Shown one piece after another: positions 1 to 64,000 of a stretch of 64,000 nucleotides of DNA. Under the pieces are notes generated by a model. That model was given only the letters and a program-made list of their open reading frames with translations. It did no database searches and was not told the DNA's origin. Numbering within the stretch: position 1 is the first letter of the stretch; each line of letters starts with the position of its first letter. The position numbers were made by a program, and so were the translations under genes. The stretch covers positions 1-64,000 of the forward strand of contig JAFGXV010000026.1 of NCBI GenBank assembly GCA_016936455.1, read 5' to 3'. Origin of the DNA: Desulfuromonadaceae bacterium. GTDB lineage: Bacteria > Desulfobacterota > Desulfuromonadia > Desulfuromonadales > Desulfuromonadaceae.

Positions 1-86
1 CCGAAGTGGTGGAATTGGTAGACACGCTAGGTTCAGGGTCTAGTGGCCGTAGGGCCGTGGGAGTTCGAGTCTCCCCTTCGGCACCA
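1..86 (+). tRNA. tRNA-Leu (CAG), first base cut off by window edge
   Basis: This is a class II tRNA with a long variable arm. The anticodon loop TTCAGGG places CAG as the anticodon, reading the leucine codon CUG. The 3' acceptor strand CTTCGGC (76-82) pairs with (G)CCGAAG, so the first base lies just left of the window. The discriminator A83 and an encoded CCA (84-86) follow. A rho-independent terminator lies directly downstream. Confidence 0.95.
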
Positions 87-97
87 AAGAAAAATTA

Positions 98-136
98 GGG
101 AAATCAGCCTTCCAGCTGGTTTCCCTTTTTGTTTTT
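98..136 (+). terminator. Rho-independent terminator of tRNA-Leu
   Basis: An 11-bp stem (arms GGGAAATCAGC and GCTGGTTTCCC, one G-U pair) with a six-base loop is followed by TTTTTGTTTTT. It sits 11 bases after the encoded CCA of the tRNA. Confidence 0.9.
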
Positions 137-241
137 GATCTTTTGTGGGATTTGATCGGATTCTGGCGGCAGGTAATGGTATCATCGCTCGAAGTCGAAG
201 CTTGTCAGGTCTCTATTCCTCACAGTTCTGGAGGTGAAAGA

Positions 242-593
242 ATGAAAGTTACTACTCTCGATCAGGTGCCGTCTGTGCCGATGCAGATGGAAGGTGCTAT
301 CAATGTGACCAAACAGGTTCCTCTTGCGAAAGTGGACGGTGCTCCTGTCTATTCTTTTCGTGTTTTTACGGTTAAACCGGGCGGGCAGACTCCTTATCAT
401 GTCCATGACTTCGAGCATATGAATTACATCATGGCCGGGAGTGGGGTGCTCGTTAACGAGGGGGGGGGACCAGATTCCGGTCAAAGCCGGGGATTTTGCC
501 ATGGTGCTGCCAAATGAAAAGCATCAGTATCGTAATGTCTCTGCGTCGGACGATCTTGTTTTTATCTGTGCGGTGCCAACGGCTTATGAATAG
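242..593 (+). pseudogene. Small cupin-fold protein, frameshifted at a G9 tract
   Basis: A good ribosome binding site (GGAGGTG, 230-236) precedes ATG 242. The first frame gives a cupin motif, with metal-ligand-like HVH and a following glutamate around residues 54-60. A run of nine G (460-468) then shifts the frame, which stops at 517. Removing one G restores a continuous protein of about 116 residues ending at TAG 591-593, with typical cupin strand sequence (VKAGDF, LPNEKHQY). The gene is therefore intact apart from one extra base. This could be a true frameshift, a slippage-prone (phase-variable) tract or a sequencing error. Single-domain cupins of this size are metal-binding proteins of varied function, and no substrate can be named. 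Confidence 0.75.
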
Positions 594-624
594 CTCTTTT
601 ATGAGAGCAGAGGGATGCGTCATG

Positions 625-640
625 GGAGAGCATGCTCTCC
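625..640. promoter_or_regulatory. 16-bp perfect palindrome upstream of the antiporter gene
   Basis: GGAGAGCATGCTCTCC is a perfect inverted repeat in the 113-base gap between the cupin gene and the KefB-type gene. A weaker GCTCT/AGAGC repeat lies at 593-608. No T tract directly follows the palindrome, so an operator seems likelier than a terminator. The regulator is unknown. Confidence 0.4.
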
Positions 641-706
641 ATAGGACAGATCGCTCTTTTTATCCCTCTTTTTCTTTCATGTGAGTTGAGAAAGTAAGGC
701 CAACGT

Positions 707-2710
707 ATGGGAATTGCAGCTGATATCATCATTCTTCTTGTCGCGGCTCTGGCCGGAGCCCTTGTGGCCCAGAAATTCCGCCAGCCTCTCATGCTCGGGT
801 ACATTCTGGCGGGGGTTCTGGTTGGACCGGTCACGCGCGGGATCAGTTCCGGTGGCGTGCACGATATCGAAAAACTGGCTGAAATTGGCGTCGCGCTGCT
901 GCTGTTTGCTCTGGGGCTGGAGTTTTCCCTGAAAGAACTGAAGCCCGTCAAAGCCGTGGCTCTGATCGGGACACCGATCCAGATTGTGCTGACCATCGGT
1001 TATGGCTACGCCATTGGTCGCTGGCTGGGCTGGCAGCCGATCCCGGCCCTGTGGCTGGGCGGTCTGATTTCGTTGTCCAGCACCATGGTTATTCTGAAGA
1101 CCCTGATGAATCAGGGCGTTATGGGAACTCTTTCAAGCCGGGTGATGATCGGGATGCTGCTGGTGCAGGATCTGGCGGTGGTGCCGCTGATGATTGTGTT
1201 GCCGCAACTCAGCGATCCTCATAGCGGTCTGCCTGTTCTGGCGCTGGCGCTGCTGAAATCGGCCGTCTTTCTTGCGCTGATGCTGATGCTGGGAACACGC
1301 TGGTTGCCGCGTCTGCTGGCTTTTATCGCCCGTTGGAATACCCGGGAGCTGTTTCTGCTGTGTGTCACCGCTATCGGCTTGGGAATCGGCTATGCGACGT
1401 ATCTGGCCGGGCTCTCCTTCTCCTTCGGTGCTTTTGTCGCCGGGATTGTTTTAAGCGAGTCGGACTACGGGCATCAGGCGCTTAGCGATATTATTCCACT
1501 GCGGGACCTGTTTGGCCTGCTGTTTTTTACCTCGGTCGGCATGCTGCTTGACCCCTGGTTTCTGCTGCACCATGCCGGCGGAGTGTTGCAGCTGGTGCTG
1601 CTGGTGGCGCTGGGTAAGGGGTTGTTGATGGCTTTGCTGGTGAGGGGGTTTGGTTACGGTAACGTTGTTCCCTATGCCGTCGGGCTGGGCATGTTTCAGA
1701 TTGGCGAGTTTTCCTTTCTGCTGGCTCAGGTCGGTCACGAAGCCGGTGCGCTGAACGATGAAACCTATGCTTTTGTTCTGTCGGCAACGATTCTCAGCAT
1801 GGTCATGACACCACTGGTGTCCGGATTGACAGCTCCCCTGTATCGCTGGAAGCGCCGCCGTTTCCGTGCCGAGGCACTGGAGAGCTTCAACCTGCCTGTC
1901 GAAGGACTGCGTAAGCATGTTGTTATTGCCGGTGGGGGGCGTGTCGGCCGCCATATCGCACGCGTGTTACAACAGCTTGAGGTGGCCTTTGTCGTTATCG
2001 AGAACAATCATGATCATTTTGAAGCCTGCAAGGCGGCAGGGTTTCCGACACTGTACGGAGATGCCAGCCAGGGTCAGGTCCTTCATGCGGCCCGTATCGA
2101 AACGGCTCAGCAGCTTCTGGTGACGATGCCGGTTCTGCTGGTGGCGCAGAATATTGTCCGTCAGGTGCTCCCCCTGCATCCGCATCTCAATATTGTTGTG
2201 CGCGCTCAAGGTGAAACACAGATGCGTTCCCTGTACGATCAGGGTGTCTACATGGTGATCCTGCCGGAGTTGGAAGCCGGTTTGGAGATCGCTCGCCAAG
2301 CGTTGCTGCATGCGAAATTGCCGGTTTCTCTGATCCAGTGTTACAGCGATGCCATCCGGCGGGAACTCTACTCTCCGCTGTCGGAAGATTTGGAAGGTGA
2401 TGCAGAGATCCGTCAACTGAAGCATGCCAAAGACTTGCTTGAGCTGAGCTGGGAGCGGCTGACACCCGAGGCGCATCTGGTCGGAAAAAGTCTGCGCGAA
2501 CTTGAGCTGCGGCGCTGTATTGGCGTGTCGGTGGTGGGCGTCATCCGTCATGGCACCTTTCTGCCCAACCCCGATGCCGGTTTTGTTTTTCATTCTTCCG
2601 ATCTGGTGGCCGTCATTGGTAATGCGCAGCAGCGCAAGTTGTTCAGTGACTGGACGCAGGGCGGGGAATTTCACTGCCTTTTTACGCCGGCCGTCTCGGA
2701 AGGGGGGTAG
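707..2710 (+). CDS. KefB/YbaL-type monovalent cation:proton antiporter with TrkA domains
   Basis: This 667-residue protein has a CPA2 antiporter domain of about a dozen membrane helices (residues 1-380) with the conserved QD motif near 154. A cytoplasmic TrkA-N (RCK) nucleotide-binding domain follows (403-520, glycine motif GGGRVG), then a TrkA-C domain (about 570-655). This is the architecture of KefB/KefC and YbaL, which export K+ (or Na+) in exchange for protons at the inner membrane and are gated by ligands bound to the RCK domain. It is about 100 residues longer than YbaL, mainly because of the TrkA-C end. ATG 707 has a modest ribosome binding site (TAAGG). A palindrome in the upstream gap may serve its control. 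The transported ion cannot be told from sequence. Confidence 0.9.
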
Positions 2711-2725
2711 TAATATCTTTTCCCC

Positions 2726-2745
2726 AACAGTTTGAGACTGTTTTT
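2726..2745 (+). terminator. Possible weak terminator after the antiporter gene
   Basis: AACAGT and ACTGTT form a short stem with a TTGAG loop followed by TTT, 15 bases after the antiporter stop codon. The stem is only 6 bp, so read-through is likely. Confidence 0.4.
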
Positions 2746-2815
2746 GTGATGATCGTTTCGCTAGAATGGCTCGTCTGTTTTCTCTGTTTTTAACCTTGAT
2801 GGCAAGGAGGAAGTG

Positions 2816-3124
2816 ATGGCTGTTGTTCAGATCAGTTGTACACCCTTGGGGGAGGGCAATGGGGGACTGTCAAAATTTGTAGCCGGCTGCCTGAAGCTGG
2901 TGCAGGAGTCCGGGTTGACGTATCAGCTGACGCCCATGGGTACGATTCTTGAGGGCGAACTGGACGAGATTTTCGCTCTGGTGCGCAAGATGCACGAGTC
3001 GCCGTTCAATGCCGGAGCGCTGCGGGTTTCGACCCTGATCAAGATCGACGACCGGCGGGATCGCGAGCATACCATGGCCGGTAAAATGCGTTCGGTGCAG
3101 GAGCGCCTGGAGCAGAATGACTGA
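2816..3124 (+). CDS. MTH1187/YqgV family thiamine-binding-like protein
   Basis: This 102-residue cytosolic protein matches the UPF0045/MTH1187 family. These small ferredoxin-like proteins form tetramers, and some members bind thiamine. Family hallmarks seen are the N-terminal strand VVQISCTPLG, the middle stretch YQLTPMGT with glutamates (ILEGELDE), and the C-terminal VSTLIKIDDRRD. ATG 2816 is preferred over GTG 2813 because AAGGAGG (2804-2810) then has normal five-base spacing. It stands alone between the antiporter gene and tRNA-Cys. The biological role of the family is poorly defined. Confidence 0.85.
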   Translation: MAVVQISCTPLGEGNGGLSKFVAGCLKLVQESGLTYQLTPMGTILEGELDEIFALVRKMHESPFNAGALRVSTLIKIDDRRDREHTMAGKMRSVQERLEQND

Positions 3125-3159
3125 GCCTGGTTGCGGTGTCGTGCAAGCTCGTTTTTGTC

Positions 3160-3189
3160 TTGACAGTGATTGAAACGATCTGTTATCAC
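3160..3189 (+). promoter_or_regulatory. Sigma-70 promoter of tRNA-Cys
   Basis: TTGACA (3160-3165) is a perfect -35. A -10-like TTATCA/TATCAC follows at 3183-3189 with 17-18 bases of spacing. The predicted start lies about 25 bases before the tRNA. Confidence 0.65.
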
Positions 3190-3221
3190 TAGCGGGCCTT
3201 GACGGCACCGCAAAACAGAAT

Positions 3222-3295
<74 letters not shown>

Positions 3296-3303
3296 TTCAT
3301 ACA

Positions 3304-3338
3304 AAGCCAGCCTTTCAACACAGGCTGGCTTTTTTGTT
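3304..3338 (+). terminator. Rho-independent terminator of tRNA-Cys
   Basis: AAGCCAGCCT and AGGCTGGCTT form a 10-bp stem followed by TTTTTTG, starting nine bases after the tRNA. It lies just before the ribosome binding site of the next gene. Confidence 0.9.
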
Positions 3339-3366
3339 TTGTCTTTTTTCAATCGTGGAGGGCGCG

Positions 3367-4179
3367 ATGTGGAGTTGGCCGATTATCAGTGGATTTGCCC
3401 TGCTGGGCTGTTTCGCCGGTTTTCTGTCCGGCCTGCTCGGCATCGGTGGCGGCGTGATTCTCGTCCCCCTGTTCCTGTGGAGTTTCCATCTGTCCGGCGT
3501 TTCTCCCGACGTGCTGGTTCACAGCGCTTTTGCCACCAGTCTGGCCATCATTATCCCGACGGCAGTGAGTAATACCCTCGGCCACTACCGTCATGGCATG
3601 GTCAATCGGCGGCATGTCATTCTACTCGCTTCTGGTGCGGTATTTGGGGCGGTGATGGGTGCCTGGGGAGCGAGCCAGTTTCATGGGGAAACCCTGAAGG
3701 TCGCTTTCGGTGCCATGCAGATTGGCGTCGCGCTGAAACTGCTCCATGGAGCGTTGAAGAGTCCACCCCAGGGCAGCTGTCGCGATACGGTTGCCATGCT
3801 GAGCGCTACTGGTTTGACCGGTGGCTTCTATTCGGCTTTTTTTGGCGTCGGCGGCGGCGTGGTTGCCGTACCGCTGATGGTTCTGTTGCTGAAGTTCCCC
3901 ATCCATCTGGCGGTTGGCAACTCCACCGCTCTGATCGTCATTTCTTCGCTGACGGGCACCCTGTCCTACATTGTTTCTGGCTGGGGCAATCCGGCGCTAC
4001 CGTCAGGCTGTCTGGGTTTCGTCAATCTGCCGGTGGCGCTGGTGGTGGTGCCTTTTTCACTGCTCGGTGCCCGCTGGGGGGTGGCGCTTGCCAGGCGCTT
4101 TTCTCATGCTAAGCTGGTCAAAAGCTTTGCCATCCTGCTGATTTGCGTTGGCGTGCGCATTATCTGGTCGACGTTTTAA
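3367..4179 (+). CDS. TauE/SafE family (DUF81) membrane permease
   Basis: This 270-residue inner-membrane protein has about eight helices in two similar halves. Each half begins with the family's glycine-rich motif: GLLGIGGG near residue 25 and FFGVGGG near 160. The family exports sulfite, sulfoacetate or other small organosulfur or organic anions, but substrate is not predictable. The reading frame is open further upstream through the tRNA-Cys gene, so the start was set at ATG 3367, which has GTGGAGG ahead of it. It lies 43 bases before the MEMO-family gene and may share a transcript with it. Confidence 0.85.
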   Translation: MWSWPIISGFALLGCFAGFLSGLLGIGGGVILVPLFLWSFHLSGVSPDVLVHSAFATSLAIIIPTAVSNTLGHYRHGMVNRRHVILLASGAVFGAVMGAWGASQFHGETLKVAFGAMQIGVALKLLHGALKSPPQGSCRDTVAMLSATGLTGGFYSAFFGVGGGVVAVPLMVLLLKFPIHLAVGNSTALIVISSLTGTLSYIVSGWGNPALPSGCLGFVNLPVALVVVPFSLLGARWGVALARRFSHAKLVKSFAILLICVGVRIIWSTF

Positions 4180-4222
4180 CGGCCACGCAGGCTGAAGTTA
4201 TTCAGTTGAGAGAGGGGGGGAT

Positions 4223-5038
4223 ATGCAACGACAGGCGATTGTCGCTGGCCAGTTTTATCCGGACCGGCCCCAGGATTTGCGGCGGCAGCTGGAGTCCTTT
4301 ATGCCCCCGGACGTTGTCGCGAAACGGGTTCGTGGCCTGATGGCTCCCCACGCCGGCTATGTCTATTCGGGGGCTATCGCTGGCGAGGGTTTTTCCCGGG
4401 TGCTGGTGCCGGAGACGGTTATTCTGATCGGCCCCAACCATCATGGTATCGGTGCTGCGGCAGCGCTTTATAATCGTGGCAGCTGGCTGACGCCGCTGGG
4501 GGAGGTGGCGATTGACGAACAACTTGCGCGTGCCCTGTTATCCGGCGTACCGGGTCTTGCGGCCGATCCGGCGGCGCATCGTTATGAGCATTCACTGGAA
4601 GTGATGCTGCCTTTCCTCCAGCTACGTCGTCCTGATGTGCGTATCGTTCCGCTGATGTTGCAGTCGCATTCTTTTTCAGATCTGGCGGGCATGGGAGAAG
4701 CTTTGGCCGCGATGATCCGTGACCATGAGGAGACACAGGGTACTCGCGTGTTGCTGCTGGCCAGCAGTGATATGAGTCATTATGAACCCGCCGAGGTGGC
4801 CAGAGCGCATGATCTGCCGGTTCTTGAACGCTTGATTACTCTGGATGCGGCGGGTCTCTACCAACGCGTACTCCAGCAGCGGGTCAGTATGTGCGGGATT
4901 TTTGCCGCGACTTTGCTGCTGACAACGCTGACGGCTCTGGGCTGTAAACGCGGCGAGCTTGTACGCTATGGAAATTCAGGCGAAGTCAGCGGGGATATGT
5001 CCTCCGTGGTGGGATATGCGTCCGCGCTGTTCTCCTGA
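4223..5038 (+). CDS. MEMO1 family protein (AmmeMemoRadiSam system protein B type)
   Basis: This 271-residue protein matches the MEMO family, structurally related to non-haem-iron extradiol dioxygenases. Conserved elements are the N-terminal AGQFYP, the APHAGYVYSG block with its ligand-like histidine near residue 40, GPNHHG with two histidines near 75, and a SSDMSHYE block near 190. The C-terminal half has the conserved cysteine region SMCGIFA. In many bacteria this gene sits with an AMMECR1-domain gene and a radical SAM gene, but neither is in this window. The function is unproven; an oxidative modification of an unknown substrate is often suggested. A purine-rich GAGAGGGGGG precedes ATG 4223. 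Confidence 0.85.
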   Translation: MQRQAIVAGQFYPDRPQDLRRQLESFMPPDVVAKRVRGLMAPHAGYVYSGAIAGEGFSRVLVPETVILIGPNHHGIGAAAALYNRGSWLTPLGEVAIDEQLARALLSGVPGLAADPAAHRYEHSLEVMLPFLQLRRPDVRIVPLMLQSHSFSDLAGMGEALAAMIRDHEETQGTRVLLLASSDMSHYEPAEVARAHDLPVLERLITLDAAGLYQRVLQQRVSMCGIFAATLLLTTLTALGCKRGELVRYGNSGEVSGDMSSVVGYASALFS

Positions 5039-5191
5039 TCTTGAGTTTTGTTGAGCTTTGCAGTATAAAGCCATTTTTTTCACTTAACAGCCTGTGGAGT
5101 CCTTGGACATTGTTGACGAGTCCCTGGATGGGGCTTTTTCACTATCCTGTTGACGGTTGTACCGGTCCCAGTTATCGCACGGAGAAATCTG

Positions 5192-6601
5192 ATGTCCGAG
5201 TTACGTGTTCGTTTTGCGCCCAGTCCCACCGGCTATCTGCATATCGGTGGTGCCCGCACCGCTCTGTTCAACTTTCTGATGGCCCGCCAGGCTCAAGGCA
5301 CCTTTATCCTGCGCATTGAGGATACGGATGTCGAGCGTTCAACCCAGGAGTCGGTAGACGCTATTCTCAATGCCATGAGCTGGCTGGGGCTATCCTGTGA
5401 TGAGGGGCCGTTTTACCAGTCTGATCGCTTTGATCTCTATAAGCAGAAGGTGCAGCAGCTTCTGGAAGAGGGCAAAGCCTATAAGTGTTACTGCAGTTCC
5501 GAGGAACTGGATGCCAAGCGTGAGGCGGCCATGGCCAGTGGCGATAAGCCGCGCTACGACGGCACCTGTCGTGAACTGGCTGATGAAGAGCATGAAAAAA
5601 ATGCCAACCGGCCCTATGTGGTGCGCTTTAAAACCTGCCCTGAGGGCGAAACCTCTTTTAACGATCGCATCAAGGGGACCATCACTTTCAATAACGCCGA
5701 ACTGGATGACATGATTATTCAGCGCAGTGATGGCACACCCACTTACAATTTCGTGGTGGTGGTGGATGATGCCGAAATGGGCCTGAACCTTGTGCTGCGT
5801 GGTGATGATCATGTCAATAATACGCCGCGTCAGATCCAGATTTATCAGGCGCTTGGTTATCCCGTGCCCGAGTTTGCCCATGTGCCGATGATTCTTGGCT
5901 CCGACAAAAAGCGCCTGTCCAAGCGTCATGGCGCGACCTCGGTGATGGCTTACCGCGATATGGGTTATCTGCCGGAGGCACTGGTCAACTATCTGGTTCG
6001 TCTCGGCTGGTCGCATGGTGATGATGAGATTTTTTCCATGGATGAACTGATCGAGAAATTTTCCCTCGACCATGTGGGACGCAGCGCCAGCGTGTTCAAT
6101 CCGGAAAAACTGCTGTGGCTCAACGAGCATTATATCAAGACCGGTGATCCGCAGCGTCTCGGTGCGTTGCTGGTGGAGTATCTTGCTGCACAGGGGATTG
6201 ATGCCAAAAACGGACCCGATCCGGCTGCGGTTGTCGTGACACTGCAGGATCGCAGCAAAACTCTGGTGGAGATGGCGGAAAAAGCGGCTTTTTATTATCA
6301 GGACGTCCTGATCTATGATGAACAGGTTCAGGAGAAGTTTCTGACGCCGGAGCAACGGCCCATTTTCGAAGCCCTGCTTGATGCGTTGAGCGAATGTGTT
6401 TTCGACCATGCAGGTATTGAGAACGCATTCCAGGTGGTACTGGAGCGGACCGGTCTCAAGTTCGGCAAGGTCGGTCAGCCGACGCGGGTTGCCTTGTCCG
6501 GCGGCACCAGCGCACCGGGTATTTATGAAGTGGTGGAAGTGCTTGGCCGAGGGCGCTGCCTGGAGCGCTTGACCACTGTCCTTTCACGGATTAACGGCTG
6601 A
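5192..6601 (+). CDS. gltX: Glutamyl-tRNA synthetase
   Basis: This 469-residue class I synthetase charges tRNA-Glu (and tRNA-Gln in organisms that use the amidotransferase route). The HIGH-type signature is HIGG in the [11 protein letters not shown] block near residue 17, and the KMSKS-type loop is KRLSKRHG near 250. The helical anticodon-binding domain fills the C-terminal third. ATG 5192 was chosen because the protein then begins [12 protein letters not shown], as the family does, with GGAGAAA upstream. A strong terminator follows. tRNA-Gln and tRNA-Glu genes lie 15 kb away in this window. Confidence 0.97.
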
Positions 6602-6626
6602 CGTATCATTTCGCAAATGTCAGAGG

Positions 6627-6657
6627 ATGAAAAAACACCGCTTGCGGTGTTTTTTCA
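6627..6657 (+). terminator. Rho-independent terminator of gltX
   Basis: A long perfect hairpin has arms ending in CACCG/CGGTG with flanking A6 and T6 tracts, 25 bases after the gltX stop. The paired A and T tracts could make it work in both directions. Confidence 0.9.
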
Positions 6658-6754
6658 TTTGTAACAATTTCTTATTGCGAGGTGGTTTTTCTCCTATGCC
6701 CACCCTATAATGAAGGGGTTAATTTTATTTGCTTGTTTTATCAGAAAGTCGGCC

Positions 6755-9487
6755 ATGCTGCGGGCACGTATAACAACCATCAACCTGCTTTATTCCCTGT
6801 TTAGCACCCTGTTTTTGGCAGGAAGTGTCGGCTATTTCCTGATCGTTCGCCCGCTACAGTCGCAGGAGGCGGAATTTAACGCCGCACGTGAGGTCTATGT
6901 TGAGCAACAGAAAGAGCAGGTTCGCGACAACGTTCATTCTGTGCTCAGTCTGATTGAGTCATCCCACCAGCAGGCCCGGAACCGATTGGATGAGGAACTG
7001 CGCTCCCTGGCTGTTGAAGCTCAAAGCATGGTCGCCAGTCTGGGCCAGCGGGCCGATGTCGATATCGTGCTCAAGGAATTTCTGCGTCATCTTCAATGGC
7101 AGCACAAGAACTATTGCTCGGTCATGATTTCTGCCGGGGGTGATGTTCTTTACCAGCGTTCTTCAGCAGATGCCCATTCGGCTCAGGCGTTGTTTTCTCA
7201 CGTCAGCGCCGAATCGATTCTCAGGGCGGTGCAGCAGTCTGATGCCCCTTTGTCTCTGCAGCTGACACGAGAGCCATATCATGTTGTTGCGGCCTGGTTG
7301 CCGGAGATCAATCAGGCGTTGATTCTGGCGGTTCCGGAGACCTGTGTCGCCAATGAGGTTCAGATGGCGATTTTTTCTTACCTGGCAAAGGTCCGTTTTG
7401 GTGAAGGGGATTACGGTTACTATTTTGTGATCGACGAGAACCAAGAGAAGCCTCTGCTCATCGCGATTCGACCGACGCCATTCCGCCGCGATGGCGAACC
7501 ACTGCCGGTGCTCAGTGGTAATGCTCAGTTGATTGAGGGGCTGAAAACTGCAGTACAGTCGGGTGGAGAAGGGTTTTACCGTTACACCTACGCCAACCCG
7601 GCTCGTCAGGATCAGCTTGAGGAAAAAATATCTTTTGTCGCTAGATATCCTGTCTGGAACTGGATTGTCGGGACCGGTTTTTATCTCAGTGATCTGGAAA
7701 CCGGCTTTTCTGCGATCGAGCAACGTCTCAAGGCCGAGCGTGAGAAAAAGATTTTGGGTGGCGTTGTCCTGCTGGTGCTGAATCTCATTTTTTCTCTGTT
7801 TCTGGCTAGCTGGATCAATCGCCATATCAACAAGCTTGAGCAGCAACGCCAGGCTGAGATGCACGAACTCGAACAATATAAAAAACTGATCGATCTGAGC
7901 TGCCTGGTTTCCAAGTCGGATCTTGCCGGCAATATCACCTATGCCAATGAAGCTTTTCAGCAGGTCAGTGGCTACAGCCTGGATGAAATGCTGGGCAAGC
8001 CGCATAACCTGTTCCGTCATCCGGCGACTCCGCGGGCGGTTTTTAAGGGATTGTGGCAGACGATTCAGGCGGGACGGGTGTGGCGCGGTGAGACGAAGAA
8101 CAGGGCCAAGGACGGCAGCGACTTTTACACCCAGCAGGTGATTATGCCGATTCAGGGCAGAAATGGTCGCATTCGTGAATATATTGCCGCCCGACACGAT
8201 ATTACTGAATTACTGCAGAAACGTGAGCAACTCAGTCTGGCTTTTTCGACGGATTCCCTGACAGCACTCGGCAGCCGCTTCAAGCTGATGCAGGATGTTG
8301 CAGCGCTCGAAGACTGTGCATGTCTCATTCTGTTGGATGTTATCAGCTTTCATGGTATCAACCGGCTGTACGGCCAGGAGGTTGGTGACCGTGCTTTGGT
8401 CCATACCAGTAAATTGCTGACGCAGGATTTGAGCGATGAGCTGACAACGTGCTACCGCCTCAACGCGGATGTCTTCGCTGTTCTTGGCCGTGGAGATGAA
8501 GCTGCGCTGAATGAGCGCATTCAGGGTTTTCTGCAGCGCTTTCCCAACGCGCTGTTCTATGGCGACGCTGCTCAGCAGGTCGTGGTGCCGCTGGCCTTGA
8601 CTGCAGGCATGGCCTGCGTCGAAGAGAATCTGCTCACCTGTGCCGATATCGCCCTTAAAGAGGCCAAGCGCCTCAAGGTTCAACTGTTCCGCTACGACCC
8701 GTCCAGCGCCAATCGGGAAGAGTATCAGGAAAAGATGGAGATTATCGACGGCGTGCGCCAGGCCCTCAACGATGGCCGGATTCTGGCGTATTTCCAGCCG
8801 ATTATCGATCTGGAGAGCGGGAAGATCGTCAAGTTTGAAACCCTGATGCGCTGGAAGAAGCCCGACGGCACCATCGTTGCGCCGGGAATTTTTTTGCCGA
8901 TTCTGAAGCAGACGCCGTACTATGTCTTTATGACCCATGCCATCATTGAGCAGTCCTGTGAACTGTTCCGCGACAAGCCCTGCTGTTTCTCAGTCAACTT
9001 CAGTGTCGACGACCTGTTGCGCAAGGAAACTGTTCAGCTGCTGGTCGATACCATGCAGCGCTATGGAGTTTCCAAACGACTGGTGCTGGAAGTGGTCGAG
9101 ACGGAGAATATTCACAACTACGATGAAGCGCTGGCGACTCTGCACTATCTCAAACAGCTGGGCTGCCGGATTTCCATCGATGATTTCGGTTCCGGCTATG
9201 CGAATTTCAGTTATCTGACACAGGTTCAGGCCGATGTGATCAAGATCGATGGTTCTCTGGTTCAGGCGGTCAATAAGGATGAAAAAACCCGGGAGCTGAT
9301 TTCCTCAATTGTTCGTTTTGCCCACAATTCCGGCATGAAAGTTGTGGCTGAGTTTGTGGACAGTGAGGAGCTGGCGATAACAGTGAAAGAGATCGGATGC
9401 GACTTTGCTCAGGGTTATCTCTACAGCCCCCCCCTGCCTCGTGAAAATCTTCCGGAATGTGCTGGAATGTGCGAATCTGAGTCCTGA
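6755..9487 (+). CDS. Membrane Cache-PAS-GGDEF-EAL cyclic-di-GMP protein (degenerate GGDEF)
   Basis: This 910-residue inner-membrane signalling protein has a helix near 10-30, a periplasmic Cache-type sensor (about 40-330, with a YGYYFVID strand), a second helix near 332-355, PAS (about 378-486), GGDEF (about 492-645) and EAL (about 664-902). The GGDEF signature is degraded to NADVF near residue 569, so cyclase activity is unlikely. The EAL domain keeps the key acids: E695 in FETL, IDDFG, AEF and the QGY end. It therefore probably breaks down cyclic-di-GMP in response to a periplasmic ligand. ATG 6755 was chosen because the earlier ATG at 6710 overlaps a TATAAT-like sequence and lacks a ribosome binding site. 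The ligand is unknown. Confidence 0.9.
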   Translation: MLRARITTINLLYSLFSTLFLAGSVGYFLIVRPLQSQEAEFNAAREVYVEQQKEQVRDNVHSVLSLIESSHQQARNRLDEELRSLAVEAQSMVASLGQRADVDIVLKEFLRHLQWQHKNYCSVMISAGGDVLYQRSSADAHSAQALFSHVSAESILRAVQQSDAPLSLQLTREPYHVVAAWLPEINQALILAVPETCVANEVQMAIFSYLAKVRFGEGDYGYYFVIDENQEKPLLIAIRPTPFRRDGEPLPVLSGNAQLIEGLKTAVQSGGEGFYRYTYANPARQDQLEEKISFVARYPVWNWIVGTGFYLSDLETGFSAIEQRLKAEREKKILGGVVLLVLNLIFSLFLASWINRHINKLEQQRQAEMHELEQYKKLIDLSCLVSKSDLAGNITYANEAFQQVSGYSLDEMLGKPHNLFRHPATPRAVFKGLWQTIQAGRVWRGETKNRAKDGSDFYTQQVIMPIQGRNGRIREYIAARHDITELLQKREQLSLAFSTDSLTALGSRFKLMQDVAALEDCACLILLDVISFHGINRLYGQEVGDRALVHTSKLLTQDLSDELTTCYRLNADVFAVLGRGDEAALNERIQGFLQRFPNALFYGDAAQQVVVPLALTAGMACVEENLLTCADIALKEAKRLKVQLFRYDPSSANREEYQEKMEIIDGVRQALNDGRILAYFQPIIDLESGKIVKFETLMRWKKPDGTIVAPGIFLPILKQTPYYVFMTHAIIEQSCELFRDKPCCFSVNFSVDDLLRKETVQLLVDTMQRYGVSKRLVLEVVETENIHNYDEALATLHYLKQLGCRISIDDFGSGYANFSYLTQVQADVIKIDGSLVQAVNKDEKTRELISSIVRFAHNSGMKVVAEFVDSEELAITVKEIGCDFAQGYLYSPPLPRENLPECAGMCESES

Positions 9488-9607
9488 TGCCTCAGTGTCG
9501 ACGGCTCAGCGTTCTCCTGCCACGAATGTCTGCCGGCGGCATGATTGTTGCGCAGCCCTGATGCCTTTTTTGAAACTCTACTGAATGTACAAAGGATAGG
9601 CTCTGTC

Positions 9608-10765
9608 ATGCTGTGGACACGAATGTTTTTTCTTCTGGTTCTCCTGGCAGCTTTTCCGCCGCTGGCAACCGATATGTATCTGCCGGCGATCCCCATTCTG
9701 CAGCAACAGTGGCAGCAACCCCTCAGCACCATCAATCTGACATTGGTGGCATTTTTCATCAGTTACTGTTTCTGCCTTCTTGTCTACGGTCCCCTGTCTG
9801 ATCGCTTTGGTCGTCGGCGCCCCCTGTTGGCGGGGATTTCTCTATTCATTGTGGCCTCGCTGTTGTGCGCTACCAGTTCGAGCGTGACCATGTTGATTCT
9901 GTTCCGGATTCTTCAGGCGGCCGGGGCTGCGGCGGCTGCAGCCTTATCTCTGGCGATCACCAAAGACCTGTATCAGGATAGCGAACGCGTTCGGATGCTG
10001 GCCTGGATGGGGGTGTTGATGGCCCTTGCACCCGCGGTGTCGCCTTTTATCGGCAGTTTCGTGCTGATGTGGTGGTCTTGGCGATTGATTTTTGTCGTTC
10101 AGGCCATTATTGCTATCGTCACCCTGGTCGGTGTTTTTCGGATGCGGGAAACACTCAAGGAACCTGTTCACACCAGCGCGCTTGACACCGCAAAAATTTA
10201 TCTACATTTGTTCCGAAATCGCCGTTATCTGATTTTTTCCCTCATGGTTTCTGTGGTCGTTTTGCCGCACTTTGCCTTTATCGCCGGATCGGCGGATATT
10301 TATATCAATCGGCTCGGGTTGAGTGAGCAGGCATTCAGTGTTTATTTCGCCATCAATGCGGCGGCATTTATGGGGGGCTCGTTGCTCTGTACGCGGCTGC
10401 TGCCACGACTGGGCCCGGAGCGATTACTGACCCTGGGATTTGCAACGTTGCTGGTCGGGGGTATTGTGCTGTGGCTGGAGTTGTCGCAGAGCCCATTGGG
10501 TGTCGCCACCTCCATGGCTATTGTGACCTTTTCAATGGGGTTGACCCGACCGCCCAGCAATAATCTGGTTCTCAAACAGGTCGATCAGTATGCGGGTGCG
10601 GCGTCCTCTCTGCTGATTTTTATTTTTTTCATTTTTGGTGCATTTTCCATGTGGCTGATTTCTCTCGATTGGTCTGACAAGGTAGCTGTTATCGGTGTGC
10701 TGGCCATGATCAGCGGTGCTCTGACTCTTGGACTGTGGATGAAATTGCGCGGTTGCAGCTGCTGA
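9608..10765 (+). CDS. Bcr/CflA family multidrug efflux MFS transporter
   Basis: This 385-residue, 12-helix major-facilitator drug:proton antiporter has the Bcr/CflA N-terminal signature TDMYLPAIP and the MFS motif A region GPLSDRFGRRRPL between helices 2 and 3. Motif C-like sequence in helix 5 (ALAPAVSPFIGS) is typical of exporters. ATG 9608 is taken as the start, with AAAGGAT upstream at slightly long spacing. ORF sequence extends upstream to 9545 without family similarity. It converges with the Na+/H+ antiporter gene. Substrate range cannot be predicted; relatives export bicyclomycin, chloramphenicol or sulfonamides. Confidence 0.88.
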   Translation: MLWTRMFFLLVLLAAFPPLATDMYLPAIPILQQQWQQPLSTINLTLVAFFISYCFCLLVYGPLSDRFGRRRPLLAGISLFIVASLLCATSSSVTMLILFRILQAAGAAAAAALSLAITKDLYQDSERVRMLAWMGVLMALAPAVSPFIGSFVLMWWSWRLIFVVQAIIAIVTLVGVFRMRETLKEPVHTSALDTAKIYLHLFRNRRYLIFSLMVSVVVLPHFAFIAGSADIYINRLGLSEQAFSVYFAINAAAFMGGSLLCTRLLPRLGPERLLTLGFATLLVGGIVLWLELSQSPLGVATSMAIVTFSMGLTRPPSNNLVLKQVDQYAGAASSLLIFIFFIFGAFSMWLISLDWSDKVAVIGVLAMISGALTLGLWMKLRGCSC

Positions 10766-10803
10766 CGGGATGCGCCCGATCGGGATGGAAGAAAAGCGAC
10801 GGT

Positions 10804-12840
10804 TCAGGCCGTGGCGTTCTTCCGCGGCGCGCGGGTGGTCGCCATTTTTTGTTCAATTTCATCAAGTAGGCCTCTGGCTTCAGCTTCCTCCAGCATGCCC
10901 TCTTGTTTCATTTTTTCGATCTGCGCACGCCGATAGTTGAGAAGCAACCGTTGGGCTGCGGAGTGTTGCAGTTGTTTTACCCAGTCGAAATGGTCCTTTT
11001 CGAGATGCCGGGTAAACTCGAAAGCCTGACCCTGATTCCGCTCAATCATCTTTTCAACCTGAATGCTGATAGCCTGATTAGGTGCCAGCTCGTTTAGATG
11101 TCCCTGGATTTCTTGCTGAGCCTCAACAAAACCACGAGCAACGTCGTAGCCCAGTGACAGGCGCGAAAACAGCCAGTTATTAACCCATGTCCCAATCAGT
11201 GGCATGCGTCTTAGCCAGATTGGTGGTACACAGGTTCTGAAAACTTTGTTCAGGGCTGTTCGTGGCGCAATAACGGGTTCGTTGTCGAGCGCCAATTCGG
11301 CGCTGTGAACAAGAATCGACGCTGCATGATGCCCGATGTAGCCCTGTTCGAACTGCTGCCAGTAACTGTTGCGTTCAATTTCGAGCAGGCGGCGCATGAA
11401 AGCTATGTCCAGATCTGCGACAGAGATCTGAGTGTGGGACTCTGCTGGTTGGTGCTCAGGCGAGAACGGCAAATCAGTCAGCTGATTGAAAAATGGGTTG
11501 CTTTTTATCTGGCTTAAAAATGTTTCGGTCTGTTGTTCAAGCACCTGCTGTGCTTTCTGGACGGATGCTTTTTTGGCCAGTGGCAGACAATCAAGGCTGA
11601 GTCGGTGCAACAGCCATTCCATGGTTGAGCCATTGATGACAATGGTCAGTACGACGATTCCAGCGCAAAGAAAAAGAATCTGTTCACGGATTGCTTCCGG
11701 TAGTGCTGAATCTTGTGCCAGTGACAGGGCGAGGGCCAGAGCGACAGCGCCGCGCAGACCGCCCCAGGTGAGGACGAGGGCCTTACCATGGGTTATGGCG
11801 GGCCCGATTCGTTTCAACAGGGGGAGCAGGGCAAAAATGGAAATGGCTCGTATCGGAATGAGAATGAGATAAAGAGCGATGAGAATCTGCCACAGGTCCG
11901 GAGAGTCAATGCGCACATGCAATGCGATGACGATGCCGACAACCAGAAAGATCAGAGTGTTGGCGATGTGTGCCATCATCTGCCAAAACTGGTGGAGAAA
12001 GTGAATGACGGACGGAGAGATGCGTGTGCGGCCAATACTGGAAAACAGCAGGGCCAAGCTGACAAGAGCAACCACTCCTGATACGTGAAAAGATTCGGCC
12101 ATGATAAACGTCAGGTACGCGGCTCCGATGGAGAGACTGATTTCTACCAGTGCCTGATTGATCAGCCGTCCGATCAACCACAGTGCCATGCCGCCGATCG
12201 CCACGCCAGTCAGGATGCCGCCGCTGGCTATACGTAGGAATTCTCCGACAATGGCACAGGCATGAACTTCGGTGCTGCTGCCGACGGCGAAAGCGTAAAA
12301 GAGAGAGAAAAAAACGATAGCGGTTCCGTCATTGAGCAGTGATTCGCCCTCAATCAATGTCTCCAATCGTTTGCGGGAACTTTTTTCCTTGAGCAAGGCG
12401 ACGACCGCTACCGGGTCGGTGGCGCTGATCAGAGCGCCAAAGAGCAGGGCAAAGGACAATCCCCACGGCAACATCTGGTAGACGGCGATGGCGGTTAATC
12501 CCATTGAAATGATCAGGCTGCCGATTGCCAGCAGAATGATCTGCGGTGCGATGCGCAGAAAAAGATGGAATTCCATGCCGTAGGCCGATTCAAAAATCAG
12601 GGTTGGCAGGAAAAGGTAGAGAATCAGATGGGGAGAGATATTTCCAACTTGATGAACGATGGTCTCAAACGAGCCTTGTCCCAACCAACCACTGCGGCAA
12701 AATGCGGCGGCAGCCATGCCGGTTAACAGCAGTACAACGGTGTAGGGGATGCGGGCATTGCGTAGCAGGATTTTGATGATCGCGCCAAGCAGCAGAGCTG
12801 TAACAACAAATAGGATCACATTGAGACTGGTTGCGTGCAT
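10804..12840 (-). CDS. CPA1 family Na+/H+ antiporter (NhaP/SOS1-like)
   Basis: This 678-residue protein has a 12-13 helix sodium/proton exchanger domain (about 1-410). The catalytic ND pair lies in GESLLNDGTA and an aspartate-containing SATDPVAV motif lies just before it. A long cytoplasmic tail of about 260 residues rich in charged helices follows, as in SOS1- and NHX-like bacterial homologues. The tail probably senses pH or an ion. The frame is open to 12963, but ATG 12840 has AGGA at seven-base spacing and starts right before the first membrane helix. The nearest upstream gene is divergent. Confidence 0.9.
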   Translation of the reverse strand: MHATSLNVILFVVTALLLGAIIKILLRNARIPYTVVLLLTGMAAAAFCRSGWLGQGSFETIVHQVGNISPHLILYLFLPTLIFESAYGMEFHLFLRIAPQIILLAIGSLIISMGLTAIAVYQMLPWGLSFALLFGALISATDPVAVVALLKEKSSRKRLETLIEGESLLNDGTAIVFFSLFYAFAVGSSTEVHACAIVGEFLRIASGGILTGVAIGGMALWLIGRLINQALVEISLSIGAAYLTFIMAESFHVSGVVALVSLALLFSSIGRTRISPSVIHFLHQFWQMMAHIANTLIFLVVGIVIALHVRIDSPDLWQILIALYLILIPIRAISIFALLPLLKRIGPAITHGKALVLTWGGLRGAVALALALSLAQDSALPEAIREQILFLCAGIVVLTIVINGSTMEWLLHRLSLDCLPLAKKASVQKAQQVLEQQTETFLSQIKSNPFFNQLTDLPFSPEHQPAESHTQISVADLDIAFMRRLLEIERNSYWQQFEQGYIGHHAASILVHSAELALDNEPVIAPRTALNKVFRTCVPPIWLRRMPLIGTWVNNWLFSRLSLGYDVARGFVEAQQEIQGHLNELAPNQAISIQVEKMIERNQGQAFEFTRHLEKDHFDWVKQLQHSAAQRLLLNYRRAQIEKMKQEGMLEEAEARGLLDEIEQKMATTRAPRKNATA

Positions 12841-13053
12841 GGACATTTCCTGGATTGAGGGTGCGTCCTTTCCTTTCAGGTTAGCGCAAAAATGGCAGAA
12901 AAAAAGTCCTGAGAAGGTACCAGCCTCTGTCAACTGTTGGAGTGGAGAAAAAACGCATGACACGGCAAAATAATTTCAGCGGGCTCTTGTAGATCGGCAG
13001 CTTTTTGTTAAGAAAGTACGCGTGGACGAATTCTTCTTTGCCCGGAGGTGTGT

Positions 13054-13233
13054 ATGAAGATGGATGAAATCAGAAAAATAGCTAAATCAATGAACTTAAA
13101 AACCAGTGGAGTGAAAAAGGCCGACCTGATCCACGCAATCCAGGCTGCAGAGGGCAATCCGGTCTGCTTCGCGACGGCAACGTCCGACCAGTGTGGACAG
13201 CCCGATTGCCTGTGGCGAGAAGACTGTAACTGA
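13054..13233 (+). CDS. Small SAP/Rho-N-like domain protein
   Basis: This 59-residue protein begins with a helix-turn-helix-like SAP/Rho-N motif (EIRKIAKSMNLK...KKADLIHAIQ, residues 4-29). That motif commonly binds DNA or RNA. A short cysteine-containing tail follows with four cysteines at about 38, 46, 51 and 58, a possible metal site. GGAGG with six-base spacing supports ATG 13054; GTG 13048 overlaps that site. Its function is unknown, and it stands alone between divergent and convergent neighbours. Confidence 0.75.
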   Translation: MKMDEIRKIAKSMNLKTSGVKKADLIHAIQAAEGNPVCFATATSDQCGQPDCLWREDCN

Positions 13234-13276
13234 TTGGGTATACTATGCCGTATCTGATGGGAAAAAGAGGCCGCAG

Positions 13277-13738
13277 TTATTGGGCGTTGTGCGTTGAGCT
13301 GTTGACTTTTTTTTCTGAAAAAACGACGAGGACGTAGCCGATGCTGGTAGCCAGTGTTACGCCCGCTGTGGCCCAGATGTATTCTGGGGAGATTTTATCA
13401 AAGTCGAGAATAATGACTTTTCGTGCAATGGCCATAAGGGCTGTGGCGAGAACTATTTTCACATGAATAACATCCTCGCGCAGATAAATAACGATATTCA
13501 CAAAAATTTCGATGGCAATCAGTACCGCCATAAAGGCGCCGAAGGTCGCCAAAATGTCACTGTTGGTCAGCATGAAAAGTGGCGGAGAGGTAAGCTTGGT
13601 ATAGAGAACCCAGACGACATCGGCGACTCCCCACAAAATAACCATGGTCATCAGAACGGACAGAACCCTGACGGCCCAATGAATGATTTGACGTAAACGC
13701 TGTACAACAGGTTCATTCGGGTTTTCCAGGTCATCCAT
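13277..13738 (-). CDS. PsiE family membrane protein
   Basis: This 153-residue inner-membrane protein has four predicted helices and matches the PsiE (phosphate-starvation-inducible E) family. The conserved loop YLREDVIHVKIVLATALMA lies between helices 3 and 4, and an acidic DFDKISP stretch follows. GGGAG lies seven bases before the ATG. It is the last gene of the minus-strand run that begins upstream of oleA, 27 bases after the DnaJ gene. The molecular role of the family is not established. Confidence 0.85.
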   Translation of the reverse strand: MDDLENPNEPVVQRLRQIIHWAVRVLSVLMTMVILWGVADVVWVLYTKLTSPPLFMLTNSDILATFGAFMAVLIAIEIFVNIVIYLREDVIHVKIVLATALMAIARKVIILDFDKISPEYIWATAGVTLATSIGYVLVVFSEKKVNSSTHNAQ

Positions 13739-13765
13739 GTTGTTTCTCCCTCGTAATAAAAATGG

Positions 13766-14083
13766 CTATCGCTTGAGTTTGTCCTCGGGCGCCTGAGTGC
13801 CGCCCCAGACGGGGTCATAGGCAAACTGTTCGCGCAGCCGCTCCTCCGGGTTCTGTTCGAAAAACTCTTCTTTGCTGAACGAAAAACGATAGTTGGCGCA
13901 GTAGTGGCTGAGCAGACGATAGGCTTCGTTGATCTCCTTGATGACGCTGTCATCGCTGGTGCGGCTTGTGTCTGGATGATGGCGAAGCACCAGCTGTTTG
14001 TGGCGCGTCTTGATCTCTTTCAGGCTGGCCCGATCGTGTAGGCCGAAGAGTTTGCAGGCCTGTTCCAGTTGTGCAAAGTCCAT
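13766..14083 (-). CDS. Short J-domain (DnaJ-like) protein
   Basis: This 105-residue protein is little more than a J domain. The diagnostic HPD tripeptide lies at residues 36-38 between basic helix II and helix III (VIKEINEAYRLLS). Such proteins stimulate a DnaK-type Hsp70 ATPase and bring it to a target. There is no Gly/Phe or zinc-finger region, so it is a specialised co-chaperone rather than DnaJ itself. The C-terminal 35 residues are charged and unrecognised. It lies 18 bases after the DUF2835 gene, in line with the ole operon. Confidence 0.85.
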   Translation of the reverse strand: MDFAQLEQACKLFGLHDRASLKEIKTRHKQLVLRHHPDTSRTSDDSVIKEINEAYRLLSHYCANYRFSFSKEEFFEQNPEERLREQFAYDPVWGGTQAPEDKLKR

Positions 14084-14101
14084 GTTTTTTCGACTTTCTG
14101 G

Positions 14102-14326
14102 CTAACGACCCAGCTTCGTCAGAGACACCAGCTTGCTGTTGTGATCGAATTCAATACGGAAATGGCCGTGAATGCCGTCGTGTTGCAGAAAGGAGCGCAG
14201 GTTGGCTGCTGGAAAGGTCAGACGCTGGCCATTGTCGCAGGTGACGCTGACGTTCCGAGCCTGTCCCCGATAGTAGCGCAAAAACTGGTCCGGGGAAATA
14301 TGAAGATGGAAGGTGAGCACGGACAT
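14102..14326 (-). CDS. DUF2835 family small protein
   Basis: This 74-residue protein matches DUF2835 by pattern: FHLHISPDQFLRYYRG, then a strand with dG..ltFPA..LR, then GIHGHFRIEFD. The function is unknown. ATG 14326 lies five bases after the oleD stop codon; a longer in-frame start at 14353 would overlap oleD and lacks better support. Family members are best known in gammaproteobacteria. Position directly behind oleD suggests co-transcription with it, but a link to olefin synthesis is inference only. Confidence 0.7.
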   Translation of the reverse strand: MSVLTFHLHISPDQFLRYYRGQARNVSVTCDNGQRLTFPAANLRSFLQHDGIHGHFRIEFDHNSKLVSLTKLGR

Positions 14327-14331
14327 GGCGG

Positions 14332-15342
14332 CTAGCCCTGCTGCGCCAACCACTGGCGCAGACGTTCCATGCCCTCTTCGATGGAGATGCGCGGTGCATA
14401 GCCGAGATCGCGTTTGGCGGCGCTGATGTCAAACCAGTGCGCCGTGGTCAGCTCGCGCGCCAGAAAGCGGGTCATGCGTGGTTCCTGTTGCTTGTTCAAG
14501 ACGCGGTAAGCGATTTCCAATATGGTGCCGGCGGCGTAGGCCACGGCAGCGGGAATGCTGCGGGTGACGGGGGGCACGTTCCCGGCGGCAAGGATGGCAT
14601 TGACGATGTCCCACAGTGGACGCGGATCGTCCTGGGAGATGAAGTAGGCCTTACCGGCACAGGGGGCGCCCAGGGCCAGGCGCTGGGCGGCCAGGAGATG
14701 GGCGTCAACGGCGTTGTCAATGTAGATGGTGTCGACGCAGTGGTCATGTCGGCCGATGCGGCGCAGTTGCCCGGCCCGGCCACGTTCGAGAATGCGCGGT
14801 ACCAGATGGTTGTCGCCCGGCCCCCAGATCAGGTGCGGTCGCAGAGCCACGGTAGCCAGGCTGCTGTTGTTGGCAGCGAGAATTTTCTGTTCGGCGAGGG
14901 CCTTGGTGCGCGGGTAGGGTGCATGGAAGTGGTCGGGGTAAGGCACGGATTCGTTCACCCCTTCCATGGAACGGCCGTTGAACACCACGCTGGGTGAACT
15001 GGTGTAGACCAGCCGGGTAATGCCATGATGGCGGCAGGCGGCAATGACGTTTTCGCTGCCCGTGACATTGGCGCGTTCGTAGGCAGCCTCGTCGCCCCAC
15101 ACTCCGGCCTTGGCCGCCACATGGAACACCAGATCGCAGCCGCTGAAAGCTTTCTTGATGGCCTCGGAGTCGGCGAGATCCGCGCTGATCTGTTCCACCC
15201 CCAGTTCATCCAGCGCCGGATAGCGCGAGCGCGACAGGCTGACGACAGTCAGCCCCTGTTCAACCAGCTTGCGGGTCAGGGCCAGACCGAGGAAGCCGCC
15301 GCCGCCCGTAACCAGAACCCTGTTGGCCGTGACGCGGATCAT
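14332..15342 (-). CDS. oleD: OleD, NAD(P)H-dependent 2-alkyl-3-ketoalkanoate reductase
   Basis: This 336-residue extended short-chain dehydrogenase has the N-terminal Rossmann motif TGGGGFLG (residues 12-19), a YTSSPSVVF strand and the catalytic YPRTK (YxxxK). In the Ole pathway it reduces the 2-alkyl-3-ketoacid made by OleA to the 2-alkyl-3-hydroxyacid that OleC uses. It overlaps oleC by four bases (ATGA), indicating translational coupling. Similarity to 3-beta-hydroxysteroid dehydrogenases is the usual annotation, but the oleA-B-C context decides the call. Confidence 0.93.
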   Translation of the reverse strand: MIRVTANRVLVTGGGGFLGLALTRKLVEQGLTVVSLSRSRYPALDELGVEQISADLADSEAIKKAFSGCDLVFHVAAKAGVWGDEAAYERANVTGSENVIAACRHHGITRLVYTSSPSVVFNGRSMEGVNESVPYPDHFHAPYPRTKALAEQKILAANNSSLATVALRPHLIWGPGDNHLVPRILERGRAGQLRRIGRHDHCVDTIYIDNAVDAHLLAAQRLALGAPCAGKAYFISQDDPRPLWDIVNAILAAGNVPPVTRSIPAAVAYAAGTILEIAYRVLNKQQEPRMTRFLARELTTAHWFDISAAKRDLGYAPRISIEEGMERLRQWLAQQG

Positions 15343-17063
15343 GACCTGGTCCTTTCAAAAGCGAAAAGGCTGGAGCGATGAAGCTGCTTTTCAGCCCACA
15401 GCGACAGTTTTTCGCGGAAGATCTTGGCATTGTGGCGGATGTCGACGGGAAAACGCGGGTGGAACAGGAACGCGCTGATGGCTTGTGTGTGCGGAAATTG
15501 CCGCTGAATCGCCTGCAGTTCAGCGATGATCGCGGGTTTTCGACTCCGGTTGACACCGGGATTCAGTTCGATGCACAGTACCGCCTGACGTTGCGCACGT
15601 GCGCCGCAGCCGACCAGGGCGGTGCGGAACACGTCAGGGTGAGTATTGAACACGGCTTCGCAGGGGATCGTAAACAAGGTGTTGTTGCCGATTTCGACGC
15701 GGTGTGCCTTGCGGCCGCAGAACCACAATCGTCCCTGGTCATCGAAATAACCGACATCGCCCATGCGGTGGTAAAAGCCGCCGTCAGCGCAGGGGACCTT
15801 GGCCAGTGCCGTCGCTTCGGGTTTGGCATCGTAGGCGCGGGTTACTTGCGGTCCGCGCACGCAGATTTCACCGATGGCACACACTGCTGATTTCGGCGCC
15901 TGCTCCCAGTTGGCGATGGGCCCGTCCTCAATGGCAATCACCTGCACATCGAGTCCGGCTACAGGGCGGCCGACGCAGATGCCCCGGCCCTGATCGGTCA
16001 GTGTGCGGGTCTGCCGCAGGATTTCATGGCTGCCGATGGAACAGACAGGCAACGATTCGGTGGCGCCGTAGGGGGTGAAAATCTGGGTGTCGTGCGGCAG
16101 TAGTGTACTCAGTTCTTCCAGCACCGTGGCCGGTACCGGTGCGCCCGCCGAGATGACCCGTTTGAGGGAGGCCAGCCGGGGACGACAGGTGTCGGGATAA
16201 TGATGGCCGTAGGCGGTCAGGCGGCGCAGCAGGGCCGGGGAGCCGAACAGGTTGTGGATGGTGAAGTTGTCCAGCGCTTCAAAGATGCGTTCGGGATTGA
16301 CCTGGCCCGGACGGGTGGCGTCCATGTCCGGCACTACGGCGGTCATGCCCAGAGCCGGAGCGAACAGGGCAAACAGCGGGAAGGTGCACAGATCGTACTC
16401 GCCGGGCTGGATCTGATACAGGCCCTTCAGGGCCGAGATCTGGGCGTTGAAGTTGGCGTGGCTGTAACAGGCTCCCTTGGGCGAACCGGTGCTGCCGCTG
16501 GTGAACAGGATGGCGGCCAGAGTGGTGTCATCCGCTGCAAAACAGGGATAAGGACCGAGCTGCGGGCTGGCGGCGAGCACCGTGGTCAGGCTGTCGGTGC
16601 CAAGCAGCGGCAGGGAAAAAAGAGCCGAGCCGGTGCTGATGCGGCAGCGCAGGGTTTGTTTGCCCCAGCCCAGCAGCAGCCGCGCCAGGTGAGCTTTGGG
16701 AATGCCGATAAAGGCTTCGGGAGCGACCTCGCTCAGGCAGGTGCGAATATTTTTTACTCCCATCCCGGGGTCGATGAGAATGGGGATGGCGCCAACCTTG
16801 AACAGGGCAAAGGTCAGGGCAAAGAATTCCAGGCCTGGCTTGACCATCAGAACTGTCCGGGTGCCGGCTCCGATTCCCTGTCGCGCAAGGACCCAGGCCA
16901 GACGATCGCTTTCCCCATCCAGCTGACGGTAATTCAGATGGGTATAACTGACATGACCATAACGGTCGCGCCCCTGAGGGCAGATGACAGCTTGGACCTC
17001 CGGCTGGCGGCGGGCCCGGTCAGTAAGACTTAGAGCGATGTTGGCGTGGTTTTCTGTGGTCAT
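15339..17063 (-). CDS. oleC: OleC, beta-lactone synthetase (AMP-binding family)
   Basis: This 574-residue member of the acyl-CoA synthetase superfamily has the ATP-binding P-loop FTSGSTGSPKG (about 187-197), the adenylate motif YGATE and the YHRMGDVGYFDDQGRLWFCG hinge region. In the Ole pathway it uses ATP to turn the 2-alkyl-3-hydroxyacid into a cis-beta-lactone, which OleB then decarboxylates. AGGA lies before ATG 17063. The order here, oleA-oleB-oleC-oleD, matches the classical cluster with separate oleB and oleC rather than the actinobacterial oleBC fusion. Confidence 0.93.
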   Translation of the reverse strand: MTTENHANIALSLTDRARRQPEVQAVICPQGRDRYGHVSYTHLNYRQLDGESDRLAWVLARQGIGAGTRTVLMVKPGLEFFALTFALFKVGAIPILIDPGMGVKNIRTCLSEVAPEAFIGIPKAHLARLLLGWGKQTLRCRISTGSALFSLPLLGTDSLTTVLAASPQLGPYPCFAADDTTLAAILFTSGSTGSPKGACYSHANFNAQISALKGLYQIQPGEYDLCTFPLFALFAPALGMTAVVPDMDATRPGQVNPERIFEALDNFTIHNLFGSPALLRRLTAYGHHYPDTCRPRLASLKRVISAGAPVPATVLEELSTLLPHDTQIFTPYGATESLPVCSIGSHEILRQTRTLTDQGRGICVGRPVAGLDVQVIAIEDGPIANWEQAPKSAVCAIGEICVRGPQVTRAYDAKPEATALAKVPCADGGFYHRMGDVGYFDDQGRLWFCGRKAHRVEIGNNTLFTIPCEAVFNTHPDVFRTALVGCGARAQRQAVLCIELNPGVNRSRKPAIIAELQAIQRQFPHTQAISAFLFHPRFPVDIRHNAKIFREKLSLWAEKQLHRSSLFAFERTRS

Positions 17064-17220
17064 TTGGGGTTCCTGCCCGGAAAAACATGTCAGGTCGTGG
17101 AAACGCGGGTCGTGGATTCTTCATTCAGCGCGATACATAAAGTTGACCCTGCGTCTCGGAGCGACAGACGCCTTCGGAGTGAAAATCCTCGGTTCTCTCC
17201 GGGTGAGGTCGAGCCGGGCG

Positions 17221-18102
17221 CTAACCCTGATCGCAGACAAAATCCTGAATCAGGGGCACGATCTCATCCGAGGCATCTTCCAGAATGTAATGGCCGCCGT
17301 CCGGCCAGGTATGAATCCGGGCACTGGGAAAGCGTTTTTTCCATTCGGCCAGAAAATGGCGGTCGAAGACAAAGTCCTTTTCCCCCCACAGAATCAGCAT
17401 GGGTTTGTCTTTCAACCGGTGAAGGCTGTCGGCCACGCGGTTGACCTCGGTCCAGGCGGGGTCACCCTGTTTGAGGGGGATATCCTGAACGAAGCGCAGG
17501 GTGGCGATGCGATTGCGCCAGCTGTTGTAGGGCGCGGTGTAGGCGCAGCGCAAAGCGCGTGGCATCGGGCGTTGTTTGCAGCCGATCCACGAGGCTGCAA
17601 GGCTGAAGGCATTGAAGCCTCTCACCAGGAAGGACCCAACGGGGGTGTCACGGCAGATTTTCAGCGCCAGCGGCAACGGTTTGGTCGCCGGCAAGGGAAA
17701 TGCCCCGGTGTTGAGGATGACCAGTTTCTGGATGCGTTCGGGGTAGCGCGTGGCGTAGGCCATGCCGATCATGCCGCCCCAGTCATGCACCACCAGGGTC
17801 ATCTTTTGCTGGATGCCCAGGTGGTCGAGCAGTTCCTCCAGATCGGCCACGCGCTGGCTGAGGGAATAGGTATAGGCGTTATCTTCGGGCTTGTCGGACA
17901 GGCCGCAGCCGATATGATCGGGCACGATCACGCGCTGGCTGGGGCGCAGTGCCAGCAGCAGGTGACGATAATAGAAGGACCAGCTCGGGTTGCCGTGCAG
18001 CATCACGACCGGTTCGCCCTGGCCTTCATCCAGATAATGATAATGTGCGCCGTGGCTCAGTTGCAGAAACCGGCCATGACAGGGTAGCAGTCGTTTCACC
18101 AT
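17221..18102 (-). CDS. oleB: OleB, beta-lactone decarboxylase (alpha/beta hydrolase)
   Basis: This 293-residue alpha/beta hydrolase of the haloalkane dehalogenase type has the oxyanion motif LHGNPSWSF (35-43), nucleophile D107 in VVHDWGG and catalytic histidine H271 in PDGGHYILED. An Asp nucleophile in an ole cluster marks OleB, which releases CO2 from the beta-lactone to give the cis-olefin. Its ATG overlaps the end of oleA (ATGGTGA). A 157-base gap separates it from oleC, and I found no clear promoter or terminator in that gap. Confidence 0.92.
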   Translation of the reverse strand: MVKRLLPCHGRFLQLSHGAHYHYLDEGQGEPVVMLHGNPSWSFYYRHLLLALRPSQRVIVPDHIGCGLSDKPEDNAYTYSLSQRVADLEELLDHLGIQQKMTLVVHDWGGMIGMAYATRYPERIQKLVILNTGAFPLPATKPLPLALKICRDTPVGSFLVRGFNAFSLAASWIGCKQRPMPRALRCAYTAPYNSWRNRIATLRFVQDIPLKQGDPAWTEVNRVADSLHRLKDKPMLILWGEKDFVFDRHFLAEWKKRFPSARIHTWPDGGHYILEDASDEIVPLIQDFVCDQG

Positions 18103-19139
18103 TCCACTCCCAGCATCATGCAGTTGAGACCGCTGCCGATCCCCAGAAAAGCGACCTTCTGTCCTTGCTCCAACAGCCCACGCTCATCAGCAATGGCCGC
18201 AGTAATCGGCAGCGATACCGTGCCGATATTGCCCAGGAAGCTGAAGGTGGTGAAATCCTTTTCAACGGGGATAGCCAGACTGGTGAGAATCTCTTTTTGA
18301 TGGGCCGACCCGACCTGATGGCAGACGACCCGATCCACTGCGTCGGTTTGCCACTGTAGCCGGGCAAGAAAACGTTGCCAGGTCTGCTTGCCCAACGCGA
18401 CGCCGTTGTGCATGACCGCCACGGCATCGGTGCTCATGAACTGCTCGAACCGGTCTGCATCCAGATTTTTCAGCCCCCAGCGGCAGAGTTCGTGATGTTG
18501 CGGCGCACTCTGTGCCGCACCGCCGAGCAAGCGGTGCTGTTCTTCAATGTCGAAGGATCCGTCTGTCAGAATCAGTGCCACCGCACCCGACCCGCCGGTC
18601 AGGGTGGCCACGGAGCGGACAAAAAACGCCATTTCCTTGCGGGCTAGCAGACGACGGATAACGGTTTCATTCAGTTCGCGCGCACTTTCGCACGACACGA
18701 CCATGCCGGCACGGATCTGACCGAGTTCGATACGGTTGGCGATGTCGAGAATGCCGTTGAGGACGCCGAGACAGGCGTTGCTGATGTCGTAGATCAACGC
18801 GTCACCGCCGATCCCCAGACCGTCCGCCACGCGGCAGGCGGTGGCCGGCTCAAACAGTTCTCGGCAGACACTGGTATAGACCAGAGCGCCGATATCCTGT
18901 GGCGCCATGCCGCTGGCGTTCAGCGCCTTGCGGCCGGCAGCAATGGCTCCCTGGGACAGGGGCATGCCCGGCTGCCACCAGCGCCGTTCGCGAATGCCGG
19001 TCAGGGCTTCGAGCTGCCCCGGCTGGATATGCAATGCCTGGTAAAGGGGGGCCAGCTGTTGTTCCAGGTCGCTGGAACGGACGACCACCGGCGGCAGTTC
19101 GTAATGGATGCTGTGCAGGTAAACGTTGCGATAAATCAT
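18096..19139 (-). CDS. oleA: OleA, acyl-CoA head-to-head condensing enzyme (thiolase fold)
   Basis: This 347-residue FabH-like thiolase-superfamily enzyme carries the triad Cys123 (SNACLG), a histidine in VVCHQVGSAH and an asparagine in LGNIGT. The SVCRELFEPATACR block holds a glutamate at the position family members use from the partner subunit. OleA joins two fatty acyl thioesters in a non-decarboxylative Claisen reaction to give a 2-alkyl-3-ketoacid, the first step of long-chain olefin synthesis. ATG 19139 is preferred over TTG 19142. A 36-base gap separates it from the upstream unknown gene, and it overlaps oleB. Confidence 0.93.
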   Translation of the reverse strand: MIYRNVYLHSIHYELPPVVVRSSDLEQQLAPLYQALHIQPGQLEALTGIRERRWWQPGMPLSQGAIAAGRKALNASGMAPQDIGALVYTSVCRELFEPATACRVADGLGIGGDALIYDISNACLGVLNGILDIANRIELGQIRAGMVVSCESARELNETVIRRLLARKEMAFFVRSVATLTGGSGAVALILTDGSFDIEEQHRLLGGAAQSAPQHHELCRWGLKNLDADRFEQFMSTDAVAVMHNGVALGKQTWQRFLARLQWQTDAVDRVVCHQVGSAHQKEILTSLAIPVEKDFTTFSFLGNIGTVSLPITAAIADERGLLEQGQKVAFLGIGSGLNCMMLGVEW

Positions 19140-19178
19140 CAAAAGAAGTCTTGAGTCGGTCCAGTCGAATCCGACAGA

Positions 19179-19550
19179 TTACGGATTCTGCAGGTAGTTC
19201 ATGACAATCTGGCGACCGCCGGAATTGAGCCAGCGCGTGCCCACGGCGAGGGTGCGCTGTTCGCGCAACTTTGCGTAAAACGTTTTATAGCAGCTGGCGG
19301 CGCGGCGTGTTTCATCAGCGCTCCAGCGGTCGTTCGGGTAGATATGGAGCTTTTCCAGCAGTTGCTGATCGCTTTTTGCCTGCGGCAGGCACAGACTGTA
19401 TTCGATCGCCCACTCCAGCAGGCCGGGACGGCTTGCGCTGGCGTAGTGGATATCCTGTCCCTTATGCAACATGGGCACGGACAACCTGTTTTCCTTGAGG
19501 ATGGCCCGCGCCAGGATGAAGATGGCTTTTTGATCAGGGGTGACCAGCAT
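19179..19550 (-). CDS. Unknown protein at the head of the ole operon
   Basis: I do not recognise this 123-residue soluble protein. It looks mostly helical, with a C-terminal block FYAKLREQRTLAVGTRWLNSGGRQIVMNYL. The open frame reaches 19697, but ATG 19550 is the best start, with AGGAGG about 11 bases and GGAGA 3-4 bases upstream. It ends 36 bases before oleA on the same strand, so it is probably the first gene of the ole transcript. A regulatory or accessory role is possible but has no sequence support. Confidence 0.6.
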   Translation of the reverse strand: MLVTPDQKAIFILARAILKENRLSVPMLHKGQDIHYASASRPGLLEWAIEYSLCLPQAKSDQQLLEKLHIYPNDRWSADETRRAASCYKTFYAKLREQRTLAVGTRWLNSGGRQIVMNYLQNP

Positions 19551-19777
19551 GCTCTCCAGTTCCTCCTGCCCGGTGATTCGGCGATGGTTTAAAATACACG
19601 GCCCCAAAGCGCAAGGCAATGGCACGCATATTGTCAGAAACCCTTTCTTGGTGCAAGAAAATAGCGGGGAATAAATATTTCCGTCGTCTTTGAGCATCCT
19701 GTCTGTTGCCGGAGGCGGGTGTTTTTTGTTAGGTTAGCGCGTTACCGGTTGGGCGGGAAACTAAAGGAGAACAGACC

Positions 19778-20584
19778 ATGCAATGGTTCGCTTATCTGAT
19801 CTGGGGAGGCCTCGGTCTCTGTGTGTTGCTGGCGGCGGCTTTGATCCTTTATCAGCGCTTTTATCCGCAACAGGATGTGAGTTCGGTTGAGGTGGAAACG
19901 GGCGCGGTGGAAACGGGGATCGCCTCTTTCCTGGTGCCACCCCAGCGGCGCAAACGGCTGATCGATGTATTCGAACTGCACAGCCTGTCCTTGCCGCAGG
20001 ACGATGAAGATTTTTGCCTGTGGGCCGAGGATATGCTCGGTGTCCAGCGCACCTGGCTGCTCGGTGAAGACTGCCCCATGTTCCCGTTGTTGACTTTTCA
20101 TAACCGGATTGCGGAGAGTTTTGGATTTTTTCGGGCATTGCGCCAGTCTTATAAAACGGTGCGCCTGTACGTCGTTCGGCCTGAAGGAATTCAGTTGGAC
20201 GAGGAGCTGTTCGATGCCTGCGCTGTCCTCTGTTTTGCCGTGGCAGTGGAAGAGCAGGGACAACAGCTCTGGCGGTACTACCCCATGAATGTGTACTGGG
20301 AGTGGGGGTATGCGCCGGAACGCATCCAGTGCAGCCAGATGATTTATATCGCCAGCCGGGCGAAATTCGATGTTGTCGGCCTGGAACTGGAGCAGGGGGA
20401 TCTGTTCGATCTGCTGGAAGGAAGGCGGATTCCTAAAGGTCTGTTGCATGCGGCAGCCGGCAGCTGGGATCCGCTGCCGCTGGCCAGTGCCGGAGAGGTG
20501 GTCCCCGGCTGCGATGCTTTTTTGCTGTCGCCACAGGAGCTGGATGAGCGATTAAAGCAGGAAGACTGGATTAAGCCTGTTTGA
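19778..20584 (+). CDS. Unknown protein with one N-terminal membrane anchor
   Basis: I do not recognise this 268-residue protein. It has a single hydrophobic helix at residues 4-25, followed by a cytoplasmic or periplasmic domain rich in acidic and aromatic residues (WAEDMLGVQRTWLLGED, YPMNVYWEWGYAPER). The start is well supported by AAAGGAG before ATG 19778. It is divergent from the ole operon, and its last 14 bases overlap the end of the convergent PilZ gene. A sigma-54-like TGGCAC-N5-TTGTC lies at 19620-19635 upstream. Confidence 0.7.
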   Translation: MQWFAYLIWGGLGLCVLLAAALILYQRFYPQQDVSSVEVETGAVETGIASFLVPPQRRKRLIDVFELHSLSLPQDDEDFCLWAEDMLGVQRTWLLGEDCPMFPLLTFHNRIAESFGFFRALRQSYKTVRLYVVRPEGIQLDEELFDACAVLCFAVAVEEQGQQLWRYYPMNVYWEWGYAPERIQCSQMIYIASRAKFDVVGLELEQGDLFDLLEGRRIPKGLLHAAAGSWDPLPLASAGEVVPGCDAFLLSPQELDERLKQEDWIKPV

Positions 20585-20948
20585 CGTGCCGGATCATATA
20601 TTCCAGTTCCCGTTCGATTTCATCGGCGTCACCGGTGTTGAGTTCCAATAACCGTCGCAGGTGGGACATGCTGTCATCATCCATGGTGGTAAAGGTCAGC
20701 CCGATGGTGTTGCGCTCCCTGTGGGTGACCAGAGCACAGAAGTGAAGGCGGATGTCGCTCGAGGCCAGTTGAAGCGTGATCTGCCAGGGGTTCCCCGGCT
20801 GTAGTTTTGTCAGGTCGGCATCGCTGAGTTCAACGAGAATCCCTTTGAGTGAGATATCGAGAACTGTCGCCTGACAGGTCAACTCTTCCTGTTGCAGAAG
20901 GACATGTTCTACAAAAGGGACACGTTGATAGTGGCGTTTCTCCGGCAT
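20571..20948 (-). CDS. PilZ domain protein (cyclic-di-GMP receptor)
   Basis: This 125-residue single-domain PilZ protein carries both ligand-binding motifs: RxxxR at R5-R9 and DxSxxG at D31-G36. A beta barrel follows, and the C-terminal acidic helix (DADEIERELEYMIRHV) may contact a partner. It should bind cyclic-di-GMP and pass the signal to an unknown target. AAGGAG lies six bases before the ATG. It stands alone on its strand, converging on the membrane-anchored unknown with a 14-base overlap and diverging from the phosphopantetheinyl transferase. Confidence 0.9.
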   Translation of the reverse strand: MPEKRHYQRVPFVEHVLLQQEELTCQATVLDISLKGILVELSDADLTKLQPGNPWQITLQLASSDIRLHFCALVTHRERNTIGLTFTTMDDDSMSHLRRLLELNTGDADEIERELEYMIRHVKQA

Positions 20949-21065
20949 GAAAACTCCTTTATTCGTGGAGATGTTGAATTAAGAATCTATGTTGTCTAAC
21001 TATACGCTTATTTATTCTCTTCCGCCACTTTTTGACGCCGAATTCTTCGGTGGCGGAGCGGTCTT

Positions 21066-21758
21066 TTGAATAGTCTGGTTGTCGCATCGACTCGTCTGGA
21101 TCAGTATGAAAGACTGTTTCAGGATAAGGTTCTGATGGAAACGCTACTCCATCGCGTGGCGCCCGATGTCAGGCAGCGGGTCGAACGCTATCGCCGTCCA
21201 TTGCCGGCTCTGCAGACTCTGTTTGGTCGTCTGTTGCTCGATGCTGTGTTGTTCTGGCGGGGGTTCCGGCTGACGAGCTCTGATCTTGTGTTGTCAGAAA
21301 ACGGCAAACCCTATTTTGTCGAGGGGCCGTCCGTCAGTGTGGCACACAGTGGTGAGTTTGTTCTGTGCGCTCTGGTTCATCAGGGAGCTGTCGGCCTGGA
21401 TGTTGAAGAAAAGCGCTTTATCGCTCCAGATACGCTGAGTGCGGTTTGGACGGAAGAAGAGCGTCGGGAGCTCCGGCAGGGGTCTGACACCTCGACCGTT
21501 TTGTCCCGCTGGACGGCGAAGGAATGTCTGGTGAAAATGACGGGAGAGGGTTTCCGCTTCCCTCTGAATCGAATCGATCCCGGTCTGTTGTCGGTCCTGA
21601 ATCAATTTGATTGTGCTGCCTTGCTGCAGTTGCAACTTGAAGGAAATGCGCTGGCAAGTATCGCAACCACATTTTGTGTACGTCGGATCGAACAAGTCCG
21701 ATTTTCTGTGCAGCAACTGCTTGAGTTTGAAGGCGATTTTTCTCGGTTTAAAAAATAA
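21066..21758 (+). CDS. 4'-phosphopantetheinyl transferase superfamily protein
   Basis: This 230-residue Sfp/Gsp-type enzyme has the Mg/CoA site GLDVEE (D112, E114) and WTAKECLVK (W149, K152, E153, K157), plus the upstream SVAHSGEFV block. It transfers phosphopantetheine from CoA to acyl or peptidyl carrier proteins of secondary-lipid, polyketide or peptide synthases. TTG 21066 is the likely start, with GGAG about eight bases upstream; the next in-frame ATG is 23 codons in. Its place between the ole operon and the PfaC-like synthase suggests it activates the carrier protein that serves that synthase, which is not in this window. Confidence 0.88.
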
Positions 21759-21780
21759 CATAATTTTTGAATTTTTTGTC

Positions 21781-21809
21781 TTGACCTGTTTCGGAATGTT
21801 CATTATAGT
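21781..21809 (+). promoter_or_regulatory. Sigma-70 promoter of the tRNA-Gln/tRNA-Glu pair
   Basis: TTGACC (21781-21786), a 17-base spacer and TATAGT (21804-21809) lie 11 bases upstream of tRNA-Gln. Confidence 0.8.
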
Positions 21810-21820
21810 CAGCGCGTTTT

Positions 21821-21895
21821 TGGGGTGTCGCCAAGCGGTAAGGCAGCGGACTCTGACTCCGCCATTCGGTGGTTCGAATCCTCCCACCCCAGCCA
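21821..21895 (+). tRNA. tRNA-Gln (CTG)
   Basis: The acceptor stem TGGGGTG/CACCCCA starts with the U1 typical of tRNA-Gln. The anticodon stem-loop GCGGA-CTCTGAC-TCCGC gives anticodon CTG. The T loop is TTCGAAT, the discriminator G, and CCA is encoded (21893-21895). Confidence 0.95.
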
Positions 21896-21935
21896 AAGAC
21901 ACCAGGCATCCTCGGATGCAGCACATAGTTACTGT

Positions 21936-22013
21936 GCGCCTATCGTCTAGCCCGGTCTAGGACACCGCCCTTTCACGGCGGCGACAGGGGTTCGAATCCC
22001 CTTGGGCGTACCA
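21936..22013 (+). tRNA. tRNA-Glu (TTC)
   Basis: The anticodon loop CTTTCAC gives TTC. The GTCTAG D-arm and CAGGGGTTCGAATCCCC T-arm are typical of tRNA-Glu. The acceptor stem GCGCCTA/TGGGCGT has G-U pairs, and CCA is encoded (22011-22013). It lies 40 bases after tRNA-Gln on the same transcript. Confidence 0.95.
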
Positions 22014-22018
22014 CTTTT

Positions 22019-22050
22019 AAAAGCGAAGTCCTCACCGGCTTCGCTTTTTC
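22019..22050 (+). terminator. Rho-independent terminator of the tRNA pair
   Basis: AAAAGCGAAG and CTTCGCTTTT form a 10-bp stem with a ten-base loop and a T-rich end, six bases after the tRNA-Glu CCA. Confidence 0.88.
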
Positions 22051-22092
22051 TGTTTTGGCTGAAAGCCGTTGCGCTGGAAGACTGTGTTGCCC

Positions 22093-23118
22093 ATGGCGAA
22101 TACTCCCCGATTCCTTGATAAGCTGGTGAATATGACCTCCATGCACGATCTGGAGCTCATGGAGTACAGCCTGTTGAAGACCATTGAGGAGTTTATCCAT
22201 CCCCATCAACTGCTTATTCTGCGGTTCGACAGAAACGGTCAACCAACCTATCGTGCCAGTCTGAAAAAGGGTCAGTACGAAATTGTCTGGGAAGATATTC
22301 ACGTCCCGGATGAAATCAACACAGCCGTTGAAATTGTCAGTACAACCAAGCGCCCGTTCAGTCGCCATGTAGATCATGACAAGATGTTGACCGTCTGGCA
22401 CGTGCTGCAACCCAAAGGCCAGGAAGTCTTCCTGGTTACACAAACCAAAAGCCGACTGAACAACCTTGATACCCATATGGTTAACGGCCTGCTGGGGGTG
22501 TATCGCAATTTTTACGCTGTCCTGAGTGAATCCCAGCGCGACGGACTCACCGGATTGCCCAACCGCAAGACCTTCGAAGAAACTATCAATAAAATCTACT
22601 TTGAACATTCTCTCCCGACCGAAGATGTTGTCATTAACCGCAGAGTTCAACTCGGGGAAGATGACAAGTGTTACTGGCTCGGCATGGCCGATATCGATTA
22701 TTTCAAACGCATCAACGATACCTGGGGCCATTTATATGGTGACGAAGTTCTGCTGCTGATCTCCCAGCTCATGCAGTCCCATTTCAGAGCCAACGACTAT
22801 CTGTTTCGCTATGGAGGAGAAGAGTTTGTCATTATCCTCTGCGCTCCTGACCTTGACCATGCCAGAAGAGCCTTTGAACGCTTTCGCGTAGCCGTGCAGG
22901 AATACCGGTTTCCTCAGGTTGGACAGATCACCATGAGTATCGGCAGCATCAAAATGGATCCCCACATCTTCACTACCACGCTTTTGGATTATGCCGACAA
23001 AGCTCTTTACTATGCGAAAAACAACGGGCGCAACCAGGTCAGTTTTTACGACGAACTGTTGCAGCACGGTCTGCTGGAAGAACAAAAGATTGTTACCGGA
23101 GAGATAGAACTGTTCTGA
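22093..23118 (+). CDS. GGDEF diguanylate cyclase with product-inhibition site
   Basis: This 341-residue cytoplasmic protein has a GAF-like but unassigned N-terminal region (about 1-150) and a complete GGDEF domain. The active site is GGEEF at 241-245. An RxxD inhibitory site lies at R232-D235, exactly five residues before it, so the enzyme should make cyclic-di-GMP under feedback control. DGLTGLPNR near 160 marks the domain start. An insert (INRRVQLGEDDKCYW) in the first third of the domain is longer than usual. ATG 22093 is preferred over the in-frame TTG 22069. It is followed 28 bases later by an unknown gene on the same strand. Confidence 0.92.
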   Translation: MANTPRFLDKLVNMTSMHDLELMEYSLLKTIEEFIHPHQLLILRFDRNGQPTYRASLKKGQYEIVWEDIHVPDEINTAVEIVSTTKRPFSRHVDHDKMLTVWHVLQPKGQEVFLVTQTKSRLNNLDTHMVNGLLGVYRNFYAVLSESQRDGLTGLPNRKTFEETINKIYFEHSLPTEDVVINRRVQLGEDDKCYWLGMADIDYFKRINDTWGHLYGDEVLLLISQLMQSHFRANDYLFRYGGEEFVIILCAPDLDHARRAFERFRVAVQEYRFPQVGQITMSIGSIKMDPHIFTTTLLDYADKALYYAKNNGRNQVSFYDELLQHGLLEEQKIVTGEIELF

Positions 23119-23146
23119 CAACCAAAACCAATTCTGAAAGAACACC

Positions 23147-23611
23147 ATGACGCCACAATCCGTACAACACGCCTGGATAGAACTGCCGGAAGCCAAAAAA
23201 GTTACAGTTATCCGTGCCTGCGCCAAACAGCAGCCCTACATTTTTCTGCGCTGGAAAGAAGCCGCCGGACTGAAAAACTTTCGCCCCGATTCGATTGTCA
23301 ACCGCAAGGCCGGGGCCGGCGCCCGTCTCGATGCTGTCCTGTTCAACGCTGAAGAAGGTCACCTTGCCGCCGAGCTGCTGATCTCCTATTTCACGGCTAT
23401 GAATAAAGAGATCAACGAAGACTACCTGGCCATGATCAAAGGCGCCGGCAATGAAGAACTGGCCACCAAGCTCGATATTTACGCCAAGCTGGCAGTGGAA
23501 TATGCCGATTCGCCCTATATCAAGCTCTACCTCGCCACGGCACTGTGGGTGGGGGAGATTGACGAGAAGGAGCTTGAGACCATCGAGAAGTTGGCTGTGG
23601 AACTGCGGTAG
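23147..23611 (+). CDS. Unknown soluble helical protein
   Basis: I do not recognise this 154-residue protein. It looks cytosolic and largely helical, with a basic middle (RKAGAGARLD) and an acidic helical C-terminal half (EINEDYLAMIKGAGNEEL, IDEKELETIEKL). It lies 28 bases after the diguanylate cyclase gene, so the two may be co-transcribed. The ribosome binding site is weak. The region 23612-23790 behind it holds no gene that I can support. Confidence 0.6.
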   Translation: MTPQSVQHAWIELPEAKKVTVIRACAKQQPYIFLRWKEAAGLKNFRPDSIVNRKAGAGARLDAVLFNAEEGHLAAELLISYFTAMNKEINEDYLAMIKGAGNEELATKLDIYAKLAVEYADSPYIKLYLATALWVGEIDEKELETIEKLAVELR

Positions 23612-23790
23612 GTCGGTGGACGCTATTTGCGGAAAAGGCTTTTAAGCCGAAGGGAAGATCGGGCTAAAAAAAGTATGAGAAAGCGTAGACTGTGATGTCA
23701 GCTGTCGGGGTGTTTTGCGGTACGCTGACCGTGCCATAACCGGTGCGAAAAAGTCGAAAAAGGAGATGACCACTGCTGTTTGATGCCGTG

Positions 23791-24312
23791 TTACGCCTTC
23801 TCGGGGCGCTCTTTGTGCCAGGCGATAATCTGCTTCAGTAACTCGTGATAAAGGCGGATATCGTTGAGCTCAATGCCACCAATCTGGGATGAGGTCAGCA
23901 GTTGCAGAATCTGGTCGGGCACGCCGCCATACTTTTCATCACAGTAGGCATTGACGGTATTGCTGATACGCCACAGAATGCCGTCTTTTCCTTCGATTGC
24001 CTTGATGTGGTCGAGGATTTCAAAGGTTGCTCTGATTTCCAGATCACGCTGTTGCCGAACGGCCTGAAAGAAAAAACCAAAGCTCAGAATAAAAAGTCCG
24101 ATGACCGGTGTCGACCCGATTCCAATCAGTGACGGCATCAATTCCACTACAAAAAAAAGCAACGCGATCAACAGCAGGATTGTTCCGATACCGATAAGGA
24201 CAATCGTCGTCTTTGACTTTCTTTTCACTACCAGATCGTAGTCGAGCTCGTCGAGGTTGAGACCGGCGAGACTTTCGACAAAAGAGCGTTCCGTTTCGAG
24301 AAGGGTCGACAT
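23791..24312 (-). CDS. Unknown membrane protein with two helices
   Basis: This 173-residue protein has an acidic cytoplasmic N terminus, two membrane helices (about 34-57 and 66-86) and a C-terminal soluble helical domain of about 85 residues. AGGA lies about eight bases before ATG 24312. I do not recognise the family. It is divergent from the small membrane protein at 24419. Confidence 0.65.
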   Translation of the reverse strand: MSTLLETERSFVESLAGLNLDELDYDLVVKRKSKTTIVLIGIGTILLLIALLFFVVELMPSLIGIGSTPVIGLFILSFGFFFQAVRQQRDLEIRATFEILDHIKAIEGKDGILWRISNTVNAYCDEKYGGVPDQILQLLTSSQIGGIELNDIRLYHELLKQIIAWHKERPEKA

Positions 24313-24329
24313 GGAAAGGGTCCTAACAA

Positions 24330-24358
24330 TTGACAGGGCACGGCAAAAGGGTTAATTC
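24330..24358 (+). promoter_or_regulatory. Candidate sigma-70 promoter of the small membrane protein gene
   Basis: TTGACA (24330-24335) is followed after 17 bases by TAATTC (24353-24358), about 60 bases before the ATG. The -10 match is moderate. Confidence 0.45.
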
Positions 24359-24418
24359 TCTACGGGTCTGTTTTGTCTTCAATGGAATGACTGCCTTGCA
24401 CCCTCTGGGAGAGATGTT

Positions 24419-24670
24419 ATGACGGTTCTGGTCGTTGTCGGACTGGTTGGGCTGGTCCTGCTGATTTATGTCGTTTCCGCGCTGGGGCCTCTGCCCTGGT
24501 ATACCTATCCGCCTTTTGTCATCCTGTTCGGCATTGTCTTTTTCTGGGATCGGTTGCCGTTCCGGCGTGGGAGCAACACGGTCTCCTGGTCGAAACGATT
24601 TACGCGTAGTCGTGGTCCCAAGAGGCCCGGTGGACGATCTCTTCGCCGTGGCGGCGGAAAGCGGATGTAA
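24419..24670 (+). CDS. Small membrane protein with basic tail
   Basis: This 83-residue protein has two closely spaced hydrophobic segments (about 2-23 and 28-43, joined by GPLPWYTYPP) and a strongly basic C-terminal tail of about 35 residues rich in R, K and G. The tail probably stays in the cytoplasm and may touch nucleic acid or acidic lipid. GGGAGAG precedes the ATG. A candidate promoter and a shared terminator frame it, which supports it as a real gene. No family was recognised. Confidence 0.6.
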   Translation: MTVLVVVGLVGLVLLIYVVSALGPLPWYTYPPFVILFGIVFFWDRLPFRRGSNTVSWSKRFTRSRGPKRPGGRSLRRGGGKRM

Positions 24671-24696
24671 CATATCCTGACAATCTTCTATTCGAC

Positions 24697-24729
24697 AACA
24701 GCCCGGCTGAAAAATCAGTCGGGCTGTTG
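24697..24729. terminator. Bidirectional terminator between convergent genes
   Basis: A 15-bp hairpin (arms CAACAGCCCGGCTGA and TCAGTCGGGCTGTTG, AAAA loop) lies 26 bases after each of the two convergent genes. No long T tract follows on either strand. Confidence 0.7.
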
Positions 24730-24754
24730 TGTTGGATCGTTGTGCAGTCGAAAA

Positions 24755-25228
24755 TCAGCGTGCGTGGCAGGCGCGACATTTGCTCGGACCACTGCCGGAA
24801 TTGATATGGCAGCTGCGGCAGGTGGCGTGAAACTGCTTCTTCGTCAGTTCGATCTTGCCCGGTGGGGTTGTCGGGTGGCAGGTGGCGCAGCTCATCTTTT
24901 CCGCATGGTTCATGTGGTTGAACTGAACGTCGCCGAAATTGTTTTTCAGCAGAATGGCATAGATCGCGGTCGCCTCGGGTGTCGGGGTGCCAACGTTGGC
25001 GAGGGCCGCCTGGGTGGCCGAGCTTGCCGGGCTTATGGCCGGCTCCGTGGCAACCGCTTCAGCTGCTGGAGCTTTTTCTGCCTCTTCGGTTACGACTTGG
25101 TCAACCTGCTGTTTCTGCTGCTGGACGGCACTCAGGGCCTTGCCGAGCGAGAACGCACCCGCAGGTTCTGTTGCCCACGCAGACAGGGGAATCAGCAGCA
25201 TCAGGGTCATCAACAATAAGCGATACAT
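24755..25228 (-). CDS. Periplasmic triheme c7-type cytochrome
   Basis: This 157-residue protein has a signal peptide cleaved near residue 19 (SAWA), an alanine-, glutamine- and glutamate-rich spacer (about 20-90) and a compact c7 heme domain. The heme sites are CATCH (114-118), CRSCH (137-141) and CRACH (151-155). H105, H108 and H134 are likely distal ligands (FNHMNH motif). Such proteins carry electrons across the periplasm in Geobacter and Desulfuromonas relatives, where c7 is normally only about 70-75 residues long after cleavage. The long low-complexity spacer is unusual. AAGGAGG lies six bases before the ATG. Confidence 0.9.
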   Translation of the reverse strand: MYRLLLMTLMLLIPLSAWATEPAGAFSLGKALSAVQQQKQQVDQVVTEEAEKAPAAEAVATEPAISPASSATQAALANVGTPTPEATAIYAILLKNNFGDVQFNHMNHAEKMSCATCHPTTPPGKIELTKKQFHATCRSCHINSGSGPSKCRACHAR

Positions 25229-25354
25229 GGACAGCCTCCTTCAAGCAATCTATTTCATATACGGGACAAAAACTGCATCCTAGCATCATTTGTCCGGGTT
25301 CAACAACTGGTTATCCAGCCGAATTTTCCTTCTCAACCCCTGTGGCAAGTCTCT

Positions 25355-28300
25355 TCAGAATCGCCATTGCAAGGTGAAATCCTTCATGCGGTAAATGGTT
25401 TTACCATCGACGTGCAGATAACCGTCGGCGGTGATTTGATGGCTGCTGTCATCGACGGCCGTGACCACCGCTTCGACGCTGACCTGTCCGTTGCTCGGCA
25501 CCACCTGACCGCGGTAGCTCCAGCTGTGGGGAACGTCCAGGGCCATCACCTGGAACGGTTGGTCTCCCACGTGGGTTGTGGCGTTGCTCCAGCGCTCATT
25601 GGCGATGAATTTGAGCAGCTGCAGGAAGGATTCCAGCCCCAGCGACCCAGGGCAGACCGGGTCCTGATAGAAATGGGCCCGGAAAAACCACTCGTCGGGA
25701 TCCACCTGCTTGACCGCCCGGATAAAACCGAGCCTGTTGGGGCCGCCGTCGGCGTAGTAGAGCTCAATCTCATCGAGCATGCGCAGCTGACGGTCCGGGA
25801 AGGGGGGCTGCTGCGGATAACGCAGGCACTGTGATCGTTGCTGCTCGGCTGTTGTCGGCTGGTAGGGGTTGGCATCGCGCAGTCCGATCTGGTTGGCCAG
25901 GGCCGCTTCGGTGAAAAAGCCGAACACGGTATCGCCCTCATACACGATCCCCTGCGCGTCATGGACGGCAAAACTGTAGCTCTGGATGATCATGCCGCCG
26001 CTGCTCGATACCCGGGTCAGTTCTACCCGGGTGGTGAGGGTGCCGCTGTCTCGGGTGACGGGCCGGTGAAGGACGGCGTTGCCGTCGAGGTTGCGGAAGC
26101 ACAGATCGATATCGCTGGTCAGGGCGGACCCGACGTAGGCGGCCAGCCATCCGCAGGGTTGCAGGGCGATTTCCAGCAGGACGCTGAACGGCATGCGCTC
26201 GGAGCGTTCCTGGGCGAAATACCATTCATCGGGCGGCACGTCGTACTGGGCCTCGATGCGGCCGCCTGCCACCATCTTCCAGGGTTCGGCCTGGATGGCG
26301 GTGATGCGGTCGAGGAACTGGAACGGCGGGCGTGGCAGGCGGGCAATGCGCCGTTTCTGGTCAAAAATCCGGTAGGGCTCGCCAAAGGCTTCGGACGGAT
26401 TGCCATTGGAAAAGGCCAGAATCCGGTCGTAATCGAACATTGCGGGTTTTTTGGCTTGGGCAACGGCTTGGACGGTGGGAACAGAAGCGAAGGTCTGTTG
26501 TTGCCAGCGCTGCTCCAGGATTTCGCGGGGCAGGTTGGTCAATTGCACCGACATGCTGGTGATTTCGACGATGGGTTTGCCGTCGGCATACATCAGGGCA
26601 TCAACAATGGCAAAGGGCGCCGGCCGGTAGCCCAGTTCTTTGAGGGTGACCTCGTAGGTGACGGTGCGGGTGCTCTCCGTGACCTGGCCGCGGCACTTGA
26701 GCTGACTGTCGATACCGGGTACCGGCTCCCACACCGTTTCGCCCTGATCCGTCACCCAGCCCATGCGCATTAGGTAGATACGGAGCGTGTGCAGGCAGCA
26801 TTCGTACATCAGGGTGCCGGGCATGACATGATCGTCGCAGAAATGGCAGGTGAGGAACCAGTCGTCGGGCTGCACATCCATTTCGGCGCGGATCTGTCCC
26901 ATGCCGTAGCGTCCGGCGGTGGGATCGAGATGGGTGACACGGTCCACCAGTTCCAGATGGCCACTGGGCAGGGTGTACGGCTTTTTCAGGCCCAGAGCGC
27001 TGAAACGCGGGCCGAAGCAGCTGGCCAGATCGCCCTGTCGCAGCGCCCGGATCTGTCCGGCATCATAGCGTTCAATGGCCATGGGCACCAGTTCGCGCCA
27101 GTCGTCCGGTTTAATGCCGGGTTGGGGCATGCGATCAAAGGCGGTGTGGACGATGCCTTTGCCCGCCTCGAGTTCGGCCTGGGTGAAGAACCCGGCGCAG
27201 CCGTCGCGCATGGTCATCAGGGGACGACCGCCGACGGTGCTGTCGAACTCGAAGCGGAACAGCCAGGTGTCGCCCTGACGGAAGAAGTGTTTGACCCGGA
27301 TGTCGTAACGGATGACATCGCCGGGCTGGGGCAGGGGGCCGTGGAACTGGACCACGGCGTCAAGCAGGCGGTAGACTGCCAGACCCCTGGTCTGGAAGTC
27401 GATACCGAGCCAGCCGGATAAAAAGAGGTCAGCTTGGCCGGCCTCGACGGCAACGCAGGTCGGGATGCGGTTGCCGTCCAGATACCAGCGATCCGGCGTG
27501 ACGTCGTGCTCGGTGATGACGCGGCCCGAGCCCATGGAGCCGGGCTCGCCCTCAAGCTGCATGATGCGATCGACCAGCATCAGCGGTTCATCGGGCAGGC
27601 GCACGCGTGTCGGGTGGTGGTCGATGGGGGCGAACTGCTCACCCAGCATACGGCCGATGGAGCCAATGGCGAATTCCATACACTGTTCGCGATCGAATAG
27701 CGGCTTTGGCTGTGGTGCGGGTACTGCTCGTTGCGCAGTGGGCGCCACCGCTGTTGCCGACGCCGGGGGCTTGTCCCCTGCGGGCCGCTGCTCTGGGGGC
27801 AAAGCGGCGATGAGCTGCTGTTGCAGATTCAGGTTGCTGGCCATCAGCTGTTCGATTTGCTGTTGCAACTGCAGGAAGCGGGCATGGGCCGCATTCTGAT
27901 GCTGCTGCGTCTGACTCAGGCTGTCCATCAGCGGATCAGCCAGGGGCTGCGGCACTGAAGGTGGGCAGGGCGCTTCGGTCGGGGGGGACATGAGCGGTGC
28001 CGTTGGCGCACCGGCGGTGACCGGCATGGGAGGCTGTGGCGGCGCTTTCAGCGCGGGACGGCCGTTGTTCAGGGTCAGACGATGACCGGGGCTGGTCACG
28101 GCGGAGGCCGCTGCCGGCTCCGGCGCGAACAGCGGGCTCAGATCACAGTCCACGCCCTCGGCCGTCAGCTGGGCCAGCAGGCGGGTAAAGCTGGCCAGTG
28201 TCGGTTGGCCATCGACACAGGTCGGCAGGGCCAGATGGGGTGAATCCTTGAGAATCTGGCCGATCATGCGTGAACAGGAATTGCCGCTGCCCGTTTCGAT

Positions 28301-31300
28301 GAACAGGCGTGCTCCGGCCGCGTACGCGTTGCGGATGACGCGGGTGAAGTCGATGGTATCGACGGCCTGGGACAGAATCGCCTGGGCGCAGTTTTCCGTG
28401 GTCGGGCGGTAGCTGGCCCCCGTGGCGCAGCTGAACAGTTGCAGCCCCTCGCGCGGATGGGTCGGGAACAGGTGCAGGTCGTGATAGGCCTTTTTCACCA
28501 TCGTTGGTACGGGGCAGTGGACCGTGGTGACGCCCTTGAGCTCGATGAAGGGGCAGCGTTTGGGCTGGGACAGGGTCTCGACCACCTGTTCTACAGCGCG
28601 GCGCTGACCACCGATGATGCACTCGTCCGGGGTGTTGATAATCAGCAGGTAGGCGCGCTCCAGTCCCTTCAGGGCCTCGCGTACGGTGGCGGCGGGGCGT
28701 GGAACCAGACCCAGGCACCAGTCCACCTCCTCGTTTTCCGGCAGCTGCCACAGCTGGCGCGCGGCGTCGCAGGCGTTGGCCAGCTGGCGGGTGAACAGCG
28801 GTGAGGCCTCAATGCGCTGGAGCATTTCATCGCGCTGTTGCCAGATGCCGAGGGAGAACAGGCTGGAGGATTCGCCGAGGCTGTAGCCGATGGCCATCTC
28901 AGGTTGGACGCCGAACTGGCGCACCGTATCGCTCAGGGCCGTGCACAGGGCGACATGGGCGATGATCATGGCGTTGTGGTCCTGCTCGATCTGCGTCAGC
29001 GCCACGCCGTCCCAGAACATGCGCGATTGGTACTGATCCGCCAGCCGTTGGTTGTGCTGGTGCTGAGCCTCGAACACCGCGGGCCAGCTCAGCCCGAGGT
29101 CGCGGCCCATATCGGGAAAATGATTGCCGGAGCCGGGAAAAACAAAGGCAATCTTGCCATCCCGAGCGATGGGGTCCGGGCTGTAGAAGATCTTATTGCG
29201 GGCACAGGCCGGCAGTTCGAGACCACGACCGTCGAGGCGCTGTTGCGGCTGTTGTTGTAGCTGGCAGCAGGCGAAGTTTAGCTGCTCGCGCAGTTCCTCC
29301 AGCGAGTCACTGACCAGAGCCAGACGCCGTTCGCCACGGGCTGCGGGCGTGCCCTCATTGTTGAGCCAGTTCTGCGCCAGGTGGCGGATGGTGGTCGGGT
29401 GCTGGCTGGTCAGCCATTGCTGCAGTTGTTGCAGCGCTCCGAGCAGTTCGTCCGCAGTGTTCCCCTGTACAACAAACAGACCAGGGCCGACAGGATCGAG
29501 GGGCAGGGCGGCGGGCAGGGGCTGGGAGGGTTCTTCGCTCAGAGCTACCAGATGGCACAGTCCCCCCGTGGCCTGACCGCTGACCAGGGCGCGACGCGGG
29601 CCGTCCTGTGCATTGTGCAGCCAGTAGCGTTCGCTATGCGTTTCGCCCCGGGGCAGGATGCGATGATGCAGAGCCAGGGCCGCTGTGGCTACCGCGATCA
29701 GCCCGCTGGCTTCGCCGGCAGCTCCGAGCTGGCGCTCTATCCGACTGGTGCGTTGATGCGTTTGATCCTGTGCGGACGCAAGACCGCTATGCGTCTGAAG
29801 ACCGAAAGTGGTAGGACTGCCTGCGGGTAGCGAGAACTGCTGGCGCAGGGCCTGTTCTGCCCGCAGCCGCGTGTCCCTTTGAACCTGAAGCAGGTCATCG
29901 CTGGCGCCGCTGGTGCTGGCCTGTCCTTCAATGAGGGCGTAGATGCGGTTGCCGTCACGGCGGGCCGCGGAAAGGGGTTTGAGCACCAGGGCGCAGGCCC
30001 CGTCACTGACCGTTTCATGACGACCCAGACGCTGGTTACTCAACTGGGCGCGCACGTCCCCGGGCATGTCCACGGCACCGACCAGCGCCAGATCGATCTC
30101 GCTTCGGCGCAGAGCGTCAACGGCGGTCTGCAGCGCCTGCAAGCCGGAGTTTTCTTCGCACGCCAGGGTAAAACTCGGACCGCCGAAACGAAAGGCGCGG
30201 GCGATGCGGCTGGCCACGACGCTGCCCAATGCTCCCATGGTGCGGTTGGCGGTGAGGGGCGGGCTGAGCCGGTCTCGCAGCTGGCTGGTCCAGTGGTCGT
30301 CATCAACGGTTGTGGCGTCGATCAGGCCCTGCTGTTGCCACGCGCGCAGCAGGCCAGGCAGGCGCCAGCGCAGGCTGAAGGAGGTGGCATTGAGGTCGAG
30401 ACCGGTACCGACAAAGACACCGCTGCGCTGATGGTTGCCATCCGCAGCCCCGGCTTCGTCCAGAGCGGCTTCGGCACACAGCAGCATCAGGGCCTGGCGC
30501 GGCAGCATTTCGGCTATCTCTGTTGGCGGAATGCGGAATTTCCCGGCCGGGAGCTGAAGTTGTTCCAGGTAATGGCCCGGACATGGCTGGTAGCCGTCCT
30601 GATGCCACCAGCGGCTGTCTGCAGCACCACCCCAGTGGGCGGGCAGGCTGGACTGGCTGGAGACGTCGCCACCGAGACATTGGGCGCGGAATGCCGCGCG
30701 TTGCTGCCAGGGGCCAAGGCGCACATCGACGCCGACAATCGCTATGGGTTCGCAGGCCGCGTCAGGGACGGCGTCTGTCTGGTGAGCCGTTTCGACCGGC
30801 AGCCACTCCTGCAGTAGTAGGTGGGCGTTGATGCCACCGAAGCCAAAGGCGCTGACCGCAGCCCGTCGGGGCTGATTGGCGCTGCGACGTTCCCAGGTGC
30901 GGGGCTGTTGCAGCACCTCGAACGGGCTCTGCTCCAAACCCAGTTCCTTGCTTGACTGGCGAAAGTTGGCGGTGGGCGGCAGGGTTTGGTGTTTCAGGGC
31001 CAGCAGGGTTTTGATCAGGGCCGCGGAACCGGCGGCGGTGAGCAGATGGCCGATATTGGATTTGACGGAACCGAGGATGCAGCCTGGGGTCTGTTCCTGT
31101 TTGAAGGACCCGTCAGACCATAATTGTTTGAGGCTGCTGAATTCAACGGCATCGCCCACCGGGGTGCCGGTGGCATGGCATTCGATATGATCAACGTCCT
31201 GCGGGGTCCAGCCGGCCTCGGCATAGGCGGCCCGCATGGCCCTGAGCTGGCCCTCGGACATGGGAGCCAGCAGGCTGCCGCCGATGTCGTTGGACAAGCC

Positions 31301-32152
31301 GATTCCTTCAATGGTGGCGTAGATGTGGTCGCCATCGCGTACGGCATCGCAGGTGCGCTTCAGCAGCACCACCCCCGCACCTTCGCCGACCACGAGACCG
31401 TCGCCTCTGGCATCAAATGGAGAACAAGTGCCGGTGGGCGACAGGGCCCGCAGCTGGGAAAAACCCATCTGGGTGTAGAGCGAGTCGGGACGGGCGACGC
31501 CGCCAGCCAGCATGGCATCGGCCCGACCACTGCGCAGTTCCTCGACGGCCAGCTTGATGGCATAGAGCGAGGAAGCACAGGCCGCATCGAGGGTGAAGCA
31601 GCTGCCGCCAAGGCCGAGGGCTTTGGCCAGAACGGCGGCCGGCAGACCGGTCATGAAGCGATTGCGGCGGTCTGTGCCCGAGTCCGCCGGAGGTTGAGGC
31701 AAAAACTGTTCGTACAGGGTCCGGCCGAGGTAATCTTGGGCCAGTTGCGAGGTGGTGACGCTGGGCAGGGCCAGGTTGCCGACGATCACGCCAATGCGCT
31801 GACGTTCGGTCGGGACGAGGCGGGTATCGAAAAAAGCCTGGCTGCCAGCGTGCAGCAACAGCTGAAACAGCGGATCGAGCCGTTGCGCCAGATCCTGCTC
31901 GATGTGCAGCCGGTCGTAGGCCAGGGGTGGCAGGGCCATATCCACGAAGCAGGCCTTGCGCGAATAGACGTGGTCGATGCGACCTTTTTCCGGATGATAG
32001 ACCTGGTCGAGGGGGACACTCCAGCGGTCGGTGGGCGGCTCGGTGGCCGCGTTGTGCCCGCGCAGGATAAGTTGCCAGAAGGATTCGGGATCGTGCGCCT
32101 GAGGAAAGACACCGCCAATGCCGACGATGGCGATCGAGGAAGAAAATGTCAT
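25355..32152 (-). CDS. PfaC-like secondary-lipid synthase: KS-CLF-AT-DH-DH
   Basis: This single 2265-residue protein has a ketosynthase (about 1-450; C192, H326, H369) and a chain-length-factor-like KS (about 468-870) in which the active cysteine is replaced (LACEENSG). An acyltransferase follows (about 1000-1330; S1091 in GYSLGES, H1212). After a Pro/Gln-rich linker come two FabA-like double-hotdog dehydratases (about 1490-1890 and 1905-2265), with catalytic HFCDDHVMPG near 1770 and HFYQDPVCPG near 2160. This resembles PfaC of polyunsaturated-fatty-acid synthases, and the AT insertion resembles myxobacterial Pfa3. No ACP, ketoreductase or enoyl reductase is present, so partners must act in trans. 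The start ATG has only a weak ribosome binding site. The product is unknown. Confidence 0.9.
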   Translation of the reverse strand: MTFSSSIAIVGIGGVFPQAHDPESFWQLILRGHNAATEPPTDRWSVPLDQVYHPEKGRIDHVYSRKACFVDMALPPLAYDRLHIEQDLAQRLDPLFQLLLHAGSQAFFDTRLVPTERQRIGVIVGNLALPSVTTSQLAQDYLGRTLYEQFLPQPPADSGTDRRNRFMTGLPAAVLAKALGLGGSCFTLDAACASSLYAIKLAVEELRSGRADAMLAGGVARPDSLYTQMGFSQLRALSPTGTCSPFDARGDGLVVGEGAGVVLLKRTCDAVRDGDHIYATIEGIGLSNDIGGSLLAPMSEGQLRAMRAAYAEAGWTPQDVDHIECHATGTPVGDAVEFSSLKQLWSDGSFKQEQTPGCILGSVKSNIGHLLTAAGSAALIKTLLALKHQTLPPTANFRQSSKELGLEQSPFEVLQQPRTWERRSANQPRRAAVSAFGFGGINAHLLLQEWLPVETAHQTDAVPDAACEPIAIVGVDVRLGPWQQRAAFRAQCLGGDVSSQSSLPAHWGGAADSRWWHQDGYQPCPGHYLEQLQLPAGKFRIPPTEIAEMLPRQALMLLCAEAALDEAGAADGNHQRSGVFVGTGLDLNATSFSLRWRLPGLLRAWQQQGLIDATTVDDDHWTSQLRDRLSPPLTANRTMGALGSVVASRIARAFRFGGPSFTLACEENSGLQALQTAVDALRRSEIDLALVGAVDMPGDVRAQLSNQRLGRHETVSDGACALVLKPLSAARRDGNRIYALIEGQASTSGASDDLLQVQRDTRLRAEQALRQQFSLPAGSPTTFGLQTHSGLASAQDQTHQRTSRIERQLGAAGEASGLIAVATAALALHHRILPRGETHSERYWLHNAQDGPRRALVSGQATGGLCHLVALSEEPSQPLPAALPLDPVGPGLFVVQGNTADELLGALQQLQQWLTSQHPTTIRHLAQNWLNNEGTPAARGERRLALVSDSLEELREQLNFACCQLQQQPQQRLDGRGLELPACARNKIFYSPDPIARDGKIAFVFPGSGNHFPDMGRDLGLSWPAVFEAQHQHNQRLADQYQSRMFWDGVALTQIEQDHNAMIIAHVALCTALSDTVRQFGVQPEMAIGYSLGESSSLFSLGIWQQRDEMLQRIEASPLFTRQLANACDAARQLWQLPENEEVDWCLGLVPRPAATVREALKGLERAYLLIINTPDECIIGGQRRAVEQVVETLSQPKRCPFIELKGVTTVHCPVPTMVKKAYHDLHLFPTHPREGLQLFSCATGASYRPTTENCAQAILSQAVDTIDFTRVIRNAYAAGARLFIETGSGNSCSRMIGQILKDSPHLALPTCVDGQPTLASFTRLLAQLTAEGVDCDLSPLFAPEPAAASAVTSPGHRLTLNNGRPALKAPPQPPMPVTAGAPTAPLMSPPTEAPCPPSVPQPLADPLMDSLSQTQQHQNAAHARFLQLQQQIEQLMASNLNLQQQLIAALPPEQRPAGDKPPASATAVAPTAQRAVPAPQPKPLFDREQCMEFAIGSIGRMLGEQFAPIDHHPTRVRLPDEPLMLVDRIMQLEGEPGSMGSGRVITEHDVTPDRWYLDGNRIPTCVAVEAGQADLFLSGWLGIDFQTRGLAVYRLLDAVVQFHGPLPQPGDVIRYDIRVKHFFRQGDTWLFRFEFDSTVGGRPLMTMRDGCAGFFTQAELEAGKGIVHTAFDRMPQPGIKPDDWRELVPMAIERYDAGQIRALRQGDLASCFGPRFSALGLKKPYTLPSGHLELVDRVTHLDPTAGRYGMGQIRAEMDVQPDDWFLTCHFCDDHVMPGTLMYECCLHTLRIYLMRMGWVTDQGETVWEPVPGIDSQLKCRGQVTESTRTVTYEVTLKELGYRPAPFAIVDALMYADGKPIVEITSMSVQLTNLPREILEQRWQQQTFASVPTVQAVAQAKKPAMFDYDRILAFSNGNPSEAFGEPYRIFDQKRRIARLPRPPFQFLDRITAIQAEPWKMVAGGRIEAQYDVPPDEWYFAQERSERMPFSVLLEIALQPCGWLAAYVGSALTSDIDLCFRNLDGNAVLHRPVTRDSGTLTTRVELTRVSSSGGMIIQSYSFAVHDAQGIVYEGDTVFGFFTEAALANQIGLRDANPYQPTTAEQQRSQCLRYPQQPPFPDRQLRMLDEIELYYADGGPNRLGFIRAVKQVDPDEWFFRAHFYQDPVCPGSLGLESFLQLLKFIANERWSNATTHVGDQPFQVMALDVPHSWSYRGQVVPSNGQVSVEAVVTAVDDSSHQITADGYLHVDGKTIYRMKDFTLQWRF

Positions 32153-32179
32153 CGGAACTCGCAGTTGCAGCTAAGGGTT

Positions 32180-32196
32180 AGAACCAAACAGGTTCT
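32180..32196. promoter_or_regulatory. Inverted repeat upstream of the PfaC-like gene
   Basis: AGAACC-AAACA-GGTTCT lies 28 bases before the synthase start codon. On the minus strand it overlaps TATAAG, so it could be an operator on a promoter. It lacks the T tract of a terminator. Confidence 0.4.
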
Positions 32197-32256
32197 TATA
32201 CACCAAAAGGCCACACATGCAAAGGTTCGCTGTACAGCGCAAGGGTGCTGAGAGGC

Positions 32257-33411
32257 TTATTTGAGGACAGCCCGGATAACATAGCTGTTGGCTTCGGCAA
32301 CCTCCAGATGGTGCGAGCCGATGGACAGACCGTTGATTTTTTCCGCCAGACGCAGTGTGTTGCAGCTTTGCCAGCCCACTATGAATTCAGCCCGTTGCGA
32401 CAGGAATTGTTTTTGTTCAGTACGGGTTACTCCGGATAAACCAGACAGGGCACTGGTAATGGTGGCCAGTTCGGGAAAGGGGCACTGCTCAACAATAAAG
32501 GTCACCATGTGCTCGTTGTAGCAGGCGTCGAGCCAGGTTGCGACAACCTGAGCGCACAGCTTGTCAGAAATGTCCATAGCTGCCTTTTGCAGGGCATTCT
32601 GGGCGCCGATGGCAAAACTGTGATGGGGAACAACCGCCTGCGCGCTGGCGCTGGCCAGGATTTTGCCGGAGGCGGTTTCGCAGATATCGGCGGTAATGGT
32701 TGCAGCATAGGCATGGAAGCGGTCGCTGTAGGGTGAGGGGCCGTTGTCCTGAACGCTGGCCCGGCCTGTTACCAGAATCTGGGCCTTGTGGCTGCCTTCT
32801 TCAGCGGTCTTGCCGCTGGTGTTGTGGAGCTGGCCCTGGCGCAGGCGTTCCTGCTCCAGGGCGGAGAGATTCACCAGCTGAAATCCTTTGGCGCGTAACT
32901 GGCTTTCAATGGTCTGCTGTGCCGCCTGCAGATTCAGGGCGGTTCGACTGCCGCCGGCATCAAAGCTGTCTTCCGTGAGCGAGACAGCCAGGGTCGGATA
33001 ATTCATGCGCGGCAGGATGCGGGCCAGGGCCGCCACGTCGTCGGCCAGGGCCATTTTTTCCACCTGTGCCCGGATGCGACTGCTGCAGGTCCGGTCGGAA
33101 AGGACCTCCGACAGTAGCGTGTAGTCCCGCACGTAGCCCTCGACACGCGTGAGGATCTTGTCTTCAATCAGCATGGCGTTTTCAACCAGGGTCTCGCTGG
33201 TGATCAGATTGCCGAGGGTTTGTGAGACGGCATTGCGCTGGGCGTCATGCAATGCATCCTGTTTGGCCTGTTGCGGAGAGAGCTCAATGGCGGCATAGCC
33301 TTGGGCCTCAACTTGGTTCTGATCGGCAAAGCAATTCAAGATGGTGACAAGCGACAACACCACGGTGATGGCCAGCGTGAACATGCGAAAGCAGAAACCC
33401 ATTCTCTGCAT
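32257..33411 (-). CDS. Exported FlgT/LPP20-like envelope protein
   Basis: This 384-residue protein has a signal peptide ending near residue 29 (NCFA). The first mature region, GYAAIELSPQQAKQDALHDAQRNAVSQTLG, fits the FlgT-N/LPP20-type fold found in H/T-ring flagellar proteins and lipoproteins. A CsgG/TolB-like middle domain follows (LAVSLTEDSF onwards) and a C-terminal domain ends in YVIRAVLK. AAGGGG lies six bases before the ATG. It is the last of four envelope genes reading toward the PfaC-like synthase, 104 bases away. I see no flagellar genes nearby, so a role outside the flagellum is likely. Confidence 0.6.
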   Translation of the reverse strand: MQRMGFCFRMFTLAITVVLSLVTILNCFADQNQVEAQGYAAIELSPQQAKQDALHDAQRNAVSQTLGNLITSETLVENAMLIEDKILTRVEGYVRDYTLLSEVLSDRTCSSRIRAQVEKMALADDVAALARILPRMNYPTLAVSLTEDSFDAGGSRTALNLQAAQQTIESQLRAKGFQLVNLSALEQERLRQGQLHNTSGKTAEEGSHKAQILVTGRASVQDNGPSPYSDRFHAYAATITADICETASGKILASASAQAVVPHHSFAIGAQNALQKAAMDISDKLCAQVVATWLDACYNEHMVTFIVEQCPFPELATITSALSGLSGVTRTEQKQFLSQRAEFIVGWQSCNTLRLAEKINGLSIGSHHLEVAEANSYVIRAVLK

Positions 33412-33484
33412 GGTGATCCCCTTTCAATACGACAGCGGCACAGCACAGACCCGGACGGCGAGCGCCGGCTCAGTTCTGTGCCGT

Positions 33485-34735
33485 TTAAAACTTCCACAAT
33501 CCGCCGAGATGAATCTGGTCCGACTGAAAATCGTCAAGGTCGACCACTTTTTTATAGCCCAGTGTCATCTCGAAGGTGTCGGTAAAGGTGTAGCTGCCTT
33601 CGAGCCCGAGTTCAAAATAATTGTCATCGCCCGGATCATGGTCATAGTTCGTGATATCGACATTCCAGATGCCGAACAGGTTGATGACGCCGTTGTCCCC
33701 ATTGCGCAGGCCGAGATTGGTGCCAAATTTGACGAGATATTGCTCGTCGTCATCCACGTCGGTGTCATCTTTGTTATAGAAGAGAGAGGCCCCTGCACTG
33801 GCGACAATTAAATCCTGGTCCAGGGTTACTGTGGCGCTAAAACCGCCTCCAAACAGATTGACCTCGCTGTCGCCGATGTAGTCAAAATCCATGTCCGAGT
33901 AGGTGTAATTCAGGTGCCCGGTGAAGGTCGCGCAGAGGGATTCAGACAGGTTCTGATGGTACTGGCCAAAGCCGATCAGGGAAATCCGGTGTGCATCAAA
34001 ACGGTCGAACGCAATGTAGTCATAAGGCAGCATGAAGCCATAGCTGAAGTGGTCGGTATCCCAGGCCATGCCAACCGTGGCCACATACAGATCACCATTT
34101 TCCCTGTTGTAAAGGTCGACATCCTCCCATGCCAGGGCGGCGCCAAAACTGCGTGGTTTGTTTGTCTCGTGACGGCTTTCGTCTTGCTGCTTTTCCGCAC
34201 GGCTGCTGGCCCCGGGAAGGACAAGATTCGAGAAGACAATTCTGCCGATCACTCCGGCGGCGGAGGTGTAGGCCGAAATCTCGTTGCCGCCTCCGACGCC
34301 ACTGACTGTGCTGGAAAGATAGCTGATATTCAGCGCATTGATCAGCTTGATCAGTTCGGAAAGCTCGGTCCAGGGATTGTTCTCCTGATTCGGGTTATCC
34401 ATATACAGGGCGTCCTGGCCTGCCGTCAGGGTGGCGACAAGTTTTTCATCAACAAAGTAATAAAAAGTGGAGTTCCCACTGTTTTCATCTTCCAACTCAA
34501 ATTCACTGAGTTTGTGACCGTTGATGTAAAACGATTCAACATCATAATATTCTGCATAGTTGGCGATGGCCCAGGCATTTTCCAGCTGTGTCACCTGATC
34601 GATCTGCGGAAGGGTAGCAACTGTATAAGGTGTTGGGTTGATAATTTCATACCAGGCCGGATCCCACTCGAGGGCAAAAGCCTGGACTGAGATAAACAGG
34701 GACACGATCACCGGAAACATTGTTTTCCTGAACAT
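33485..34735 (-). CDS. Outer-membrane beta-barrel protein, autotransporter-like
   Basis: This 416-residue protein has a signal peptide (about 1-22, AFA), an N-terminal passenger-like region of about 160 residues and a C-terminal half of alternating amphipathic strands. It ends in GLWKF with the terminal phenylalanine typical of BAM-inserted barrels. Strands such as TGHLNYTYSDMDFDY and YFELGLEGSYTF are typical. GGGGAGG lies about eight bases before the ATG. It sits between the CsgG-like lipoprotein and the FlgT-like gene. No specific family was recognised. Confidence 0.75.
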   Translation of the reverse strand: MFRKTMFPVIVSLFISVQAFALEWDPAWYEIINPTPYTVATLPQIDQVTQLENAWAIANYAEYYDVESFYINGHKLSEFELEDENSGNSTFYYFVDEKLVATLTAGQDALYMDNPNQENNPWTELSELIKLINALNISYLSSTVSGVGGGNEISAYTSAAGVIGRIVFSNLVLPGASSRAEKQQDESRHETNKPRSFGAALAWEDVDLYNRENGDLYVATVGMAWDTDHFSYGFMLPYDYIAFDRFDAHRISLIGFGQYHQNLSESLCATFTGHLNYTYSDMDFDYIGDSEVNLFGGGFSATVTLDQDLIVASAGASLFYNKDDTDVDDDEQYLVKFGTNLGLRNGDNGVINLFGIWNVDITNYDHDPGDDNYFELGLEGSYTFTDTFEMTLGYKKVVDLDDFQSDQIHLGGLWKF

Positions 34736-34754
34736 TTTTAAATTCCTCCCCTGA

Positions 34755-35420
34755 TCAGTTGAGTCGACGCATCAGAGTATCCGAGGCCTGCTGCAGTGCT
34801 TGCTCGGCGGCACTGGAAATGTCGCCGCCGATGCCGGTTCCGCTTGCCGGGATATATTCCAGAGTTTCCACGTCGACATAACGGATTTGGATGCCCATGC
34901 GTATCTGTAGGTTTCTCTTGACACTCAACCCGCGGATTTCGTCACCCCCTTCACCATAATCATAGACTTCGCCGTAGATGACTTTTGAGGCTCCCAGCAT
35001 TTTACCCATTTCTATGGCACGCTGCTGCGAAACCATGCCGTTGGCGCTCATCCACTGGCGATCCATCACATCCTTGATGATTTCGGCTTTTTCTTCGACG
35101 AAGGTAAAACGCCGGGTGTCATAGAGGGCTTCCGTCAGGCGGTTGTGAATTCCCATTCCGACATTTTTATCCAGCAGGTGGGGATAGCGTTTCGCTGCGT
35201 GATCGGAAAGACCCAGTGGCAGCACCGCAATAATGGTTTTCGGCCCCTGATAACGAGGTTCCTGTCGAGCAGGGGCACTTGAAAGATTTTTTGTTGAAGG
35301 GGGGGATGGTGTGTCCCGTTCGACATACGTTGTCGCGCAGGATGGCAATAAGCAGAAAATAACTCCCAGTAGCAAGAGCTGGACAACGCTGTTTAATCCT
35401 TTAAAGTTTGGAGAGTGCAT
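34755..35420 (-). CDS. CsgG-like / GNA1162-type lipoprotein
   Basis: This 221-residue lipoprotein has lipobox LLPSC near residue 23, a short variable linker and then a CsgG/TolB-N-like domain beginning IIAVLPLGLSDHAAKRYPHLLD. Conserved elements are a LTEALYDTRRFTFVEE stretch and KVIYGEVYDYGEGG. CsgG forms the outer-membrane curli export pore, and relatives serve in other envelope roles. ATG 35420 lies inside the end of the upstream gene (20-base overlap), suggesting coupled translation. An in-frame start at 35504 would bury the signal peptide. Confidence 0.75.
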   Translation of the reverse strand: MHSPNFKGLNSVVQLLLLGVIFCLLPSCATTYVERDTPSPPSTKNLSSAPARQEPRYQGPKTIIAVLPLGLSDHAAKRYPHLLDKNVGMGIHNRLTEALYDTRRFTFVEEKAEIIKDVMDRQWMSANGMVSQQRAIEMGKMLGASKVIYGEVYDYGEGGDEIRGLSVKRNLQIRMGIQIRYVDVETLEYIPASGTGIGGDISSAAEQALQQASDTLMRRLN

Positions 35421-35991
35421 TTTTGACCGCTTTCTGGGTCGCTTGCCCGACTGTCGTTTCGTTAAAATGAACTTTGTCCGAGCGGATCTGGAACAGAATT
35501 CCAAGCGATTTGGTGATGCCTTCGCCGGTGCCCGACAGAATGATTGGAGGCTGTTCCTTGTCTCTGATTTCGATTTCGACGGTGACGCTCACGGTTGTTT
35601 TGGCTGCAGCGAACAACCCGATGCTGCGTGTCCGGCGGCGGCTGAAATCTGTCACACGAACCGATATTGTCAGATCGCAGGAAAAGAGCTCTGTTGCCGG
35701 CTTTGGGAAAGTAGATGAATTCGTCCAGCGGGAGGCAATCAGCTTGTCGATCTGATCCATGATCTCAGGTTTCTCTTCAAGTGGAATATAATTTCCACGG
35801 GCATAGAGCTCGTCATTGACGATATTGCGGATGCCCAAGGCAATAAGGTGGTTCTCCCAGCCGGGCTGTTCCGTGAGGTTGGCGACTTCGTTGACAACGA
35901 ACGTTTTTTTCGCTTTTGCCCAGACGGGAAAACAGAGAGACAGGCATAGAAAAAAACTGATGAGTGTGATGGGCCGCAGCTGTTTTCTCAT
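35401..35991 (-). CDS. Exported CsgG-like protein
   Basis: This 196-residue protein has a signal peptide (about 1-25, VWA) and a CsgG/TolB-like alpha/beta domain: NEVANLTEQPGWENHLIALGIRN, then a middle strand TISVRVTDFS, a strand VTVEIEIRD and a C-terminal helix TVGQATQKAVKNALSKL. There is no lipobox. It is the first gene of the four-gene envelope set and overlaps the second. The upstream 150 bases are AT-rich and shared with the divergent sensor kinase; no Shine-Dalgarno is evident. Function is unknown. Confidence 0.65.
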   Translation of the reverse strand: MRKQLRPITLISFFLCLSLCFPVWAKAKKTFVVNEVANLTEQPGWENHLIALGIRNIVNDELYARGNYIPLEEKPEIMDQIDKLIASRWTNSSTFPKPATELFSCDLTISVRVTDFSRRRTRSIGLFAAAKTTVSVTVEIEIRDKEQPPIILSGTGEGITKSLGILFQIRSDKVHFNETTVGQATQKAVKNALSKL

Positions 35992-36141
35992 TAATTTAAA
36001 AGTATTGTTTTTTCTAGGGTGAAAAATTAGAATGCAATGTCATTCTTATAAAGAAGAATAATGGGTAGATCGCCTTAAAACAATAGGCGAAGTCTTTTTA
36101 ATATCTTTTGTTTTTTTTATTGGAAAACGACAAACTTATCC

Positions 36142-39100
36142 ATGAAAACACCGACTAAAATTTTCATCATTCTTGCCATTCTGCTGATGTTTGGTACCGG
36201 ATTGATGCTGTGGTCGACGCACCGACTTGCAAACGTTGAGCAGCAGCGCCGGCATCAGGAGCAGTTTGTCGAGTTGCGTTCGATTTTTCAGCTGAGCCTG
36301 CAGCACACCGAAAAAAAGATGCAGCAGTTAAGTCTGTTTATTGCACACGATCCCCGCGTTCAGCAGATGTTTCTGGCCGGTAAAAAAGCTGTTGAGCAGG
36401 AAGGTGGAGGCGAGGGCGGCCCCGGTGCAGCGCGTGCGCGTCATCAATTGCTCGAACTGGTACAGGACAGCTGGAAGACGCTGCGGCAGAAAACAGATTA
36501 TCGCCAGCTACATTTCCATCTCGGCCCGGGTTCTACCTCGTTTTTGCGCGTTCATCGTACGGACCGTTTTGGCGACAATATGGATAGTGTGCGCCATACG
36601 GTTGTTTATGCGAATCATAATCTCGTCGGGGTAACAGGTTTTGAAACCGGGCGGGTTATTTCCGGGGTGCGCGGTGTTGAGCCTGTTTTTGCCGTTGATC
36701 CGGAGTCAGGTCAGCGCGTTCATGTCGGTGCAGTTGAAACCGGAACCTCTCTGCAGATGCTGGTCGATAATCTGGCCGCAGAGCTTGACGCCGGTGTCGC
36801 GGTGTTTCTGACCCGAAGCCATCTGGAGCAGAATACCTGGCCTGTCTTTTTGCAGCGGATGTTTGACAAGAACCCGCTGGTCGGTCGTTTTTATCCCGAG
36901 GCCTTTAGCGGACCCTTTTATAGAACGATCTTTTCTTCCGATCTGCTCGAACAATTTTGGGGCAACCCGGGCTATCAGGTTGTTGCCAAAGGTAACAGAT
37001 CTTATTTGACTGCAGCTTTTCCGTTTCGGGATTTTCTCGGACAGCAGCAACCGCAACGAGTTCCTGTCGGATTGGCTGTCTTGTGGAAGGATGTCAGTGC
37101 TTCGGTGGCATCGCTCGAAAATACTCACCGTCGCCAGTTCTATTCTGCCGGGTTGATTTATGTCCTGTTGCTTCTTGTGACATATGGACTGGTTCAGGCC
37201 GCGACGCGGGTCCTGGAAAAAGAAGTTGAAGAGGGGCGAAGTGATCTGGCGCTGGCGAACCGGGAACTGGACGTGTCACTTCTTCATGCTCAGCAGATGG
37301 CAGAGGAGGCGGAACGGGCCAATGCGGCAAAAAGCGAATTTCTTGCCAGTATGAGTCACGAGATCCGCACGCCGATGAATGGCGTGATAGGGATGACCGA
37401 CCTGCTTCTGGGTACCCACCTGAGCGATGAACAACGACGTTATGCGGAAACGGTCCGTTCCAGTGGGGAGTCGCTGCTGGCGATCATTAACGATATCCTT
37501 GATTTTTCTAAAATCGAATCGGGCAATGTCAGCTTTGAACAACTTGAATTCTCCCTGCGCCAGACAGTTGAAGATTGTGTCGAAATGCTGGCTCTGCGTG
37601 CTTTCCAGAAGGGGCTGGATTTTCTTTGCCGGGTTGAACTGCAGTTGCCCGACCGCCTGATTGGCGATCCCCTGCGTTTCAAGCAGATTCTCACCAATCT
37701 GGGCAGTAATGCGATCAAGTTTACAGAAAGTGGCCGGGTGTCGATCGAATTGTTGATGACCCAGGACCGTACGGACGATTTTTTTCTGTGCTGTCGGGTG
37801 TCCGATACCGGGATCGGCATTCCTGAACACCGCCGCGACCGGCTGTTCAAACCTTTTTCCCAGGTCGACAGTTCAACAACGCGTGTATATGGGGGAACCG
37901 GGCTGGGGCTGGCGATCTGCAAGCAGCTGACGGAACGGATGGGGGGCGAAATCGGACTTGATACCCAGTTGAGAAACGGCAGCCAGTTCTGGTTTGCGGT
38001 GCCCTTTAAAAAAGTGGCACAAGGGGCGCGTCCAAAGCTGCCTCAAAATACGCCGTATGACAGCCTTCTGGTGATTGACGGCGATGCAGAACAGAGGAAA
38101 ATTCTCGTTGAACAGCTGGTGAGCTGGCAGGGGCACGTGGTTGAAGCCGAGAGCATCAAAGAGGTTTTTTCTCAGTACCTCTCGTTCGCTTTGCCGCCTT
38201 TTCAAGGGCTTATTCTGGTCGGGCGACAGCTGACTGACGGGACCGCCGCCGATCTGCTGCAACAGCTGGAGCAGCATCAGATTGACTCTGTTCCAGTGAT
38301 TGTGATCGATCAACTCGGACGCAAAGTCCTTTTGGCCTGCTCCCGGTCCGAGCAGGTTGCTGCCTGTCTGACTCGCCCGATCCGGTCCCACGATCTGTTT
38401 GAGCTGTTGACCCAGCTGATGACAGGACAGCCGGTTTCTCTTCCGCATGAGCAGGCTGTTGCGATGTCGTTGTTCGACCAGGTTCGAGTTCTGGTTGTCG
38501 AGGATAATCCTGTGAATCAGCAGGTTGCACAGGGGATTCTTCAGCGACTGGGTGTTGTGGTCGAGGTGGTGGGGGACGGTCAGCAGGCTCTGGAAATTCT
38601 GACGGATAACGATTTCGATCTGGTATTCATGGATATGCAGATGCCGGTGCTTGATGGTCTTGAGGCCACTCGTCTGATCCGGCAACGATTGGCCGGGACG
38701 AGCCGGTCTGATCTGCCGATTGTGGCCATGACGGCCAACGCGCTGGCGGGAGATCGTGAACGCTGTCTCACCGCTGGAATGAACGATTACCTGTCGAAAC
38801 CGGTCACATCATTGGCGGTTAAAAACATTCTGCAGAAGTGGCTGCCGGAATTTTTTGAACCTGATCGCGAGCTGCCGCAGAACAGTGCGCATCCGGTGCT
38901 ACATTCGGGAGGTTCCGCAGAACTGTTTGACAAACTGTCTCTTCTTGATCGGCTGGATGGCGATGTGGATCTGGCAAAAATGGTCATCAATCTCTTTCTT
39001 GAAGATATGCCTGCTCAGCTTGAAAAGCTGCAGGACTGTCTCGAGAACGAGGACCTTGAGGCTGTCGGTGCGCAGGCCCACCAGATCAAAGGAGCCTGTG

Positions 39101-39270
39101 CCAACGTCAGTGCTCTGGCCATGCGCGCTATTGCTGCTAAAATGGAAACGCTGTCCGCTGAGCAAAACTGGAATGTTCTGTATCAGCTTCAGGCGGATTT
39201 GAGTGGCTGCTTCGAACTGACCCGTGAGCACGCTCAGGACGCTGTCGGAAAAATGAATGACAACGGCTGA
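36142..39270 (+). CDS. Hybrid sensor histidine kinase with Cache sensor, two receiver-like domains and Hpt
   Basis: This 1042-residue inner-membrane protein has helix 1 (about 7-27) and a periplasmic double-Cache-like sensor (about 30-330, [12 protein letters not shown] block). Helix 2 (about 333-352), HisKA with H406 in SHEIRTP, and HATPase ([19 protein letters not shown]) follow. A degenerate receiver (about 635-770) has glycine at the usual phosphoacceptor place. A true receiver (about 785-905) has D831 in FMDMQMP, and the Hpt domain has H980 (AHQIKG). It runs a four-step phosphorelay like BarA. A stand-alone receiver follows 41 bases later and is its probable partner. No Shine-Dalgarno is evident at ATG 36142. 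Confidence 0.93.
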
Positions 39271-39311
39271 TATGCCGTATTTTTACTGCTGTTTGAAAGG
39301 ATTGGCCTCCC

Positions 39312-39707
39312 ATGAAGTCACTGATTGTCGAAGACGATGTTACCAGTCGCGCGCTGCTGCAGGAATTGCTTGCTCCTTACGGACTGGCCCACTCGGCCGT
39401 GAATGGGGAAGAAGGGATCGTGCTTTTTCATAAGGCTCTGGAACGGGAGCAGCCTTATGATCTGGTCTGTCTGGATATTCTGATGCCGGAAATGGATGGG
39501 CAGCAGGTTCTGAAACAGCTGCGGGCGCTGGAAGAGGAACGCGGTATTCTTTCGACCCATGGGGCCAAGATCGTTATGGTGACCGGACTTGATGATGTCA
39601 AGAGTATTACTTCTGCCTTCAAGGGCCTGTGCGATGGCTATCTGGTCAAGCCGCTGAGCAAAAAACTTCTTCTTGCCAAGTTGCGAGAGCTGAGCCTTAT
39701 TTCCTAA
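39312..39707 (+). CDS. Single-domain CheY-like response regulator
   Basis: This 131-residue receiver has acidic pocket E7-D8-D9, phosphoacceptor D55 (CLDILMP), a threonine in MVTGLDD and the lysine in LVKPLS. No output domain is present, so it acts by binding a partner or as a relay shuttle. It follows the hybrid kinase by 41 bases, and the kinase ends in an Hpt domain that could phosphorylate it. AAAGGA lies about 11 bases before the ATG. Confidence 0.92.
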   Translation: MKSLIVEDDVTSRALLQELLAPYGLAHSAVNGEEGIVLFHKALEREQPYDLVCLDILMPEMDGQQVLKQLRALEEERGILSTHGAKIVMVTGLDDVKSITSAFKGLCDGYLVKPLSKKLLLAKLRELSLIS

Positions 39708-39727
39708 CACGACAGAAAGGGACAGTC

Positions 39728-41194
39728 TTGGTTGAAGCAACAAAAACGGTTCTGATTGCCGGAGCCACTGGCTATATCGGGCGTCGCCTGAAGGATCGCC
39801 TGCTGCGCCGTGGTGATGTGTGTCTGCGTTTGCTGGTGCGTCGCCGCAGTAAGTTGCGCCAGGAGGTGGTCGGTCGCGTCGAAGTGGTAGAGGGGGACAC
39901 GTTTCAGGCAGAGGCTTTGCGTCAGGCTGTCTGTGGTGTCGATACGGCCTACTATCTGATTCACTCCATGGGCAGCGGTGCTGATTATGCTGAGCGCGAT
40001 CGGCGCAGTGCTGAAAATTTCCGCAATGCCTGTGTCGAGGCGGGGGTGCGGCGGATTATCTATCTTGGGGGGCTGGGATGCCGAGAGACAGCCAGTGCCC
40101 ATTTGCTCAGTCGTCTGGAAACAGGAGAAATTCTGTCGTCGGATCCGGCTGTTCAGACCCTGTGGTTTCGTGCCGGGGTCATTCTTGGGGCTGGTAGCGC
40201 CAGCTTCGAGATTATCTATCATCTGGTGCAAAAATTGCCTGTGATGCTGACCCCCAGATGGTTGACGACCCGTACTCAGGCCATCGCCGTTGTTGATGTT
40301 GTCAATTATCTTGAAGCGGCCCTGTATGCGCCGATTGATGGCAGCCAGCAGATTGACATCGGCAGTGAGTCGACGGACTTTGGCGGCATTCTGCGCCAGG
40401 CTGCGCATGTCATGGGGTTGCGTCGCTGGCTGATTCCGGTGTCGGTGCTGACGCCTCATCTTTCATCCTACTGGCTGATGCTGGTTACGCCCGTGCCATT
40501 TTCCATCGCTTCGGCGCTGATCGAAGGGTTGAAGTCGGAAACCCTGATCCAGAATGAACATGCCCGCCTTTTTTTCCCACAGATCGAACCGGTTGGCCTC
40601 GAACAGGCGTTTCGCCTCGCATTGCAGGAGATTGAAAATGACGAGGTGCTCAGTCGCTGGTGTGACAGCAGTGACGGGTCGGTTTGCGATCTTCAATCGC
40701 AGGACGACCTTCATCACGCGGTACTGCGTGATGTTCGACGGTTCGCCCTTGGAGGTCGTCATCCACAGGCTGTGTTCGAGACGGTTTGCACCATTGGTGG
40801 TCAGCAGGGCTGGTTTTCATTTAATTCACTGTGGCGGCTACGGGGGGTGGTCGACAAACTCTTCGGTGGTGCCGGCCTTAATCGTGGGCGGCGCGTAGCG
40901 CATGCTCTTCGTGTCGGGGACGCGCTAGATTTCTGGAAGGTGGTTGATCTCAAGCCCGGAAAACGTCTTTTATTGCTGTCGCAGATGAAGTTGCCGGGAA
41001 CGGGTTGGCTGGAGTTTGTGCTCGAACCTGAGGCATTGGTTCAGACGGCTCATTTCTGTCCAAAGGGCCTGTGGGGTCGGGTTTACTGGGCGTTGATGGT
41101 GCCGTTTCATGCGCTGATTTTTCGTCAGCTAGGGCAGAAGTTGCTGGAGCAGTCAGACCTGTCTCCGAAAAAAAAGGATTTCTTGAACATTTGA
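39728..41194 (+). CDS. NAD(P)-binding SDR protein with C-terminal DUF2867
   Basis: This 488-residue protein has an N-terminal atypical SDR/NmrA-like Rossmann domain (GATGYIGRRL near residues 13-22, YYLIHSMG, IYLGGLG) and a C-terminal DUF2867 domain (about 320-480, LWRLRGVVDKLFGG, FWKVVDLKPGKRLLLLSQMKLPG). The frame is open upstream into the response regulator gene. TTG 39728 fits the protein family and has AAAGGGA upstream. The pairing is common in bacteria, but the substrate is unknown. It lies 20 bases after the response regulator and is likely co-transcribed. Confidence 0.85.
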   Translation: MVEATKTVLIAGATGYIGRRLKDRLLRRGDVCLRLLVRRRSKLRQEVVGRVEVVEGDTFQAEALRQAVCGVDTAYYLIHSMGSGADYAERDRRSAENFRNACVEAGVRRIIYLGGLGCRETASAHLLSRLETGEILSSDPAVQTLWFRAGVILGAGSASFEIIYHLVQKLPVMLTPRWLTTRTQAIAVVDVVNYLEAALYAPIDGSQQIDIGSESTDFGGILRQAAHVMGLRRWLIPVSVLTPHLSSYWLMLVTPVPFSIASALIEGLKSETLIQNEHARLFFPQIEPVGLEQAFRLALQEIENDEVLSRWCDSSDGSVCDLQSQDDLHHAVLRDVRRFALGGRHPQAVFETVCTIGGQQGWFSFNSLWRLRGVVDKLFGGAGLNRGRRVAHALRVGDALDFWKVVDLKPGKRLLLLSQMKLPGTGWLEFVLEPEALVQTAHFCPKGLWGRVYWALMVPFHALIFRQLGQKLLEQSDLSPKKKDFLNI

Positions 41195-41197
41195 AGG

Positions 41198-41226
41198 TTG
41201 ACAGAATCGGCTGGGTCATTATTTTA
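41198..41226 (+). promoter_or_regulatory. Candidate promoter of tpx
   Basis: TTGACA (41198-41203) is followed after 17 bases by ATTTTA (41221-41226). TATAAC a few bases on is an alternative -10 at poor spacing. The upstream gene stops at 41194. Confidence 0.4.
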
Positions 41227-41288
41227 TAACTATATTGGTAATAAATAGAGCGATTTGCTCATAAGCTCTCAACTGACAGGAGATGGAC

Positions 41289-41807
41289 ATGGCTGAGAAA
41301 AGGACAGGAGTGATAACTTTCAAAGGAAACCCCGTGACCCTGCTGGGTTCCGATGTGGCGGTGGGGACCAAAGCACCGGATTTTCGCGTGGTCGACAATG
41401 GCCTGCAACCGGTTACGCTGGACAGCGCTAAAGGGAAAATTCAGCTGATTGCGGTGGTGCCGTCTCTGGATACCGGCGTTTGTGACACCATGACCCGTAA
41501 ATTCAATCAGGATGCTGCTGCGTTGCCCGAAAACGTGGCGGTTTATACCATCAGTCTGGATCTGCCTTTTGCCCAGAAGCGCTGGTGTGGTAATGCCGGT
41601 ATTGATCGGGTTCAGACGTTGTCCGACTACCAGGAGCGCAGTTTCGGCCTCAATTATGGGCTGTTGATTGATGAACTGAAGCTGCTGGCCCGCGCCGTTC
41701 TGGTGATTGATGCGGATGGGACCGTTGTTTATCGGCAAATTGTTGGCGAGGTGACGGATGAGCCGGACTATTCTGCGGCTCTGGCTGCCGTGAAGGCGTT
41801 GCTCTAG
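41289..41807 (+). CDS. tpx: Thiol peroxidase (atypical 2-Cys peroxiredoxin)
   Basis: This 172-residue peroxiredoxin of the Tpx subfamily has peroxidatic C65 in TGVCDTMT and resolving C100 in KRWCGN. That spacing allows the intramolecular disulfide of Tpx. It reduces hydrogen peroxide and alkyl hydroperoxides using thioredoxin. ATG 41289 is chosen because AGGAG then has six-base spacing; ATG 41283 abuts that site. A strong terminator follows, so it is probably a single-gene transcript. Confidence 0.95.
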
Positions 41808-41831
41808 GCGTCAGAAATTTTTACAAACGTG

Positions 41832-41866
41832 CGCGGGATGCTCCATTGGAGATCCCGCGTTTTTTT
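41832..41866 (+). terminator. Rho-independent terminator of tpx
   Basis: CGCGGGAT and ATCCCGCG form an 8-bp stem, extended inside by CTCC/GGAG, followed by TTTTTTT, 25 bases after the tpx stop. Confidence 0.92.
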
Positions 41867-41880
41867 GTTTAGAGTCGTTG

Positions 41881-41925
41881 GCAAAGGTGTATTTTAGCAA
41901 GGTTAATAAGATGATCCACCTTTGC
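41881..41925. repeat. Nine-base inverted repeat with 27-base spacer
   Basis: GCAAAGGTG (41881-41889) and CACCTTTGC (41917-41925) are perfect inverted repeats in the leader of the DUF4197 gene, 46 bases before its ATG. They could form a leader hairpin or a two-site operator. Confidence 0.45.
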
Positions 41926-41971
41926 AGCGACACATCTTTTTATGCGACACCGACCATCGAAGGAGGGCGCG

Positions 41972-42694
41972 ATGACATGGAAAACTGTTTCGACCGGAGT
42001 TCTGGCACTGATCCTGCTAGCTTCGTGTGTTGAAGTACAGAACAATCCTCAGTTCAGTAACTGGCTGAATCAGGCCGCAATGGTTGCCCGTCCTCTGGAT
42101 AACGAAACCGTTGCCGCTGGACTGCGTGAGGCTTTGCGCGTTGGCAGTGAGCGGGCAGCCTCCTCCGCGAGCAAGGCGGACGGGTTTCTCGCCAATGAGG
42201 CCATTCGTATTGAATTGCCCGAGTCCATGGATCGCATGACGGGAATGTTGCGAACGGTTGGCCTCGGATCGTTGGTCGACAGTTTCCAGGTTCGCCTGAA
42301 TCGCGCCGCAGAAGCCGCTGCCGAGGAGGCGGTCCCCGTTTTCTCACAGGCGGTGAAGGAGATGAGTCTGACGGATGTAATGTCGATCCTGCATGGATCA
42401 GACACTGCAGCAACGGATTATTTTTCAGATAAGACCTCGTTTGTCCTGGCCCAGCGCTTCAAACCGGTTATCCGTCAGAATATGGAGCAGGTCGGGCTGT
42501 ACAGTCTTTATGCGGAACTGGTTCAGGCTTACGAAACGCTGCCTTTGGCTGACAAACGCGCCATCAATCTGGAAGATTATCTGACAGAGAAGACACGTGA
42601 TGGCCTGTTTTACCTGTTGGCGCGTGAGGAAGAAAAGATTCGTCGCGATCCAGCGGCCCGGACCACTGAACTGCTGAAAAAAGTTTTTGAGTAA
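41972..42694 (+). CDS. DUF4197 family lipoprotein
   Basis: This 240-residue protein has a lipoprotein signal with lipobox LLASC (C19) and a DUF4197 body: GLREALRVGSERAAS, IRIELPESM, NRAAEAAAEEAVPVF and the C-terminal DYLTEKTRDGLFYLLAREEEKIRRDP. The family occurs in many Gram-negative bacteria and its function is unknown. ATG 41972 has GGAGG at five-base spacing; the in-frame ATG 41942 lacks one. A long inverted repeat lies in the leader. Confidence 0.88.
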   Translation: MTWKTVSTGVLALILLASCVEVQNNPQFSNWLNQAAMVARPLDNETVAAGLREALRVGSERAASSASKADGFLANEAIRIELPESMDRMTGMLRTVGLGSLVDSFQVRLNRAAEAAAEEAVPVFSQAVKEMSLTDVMSILHGSDTAATDYFSDKTSFVLAQRFKPVIRQNMEQVGLYSLYAELVQAYETLPLADKRAINLEDYLTEKTRDGLFYLLAREEEKIRRDPAARTTELLKKVFE

Positions 42695-42720
42695 ACCGAT
42701 AAACTTGTTTTTATGACGAC

Positions 42721-43671
42721 ATGTTGTGCGATTTTTCTCAGGTTTTAAGTGAGGTTTCAGACCGGCAGCTGGTCGGTGGTGAAGCGCGGCGGCTGTTTCA
42801 TGGCCGGGGCCATTGTTTTCGCGGCTTTGAGGACCTGGTGATCGATGCGTATCCGCCGCTGCTGTTGATTCAGCTCTATGCGTTTTGGCCAGAGCCGAAG
42901 GTGCAACAGCTGGTGACGGCCTTGCTGGAACAGATTTCCTGTGATGTCCGTACCGTCGCGATCCAACGCCGGTTTGAACGCGAGGGACCGGTTGAGTTCT
43001 ATTGCGGCACGCCATCAGAATTCGCGTTGGCCCGGGAGCAGGGATTGCTTTTTAAGCTGGAAATCACCCGTGGCCGCAATACCGGTTTTTTTCCGGATAT
43101 GGCAGCAGGACGTCGGGTGGTTCGCACTGTCGGGCGAGACAAGAAGGTTCTTAATTTGTTCGCGTACAGCTGCGGTTTTTCCGTTGCAGCGCTGGCCGGC
43201 GGGGCCCGGCAGGTGGTGAATGTCGATATGAGCCGTTCGGCACTGGAACTGGGGCGTGAAAATCATCGGTTAAATGGTTTTGATGATCGCCGAAGTACTT
43301 TTCTCGCTCTGGAAATTTTTCGCAGTTTCAGCCGATTGAGGAAACTGGGGCCTTTCGATCTGGTGATCTGCGATCCCCCGGCAACGCAGGGGAAAAGCTT
43401 CACCGCCTTGAGCCACTGGCCCAAATTGCTACGGCGTCTGCCCGAGTTGCTGAGCGCTGGCGGGGAGTTCATCCTGTGTCAGAATGGGCCGGGGATACCT
43501 GAGCGCTGGCTTGATGAGCAGGTCACCCAGTTGCTGCCCGCTGCCGAGCGGCTGGGTCTTCATGAGACTGGCCCGGACTTTCCCGAATTGGATCCCGCCT
43601 GTCGCACCCTCATCCGTCATTACGCCTGGCCCGGTTTGTTTCAGCCGCGCTTGTCTGATGCGCAAGTTTAA
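42721..43671 (+). CDS. Class I SAM-dependent methyltransferase, RlmI/Methyltrans_SAM type
   Basis: This 316-residue protein starts with a short RNA-binding-like region and then the catalytic fold. SAM-binding motif I is VLNLFAYSCGFSVAAL near residue 142, an acidic motif II lies in VNVDMS and motif IV is DLVICDPPATQG near 222. These match the RlmI/RlmK-type 23S rRNA cytosine methyltransferase group, but the N-terminal PUA-like domain is short, so the target is uncertain. It converges with a lipoprotein gene, and the stop codons overlap by four bases. Confidence 0.8.
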   Translation: MLCDFSQVLSEVSDRQLVGGEARRLFHGRGHCFRGFEDLVIDAYPPLLLIQLYAFWPEPKVQQLVTALLEQISCDVRTVAIQRRFEREGPVEFYCGTPSEFALAREQGLLFKLEITRGRNTGFFPDMAAGRRVVRTVGRDKKVLNLFAYSCGFSVAALAGGARQVVNVDMSRSALELGRENHRLNGFDDRRSTFLALEIFRSFSRLRKLGPFDLVICDPPATQGKSFTALSHWPKLLRRLPELLSAGGEFILCQNGPGIPERWLDEQVTQLLPAAERLGLHETGPDFPELDPACRTLIRHYAWPGLFQPRLSDAQV

Positions 43672-44378
43672 AGCAGTAGCGGCAAAAACAGCGCCGACAT
43701 GTTGAAAATGAAGTGGGGGGGCTGTTCCTCGCGCAGAATAATGTCGTCGCTGATCCGTGTCAGGATGCGGGTCATCAGAACTTCATAGCCCATGTTGAAA
43801 TAGCCATCTTCACCGATGGCATTGGTCTGAAACAGCAACTCATTGTTCTGATCATGATAGACCTTGAGTCGCCAGTTAAGCTGTTGCAGGTTGAGGTACA
43901 GGCGCTGCAGCCGCTCTGCGGACAGCTGCATGCCGCTGAGGGTGGTGTAGCGGCCATCCAGCCCGCCATAGCCTTCGGTCAGACTCTGACGCAGACCGCG
44001 GGCCAGCAGGTAGATGCGGTCCGTGTCGGACGGGTGGGCGGAAAAGGCGTCTTCCAGCAGTTTATGGGAAGGCAGGTCCGTGGGGTAGGTGTCCTGTGCT
44101 GGATGAAACAGCTGTTGCAGTTTGATCTGGCGAGACTGTTCGTCCGGTTCGTATTTAGGGTTTTTGAGGTACAGCCTCCGGCAGAATTCTTCCATGTCGG
44201 CCAGGTTGGAGGCAATGTGGTGGTTGACAATGACGACGTCAGGCGGGATCGGCAGGGTCCGTTCCGGGAACAGGCTGCAGCCGCTGAGACAGAAACTCAG
44301 CAGGATGGCAGCGGTCAGCAGACGCTGACCGCTGCCATGGCCTGTTTTGTCCCAATCAGATGGCATGGTTCGCGACAT
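43668..44378 (-). CDS. Unknown lipoprotein
   Basis: This 236-residue protein has a cytoplasmic N-terminal extension of about 18 residues, a hydrophobic segment and lipobox CLSGC (cysteine near 34). The helical periplasmic body has an ADMEEFCRRLYLKNPKYEPD stretch and repeated Leu-rich helices (LSAERLQRLYLNLQQLNWRLKVYHDQ). ATG 44366 is an alternative start. The beginning overlaps the end of thrC, so both are likely on one transcript. I do not recognise the family. Confidence 0.65.
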   Translation of the reverse strand: MSRTMPSDWDKTGHGSGQRLLTAAILLSFCLSGCSLFPERTLPIPPDVVIVNHHIASNLADMEEFCRRLYLKNPKYEPDEQSRQIKLQQLFHPAQDTYPTDLPSHKLLEDAFSAHPSDTDRIYLLARGLRQSLTEGYGGLDGRYTTLSGMQLSAERLQRLYLNLQQLNWRLKVYHDQNNELLFQTNAIGEDGYFNMGYEVLMTRILTRISDDIILREEQPPHFIFNMSALFLPLLL

Positions 44379-45747
44379 ACTGCTTGACCAGTTCCGTGTC
44401 GCTCTCGATCAGTTCGCAGCGTTTTTCGCGTTGTTCAATGCCTTGCAGGGACGCGGGCATCTCAGGGGCACGACCGATGGCCCGCTGGACCGCGTCACCA
44501 AATTTGGCCGGATGGGCTGTGGCCAGGCAGACGATGGGGGTGTCGGTGCCGCCCAGCTGTTCGCCGGCGCGTACGCCGACAGCGGTATGCGGATCGAGGA
44601 CATAGCCGGTGCGCTGGTAGAAGTCTCGGATCTGGTCGATGGTCGCTGCCTTGTCGACGGTCAGGGCGCCAAAGTCCTGCCGTACCCGCGCCTGTTGCTG
44701 GATGTCGAATTGTAAACTCTTGGTCAGGGCAAAGTTTTCCATCAAACTACGCAAGGCATCGCTGTCCTCGTCAAGCAGGTAGAACAGGTAACGCTCGAAG
44801 TTGCTGGCGATCTGGATGTCCATGGACGGGGACAGGGTTTCGACCACCGTGCCCACCGAGTAGTCACCGTTGAGAACGAAACGCGACAGGATATTGTTCT
44901 CGTTGGTGGCCAGAATCAGTTTGCCCACCGGAAGCCCCATCCGTTTGGCCATGTAGCCGGCAAAAATATCCCCGAAGTTGCCTGTGGGAACCGAGAAATC
45001 CAAGTTTTTGCAGCCGGTTTCCTGTTGCACGCGGCTGTAGGCGTAGAAGTAGTAGACGATCTGCGCCAGCACGCGCGCCCAGTTGATGGAGTTGACGGCG
45101 CCGAGGCTGTAGCGGCCCTTGAACTCAAGATCGCCGAAGGTTTCCTTGACGATGCGTTGTCCGTCGTCAAAGGTGCCGCGGATCGCGAGGTTGAACACGT
45201 TGGCATCCGTCACTGTGGTCATCTGCAGTTCCTGAATCGGCGAAACCTTGCCGTGGGGGTGCATGATGAAGATGTTGATCCGTTCCTTGCCGCGCACGCC
45301 ATAGATGGCGGCGCTGCCGGTATCGCCCGAGGTGGCGCCCAGGATGTTCATCTTCTGGTTGCGTTCTTCCAGCAGGTATTCGAACAGGTTGCCAAGGAAC
45401 TGTAGCGCGACATCCTTGAAGGCGAGGGTCGGACCATGGAACAGCTCAAGGATATAGACCCCATCCTGTTTGACGACCGGCGTGATATCAGGATGGTCGA
45501 ACGTGGCATAGGAGCGGTCTATCAGCGCTTTGAGATCGGTCAGGTTAAAATCGTCCCCGGTGAAACGGGAGATGATGTCAAAAGCAATCTGAGGGTAGCT
45601 CATCTGCCGGTAGCTGGCGAGCTGCTGCGGACTGATGGCCGGAATCTGTTCCGGTAGCAGCAGGCCACCATCATCGGCCAGCCCCATCATGACGGCATCT
45701 TTAAAAGAGAGGTTGCGGACCTGGCCGCGCGTACTCATATAGCGCAT
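44356..45747 (-). CDS. thrC: Threonine synthase
   Basis: This 463-residue fold-type II PLP enzyme converts O-phosphohomoserine to threonine. PLP-binding K111 lies in LAFKDVALQFLG, and the glycine-rich phosphate cradle is TSGDTGSAA near 150. The length and the N terminus MRYMSTRGQV fit the longer class found in enteric bacteria and yeast. GGAGA lies about nine bases before the ATG. No other threonine pathway gene is adjacent; the downstream lipoprotein gene overlaps it. Confidence 0.96.
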   Translation of the reverse strand: MRYMSTRGQVRNLSFKDAVMMGLADDGGLLLPEQIPAISPQQLASYRQMSYPQIAFDIISRFTGDDFNLTDLKALIDRSYATFDHPDITPVVKQDGVYILELFHGPTLAFKDVALQFLGNLFEYLLEERNQKMNILGATSGDTGSAAIYGVRGKERINIFIMHPHGKVSPIQELQMTTVTDANVFNLAIRGTFDDGQRIVKETFGDLEFKGRYSLGAVNSINWARVLAQIVYYFYAYSRVQQETGCKNLDFSVPTGNFGDIFAGYMAKRMGLPVGKLILATNENNILSRFVLNGDYSVGTVVETLSPSMDIQIASNFERYLFYLLDEDSDALRSLMENFALTKSLQFDIQQQARVRQDFGALTVDKAATIDQIRDFYQRTGYVLDPHTAVGVRAGEQLGGTDTPIVCLATAHPAKFGDAVQRAIGRAPEMPASLQGIEQREKRCELIESDTELVKQYVANHAI

Positions 45748-45927
45748 GGTTCAGTTTCTCCGTTTGATGTGAATGGATCGCAGATCATAACAGGAATAGG
45801 GCGCGATTGAAAGTCATGTGTCAGTTGTCGATGCGCTGCCGGACGACCTGTTTTAGACAATGGGCCGTTTCAGCACGAGGTCAGTACGCGATGTCGAGTT
45901 TGAAGTCAGGGGAGATAATGTGAAACA

Positions 45928-46362
45928 ATGATCGAGATACGGGGCGACATGTGGGATTATCTGGGACAATGTCCGATTGTTGTCACCACGGGCGGTCTGG
46001 TGTTGAAGAATGGCTGTTGCGTCATGCCCCGTGGCTGCGCACGTCAGGCAAAAGAGCGTTTCCCTGATCTGGCGCAGGATTTGGGCCAACGGATTTGTGG
46101 ACAAGGCAATCATGTACAGCTGTTTGTCTATGAACAGGGAGAGCTGATTGCCTTTCCGGTAGAAGCCTCACCGTTTGACGTGCCCGAGTTTTCATTGATT
46201 CGCCGCTCAGCCCTTGAACTGCGAGAACTGACGGATCGTCATGGCTGGCATCAGGTGGTGCTGCCGCGTCCCGGATGTGGTGGCGGAGGGCTGCTCTGGA
46301 ACGAGGTCCGACCCTGCCTTGAACCCTGTCTGGATGATCGTTTCCTGGTTATCACACATTAA
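45928..46362 (+). CDS. Macro-domain-like ADP-ribose-binding protein
   Basis: This 144-residue protein resembles stand-alone macro-like domains of phage and bacteria. It opens with EIRGDMWDYLGQCPIVVTTGG, followed by KNGCCVMPRGCARQAKERFPDL, and a late glycine loop LPRPGCGGGGLLW. In such domains the first aspartate and the two loops bind ADP-ribose or similar compounds. No active residues for ADP-ribosyl removal can be assigned with certainty. It is divergent from thrC and converges on the ABC binding-protein gene. Confidence 0.75.
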   Translation: MIEIRGDMWDYLGQCPIVVTTGGLVLKNGCCVMPRGCARQAKERFPDLAQDLGQRICGQGNHVQLFVYEQGELIAFPVEASPFDVPEFSLIRRSALELRELTDRHGWHQVVLPRPGCGGGGLLWNEVRPCLEPCLDDRFLVITH

Positions 46363-46426
46363 AAAACACTGTCCGCTGTTCGCCTTATTCCGCGACAGAT
46401 TATACACCCGCTGGGTGGTTGGTGGG

Positions 46427-47353
46427 TTACAGTTCCGGGATTTGTTCAATGATGCGCTGTTGCCTGAGAAATTCGGCTGTCTGGCGCAGGCTGTGGCGGA
46501 TGCTGTCATCCAGAACAAGCTGATACTGATGGCGTTGCATGGCGCGGATGGTCACCTCAAGGGGCAGGTTGAGGGTCTCGGCAATGATCTGACGGGCTTT
46601 CTGAGGCTGTTGCTGCAGAAAATCGAGGGCCTGTAGCAGCGCCTGCTTGAAGGCCTGCAGCTGGTCGGGGTGAGCAGCGATAAAGCGTTTGTCGCCGACA
46701 ATCAGGATCGGGTAGTTGTTGCCGAGCCCTCCCAGGGTGGTGAGTTGATGGGCTCCATACTGTTCGGCTTGCGAGGGTGTGGGTTCGCTGGCGGCAAACG
46801 CATCAATGGATCCGGCCTGCAGGGCTTCCACCAGCGTTGCCGGGCGCAGGTCGATCAATTGAACATCTGTTTGCGTCAGACCGCTGTTTGCCAGCAGCTG
46901 TTCAAGGCCGCCGTAGGTCGACGTTCCTTTCTTGACGCCGATCCGCCGGCCGCGCAGATCGGCAACGGTCTGAATTGCGGGATCCATGACCATCAGCCGG
47001 TGGCGGTGCTCGCCCTTAGCGTGGCTGGCAATCAGTTCGAGGGGGAACTGCCGTGCCAGCGCGATGAGAGCGGTGGTGTCGCCCATGGTCGCGATATCGG
47101 CGGCCCCGGATGTCAGGGCTTCGGCGCAAGCCGGTCCGCTGCTGAACATCTGGCTCTCAACCGCTAGTCCCTGTGCAGTGAAAAATTTTTTTTTCACTGC
47201 CAGAATTGGCAAAACACTGCCAATACGGTTCTGAAAGGCAAAGCGCAACAGGCGTTCGTTGTCTTGTGCGGCTGTTGAAGAAAGTGGAAAGCTCAGGGCC
47301 AGCAGCACGAGGGCGGGAAACAGGCGGGGCGGGAGCCGAAAATGCGCAATCAA
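46427..47353 (-). CDS. NitT/TauT-type ABC transporter substrate-binding protein
   Basis: This 308-residue periplasmic binding protein has a signal peptide (about 1-29, STAAQ) and a two-lobe SsuA/TauA/ThiY-like fold. Visible elements are IGSVLPILAVKKKFFTAQGL, GAADIATMGDT, LRGRRIGVKKGTSTYGGLEQLL and AFAASEPTPSQAE. Relatives bind sulfonates, nitrate, bicarbonate or thiamine precursors, so the ligand is open. The likely start is TTG 47353, overlapping the stop of the ATPase gene by four bases (TTGA) with GAGGTG upstream. It is the last gene of the porin-permease-ATPase-binding-protein operon. Confidence 0.9.
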   Translation of the reverse strand: MIAHFRLPPRLFPALVLLALSFPLSSTAAQDNERLLRFAFQNRIGSVLPILAVKKKFFTAQGLAVESQMFSSGPACAEALTSGAADIATMGDTTALIALARQFPLELIASHAKGEHRHRLMVMDPAIQTVADLRGRRIGVKKGTSTYGGLEQLLANSGLTQTDVQLIDLRPATLVEALQAGSIDAFAASEPTPSQAEQYGAHQLTTLGGLGNNYPILIVGDKRFIAAHPDQLQAFKQALLQALDFLQQQPQKARQIIAETLNLPLEVTIRAMQRHQYQLVLDDSIRHSLRQTAEFLRQQRIIEQIPEL

Positions 47354-48135
47354 TTTTCACCTCGGTGACAGGGTTTCAGGCAGCAGGGTAACTGGTTCAG
47401 CTGTTCACGCAGCTGCTTGGTCAATTTCTGTATAGCCATGCTGGAGCGCAGGCGTGGACGCGGCATGTCGATCACCATGTCGGTATGAAGATTGTGGGGT
47501 GCGGGTCCAAAGATCAGCACCCGATCCGCCAGATAGGCGGCCTCTTCGACGCTGTGGGTGATGTAGAGAACCGTGTGCTGTTCACGCTGCCAGAGTTCCA
47601 GAAGGGTGTCCTGCAGATGTTCGCGGCTGTTGGCGTCGAGAGCGCTGAAGGGTTCATCCATCAGCAGCGCCTGAGGTTTCAATGCCAGAATGCGGGCAAT
47701 GGCAACCCGCTGGCGCATTCCGCCGGAAAGCATGGCCGGCCAGTCTTTGGCGTGCTGCTGCATGCCCACCTGTTGCAGTGCCAGCTCCGCCTGTTTTTTT
47801 GCCTCGTTTTTGCTGTAACCATTGTGGCGCAGGCCAAACAGGACATTGCCCAGCACGTTTAGCCAGGGAAAAAGGGTGGCATCCTGAAACACCACCCCGC
47901 GATGCGGGGACGGACCGTTAATGGGTTGCCTGGCAAAGGTTATCCGTCCCTGGCTGGGCTGGATAAAGCCGGCCGCCAGATTGAGCAGGGTGGTCTTGCC
48001 GCAGCCGCTTGGCCCCAGGACGCACACAAACTGGTGGGCCGGGATATGCAGGGACAGGTCGCTGAGAATCGGGGGAGCGTCCGTCACGTGCGGCTGGTCT
48101 GAGTACTGCTTGCTGACCCGATCAAAGTGGAACAT
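47350..48135 (-). CDS. NitT/TauT-type ABC transporter ATP-binding protein
   Basis: This 261-residue ATPase has Walker A GPSGCGKTT, Q-loop VVFQDATLFPWLNV, signature LSGGMRQRVAIAR, Walker B LLMDEPFSALD and the H-loop YITHSVEEA. It belongs to the SsuB/TauB/NrtD group and energises uptake with the permease encoded just upstream. Its start coincides with the permease stop, and its stop overlaps the binding-protein start. Confidence 0.95.
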   Translation of the reverse strand: MFHFDRVSKQYSDQPHVTDAPPILSDLSLHIPAHQFVCVLGPSGCGKTTLLNLAAGFIQPSQGRITFARQPINGPSPHRGVVFQDATLFPWLNVLGNVLFGLRHNGYSKNEAKKQAELALQQVGMQQHAKDWPAMLSGGMRQRVAIARILALKPQALLMDEPFSALDANSREHLQDTLLELWQREQHTVLYITHSVEEAAYLADRVLIFGPAPHNLHTDMVIDMPRPRLRSSMAIQKLTKQLREQLNQLPCCLKPCHRGEN

Positions 48136-48947
48136 CAGGATCTCCTGCCTGTGAGCGTCCAGCGCTCCAGCGTGCGCCGTTCCAGCGTACGGAAAAGACC
48201 CTGTTCGAATAGCAGGCCGATCAGGCAGATCATCAGGATGCAGGCCAGTGCCGACGGATAGTCCAGTGACCAGCGCGCTTCGATGATCGAGAATCCCAGA
48301 CCGCTTCCGGTGCCAACCACCATTTCAGCCGCCACCAGAACGCGCCAGCTGTTGCCCAGACCGATGCGCAGGCCGCTGAGCAGAGCGGGCAGGGCCGCCG
48401 GCAGCAGCACCTGGAAAAACAGTGCCCGCTCACGGGTTCCCAGCATTTGAGCGGCACGGATCAGGGCGATGTCAACGCGCTTGATGCCATGAAGGGTGGC
48501 TTGGGCAATGGGCGCAAAGGCGGTGACGGCGATCATGAAACGGGTGGCTCCCTCACCGATGCCGAAGATCAGGATGGCCACCGGAATCCAGGCCAGACCG
48601 GGAATGAGCAGCAACAGCAGGGGAATCGGGGCCAGCATCCGCTCCAGCCACCACCAACGGGCGCAGCCGACACCGAACAGCAGTCCGCATGCGGCGGCCA
48701 AGGTAAAGGCATTGAACCAACGGACCAGGCTGGTGAGGGTGTGAAGATACAGGCTGTGTCCGGTCAGGGGCCGACCGCTGAGCAACTCACCCAGTCGGCA
48801 CAGGGTCGTCCAAGGGGTTGGAAATGGAACACCGCGCCAGTGGCTGACCAGTTCGGCTACCAGTTGCCAGCCGAGAACAATCACCAGACAGGGCAGCAGC
48901 AGGCTGATCAGCCGTTGTGCCACGGGATGCTGAAAACGACGGATCAT
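48135..48947 (-). CDS. NitT/TauT-type ABC transporter permease
   Basis: This 270-residue inner-membrane protein has about six helices and the EAA-like loop AAQMLGTRERALFFQVLLPAALPALLSGLRIGLG, which docks with the ATPase. ATG 48947 lies four bases after the porin stop codon. The frame is open upstream to 49025, but that part lies inside the porin gene and lacks permease features. Confidence 0.93.
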   Translation of the reverse strand: MIRRFQHPVAQRLISLLLPCLVIVLGWQLVAELVSHWRGVPFPTPWTTLCRLGELLSGRPLTGHSLYLHTLTSLVRWFNAFTLAAACGLLFGVGCARWWWLERMLAPIPLLLLLIPGLAWIPVAILIFGIGEGATRFMIAVTAFAPIAQATLHGIKRVDIALIRAAQMLGTRERALFFQVLLPAALPALLSGLRIGLGNSWRVLVAAEMVVGTGSGLGFSIIEARWSLDYPSALACILMICLIGLLFEQGLFRTLERRTLERWTLTGRRS

Positions 48948-48951
48948 GAGC

Positions 48952-50316
48952 TCAAATCTGGTAGTGGTACTGCAACTGGGCAAAAAACCAGTCCGCTGCA
49001 CTGTTGTCGCTGATGTTTTTGACAAACGGGCCGGGCCAGAAGTGGCTGTAGCCCAGCATCAGCATGAGGGAGTCGTTGCGCGACGATTTGGGAAGGGGCA
49101 GGTCGCAGCTGAAGATCAGATCAATCTCATCACCAAGCCGACTGCCGCTGCGCCCGCTCTTGTCGCGGTAGAGACTGCCATTGAGCGACCAGCCATCTTT
49201 TCCCGACGCCAGCCAGAAACGATGCAGTTCCATTAACAGAGACATCTTTTTGCGCGGAAAGAGCTCCACGTTGCACTGGAGGTCATGCAGATTGCTCCAG
49301 TCGAGCAGATTCATGCGGCCATACATTTTGTCACGAGCTCCGAACACGCCCATGAAACCTTCATGTGTGCCGTCTTCGGGGTCGGTGTCGCCGGAGGCAT
49401 AGCTGTATTCAAGGCTCAGGTCCGGATGCCAGGTTGATTCCTTGAAGTGATGGCCGAACTTGAGGTGCCCGCCCCAGGCCTCGATGTCGTCATCCCCATA
49501 GTGCCCCCATTGGTTAACCACTGTTGCATCGAGGAAATAGTTCTTAGCATCCAGGGTCGTGCGCAGTCCCAGGTTGTGGCAGAGCAGATCATCACTGTTT
49601 CCTTTTTCCCCCAGGTAATTGTCGTGTTCATCGGTTTTGAGGACATAAAAGGGTTCGATGGCCCAGTTGTCAGCCAGCTGAAAATGACTGTAACTGCCAA
49701 GACCATACTGGGCGTGGCGGTTGTGCAGCGAGAACTGCTCCGGCTCATGAAGAATATGGCCTCCCCACAGCAGATCGATAAAATTCTGGTCGTGGCGCCA
49801 GCTGATTTTAATGGCGTCCCAGTGATAGCGACCACTGTTGCCCCAACTGCCCGGACCGAAAATACGATTGTTGCCATAGGCGATGGATTGCCGTCCCGCC
49901 CGGAGGCTCCAGTCGCTGTTCGGTAGGTTGCGCAGTTCGAGATAGGTCTGATACAGCTCCCAGTGGTCTTCATACGAATTGTTTTCATGGTCGTACTTTG
50001 AGCTGTAGAAAAAGCTGTTCGCGTCGAGGTCGCTTTCAAACACGCGGGCATCCTGAATGCCGACGGCCAGGATCAGATTGGGATGCAGACGCAGAGTACC
50101 GCCGACACGCAGTCGGTGTAGCCAGAAACCATCACAGCTTTCACCTTTGGCCGGGTTTTCGCCGTAAGCTTTCAGATTGAAGTGGTGCTGGTATTCATAG
50201 CGATAGCGCAGGTCCAGATAGATGGAATAGGGTTTCTCTTCGCCGGTTGCAGCAAAGGCTGGCATGGCCGTCAGGGTGAGGAACATAAAAAGGAGCAGTA
50301 ACCGCAATAAGAACAT
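48952..50316 (-). CDS. Outer-membrane porin, alginate-export family
   Basis: This 454-residue protein has a signal peptide (about 1-22, PAFAA) and an 18-strand-type barrel matching the alginate-export (AlgE-like) family: YLDLRYRYEYQHHFN, the conserved LRAGRQSIAYGNNRIFGPGSW block near 160, and the final FFAQLQYHYQI. GAGGA lies eight bases before ATG 50316. It is the first gene of an operon with a complete ABC importer, so it probably lets the same substrate cross the outer membrane. Many family members are not linked to alginate. Confidence 0.88.
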   Translation of the reverse strand: MFLLRLLLLFMFLTLTAMPAFAATGEEKPYSIYLDLRYRYEYQHHFNLKAYGENPAKGESCDGFWLHRLRVGGTLRLHPNLILAVGIQDARVFESDLDANSFFYSSKYDHENNSYEDHWELYQTYLELRNLPNSDWSLRAGRQSIAYGNNRIFGPGSWGNSGRYHWDAIKISWRHDQNFIDLLWGGHILHEPEQFSLHNRHAQYGLGSYSHFQLADNWAIEPFYVLKTDEHDNYLGEKGNSDDLLCHNLGLRTTLDAKNYFLDATVVNQWGHYGDDDIEAWGGHLKFGHHFKESTWHPDLSLEYSYASGDTDPEDGTHEGFMGVFGARDKMYGRMNLLDWSNLHDLQCNVELFPRKKMSLLMELHRFWLASGKDGWSLNGSLYRDKSGRSGSRLGDEIDLIFSCDLPLPKSSRNDSLMLMLGYSHFWPGPFVKNISDNSAADWFFAQLQYHYQI

Positions 50317-50518
50317 GGCAATATCCTCAGGCCAATAACGCCGGACAGGATTCAGCGGGGCATCTCTGCCCACCGAACAGAAGCAGATTTATAGCATCCG
50401 AACAGCCGGAAGAACAAATTGGAAAAAATAATTATACATGTACAAATGATAGGAATTCCCTCTTTATTAAATTGAGTTCTAGCGATAGAGAGGGGGGAGG
50501 ATAGTGTGTAGGGAGGAC

Positions 50519-50548
50519 AAAAAAACGGGGAGGCACTTGCCTCCCCGT
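50519..50548 (-). terminator. Rho-independent terminator of the malic enzyme gene
   Basis: ACGGGGAGGC and GCCTCCCCGT form a 10-bp stem with a four-base loop. On the minus strand it runs into T7, 27 bases after the maeB stop codon. Confidence 0.92.
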
Positions 50549-50574
50549 AGGTGTCTGTTGACGTATGCAGTTTT

Positions 50575-52860
<2,286 letters not shown>

Positions 52861-53444
52861 GTTTTAATGGTCCTTTCTGTTTTTAGTTTCAATAAATATT
52901 GGCGCACTGATCAGGAAGCCATAGCAGTGTGACAGATACATCGAATGGATGCGCCGCTGGTATTTTAGTGAAATTGAAGGGTCAAAAATAATTCTATCTA
53001 CGGACTCTTGTCAAGATTCAATCAGCAAAAAACATGCAAAATGTAACCCTGTTCTTTTTTTTTGAAAATGCCAATTTTTTTGAGTGCGTTTGAAGCTCTC
53101 AGCTTGGTGTGGCTAAGGCCTGTGGCAGATTGTATGGCTGTTTTTGTGGATGCTGTGGCAGGTTTTCGCCAGTTTGTTCGTGAGGTCGTTGCGGGAAAAT
53201 TTCGGACTGCGGCGTTGGTCTGATGAATCCTTTTTTACGAAATAACGATGTTATTTTTTTACTGAAACGAAATATTGAACCAGCTTTTGAATGTGTCGCG
53301 GGAGCTTCCTTATCGCATTCTGGTGGTTTGCGTCGATTTTATTTGAATGATACAATGCAACACTTAAACGCTTGATGTGTCGCTCAGCGCGGGTTTTTTT
53401 CAGAGTGGCGAAGTATTTTTAACGTTCAAATGGATGGTGCTTCA
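52861..53444. other. Intergenic region between divergent maeB and hldD
   Basis: This 584-base stretch is richer in A and T than its neighbours, with several T tracts. It holds a convincing promoter for hldD at 53328-53356. A 51-codon frame from ATG 53068 to TGA 53221-53223 has no ribosome binding site and no recognisable content. I found no tRNA, strong hairpin or repeat in it. Confidence 0.6.
53328..53356 (+). promoter_or_regulatory. Sigma-70 promoter of hldD
   Basis: TTGCGT (53328-53333), a 17-base spacer and TACAAT (53351-53356) lie about 90 bases before the hldD start codon. Confidence 0.65.
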
Positions 53445-54443
53445 ATGATTATAGTTACGGGTGGGGCCGGATTCATCGGCAGTGCACTGGTCTGGCGTCT
53501 CAATCAGCTGGGTCGCGAAGATATCCTGATTGTCGATTCACTTGGCAGCACCGATAAGTGGAAGAATCTGGTGGCGTTGCGCTATGCCGATTACATGGAA
53601 AAAGATGACTTTCTGCAACTGATTCTCACAGACCAGTTGCAGGACTGCTTTGATTTCGGAGAGCGCGGGCTGGAAGCGATTCTTCATATGGGAGCCTGCT
53701 CGGCGACGACTGAAAAAGATGCGCGCTATCTGATTCATAACAATTTTGAGTATACCAAGCAGTTGGCATTGCTGGCGTTACATACGGAGGCCCGTTTTAT
53801 CTATGCTTCAAGTGCTGCAACCTACGGTGATGGCAGTCAGGGCTTCGTGGACGACGAAAACGGACTTGATTGTCTGCGGCCATTGAACATGTACGGCTAT
53901 TCCAAGCAGATGTTCGATCAGTGGGCGCGTCGCGAGGGCCTGTTTAAGCAGATCGTCGGGCTGAAGTTTTTTAACGTGTTCGGACCTAATGAATACCATA
54001 AGGGGGATATGCGTTCACTGGTGATCAAGGCGTTTGAGCAGATTCAGCAGACCGGGCGCATCGGCCTGTTCAAGTCTTATCGTAGCGACTATGCCGATGG
54101 AGAGCAGCAGCGAGATTTTGTCTATGTCAAGGATGTGGTTGATATGACATTGTTTTTTCTTGATAAGCCCGACCTGGGTGGTCTTTATAATATCGGCAGT
54201 TCGGCGGCTCACAGCTGGAATGAACTGGCACATGCCATTTTTGCGTCTCTGGATCGTGTGCCAGCTATTGACTACATTGATATGCCGGACAATCTGCGTG
54301 ACAAGTACCAGTATTACACCTGCTCTGATGTGAGCAAGCTGCGCGCCGTTGGCTATACGGGGGTGCAGACTTCTCTGGATGAGGCTGTGCGTGACTATGT
54401 GGTCAACTATCTGCTCCCTCATGGTTACCTCGGAGATTTTTGA
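53445..54443 (+). CDS. hldD: ADP-L-glycero-D-manno-heptose 6-epimerase
   Basis: This 332-residue extended SDR enzyme makes ADP-L-glycero-D-manno-heptose for the LPS inner core. The N terminus MIIVTGGAGFIGS gives the NADP-binding fold. ASSAATYGDGSQGF and the catalytic YGYSK match the family closely, as does FFNVFGPNEYHKGDMRS. ATG 53445 is chosen over 53430 because the protein then begins with the Rossmann strand; GGATGG lies upstream. Its presence supports a Gram-negative outer membrane with heptose-containing LPS. Confidence 0.95.
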   Translation: MIIVTGGAGFIGSALVWRLNQLGREDILIVDSLGSTDKWKNLVALRYADYMEKDDFLQLILTDQLQDCFDFGERGLEAILHMGACSATTEKDARYLIHNNFEYTKQLALLALHTEARFIYASSAATYGDGSQGFVDDENGLDCLRPLNMYGYSKQMFDQWARREGLFKQIVGLKFFNVFGPNEYHKGDMRSLVIKAFEQIQQTGRIGLFKSYRSDYADGEQQRDFVYVKDVVDMTLFFLDKPDLGGLYNIGSSAAHSWNELAHAIFASLDRVPAIDYIDMPDNLRDKYQYYTCSDVSKLRAVGYTGVQTSLDEAVRDYVVNYLLPHGYLGDF

Positions 54444-54530
54444 CCCACCTTTTCTGCCTGAGGCGACAGGATATGGCCGGTACAGTGTGATCATTGTGAT
54501 ACGACGATTCGGGAAGGGCGTGTAGCGGAT

Positions 54531-55931
54531 TTGAATAGCACTCTTCTGCTCATCTTTTATTTTCTGCTTCTGGTCTGCGGTGCGTTTGTTGCTATGATCG
54601 CGGGCCGGCTGCCTTTTGACGGCAGTCTGCCCTGGTTTGCGTCGACCTTCGTTATCGGGGCGGCTCTGGCGTTGATTGGACGTCGTTGGGGTCGAGGCGT
54701 TCTGTTGCTGGCTGTGCCGCTGTCGGTCCTGACGGCCCATTCACTTCAGCAAAAATTTCTTCCCTTGTCAGTGGATGCGCCGGACTTCCGTCGTGCCAAC
54801 CCGGTCGCGCAGCCTGTTGAGGTGTTTCGTTCCATTCGCGAGCAGTTGCTGCCGTTGCGCCCGGTTCTGCTTGAGGGCGCGGATCAGAGGCTTGCCGGAC
54901 TCGAACTTGAGCTGGCGCAGGGACTTTCCATTGCCGTTGTCGCGGCATCCTTGCCCGGGGCGTCGAGTCTGACAACCGATGATCGGGGCGCCCTGTATGT
55001 GAGTGCGCCGGAATTTGGCCTGATTTATCGCCTGTTGGATGAAAATGGGGACGGGTTGTTTGAACAGCGTTCCGTCTTCTGCCGTGATCTTGAACAGCCG
55101 ATGGGGATCGGTTGGCACGACGGCACGTTGTTGGTGGCAACCCGTACGGCGCTGCTCTGTTTGCGGGATGATGATGGTAATGGCGTCGTGGATGGCCGAG
55201 AGGTTGTCGCCTCCGATCTGCCTGCGGCGTCAGCCGGCGAGCTGCGATCGGTGCTGGCTGCCGAAGATGGCGTTTATGTGAGCATTGCCGGGCGGCATGG
55301 TGAGGGCGTAGGGAACGATTGGCGCGAGGCCAGTATTCTGAAAATCTATCCTCAGGGAAAGACGGAACTGTTCGCCGGCGGGATTCATCAGTGTCGTGGG
55401 CTGGCGCGTCATCCGTTGAGTGGATCCCTGTGGGGCAGCGACGATTCTCCGGAGAGCCTCGATTTTTCTTCACGGCCTGATGAGATCAATGTCTTGTTTG
55501 CCCACCAGGATTATGGCTGGCCATTTTGTTATGGCAACCGCAAACCCGATCAAAAACTCGGCACGGTGGAGATCTGTCAGGCGACGCGACCGGCTCTGCT
55601 GACGCTGCTGCCACATGCGGTCCCCGGCGCACTGGTTTTCGGTTATCCCCTGATGGGTGCTGAGGTCTACCGCCATATGCTGTACGTGGTGCTGGAGGGG
55701 CGCGGAGATGATCCCCAGCGCCAAGGTTTTCGGCTGGTAGGTATGCCATTGGCTGCTGATGGTCGCGCACTGGGCTGGTCTGTTGACCTGGTGCGCGGCT
55801 GGGCATCGCCGGAGGGTGAAAAAATCGATGGAATGCCCACCGGCGTCACGGCGCTAGGTCATGCGCTGTATGTCAGTGATCGCCAGAACGGTGCCATCTA
55901 TCGCATTGTAATCCCACCTGCTGTTCAATGA
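54531..55931 (+). CDS. Membrane-anchored PQQ/sorbosone-dehydrogenase-like beta-propeller protein
   Basis: This 466-residue protein has two to three N-terminal helices (about 1-70) and a periplasmic six-bladed propeller of the glucose/sorbosone dehydrogenase type (about 125-460). Visible pieces are SLTTDDRGALYVSA, QPMGIGWHDGTLLVA, HQCRGLARHPLSGSLWGSDDS and DGMPTGVTALGHALYVSDRQNGAIYRI. PQQ or sugar binding is inferred from the family and not proven. The likely start is TTG 54531. Its stop overlaps the start of the AddB-like gene (ATGA), so it heads a tightly coupled operon with DNA-repair genes, an odd pairing. Confidence 0.75.
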   Translation: MNSTLLLIFYFLLLVCGAFVAMIAGRLPFDGSLPWFASTFVIGAALALIGRRWGRGVLLLAVPLSVLTAHSLQQKFLPLSVDAPDFRRANPVAQPVEVFRSIREQLLPLRPVLLEGADQRLAGLELELAQGLSIAVVAASLPGASSLTTDDRGALYVSAPEFGLIYRLLDENGDGLFEQRSVFCRDLEQPMGIGWHDGTLLVATRTALLCLRDDDGNGVVDGREVVASDLPAASAGELRSVLAAEDGVYVSIAGRHGEGVGNDWREASILKIYPQGKTELFAGGIHQCRGLARHPLSGSLWGSDDSPESLDFSSRPDEINVLFAHQDYGWPFCYGNRKPDQKLGTVEICQATRPALLTLLPHAVPGALVFGYPLMGAEVYRHMLYVVLEGRGDDPQRQGFRLVGMPLAADGRALGWSVDLVRGWASPEGEKIDGMPTGVTALGHALYVSDRQNGAIYRIVIPPAVQ

Positions 55932-58624
55932 TGGTCCGTTTCGTGTCTGCTGATTCGCCGATCCCATCTTTCTACCGCCCCCTGCTTGTTGAAGCACAGC
56001 AGGGGGCGCTGATTTTGACGGTCAACCGCCGTCTCGCCCGCTACCTCCATCAGCTATATGCGTGTTGGCAGCGGGATTCCTCCAGTCTGTCCTGGCCGAC
56101 TCCAGCGATTGCAGATCCATTGGAGTGGCTGACGCAATGGTTGGCCCAGTCTGATCTGCCTCAGGTGCTGCTCCAGCCGGCTCAGCAACAGTTTTTATGG
56201 CAGAAAATTGTGCGGGAGGACAGCTGCTTACAGCAACGCGATCTGCTTCAGTTCGACGAAACAGCTCATCTGGCACGGCAAGCGCATCAGCTCTGTTGCG
56301 AATACAGGTTGCCGTTTGCCAATGGAAGATCCGGCTGGCCTGCCATGACAGAAGAGGAACAGGCTTTCTCACGCTGGCGCATGCGCTATCTTGAATATTG
56401 CCGTGATTGCGCAGGTGTCGATGAAGCCCGGCTCTGGGAACTGATAACACAGGCTTTTCACTGTGGTGCGCTGAGTCCTCCCTCCCGTTGCTGGCTGATC
56501 GGTTTTGATGAGATATCACCGGCCCTTGCTCAGCTGGTTGCAGCGTTTAAGCACCGTGGCAGCTCCGTCCAACACTTCCCATCGGTGCTTCCGTCTGTTG
56601 ATGAGGCGGAAGTAGCGGTGCCTCCGCCCGCATCACAACCAAGAATCGTGGCTTGTGCCAATGAAGAACATGAAATCCGCGTTGCGGCGGACTGGTGTCG
56701 AGAACACCTACAGTCTGGCCACCGCGTGGGCGTCATTGTTCCCGAGCTGGCCCGTCAGCAGCGATTGATCGAACGTATTTTTACCGAGCAGCTTGGCCCT
56801 TCGTTGCAGCGTCCTGCCTCTGAAGTCCCGATTAATCTTTCCCTTGGTGAGCCTTTGTCACGGTTGGGGCCGATCGCCGTCGCTTTGTGCCTGCTGCAAT
56901 GCGAGGAACCACTATCACTTGATCGGTTGAGCTACCTGTTGCGATCCCCCTGGTTGGGGGGTGGTGTCAGCGCAGCGGTTCCACATGCTCGCGCCGAAGC
57001 CTGGTTGCGCCGACGCCAGGTTCGTCAGGCCAGTGTTGAGCATTATGCCAGCCTGTTGATGGGCCCGTTTCAGGAGGTCAGTTTGCGGCGGTTGCTTGAG
57101 GTGGTGCAGTCGCTTGTCTCCCAGAAGGGAACGCAGCGTTTCAGCGCCTGGGCGGAATATTTTTCCCATCTGCTTTATAAAATCGGTTGGCCCGGAGATC
57201 TTTCCCACAGCAGTGACGCTTACCAGATGGTGACTGCCTGGCAGGAAAAAGTCTTCCCGTCGCTGTTGGGGCTTGATGCGGTTTCCGGGGCAGGGGTGAC
57301 ACGGTTGGAAGCTGCCAGTTGGTTGCAGCGGGTGGCAGATGAGACGATTTTTCAGCCCGAAGCGCGGTCCCAGTCGTTGCAGATTCTCGGACTGCTGGAG
57401 AGCAGTGGTCTCTATTATGATGCGGTGTGGGTGATGGGATTGCACGACCGGGTGTTGCCGGCAGGGCTGTCCTGTTACCCTTTTTTGCCGGTGCGTTTGC
57501 AGAAACAGTACGGACTGCCCCGAACCAGTGTCGACCGTGAGCGCCATTTCAGTCAACAGATCATGCAGCGCCTGTTGTCGATGGCACCACGTGTTGTCCT
57601 GAGTTATCCGGGGTTTGCCGAGGGGATGGCGCTGAGCCCCAGTCCGTTTTTGCCGCGGCAGGAGCATGAAATCCTACCCGCTTTGTCGGTTCAGGAGCGC
57701 CAGGATTGCCCTGAACTCGAGTCAGTTGAAGATCCGAAAGGTCTGCCGCTAGCCCTTCCCGCTGCAGGTGAGGTTATTGCCGGTGGCACCGCCGTGCTCA
57801 AAGAACAGGCCCAGTGTCCTTTTCGCGCATATGCCCGTTTCCGTTTGAAGGCGCAGGCCCTTGAGCATCCTGTGGCCGGATATGATGCCCGATTACGGGG
57901 GACGCTGATACACGCTGTCCTGCAGGCTTTCTGGCAACAGGTGAAAACGCATGATGCGCTGCTGGCCCTATCGATCGAGAGTCGTGCGTCATTGTTGCAG
58001 CAGCTTGTGGCCGCTATTCTGGCCAGCAGTTGCGTCACCGAATCCCAGCAGGAAATGAGGGCCTTGGAGCAGCAGCGCCTGGTCAAACTGGCCTTGCAAT
58101 GGCTGGATCAGGAACAGAAGCGGCCTTCTTTTCACGTGGTTCACGTGGAGCAGAAGCAGCGGGTGAGGGTTGGGCCGCTGAGTTTGAATGTTGTTGCCGA
58201 CCGGGTGGATTGCCTGGCGGAGGGTTCCGGTTACGTGATTCTCGATTACAAGACCGGCCGCATGAATCTGAACGATCTGCTTCAATCCCCCCTGCTTGAA
58301 CCTCAGTTGCCGCTCTACGCGCTGTGTGGACAGGAACGGCCGGTTCGAGGTTTAGCCTTTGCTCAGCTGCGTTCAGGTGAGTGCCAGTTCAAGGGTGTGA
58401 CTGAAGAGTCTGAGATTTTGCCGGGTGTTAAAGCTGTTGGTGGAATGACTTGGTCGGAGTTGTTGGATCAGTGGCGTACCACCCTGGAAGGCCTTGCTGC
58501 TCAATTCGCATTGGGTTGTGCAGAGGTCACTCCGGTGGCGGACAAGGTTTGCCGTTATTGCGATCTGAATGGACTGTGTCGCTTGAAATTGCGTCCGTCG
58601 GACGAATCGGATGGTGATGCATGA
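55928..58624 (+). CDS. AddB-like nuclease with iron-sulfur site
   Basis: This 898-residue protein belongs to the 'probable DNA repair protein' group that pairs with a UvrD-like helicase-nuclease. The N-terminal helicase-like part lacks a Walker A lysine. The C-terminal PD-(D/E)XK nuclease has a DRVD strand and D773-Y774-K775. C630 together with C875, C878 and C884 (C-x2-C-x5-C) reproduces the AddB 4Fe-4S staple. With the next protein it should form a two-subunit AddAB-type enzyme that resects DNA ends for recombination. ATGA overlaps link it to both neighbours. Confidence 0.88.
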   Translation: MMVRFVSADSPIPSFYRPLLVEAQQGALILTVNRRLARYLHQLYACWQRDSSSLSWPTPAIADPLEWLTQWLAQSDLPQVLLQPAQQQFLWQKIVREDSCLQQRDLLQFDETAHLARQAHQLCCEYRLPFANGRSGWPAMTEEEQAFSRWRMRYLEYCRDCAGVDEARLWELITQAFHCGALSPPSRCWLIGFDEISPALAQLVAAFKHRGSSVQHFPSVLPSVDEAEVAVPPPASQPRIVACANEEHEIRVAADWCREHLQSGHRVGVIVPELARQQRLIERIFTEQLGPSLQRPASEVPINLSLGEPLSRLGPIAVALCLLQCEEPLSLDRLSYLLRSPWLGGGVSAAVPHARAEAWLRRRQVRQASVEHYASLLMGPFQEVSLRRLLEVVQSLVSQKGTQRFSAWAEYFSHLLYKIGWPGDLSHSSDAYQMVTAWQEKVFPSLLGLDAVSGAGVTRLEAASWLQRVADETIFQPEARSQSLQILGLLESSGLYYDAVWVMGLHDRVLPAGLSCYPFLPVRLQKQYGLPRTSVDRERHFSQQIMQRLLSMAPRVVLSYPGFAEGMALSPSPFLPRQEHEILPALSVQERQDCPELESVEDPKGLPLALPAAGEVIAGGTAVLKEQAQCPFRAYARFRLKAQALEHPVAGYDARLRGTLIHAVLQAFWQQVKTHDALLALSIESRASLLQQLVAAILASSCVTESQQEMRALEQQRLVKLALQWLDQEQKRPSFHVVHVEQKQRVRVGPLSLNVVADRVDCLAEGSGYVILDYKTGRMNLNDLLQSPLLEPQLPLYALCGQERPVRGLAFAQLRSGECQFKGVTEESEILPGVKAVGGMTWSELLDQWRTTLEGLAAQFALGCAEVTPVADKVCRYCDLNGLCRLKLRPSDESDGDA

Positions 58625-61600
58625 ATCTGATCGACGCTTCAAGCCGCTCCAAGGCGATCGATCCGCAGCGCTGCTGTATTGTGCGTGCGCCGGCCGGGTC
58701 GGGTAAGACAGAACTGCTCATCCAGCGCTATCTGGCGCTGCTGGCGCGGGTGGAGAAGCCGGATGAAATTCTGGCCATGACTTTCACCCGCAAGGCGGCG
58801 TCGGAGATGCGTCAGCGCATTCTTGAGGCCCTGCAGGCTGCTCGCAATGCCTCCGGTGCTCCGGTGTCCGAGCATGAGCGCGTTACCCGGCAACTGGCAC
58901 AGGCAGCGTTAGATCGTGATCGTCAGCGCAGCTGGTCCTTGCTGCAGTTTCCCGACCAGCTGCGTATTCAGACCATCGACAGTTTTAATGCAACACTGGT
59001 GCGTCGCATGCCCTGGCTGAGCCGACTCGGTGGGCTTCCTGCTGTCAGCGAGAAGGCCAGGCCCCTTTATGCTGCGGCAGTGCGCCAGACTGTTCATCTG
59101 CACCATGCTGACGACAGCCTGAACCGCGGCGTGTCGATTCTGCTGCGTCACCTCGATAACCGGGCTGATCTGGTAGAGGACCTGCTGGTTGATTTGCTGG
59201 CGCGACGGGATCAGTGGCTGCGTCATCTCGACCACGATGCTGCATCACTGCGTCGTGGTCTTGAAACGGCTCTGCGCCAGCTGGTTGAGGACCAGCTGGA
59301 ACGGCTGTTCGTCATGATTCCGGCAGCCGAGGGCAGGGCGCTGCACCAGCTGGCACGTTATGCGGCGCAAGCCTGTGCCAATTTATCGAGTCCGATCTGT
59401 GACTATGACGGTGGAGCCTTTCCTTTACCTCGGATAGAAAACCTTTTCCAATGGAAAGCATTGTGCCAGCTGATGTTGACGGCTGAAGGGCAATGGCGCA
59501 AACGTTTTGACAAAAACTGTGGGTTCCCGGCTGGGAAAAAAGGAGGGTGCGAGCAGCTGCAGAAACAGGCCGCTGAGGCATTGCGCGACTGGTGTGCCAT
59601 CCATACGGATCTGAGTCTGTGGCAGGATATTCGCTTGCTGCCCACGCCTGTTTACAGCACGGATTCGTGGCAGGTGCTGGAGGCTTTGCTGAAGCTTCTT
59701 CCGCAGGTTGTGGCGCGGTTGTGGCTGGTTTTCCGTCAGCATAAACAGACGGATTTTACGGAAATCGCCCTGATGGCGCGGCAGGCACTGCTGGACTGTC
59801 AGCAGCCGACGGAACTGTTGTTGCAGCTTGATCAGCAGATTTCTCATATCCTGGTTGACGAATTCCAGGATACCTCCTGGCTTCAGTTTGAATTGCTGGA
59901 AGTGCTGGTCAGTGGCTGGGTGCCTGGGGACGGGCGTACCCTGTTTATTGTTGGCGATCCAATGCAATCGATTTATCGCTTCCGTGAAGCCGATGTCGGT
60001 CTGTTTCTGCGTGCCTGGACATCCGGAATAGGAGGGGTGCGGCTGGAATCGTTGCAGTTGCAGGCTAATTTTCGGTCACAACAGAACCTGGTCGAGTGGG
60101 TGAATCGGTGGTTTCCGGCACTGTTCCCGGCGAGAGAAAGTATCAGCGAGGGGGCGGTCTCGTTCTCGCTCGCCCAGCCAACGCGTGACGGTCTGAAGGG
60201 GGAGGCAGTGCTGCTGTTCGGCCAGCAGTCGCGAAATGATGAACAGGAAGCTGCCGACGTGGCACGGCAGGTGGAGGTCTGTCTGAGCGGTTCCGAGGAT
60301 GAGAACGTTGCGATTCTGGTGCGCTCTCGTTCCCATCTGCCGCAGATTCTCGAACAGTTGCGTCATCGTCGTATTGCTTATCTGGCGCGACAGATTGATG
60401 CTCTCAGTCATCGTCCGGCTGTGATGGACCTGCTGGCGCTTATCCGTGCCCTGTTGCACCCGGCTGATCATCTGAGCTGGTTGACTGTTCTGCGGGCGCC
60501 CTGGTGCGGGCTGGAATTGTCTGATCTGACGCAGTTGGTATCCGAGTCGTCTCTGACGGTTTGCGAACTCCTGTCACAGCCCCTGCTGTGGCCCGAGCTC
60601 AGTGCCGAAGGGCGGCAGCGACTCGCGCATGTGGCCGGTGTTGTGAGCTGGACCAGAGCCCGGCGTGGCGCCTTGCCACTTCGTCGCTGGATCGGTGAAT
60701 GCTGGCGCGACCTGGGGGGGGGCTGCTGTTACCCTGAGTCACAGTGTCGCGAACTCGAACAGCTTTACGATGTGCTGGAGGATTGCGAGGTTGGAGGTGA
60801 TCTGCCCAGTTTTACAGAATTTGAGGCACGGGTGGCGGATCTGTTTGCCGCCGGGCTTGAACAGTCGGGTGCCCGGGTTCAGGTTATGACTATGCATATG
60901 GCCAAAGGTCTGGAGTTTGATCACGTCATTCTGCCTGGACTTGGCAAGCTGCTACCGCCTATGCGTCGAAGTTTGCTGCGTTGGCAGGAGGATGCGCAGT
61001 TCGGTTTGATGCTGGCTCCAATTGCACAACGCACGGCTGGCGCTGTTGATCCGGTTTACGGCTTGCTTGAGCGGATTGAAAAACGTAAAGCAGGCTATGA
61101 AGATGCGCGCCTGCTCTATGTGGCCGTGACACGGGCCCGAAAACGTCTCTATCTATTTGGACATGCCGAATCGGATAGTCAGGGCGAGTCACGCCCTGCT
61201 TCGGCTTCGCTGCTTGCGTACCTGTGGCCTGCGGTTGCATCGCATTTTGTGGATTCCCCTGCCGGTGCTGATTCACCGATTAAGGCAGTGAAAACCCTGC
61301 CGCTGTGGCGGCTTCCTGCCCACCAGTTAACGTGCCGGTTGCCGGAAATAACCGTCAATGAGTCTTGTCCAGCTGGCGGGAAGGCGGTGCATTCCTTGGC
61401 CGATCGTCGGCAACGCCATGCTGTGTTGATTGGCATAGTTGTTCATGCCTGGCTGGCACGTATGGTTTTACAGCCTGCTTTGCAAAATGCCGAAGGTCTG
61501 AGAAAGTCTCTGCCTCAGATGCTGTGTCAGTGCCGATTGGGTGGTGCTGACGAAGCCGCAGAAGAGGTTGCCCAGGCCGTGTTTCTTCAGCTGCGACAGG

Positions 61601-61947
61601 TTCTTGACAGTCAACGCGGCCGCTGGTTGCTGCAAGATCATCCTCATGGGCGCTGTGAGTGTGCGGTGAGTGGTCTGCTGGATGGCGAACCGGTCACCGG
61701 AGTTGTCGACCGGACCTTTGTTGATGCTGTGACAGGGGAGCTTTGGGTGGTTGATTATAAAACTGCGGCGCCGGTGTCTGATCAGAGCCTGGATGATTTT
61801 TATACTGCACAGAGGGCGCTATACTGCACGCAGTTGGAGCGTTATCGTCAATTGTTGCAGGGTGTGGAGCCGGACCGCCGTTGCCGGTGTGCACTGTACT
61901 TCCCGGCCTGTGATGGCTGGCTGGAAATGGCGGGTTTGCCTTCTTGA
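58621..61947 (+). CDS. AddA-like UvrD-family helicase-nuclease
   Basis: This 1108-residue superfamily 1 helicase has Walker A APAGSGKT (23-30), motif Ia AMTFTRKAASEMRQR, motif II LVDEFQDTS, motif III VGDPMQSIYRFREADV, motif V QVMTMHMAKGLEFDHV and motif VI LLYVAVTRARKRLY. A C-terminal PD-(D/E)XK nuclease has VVDR and D1045-Y-K1047. This is the AddA layout (helicase plus nuclease). It overlaps the AddB-like gene by four bases. The pair likely processes double-strand breaks in place of RecBCD; a Chi-like recognition sequence cannot be told from here. Confidence 0.92.
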   Translation: MNLIDASSRSKAIDPQRCCIVRAPAGSGKTELLIQRYLALLARVEKPDEILAMTFTRKAASEMRQRILEALQAARNASGAPVSEHERVTRQLAQAALDRDRQRSWSLLQFPDQLRIQTIDSFNATLVRRMPWLSRLGGLPAVSEKARPLYAAAVRQTVHLHHADDSLNRGVSILLRHLDNRADLVEDLLVDLLARRDQWLRHLDHDAASLRRGLETALRQLVEDQLERLFVMIPAAEGRALHQLARYAAQACANLSSPICDYDGGAFPLPRIENLFQWKALCQLMLTAEGQWRKRFDKNCGFPAGKKGGCEQLQKQAAEALRDWCAIHTDLSLWQDIRLLPTPVYSTDSWQVLEALLKLLPQVVARLWLVFRQHKQTDFTEIALMARQALLDCQQPTELLLQLDQQISHILVDEFQDTSWLQFELLEVLVSGWVPGDGRTLFIVGDPMQSIYRFREADVGLFLRAWTSGIGGVRLESLQLQANFRSQQNLVEWVNRWFPALFPARESISEGAVSFSLAQPTRDGLKGEAVLLFGQQSRNDEQEAADVARQVEVCLSGSEDENVAILVRSRSHLPQILEQLRHRRIAYLARQIDALSHRPAVMDLLALIRALLHPADHLSWLTVLRAPWCGLELSDLTQLVSESSLTVCELLSQPLLWPELSAEGRQRLAHVAGVVSWTRARRGALPLRRWIGECWRDLGGGCCYPESQCRELEQLYDVLEDCEVGGDLPSFTEFEARVADLFAAGLEQSGARVQVMTMHMAKGLEFDHVILPGLGKLLPPMRRSLLRWQEDAQFGLMLAPIAQRTAGAVDPVYGLLERIEKRKAGYEDARLLYVAVTRARKRLYLFGHAESDSQGESRPASASLLAYLWPAVASHFVDSPAGADSPIKAVKTLPLWRLPAHQLTCRLPEITVNESCPAGGKAVHSLADRRQRHAVLIGIVVHAWLARMVLQPALQNAEGLRKSLPQMLCQCRLGGADEAAEEVAQAVFLQLRQVLDSQRGRWLLQDHPHGRCECAVSGLLDGEPVTGVVDRTFVDAVTGELWVVDYKTAAPVSDQSLDDFYTAQRALYCTQLERYRQLLQGVEPDRRCRCALYFPACDGWLEMAGLPS

Positions 61948-61987
61948 ACCTGATACTGTGCGTGTAGCCTGAAAAGGGAGTGATCCG

Positions 61988-62656
61988 ATGTCAATGGATG
62001 AACAGAATGGCCCTCGTTTTAATCGAGAAAGTGCCGATTTTAACGCGGCGGCGGTGACCTGGGATGAAAAGCCCCAACGCGTTCATCTCGCGTGCGCTGT
62101 GGCTAAGGCGATCCGAGAGCAGGTTCCATTGACGGCCGCCATGCAGGCCATGGAATTCGGCTGCGGTACCGGCCTGGTCAGCTTTCACCTGGTTGCCGAA
62201 CTCGGTTCTGTGGTGGCGATGGATAGCGCGGCCAGTATGCTTGAGGTGCTGCAAAAAAAAGCTACATCACTCGGTGTTGTCACGATCAGAACGGCATTGG
62301 TTGATGCGGGCTGTCACAACTTGGGCAGTGAACAATATGATCTGGTTTATAGCAGCATGGTTCTTCACCATGTCCCCCATCTCGAAATGACTCTGCGCGC
62401 TCTGATTCACACACTGAAGCCTGGGGGGTATCTGGCGCTGGCGGATCTGGATGAGGAAGACGGAAGCTTTCATGATAATCCGGCCGGGGTTGAGCGCCAT
62501 GGCGTCGATCGAATCTGGTTGACGGAGTTTTTGCGCGCCAATGGCTTGCAGCAGGTCGAGGCGGTAACAGCCCATACGATCGGGAAACAGCGAGAATCCT
62601 CGTATGATAATTATCCGGTCTTTCTGGTGTGCGGGCGCAGACCACTCCGATCTTGA
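61988..62656 (+). CDS. Class I SAM-dependent methyltransferase
   Basis: This 222-residue protein has motif I MEFGCGTGLVSFHL near residue 50, motif II VVAMDSAASML, motif IV DLVYSSMVLHHV near 125 and motif post-I LKPGGYLALADLDEEDGSFH. That pattern fits small-molecule methyltransferases of the UbiE/Methyltransf_11/25 type, and the substrate is unknown. GGGAG lies seven bases before ATG 61988. It follows the AddA-like gene by 40 bases and may be on the same transcript. Confidence 0.85.
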   Translation: MSMDEQNGPRFNRESADFNAAAVTWDEKPQRVHLACAVAKAIREQVPLTAAMQAMEFGCGTGLVSFHLVAELGSVVAMDSAASMLEVLQKKATSLGVVTIRTALVDAGCHNLGSEQYDLVYSSMVLHHVPHLEMTLRALIHTLKPGGYLALADLDEEDGSFHDNPAGVERHGVDRIWLTEFLRANGLQQVEAVTAHTIGKQRESSYDNYPVFLVCGRRPLRS

Positions 62657-62683
62657 TCGGGGGGGGGATTCTGTTATCCCCGA
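62654..62683. terminator. Hairpin between convergent methyltransferase and fxsA genes
   Basis: ATCGGGG and CCCCGAT bracket a G-rich loop that includes a G9 tract. The hairpin spans the methyltransferase stop and the fxsA stop. No T tract follows, so termination strength is doubtful. Confidence 0.4.
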
Positions 62684-63066
62684 TAGATGGTGATATGGTT
62701 GTCCTGAACAAGATGCTGGAAGAGGGATCGTAGCCCTCTTTTCAGTACTGGTCGCGTGATCGGAAGGAGAAGGCAGAATCCTAACAGGTCGGTACAGAAT
62801 CCTGGCGTGAGCAGGGTCAATCCGCCGGCCAGAATCATTGCGCCATCGAGCAGTTCCTCCGTTGGCAGTTCTCCCTGCTGCAAGATCTTCTGAATTCGCT
62901 GAATCACTTCAACCCCCTGCGTGCGGGCCAGATAGGCGCCGGCAATGCCTGTGGCTAGAATAAGGCCAATGGTCGGCCACAGCCCGATGAGACGACCCGC
63001 TGCCAGTAATACGTAAATTTCACAGATCGGCACACAAATGAAGAGAATCAGTAACTTTATGAACAT
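62674..63066 (-). CDS. FxsA family membrane protein
   Basis: This 130-residue inner-membrane protein has the FxsA pattern: an N-terminal helix with a PICEIYVLLAAG stretch, a second hydrophobic block GLILATGIAGAYLARTQG, the linker LPTEELLDGAMILAGGLTLLTPGFCTDLLG and the LLPITRPVL end. E. coli FxsA (YjeG) relieves exclusion of phage T7 by plasmid F; the native role is unknown. AAGGAA lies six bases before the ATG. Confidence 0.9.
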   Translation of the reverse strand: MFIKLLILFICVPICEIYVLLAAGRLIGLWPTIGLILATGIAGAYLARTQGVEVIQRIQKILQQGELPTEELLDGAMILAGGLTLLTPGFCTDLLGFCLLLPITRPVLKRGLRSLFQHLVQDNHITIYRG

Positions 63067-63409
63067 TTTTATTCCTTTGATTGGCTTAGGTTAATGTATG
63101 CAGCTGTTTACGCAATGTAAGTGCGTTTTCGCGGGTGAATTAATATTTAAATCCTATTAACATGTTGAAATGACAGATATTTATGTGGTGCAAAAAAAAT
63201 AGGCAAAATGTTCCAGGGTGTTTTCTCTGCGCACCTTCGGACTCTGCCAACAGGTTTGTTAACAGGTTGTAAACAGCTTCTGTGGGTAATGAGCTAAGCT
63301 GGTTAAAATGGTTGAGTTTTTTCTCTGTCAACATTTTTTTGGTTAAAAATTCTCTCCCGCTGGGGGTGATCATCATTAAATCGTTGTTCCGCCAAATCGA
63401 CTTTTTCTC
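63067..63409. other. AT-rich intergenic region between mazG and fxsA
   Basis: This 343-base region is visibly rich in A and T. It probably holds the fxsA promoter and the 3' end of the mazG transcript. I saw no tRNA or convincing terminator. A 78-codon minus-strand frame (63140-63376) has no recognisable content or ribosome binding site. Confidence 0.55.
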
Positions 63410-64000
63410 TCATGGATGGTCGAGATAGCGCCGCAGGCAGTCTTCGGCATCCAGTTCAAATTGGCAACCTATCTGGACGGCTTGCAGAAGCAGCCGACCA
63501 TACTCTGCTTCACGTTTTTCCGGTGCCGAATCAGATAGTGGCGAAAAGGCTGTGCGTATCGCGGGTTCGACGGCCGGTGGCTGCCGTTGGCACTGTTTCT
63601 TGGCACGTTTCAGCGATGGCAGGATGAAATCTGATCTGTGATGGAAACTGGTGCCGGGAAGTTGCTCCTGATCTTTGATTCGCTGCCACTGCTGTTCGAG
63701 TTGAAGTTCTGTCAGATTTTTCTTTTCGCCAAAAACATGAGGATGGCGACGGATCATCTTGTCGTTGATGGCCCGGACAATTGCCGTGAAATCGAACTGA
63801 GTCTTTTCTTCGAACAGGTGGGCATAGAAAACAATCAGCATCAACAGGTCACCGAGTTCGTGGCAGACGGCGACTGCTGAAGGCTGATCGAGGGCATGAA
63901 GGACTTCGTAGGTTTCCTCAAGCAGAAAAGGGCGCAGACTCTCAGTGGTCTGCTGTTGATCCCAGGGGCAACCATCCGGACCGCGGAGCTGTCTCAGGAT
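63410..64000 (-). CDS. mazG: Nucleoside triphosphate pyrophosphohydrolase MazG, 3' part
   Basis: The frame runs off the right edge, leaving 196 codons of the C-terminal part. It opens with LRQLRGPDGCPWDQQQT, the hallmark start of MazG, followed by metal-binding acids in LEETYEVLHAL and CHELGDLLML. The second half has the IRRHPHVFGE block typical of the family. MazG hydrolyses NTPs to NMP and pyrophosphate, clearing abnormal nucleotides or modulating ppGpp. Only a few codons are missing at the N terminus, since this motif normally lies near residue 15-25. Confidence 0.93.
   Translation of the reverse strand: MLRQLRGPDGCPWDQQQTTESLRPFLLEETYEVLHALDQPSAVAVCHELGDLLMLIVFYAHLFEEKTQFDFTAIVRAINDKMIRRHPHVFGEKKNLTELQLEQQWQRIKDQEQLPGTSFHHRSDFILPSLKRAKKQCQRQPPAVEPAIRTAFSPLSDSAPEKREAEYGRLLLQAVQIGCQFELDAEDCLRRYLDHP

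Follow-up and report, generated by a model that had tools for sequence, protein, structure and literature searches.

We wanted to establish whether a 2265-residue megasynthase, encoded on the minus strand at positions 25355-32152 of a 64,000-nucleotide stretch of Desulfuromonadaceae DNA (hereafter the window), stands alone or belongs to a known lipid pathway. A first-pass annotation had described it as an orphan, PfaC-like protein with an internal AT that must work on a carrier protein supplied in trans, possibly even the ACP of the fatty-acid synthase, and had suggested that it may represent a distinct class of secondary-lipid synthase. We conclude that the gene very probably encodes PfaBC, the second of the elongating and dehydrating subunits in a Type I Pfa (PUFA-type) synthase that feeds an Ole hydrocarbon pathway, and that the megasynthase is an unremarkable example of a known synthase kind and not a distinct class.

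The gene is a single, intact open frame, and a Pfam search of its product detected two ketoacyl-synthase (KS) N-terminal domains, an AT (31.6 bits, slightly below the cut-off of 32.7) and four FabA hotdog stretches. From its N terminus, the protein comprises the KS (residues about 5-455), a chain-length factor (CLF; about 466-900), a PfaB-type AT (about 994-1345), a linker rich in Pro, Ala and Gln (about 1346-1490) and the four hotdogs, which make up two dehydratases (about 1491-2265); no ACP, KR or ER domain was found within the polypeptide. The catalytic positions were read from an alignment of PfaBC with ten relatives and the solved KS-CLF of Moritella PfaC (6riw). The KS has C192 in LDAACASS, H326 in ECHATGTP and H369 in KSNIGHLL, and the serine motif of the AT is GYSLGES, at residue 1089. 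The CLF has LACEENSG where the corresponding segment of Moritella PfaC is VSAEENSV, the EENS motif being common to both. Pfam and the alignment therefore confirm the domain anatomy given in the first-pass annotation, including an AT inside a PfaC-like protein. Full-length homologues that are 59-65% identical to PfaBC occur in other members of the family.

In a maximum-likelihood tree of KS and CLF domains, the KS of PfaBC fell within the PfaC-KS clade (support 99/99) and its CLF within the CLF clade (support 100/100); both clades include Moritella PfaC and lie apart from the PfaA KS, which bears out the PfaC-like identity of the protein. A PDB search returned 6riw (E 3e-123, residues 6-710) as the best solved relative when the whole protein was compared, and Shewanella baltica PfaB (9ry8, E 1e-29) for the AT. 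The AT scored 119 bits against the NCBIfam model pfaB_fam, below its cut-off of 144.3, and 56 bits against fabD; GYSxG is reported as the motif of PfaB and GHSxG as that of malonyl transferases (PMC12895367). Because the AT is closest to PfaB and the KS and CLF lie in the PfaC clades, we conclude that the protein is a PfaB-PfaC fusion. Fusions of this kind are on record for Type I as well as for several other types of Pfa synthase (PMC3098273). The Moritella and Shewanella proteins (Types A and B) provide the closest solved KS-CLF and AT relatives, but there PfaB and PfaC are two proteins and here they are fused into one. The Type D pfaBC of Bacteroidota and myxobacterial Pfa3 likewise have their AT in a PfaC-like protein, the Type D order being KS-CLF-AT-DH2 (PMC3098273). 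A Persicobacter homologue can be aligned from end to end but is only 28% identical, and its KS lies in another subclade. We rejected the heterocyst-glycolipid HglC type (Type F), which is defined by a KS-CLF-AT protein without DH domains (PMC3098273), because PfaBC has four FabA hotdogs.

Type I synthases have been described in Geobacter bemidjiensis, Desulfuromonas acetoxidans and Pelobacter propionicus (Shulse and Allen 2011, PMC3098273). Our assignment to this type draws on domain architecture, ole linkage and the published taxon range (PMC3098273), the named members being compared by description. In common with Type I, we find a pfaBC fusion with an AT, PfaA and PfaD in the family, and linked ole genes; the locus differs in that pfaBC lies 77.5 kb from pfaA and in that the box of the phosphopantetheinyl transferase (PPTase) is unlike the one reported for Type I.

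We then consider the carrier protein. An ACP search of the organism's own assembly, which is 79% complete, found five ACPs. At the very end of the contig that carries the window (C54), a 955-residue frame on the minus strand (C54:109661-112525) encodes an ACP, a KR and a DH of the PKS type. It corresponds to the C-terminal portion of the TIGR02813 PfaA model and is cut by the contig end within the tandem ACP repeat. This PfaA remnant, 77.5 kb upstream of pfaBC on the same contig and strand, provides the likely cognate ACP and, with a PPTase and oleABCD in the window, indicates that the megasynthase is no orphan at the scale of the genome. The proposal of a carrier in trans stands in so far as PfaBC contains no ACP, but the fatty-acid-synthase ACP need not be invoked, the ACPs of PfaA being available. 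Neither the N-terminal (KS-MAT) half of PfaA nor PfaD was found in the 79%-complete assembly, and it is here that our argument is weakest. A same-genus genome (G001) likewise has its PfaA divided between two contig ends, and a complete PfaA (KS-MAT-tandem ACP-KR) is present in another relative (G003). PfaD is present in 13 of the 13 other genomes of the family and, judging from characterised relatives, is probably present in this organism as well. Overall, the phylogeny places KS and CLF with PfaC, and the partners have largely been located elsewhere in the genome, with PfaD and the N-terminal half of PfaA missing from the incomplete assembly; hence the reading as a distinct class fails, the more so as the Type I pfaBC architecture is already published. 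This strikes out a candidate new class and illustrates how a megasynthase that looks like an orphan can belong to a known pathway whose parts are scattered. Further KS and AT matches at C54:67-71 kb were considered as PfaA and rejected; the ORF layout is that of an ordinary fab cluster, which we take the order plsX-fabH-fabD-fabG-acpP-fabF to identify, and acpP was confirmed (C54:69080-69283). This AcpP, the housekeeping ACP, is encoded by the ACP gene nearest to pfaBC. We also note further small KS genes and stand-alone ACPs on contigs C49 and C6 (L010 and L011), perhaps parts of aryl-polyene-like or other type II clusters.

Downstream of pfaBC and on the same strand, the window contains all four ole genes in the order A-B-C-D. 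OleA (18096-19142), the head-to-head condensing thiolase, was identified by Pfam, by NCBIfam NF006720 and by solved OleA structures (3row, 4ku2 and others; E about 1e-51). The oleB-like gene (17221-18102) encodes an alpha/beta hydrolase with haloalkane-dehalogenase-type NCBIfam matches in addition to its Pfam match, and was assigned through its fold and its position between oleA and oleC, which is conserved in relatives. The oleC-like olefin beta-lactone synthetase (15339-17063) scored 662 bits against OlefBLtnSynShew and the oleD-like 2-alkyl-3-oxoalkanoate reductase (14332-15342) 462 bits against oxyalk_red_OleD, below strict cut-offs of 850 and 580, respectively, that come from Shewanella/Xanthomonas-specific models; OleA, OleC and OleD match their own families. 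Gene set and order are those of the OleABCD head-to-head hydrocarbon pathway, for which the substrate specificity here is a prediction. Directly upstream of oleA on the minus strand is a conserved gene of 172 codons (19179-19697), the product of which has no Pfam or NCBIfam match; homologues 42-45% identical occupy the same place in six relatives (G001, G003, G005, G007, G009 and G010). We also observed a plus-strand gene for a 268-residue protein (19778-20584) without a significant Pfam match, which has family homologues (36-42% identical) upstream of oleA. A minus-strand ORF at 19742-20449 was discarded as a shadow of this overlapping gene, as was another at 21973-22731, which shadows a plus-strand gene.

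Between the ole genes and pfaBC, on the plus strand, lies a gene for an Sfp-type PPTase (21066-21758), a candidate PfaE recognized by Pfam and, in the search of the 79%-complete assembly, the only PPTase found besides AcpS; an ole-adjacent PPTase in G042 is a weak homologue (32% identity). The box of the window PPTase reads PSVSVAHSG, which departs from the (F/S)NxSH reported for Type I; the hShxH form is assigned to Types M-T (PMC3098273), and we note that VSVAHS resembles the latter.

The arrangement of these genes varies across the order. In other families, pfaD, pfaA and the AT-containing pfaC are contiguous: G014 has a 4-bp overlap between pfaA and pfaC, and G042 has a single same-direction run of pfaD-pfaA-pfaBC-oleA-B-C-D-PPTase, an order that agrees with the published one of G. 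bemidjiensis except that pfaB is listed separately there (PMC4882568). The window genome has no such single pfa cluster, 77.5 kb lying between pfaBC and pfaA. In G003, G005 and G009 the gap between pfaBC and pfaDA is about 101, 119 and 84 kb, respectively, and the relative orientation varies. We regard this separation as a matter of gene order and not as a difference in the enzyme. The distance from pfaC to the downstream oleABCD genes is about 3 to 11 kb in the window and in G003, G005, G007, G009 and G010. The ole genes are on a different contig from pfaC in G001, share a contig with pfaDA in G012, and are unlinked from pfa in G014 and G018.

Among 46 good relative genomes, OleA and PfaD occurred together in 23 and were both absent from the other 23 (Fisher p 1.2e-13); counted per genus, both were present in 12, Ole only in 1, Pfa only in 1 and neither in 21 (p 2e-7), counts and p values that ignore shared ancestry. 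Type I pfaBC fusions are known to co-occur with ole genes, G. bemidjiensis makes the hydrocarbon C31:9 (PMC3098273, PMC4882568), and in Shewanella OleA ties Pfa to hydrocarbon (PMC6463001). That Pfa and Ole are found together across the order lends support to the proposal, already in the literature, that hydrocarbon synthesis is what Type I Pfa synthases serve. By analogy with characterised relatives, on which each catalytic step below is modelled, the PfaE-type PPTase would activate the tandem ACPs of PfaA, which would also contribute KS, malonyl transferase and KR activities; the KS-CLF of PfaBC would elongate the chain, its hotdog dehydratases would dehydrate or isomerise, and PfaD would reduce selected double bonds. 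The PfaB-type AT is expected to work on the long acyl chain. The polyunsaturated chains would then pass to OleA-OleD, encoded adjacent, where head-to-head joining of two chains would give a long polyunsaturated hydrocarbon. Given the co-occurrence, the published finding of C31:9 in G. bemidjiensis and the connection between OleA and Pfa in Shewanella, a polyunsaturated C31 hydrocarbon is the likeliest product, most likely C31:9 itself.

Alternatively, the main product of the same synthase might be a polyunsaturated fatty acid for the membrane, as it is in Shewanella or Moritella, and Ole would use Pfa chains only in part or never. In marine gammaproteobacteria, many of which have ole, the same subunits do produce EPA or DHA (PMC6463001), and the unlinked ole genes of G014 and G018 would fit. 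We nevertheless consider this unlikely: Pfa and Ole are either both present or both absent in 46 of 46 good genomes, contiguous pfa-ole runs occur in several families, and C31:9 has been found in G. bemidjiensis. It is less probable still that relocation of pfaBC away from pfaDA allows its amount to be set separately, so that chain length or degree of unsaturation shifts between membrane fatty acid and Ole hydrocarbon, and yields a product other than C31:9.

That PfaBC is a true orphan partnering AcpP seems hardly credible; AcpP is on the same contig and its gene is the closest ACP gene to pfaBC, but the genome holds the tandem-ACP remnant of PfaA, and PfaD is found in every good genome with OleA. 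We give equally little credence to pfaBC being a decaying, functionless leftover of a broken pfa cluster. Its distance of 77-120 kb from pfaDA in the window genome, G003, G005 and G009 could be read in this way, but the frame is intact with all motifs kept, full-length homologues persist in the family at 59-65% identity, and pfaD is retained in 13/13 genomes.

With a hydrocarbon-directed Type I synthase as the preferred reading, the only detail that is possibly new is the gap of some 80-120 kb between pfaBC and pfaDA in this family, of which a non-exhaustive literature search found no discussion. Further, we note a plus-strand GGDEF diguanylate-cyclase gene (22069-23118) between the ole cluster and pfaBC, and a minus-strand gene for a small c7-type cytochrome-like protein (24755-25228) that follows pfaBC throughout the family. 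Finally, a Sumerlaeota metagenome-assembled genome (L041, 7067-20050) encodes a full-length relative of PfaBC (46% identity) followed on the same strand by oleA, oleB and oleC, and linkage of pfa to ole thus exists in another phylum.
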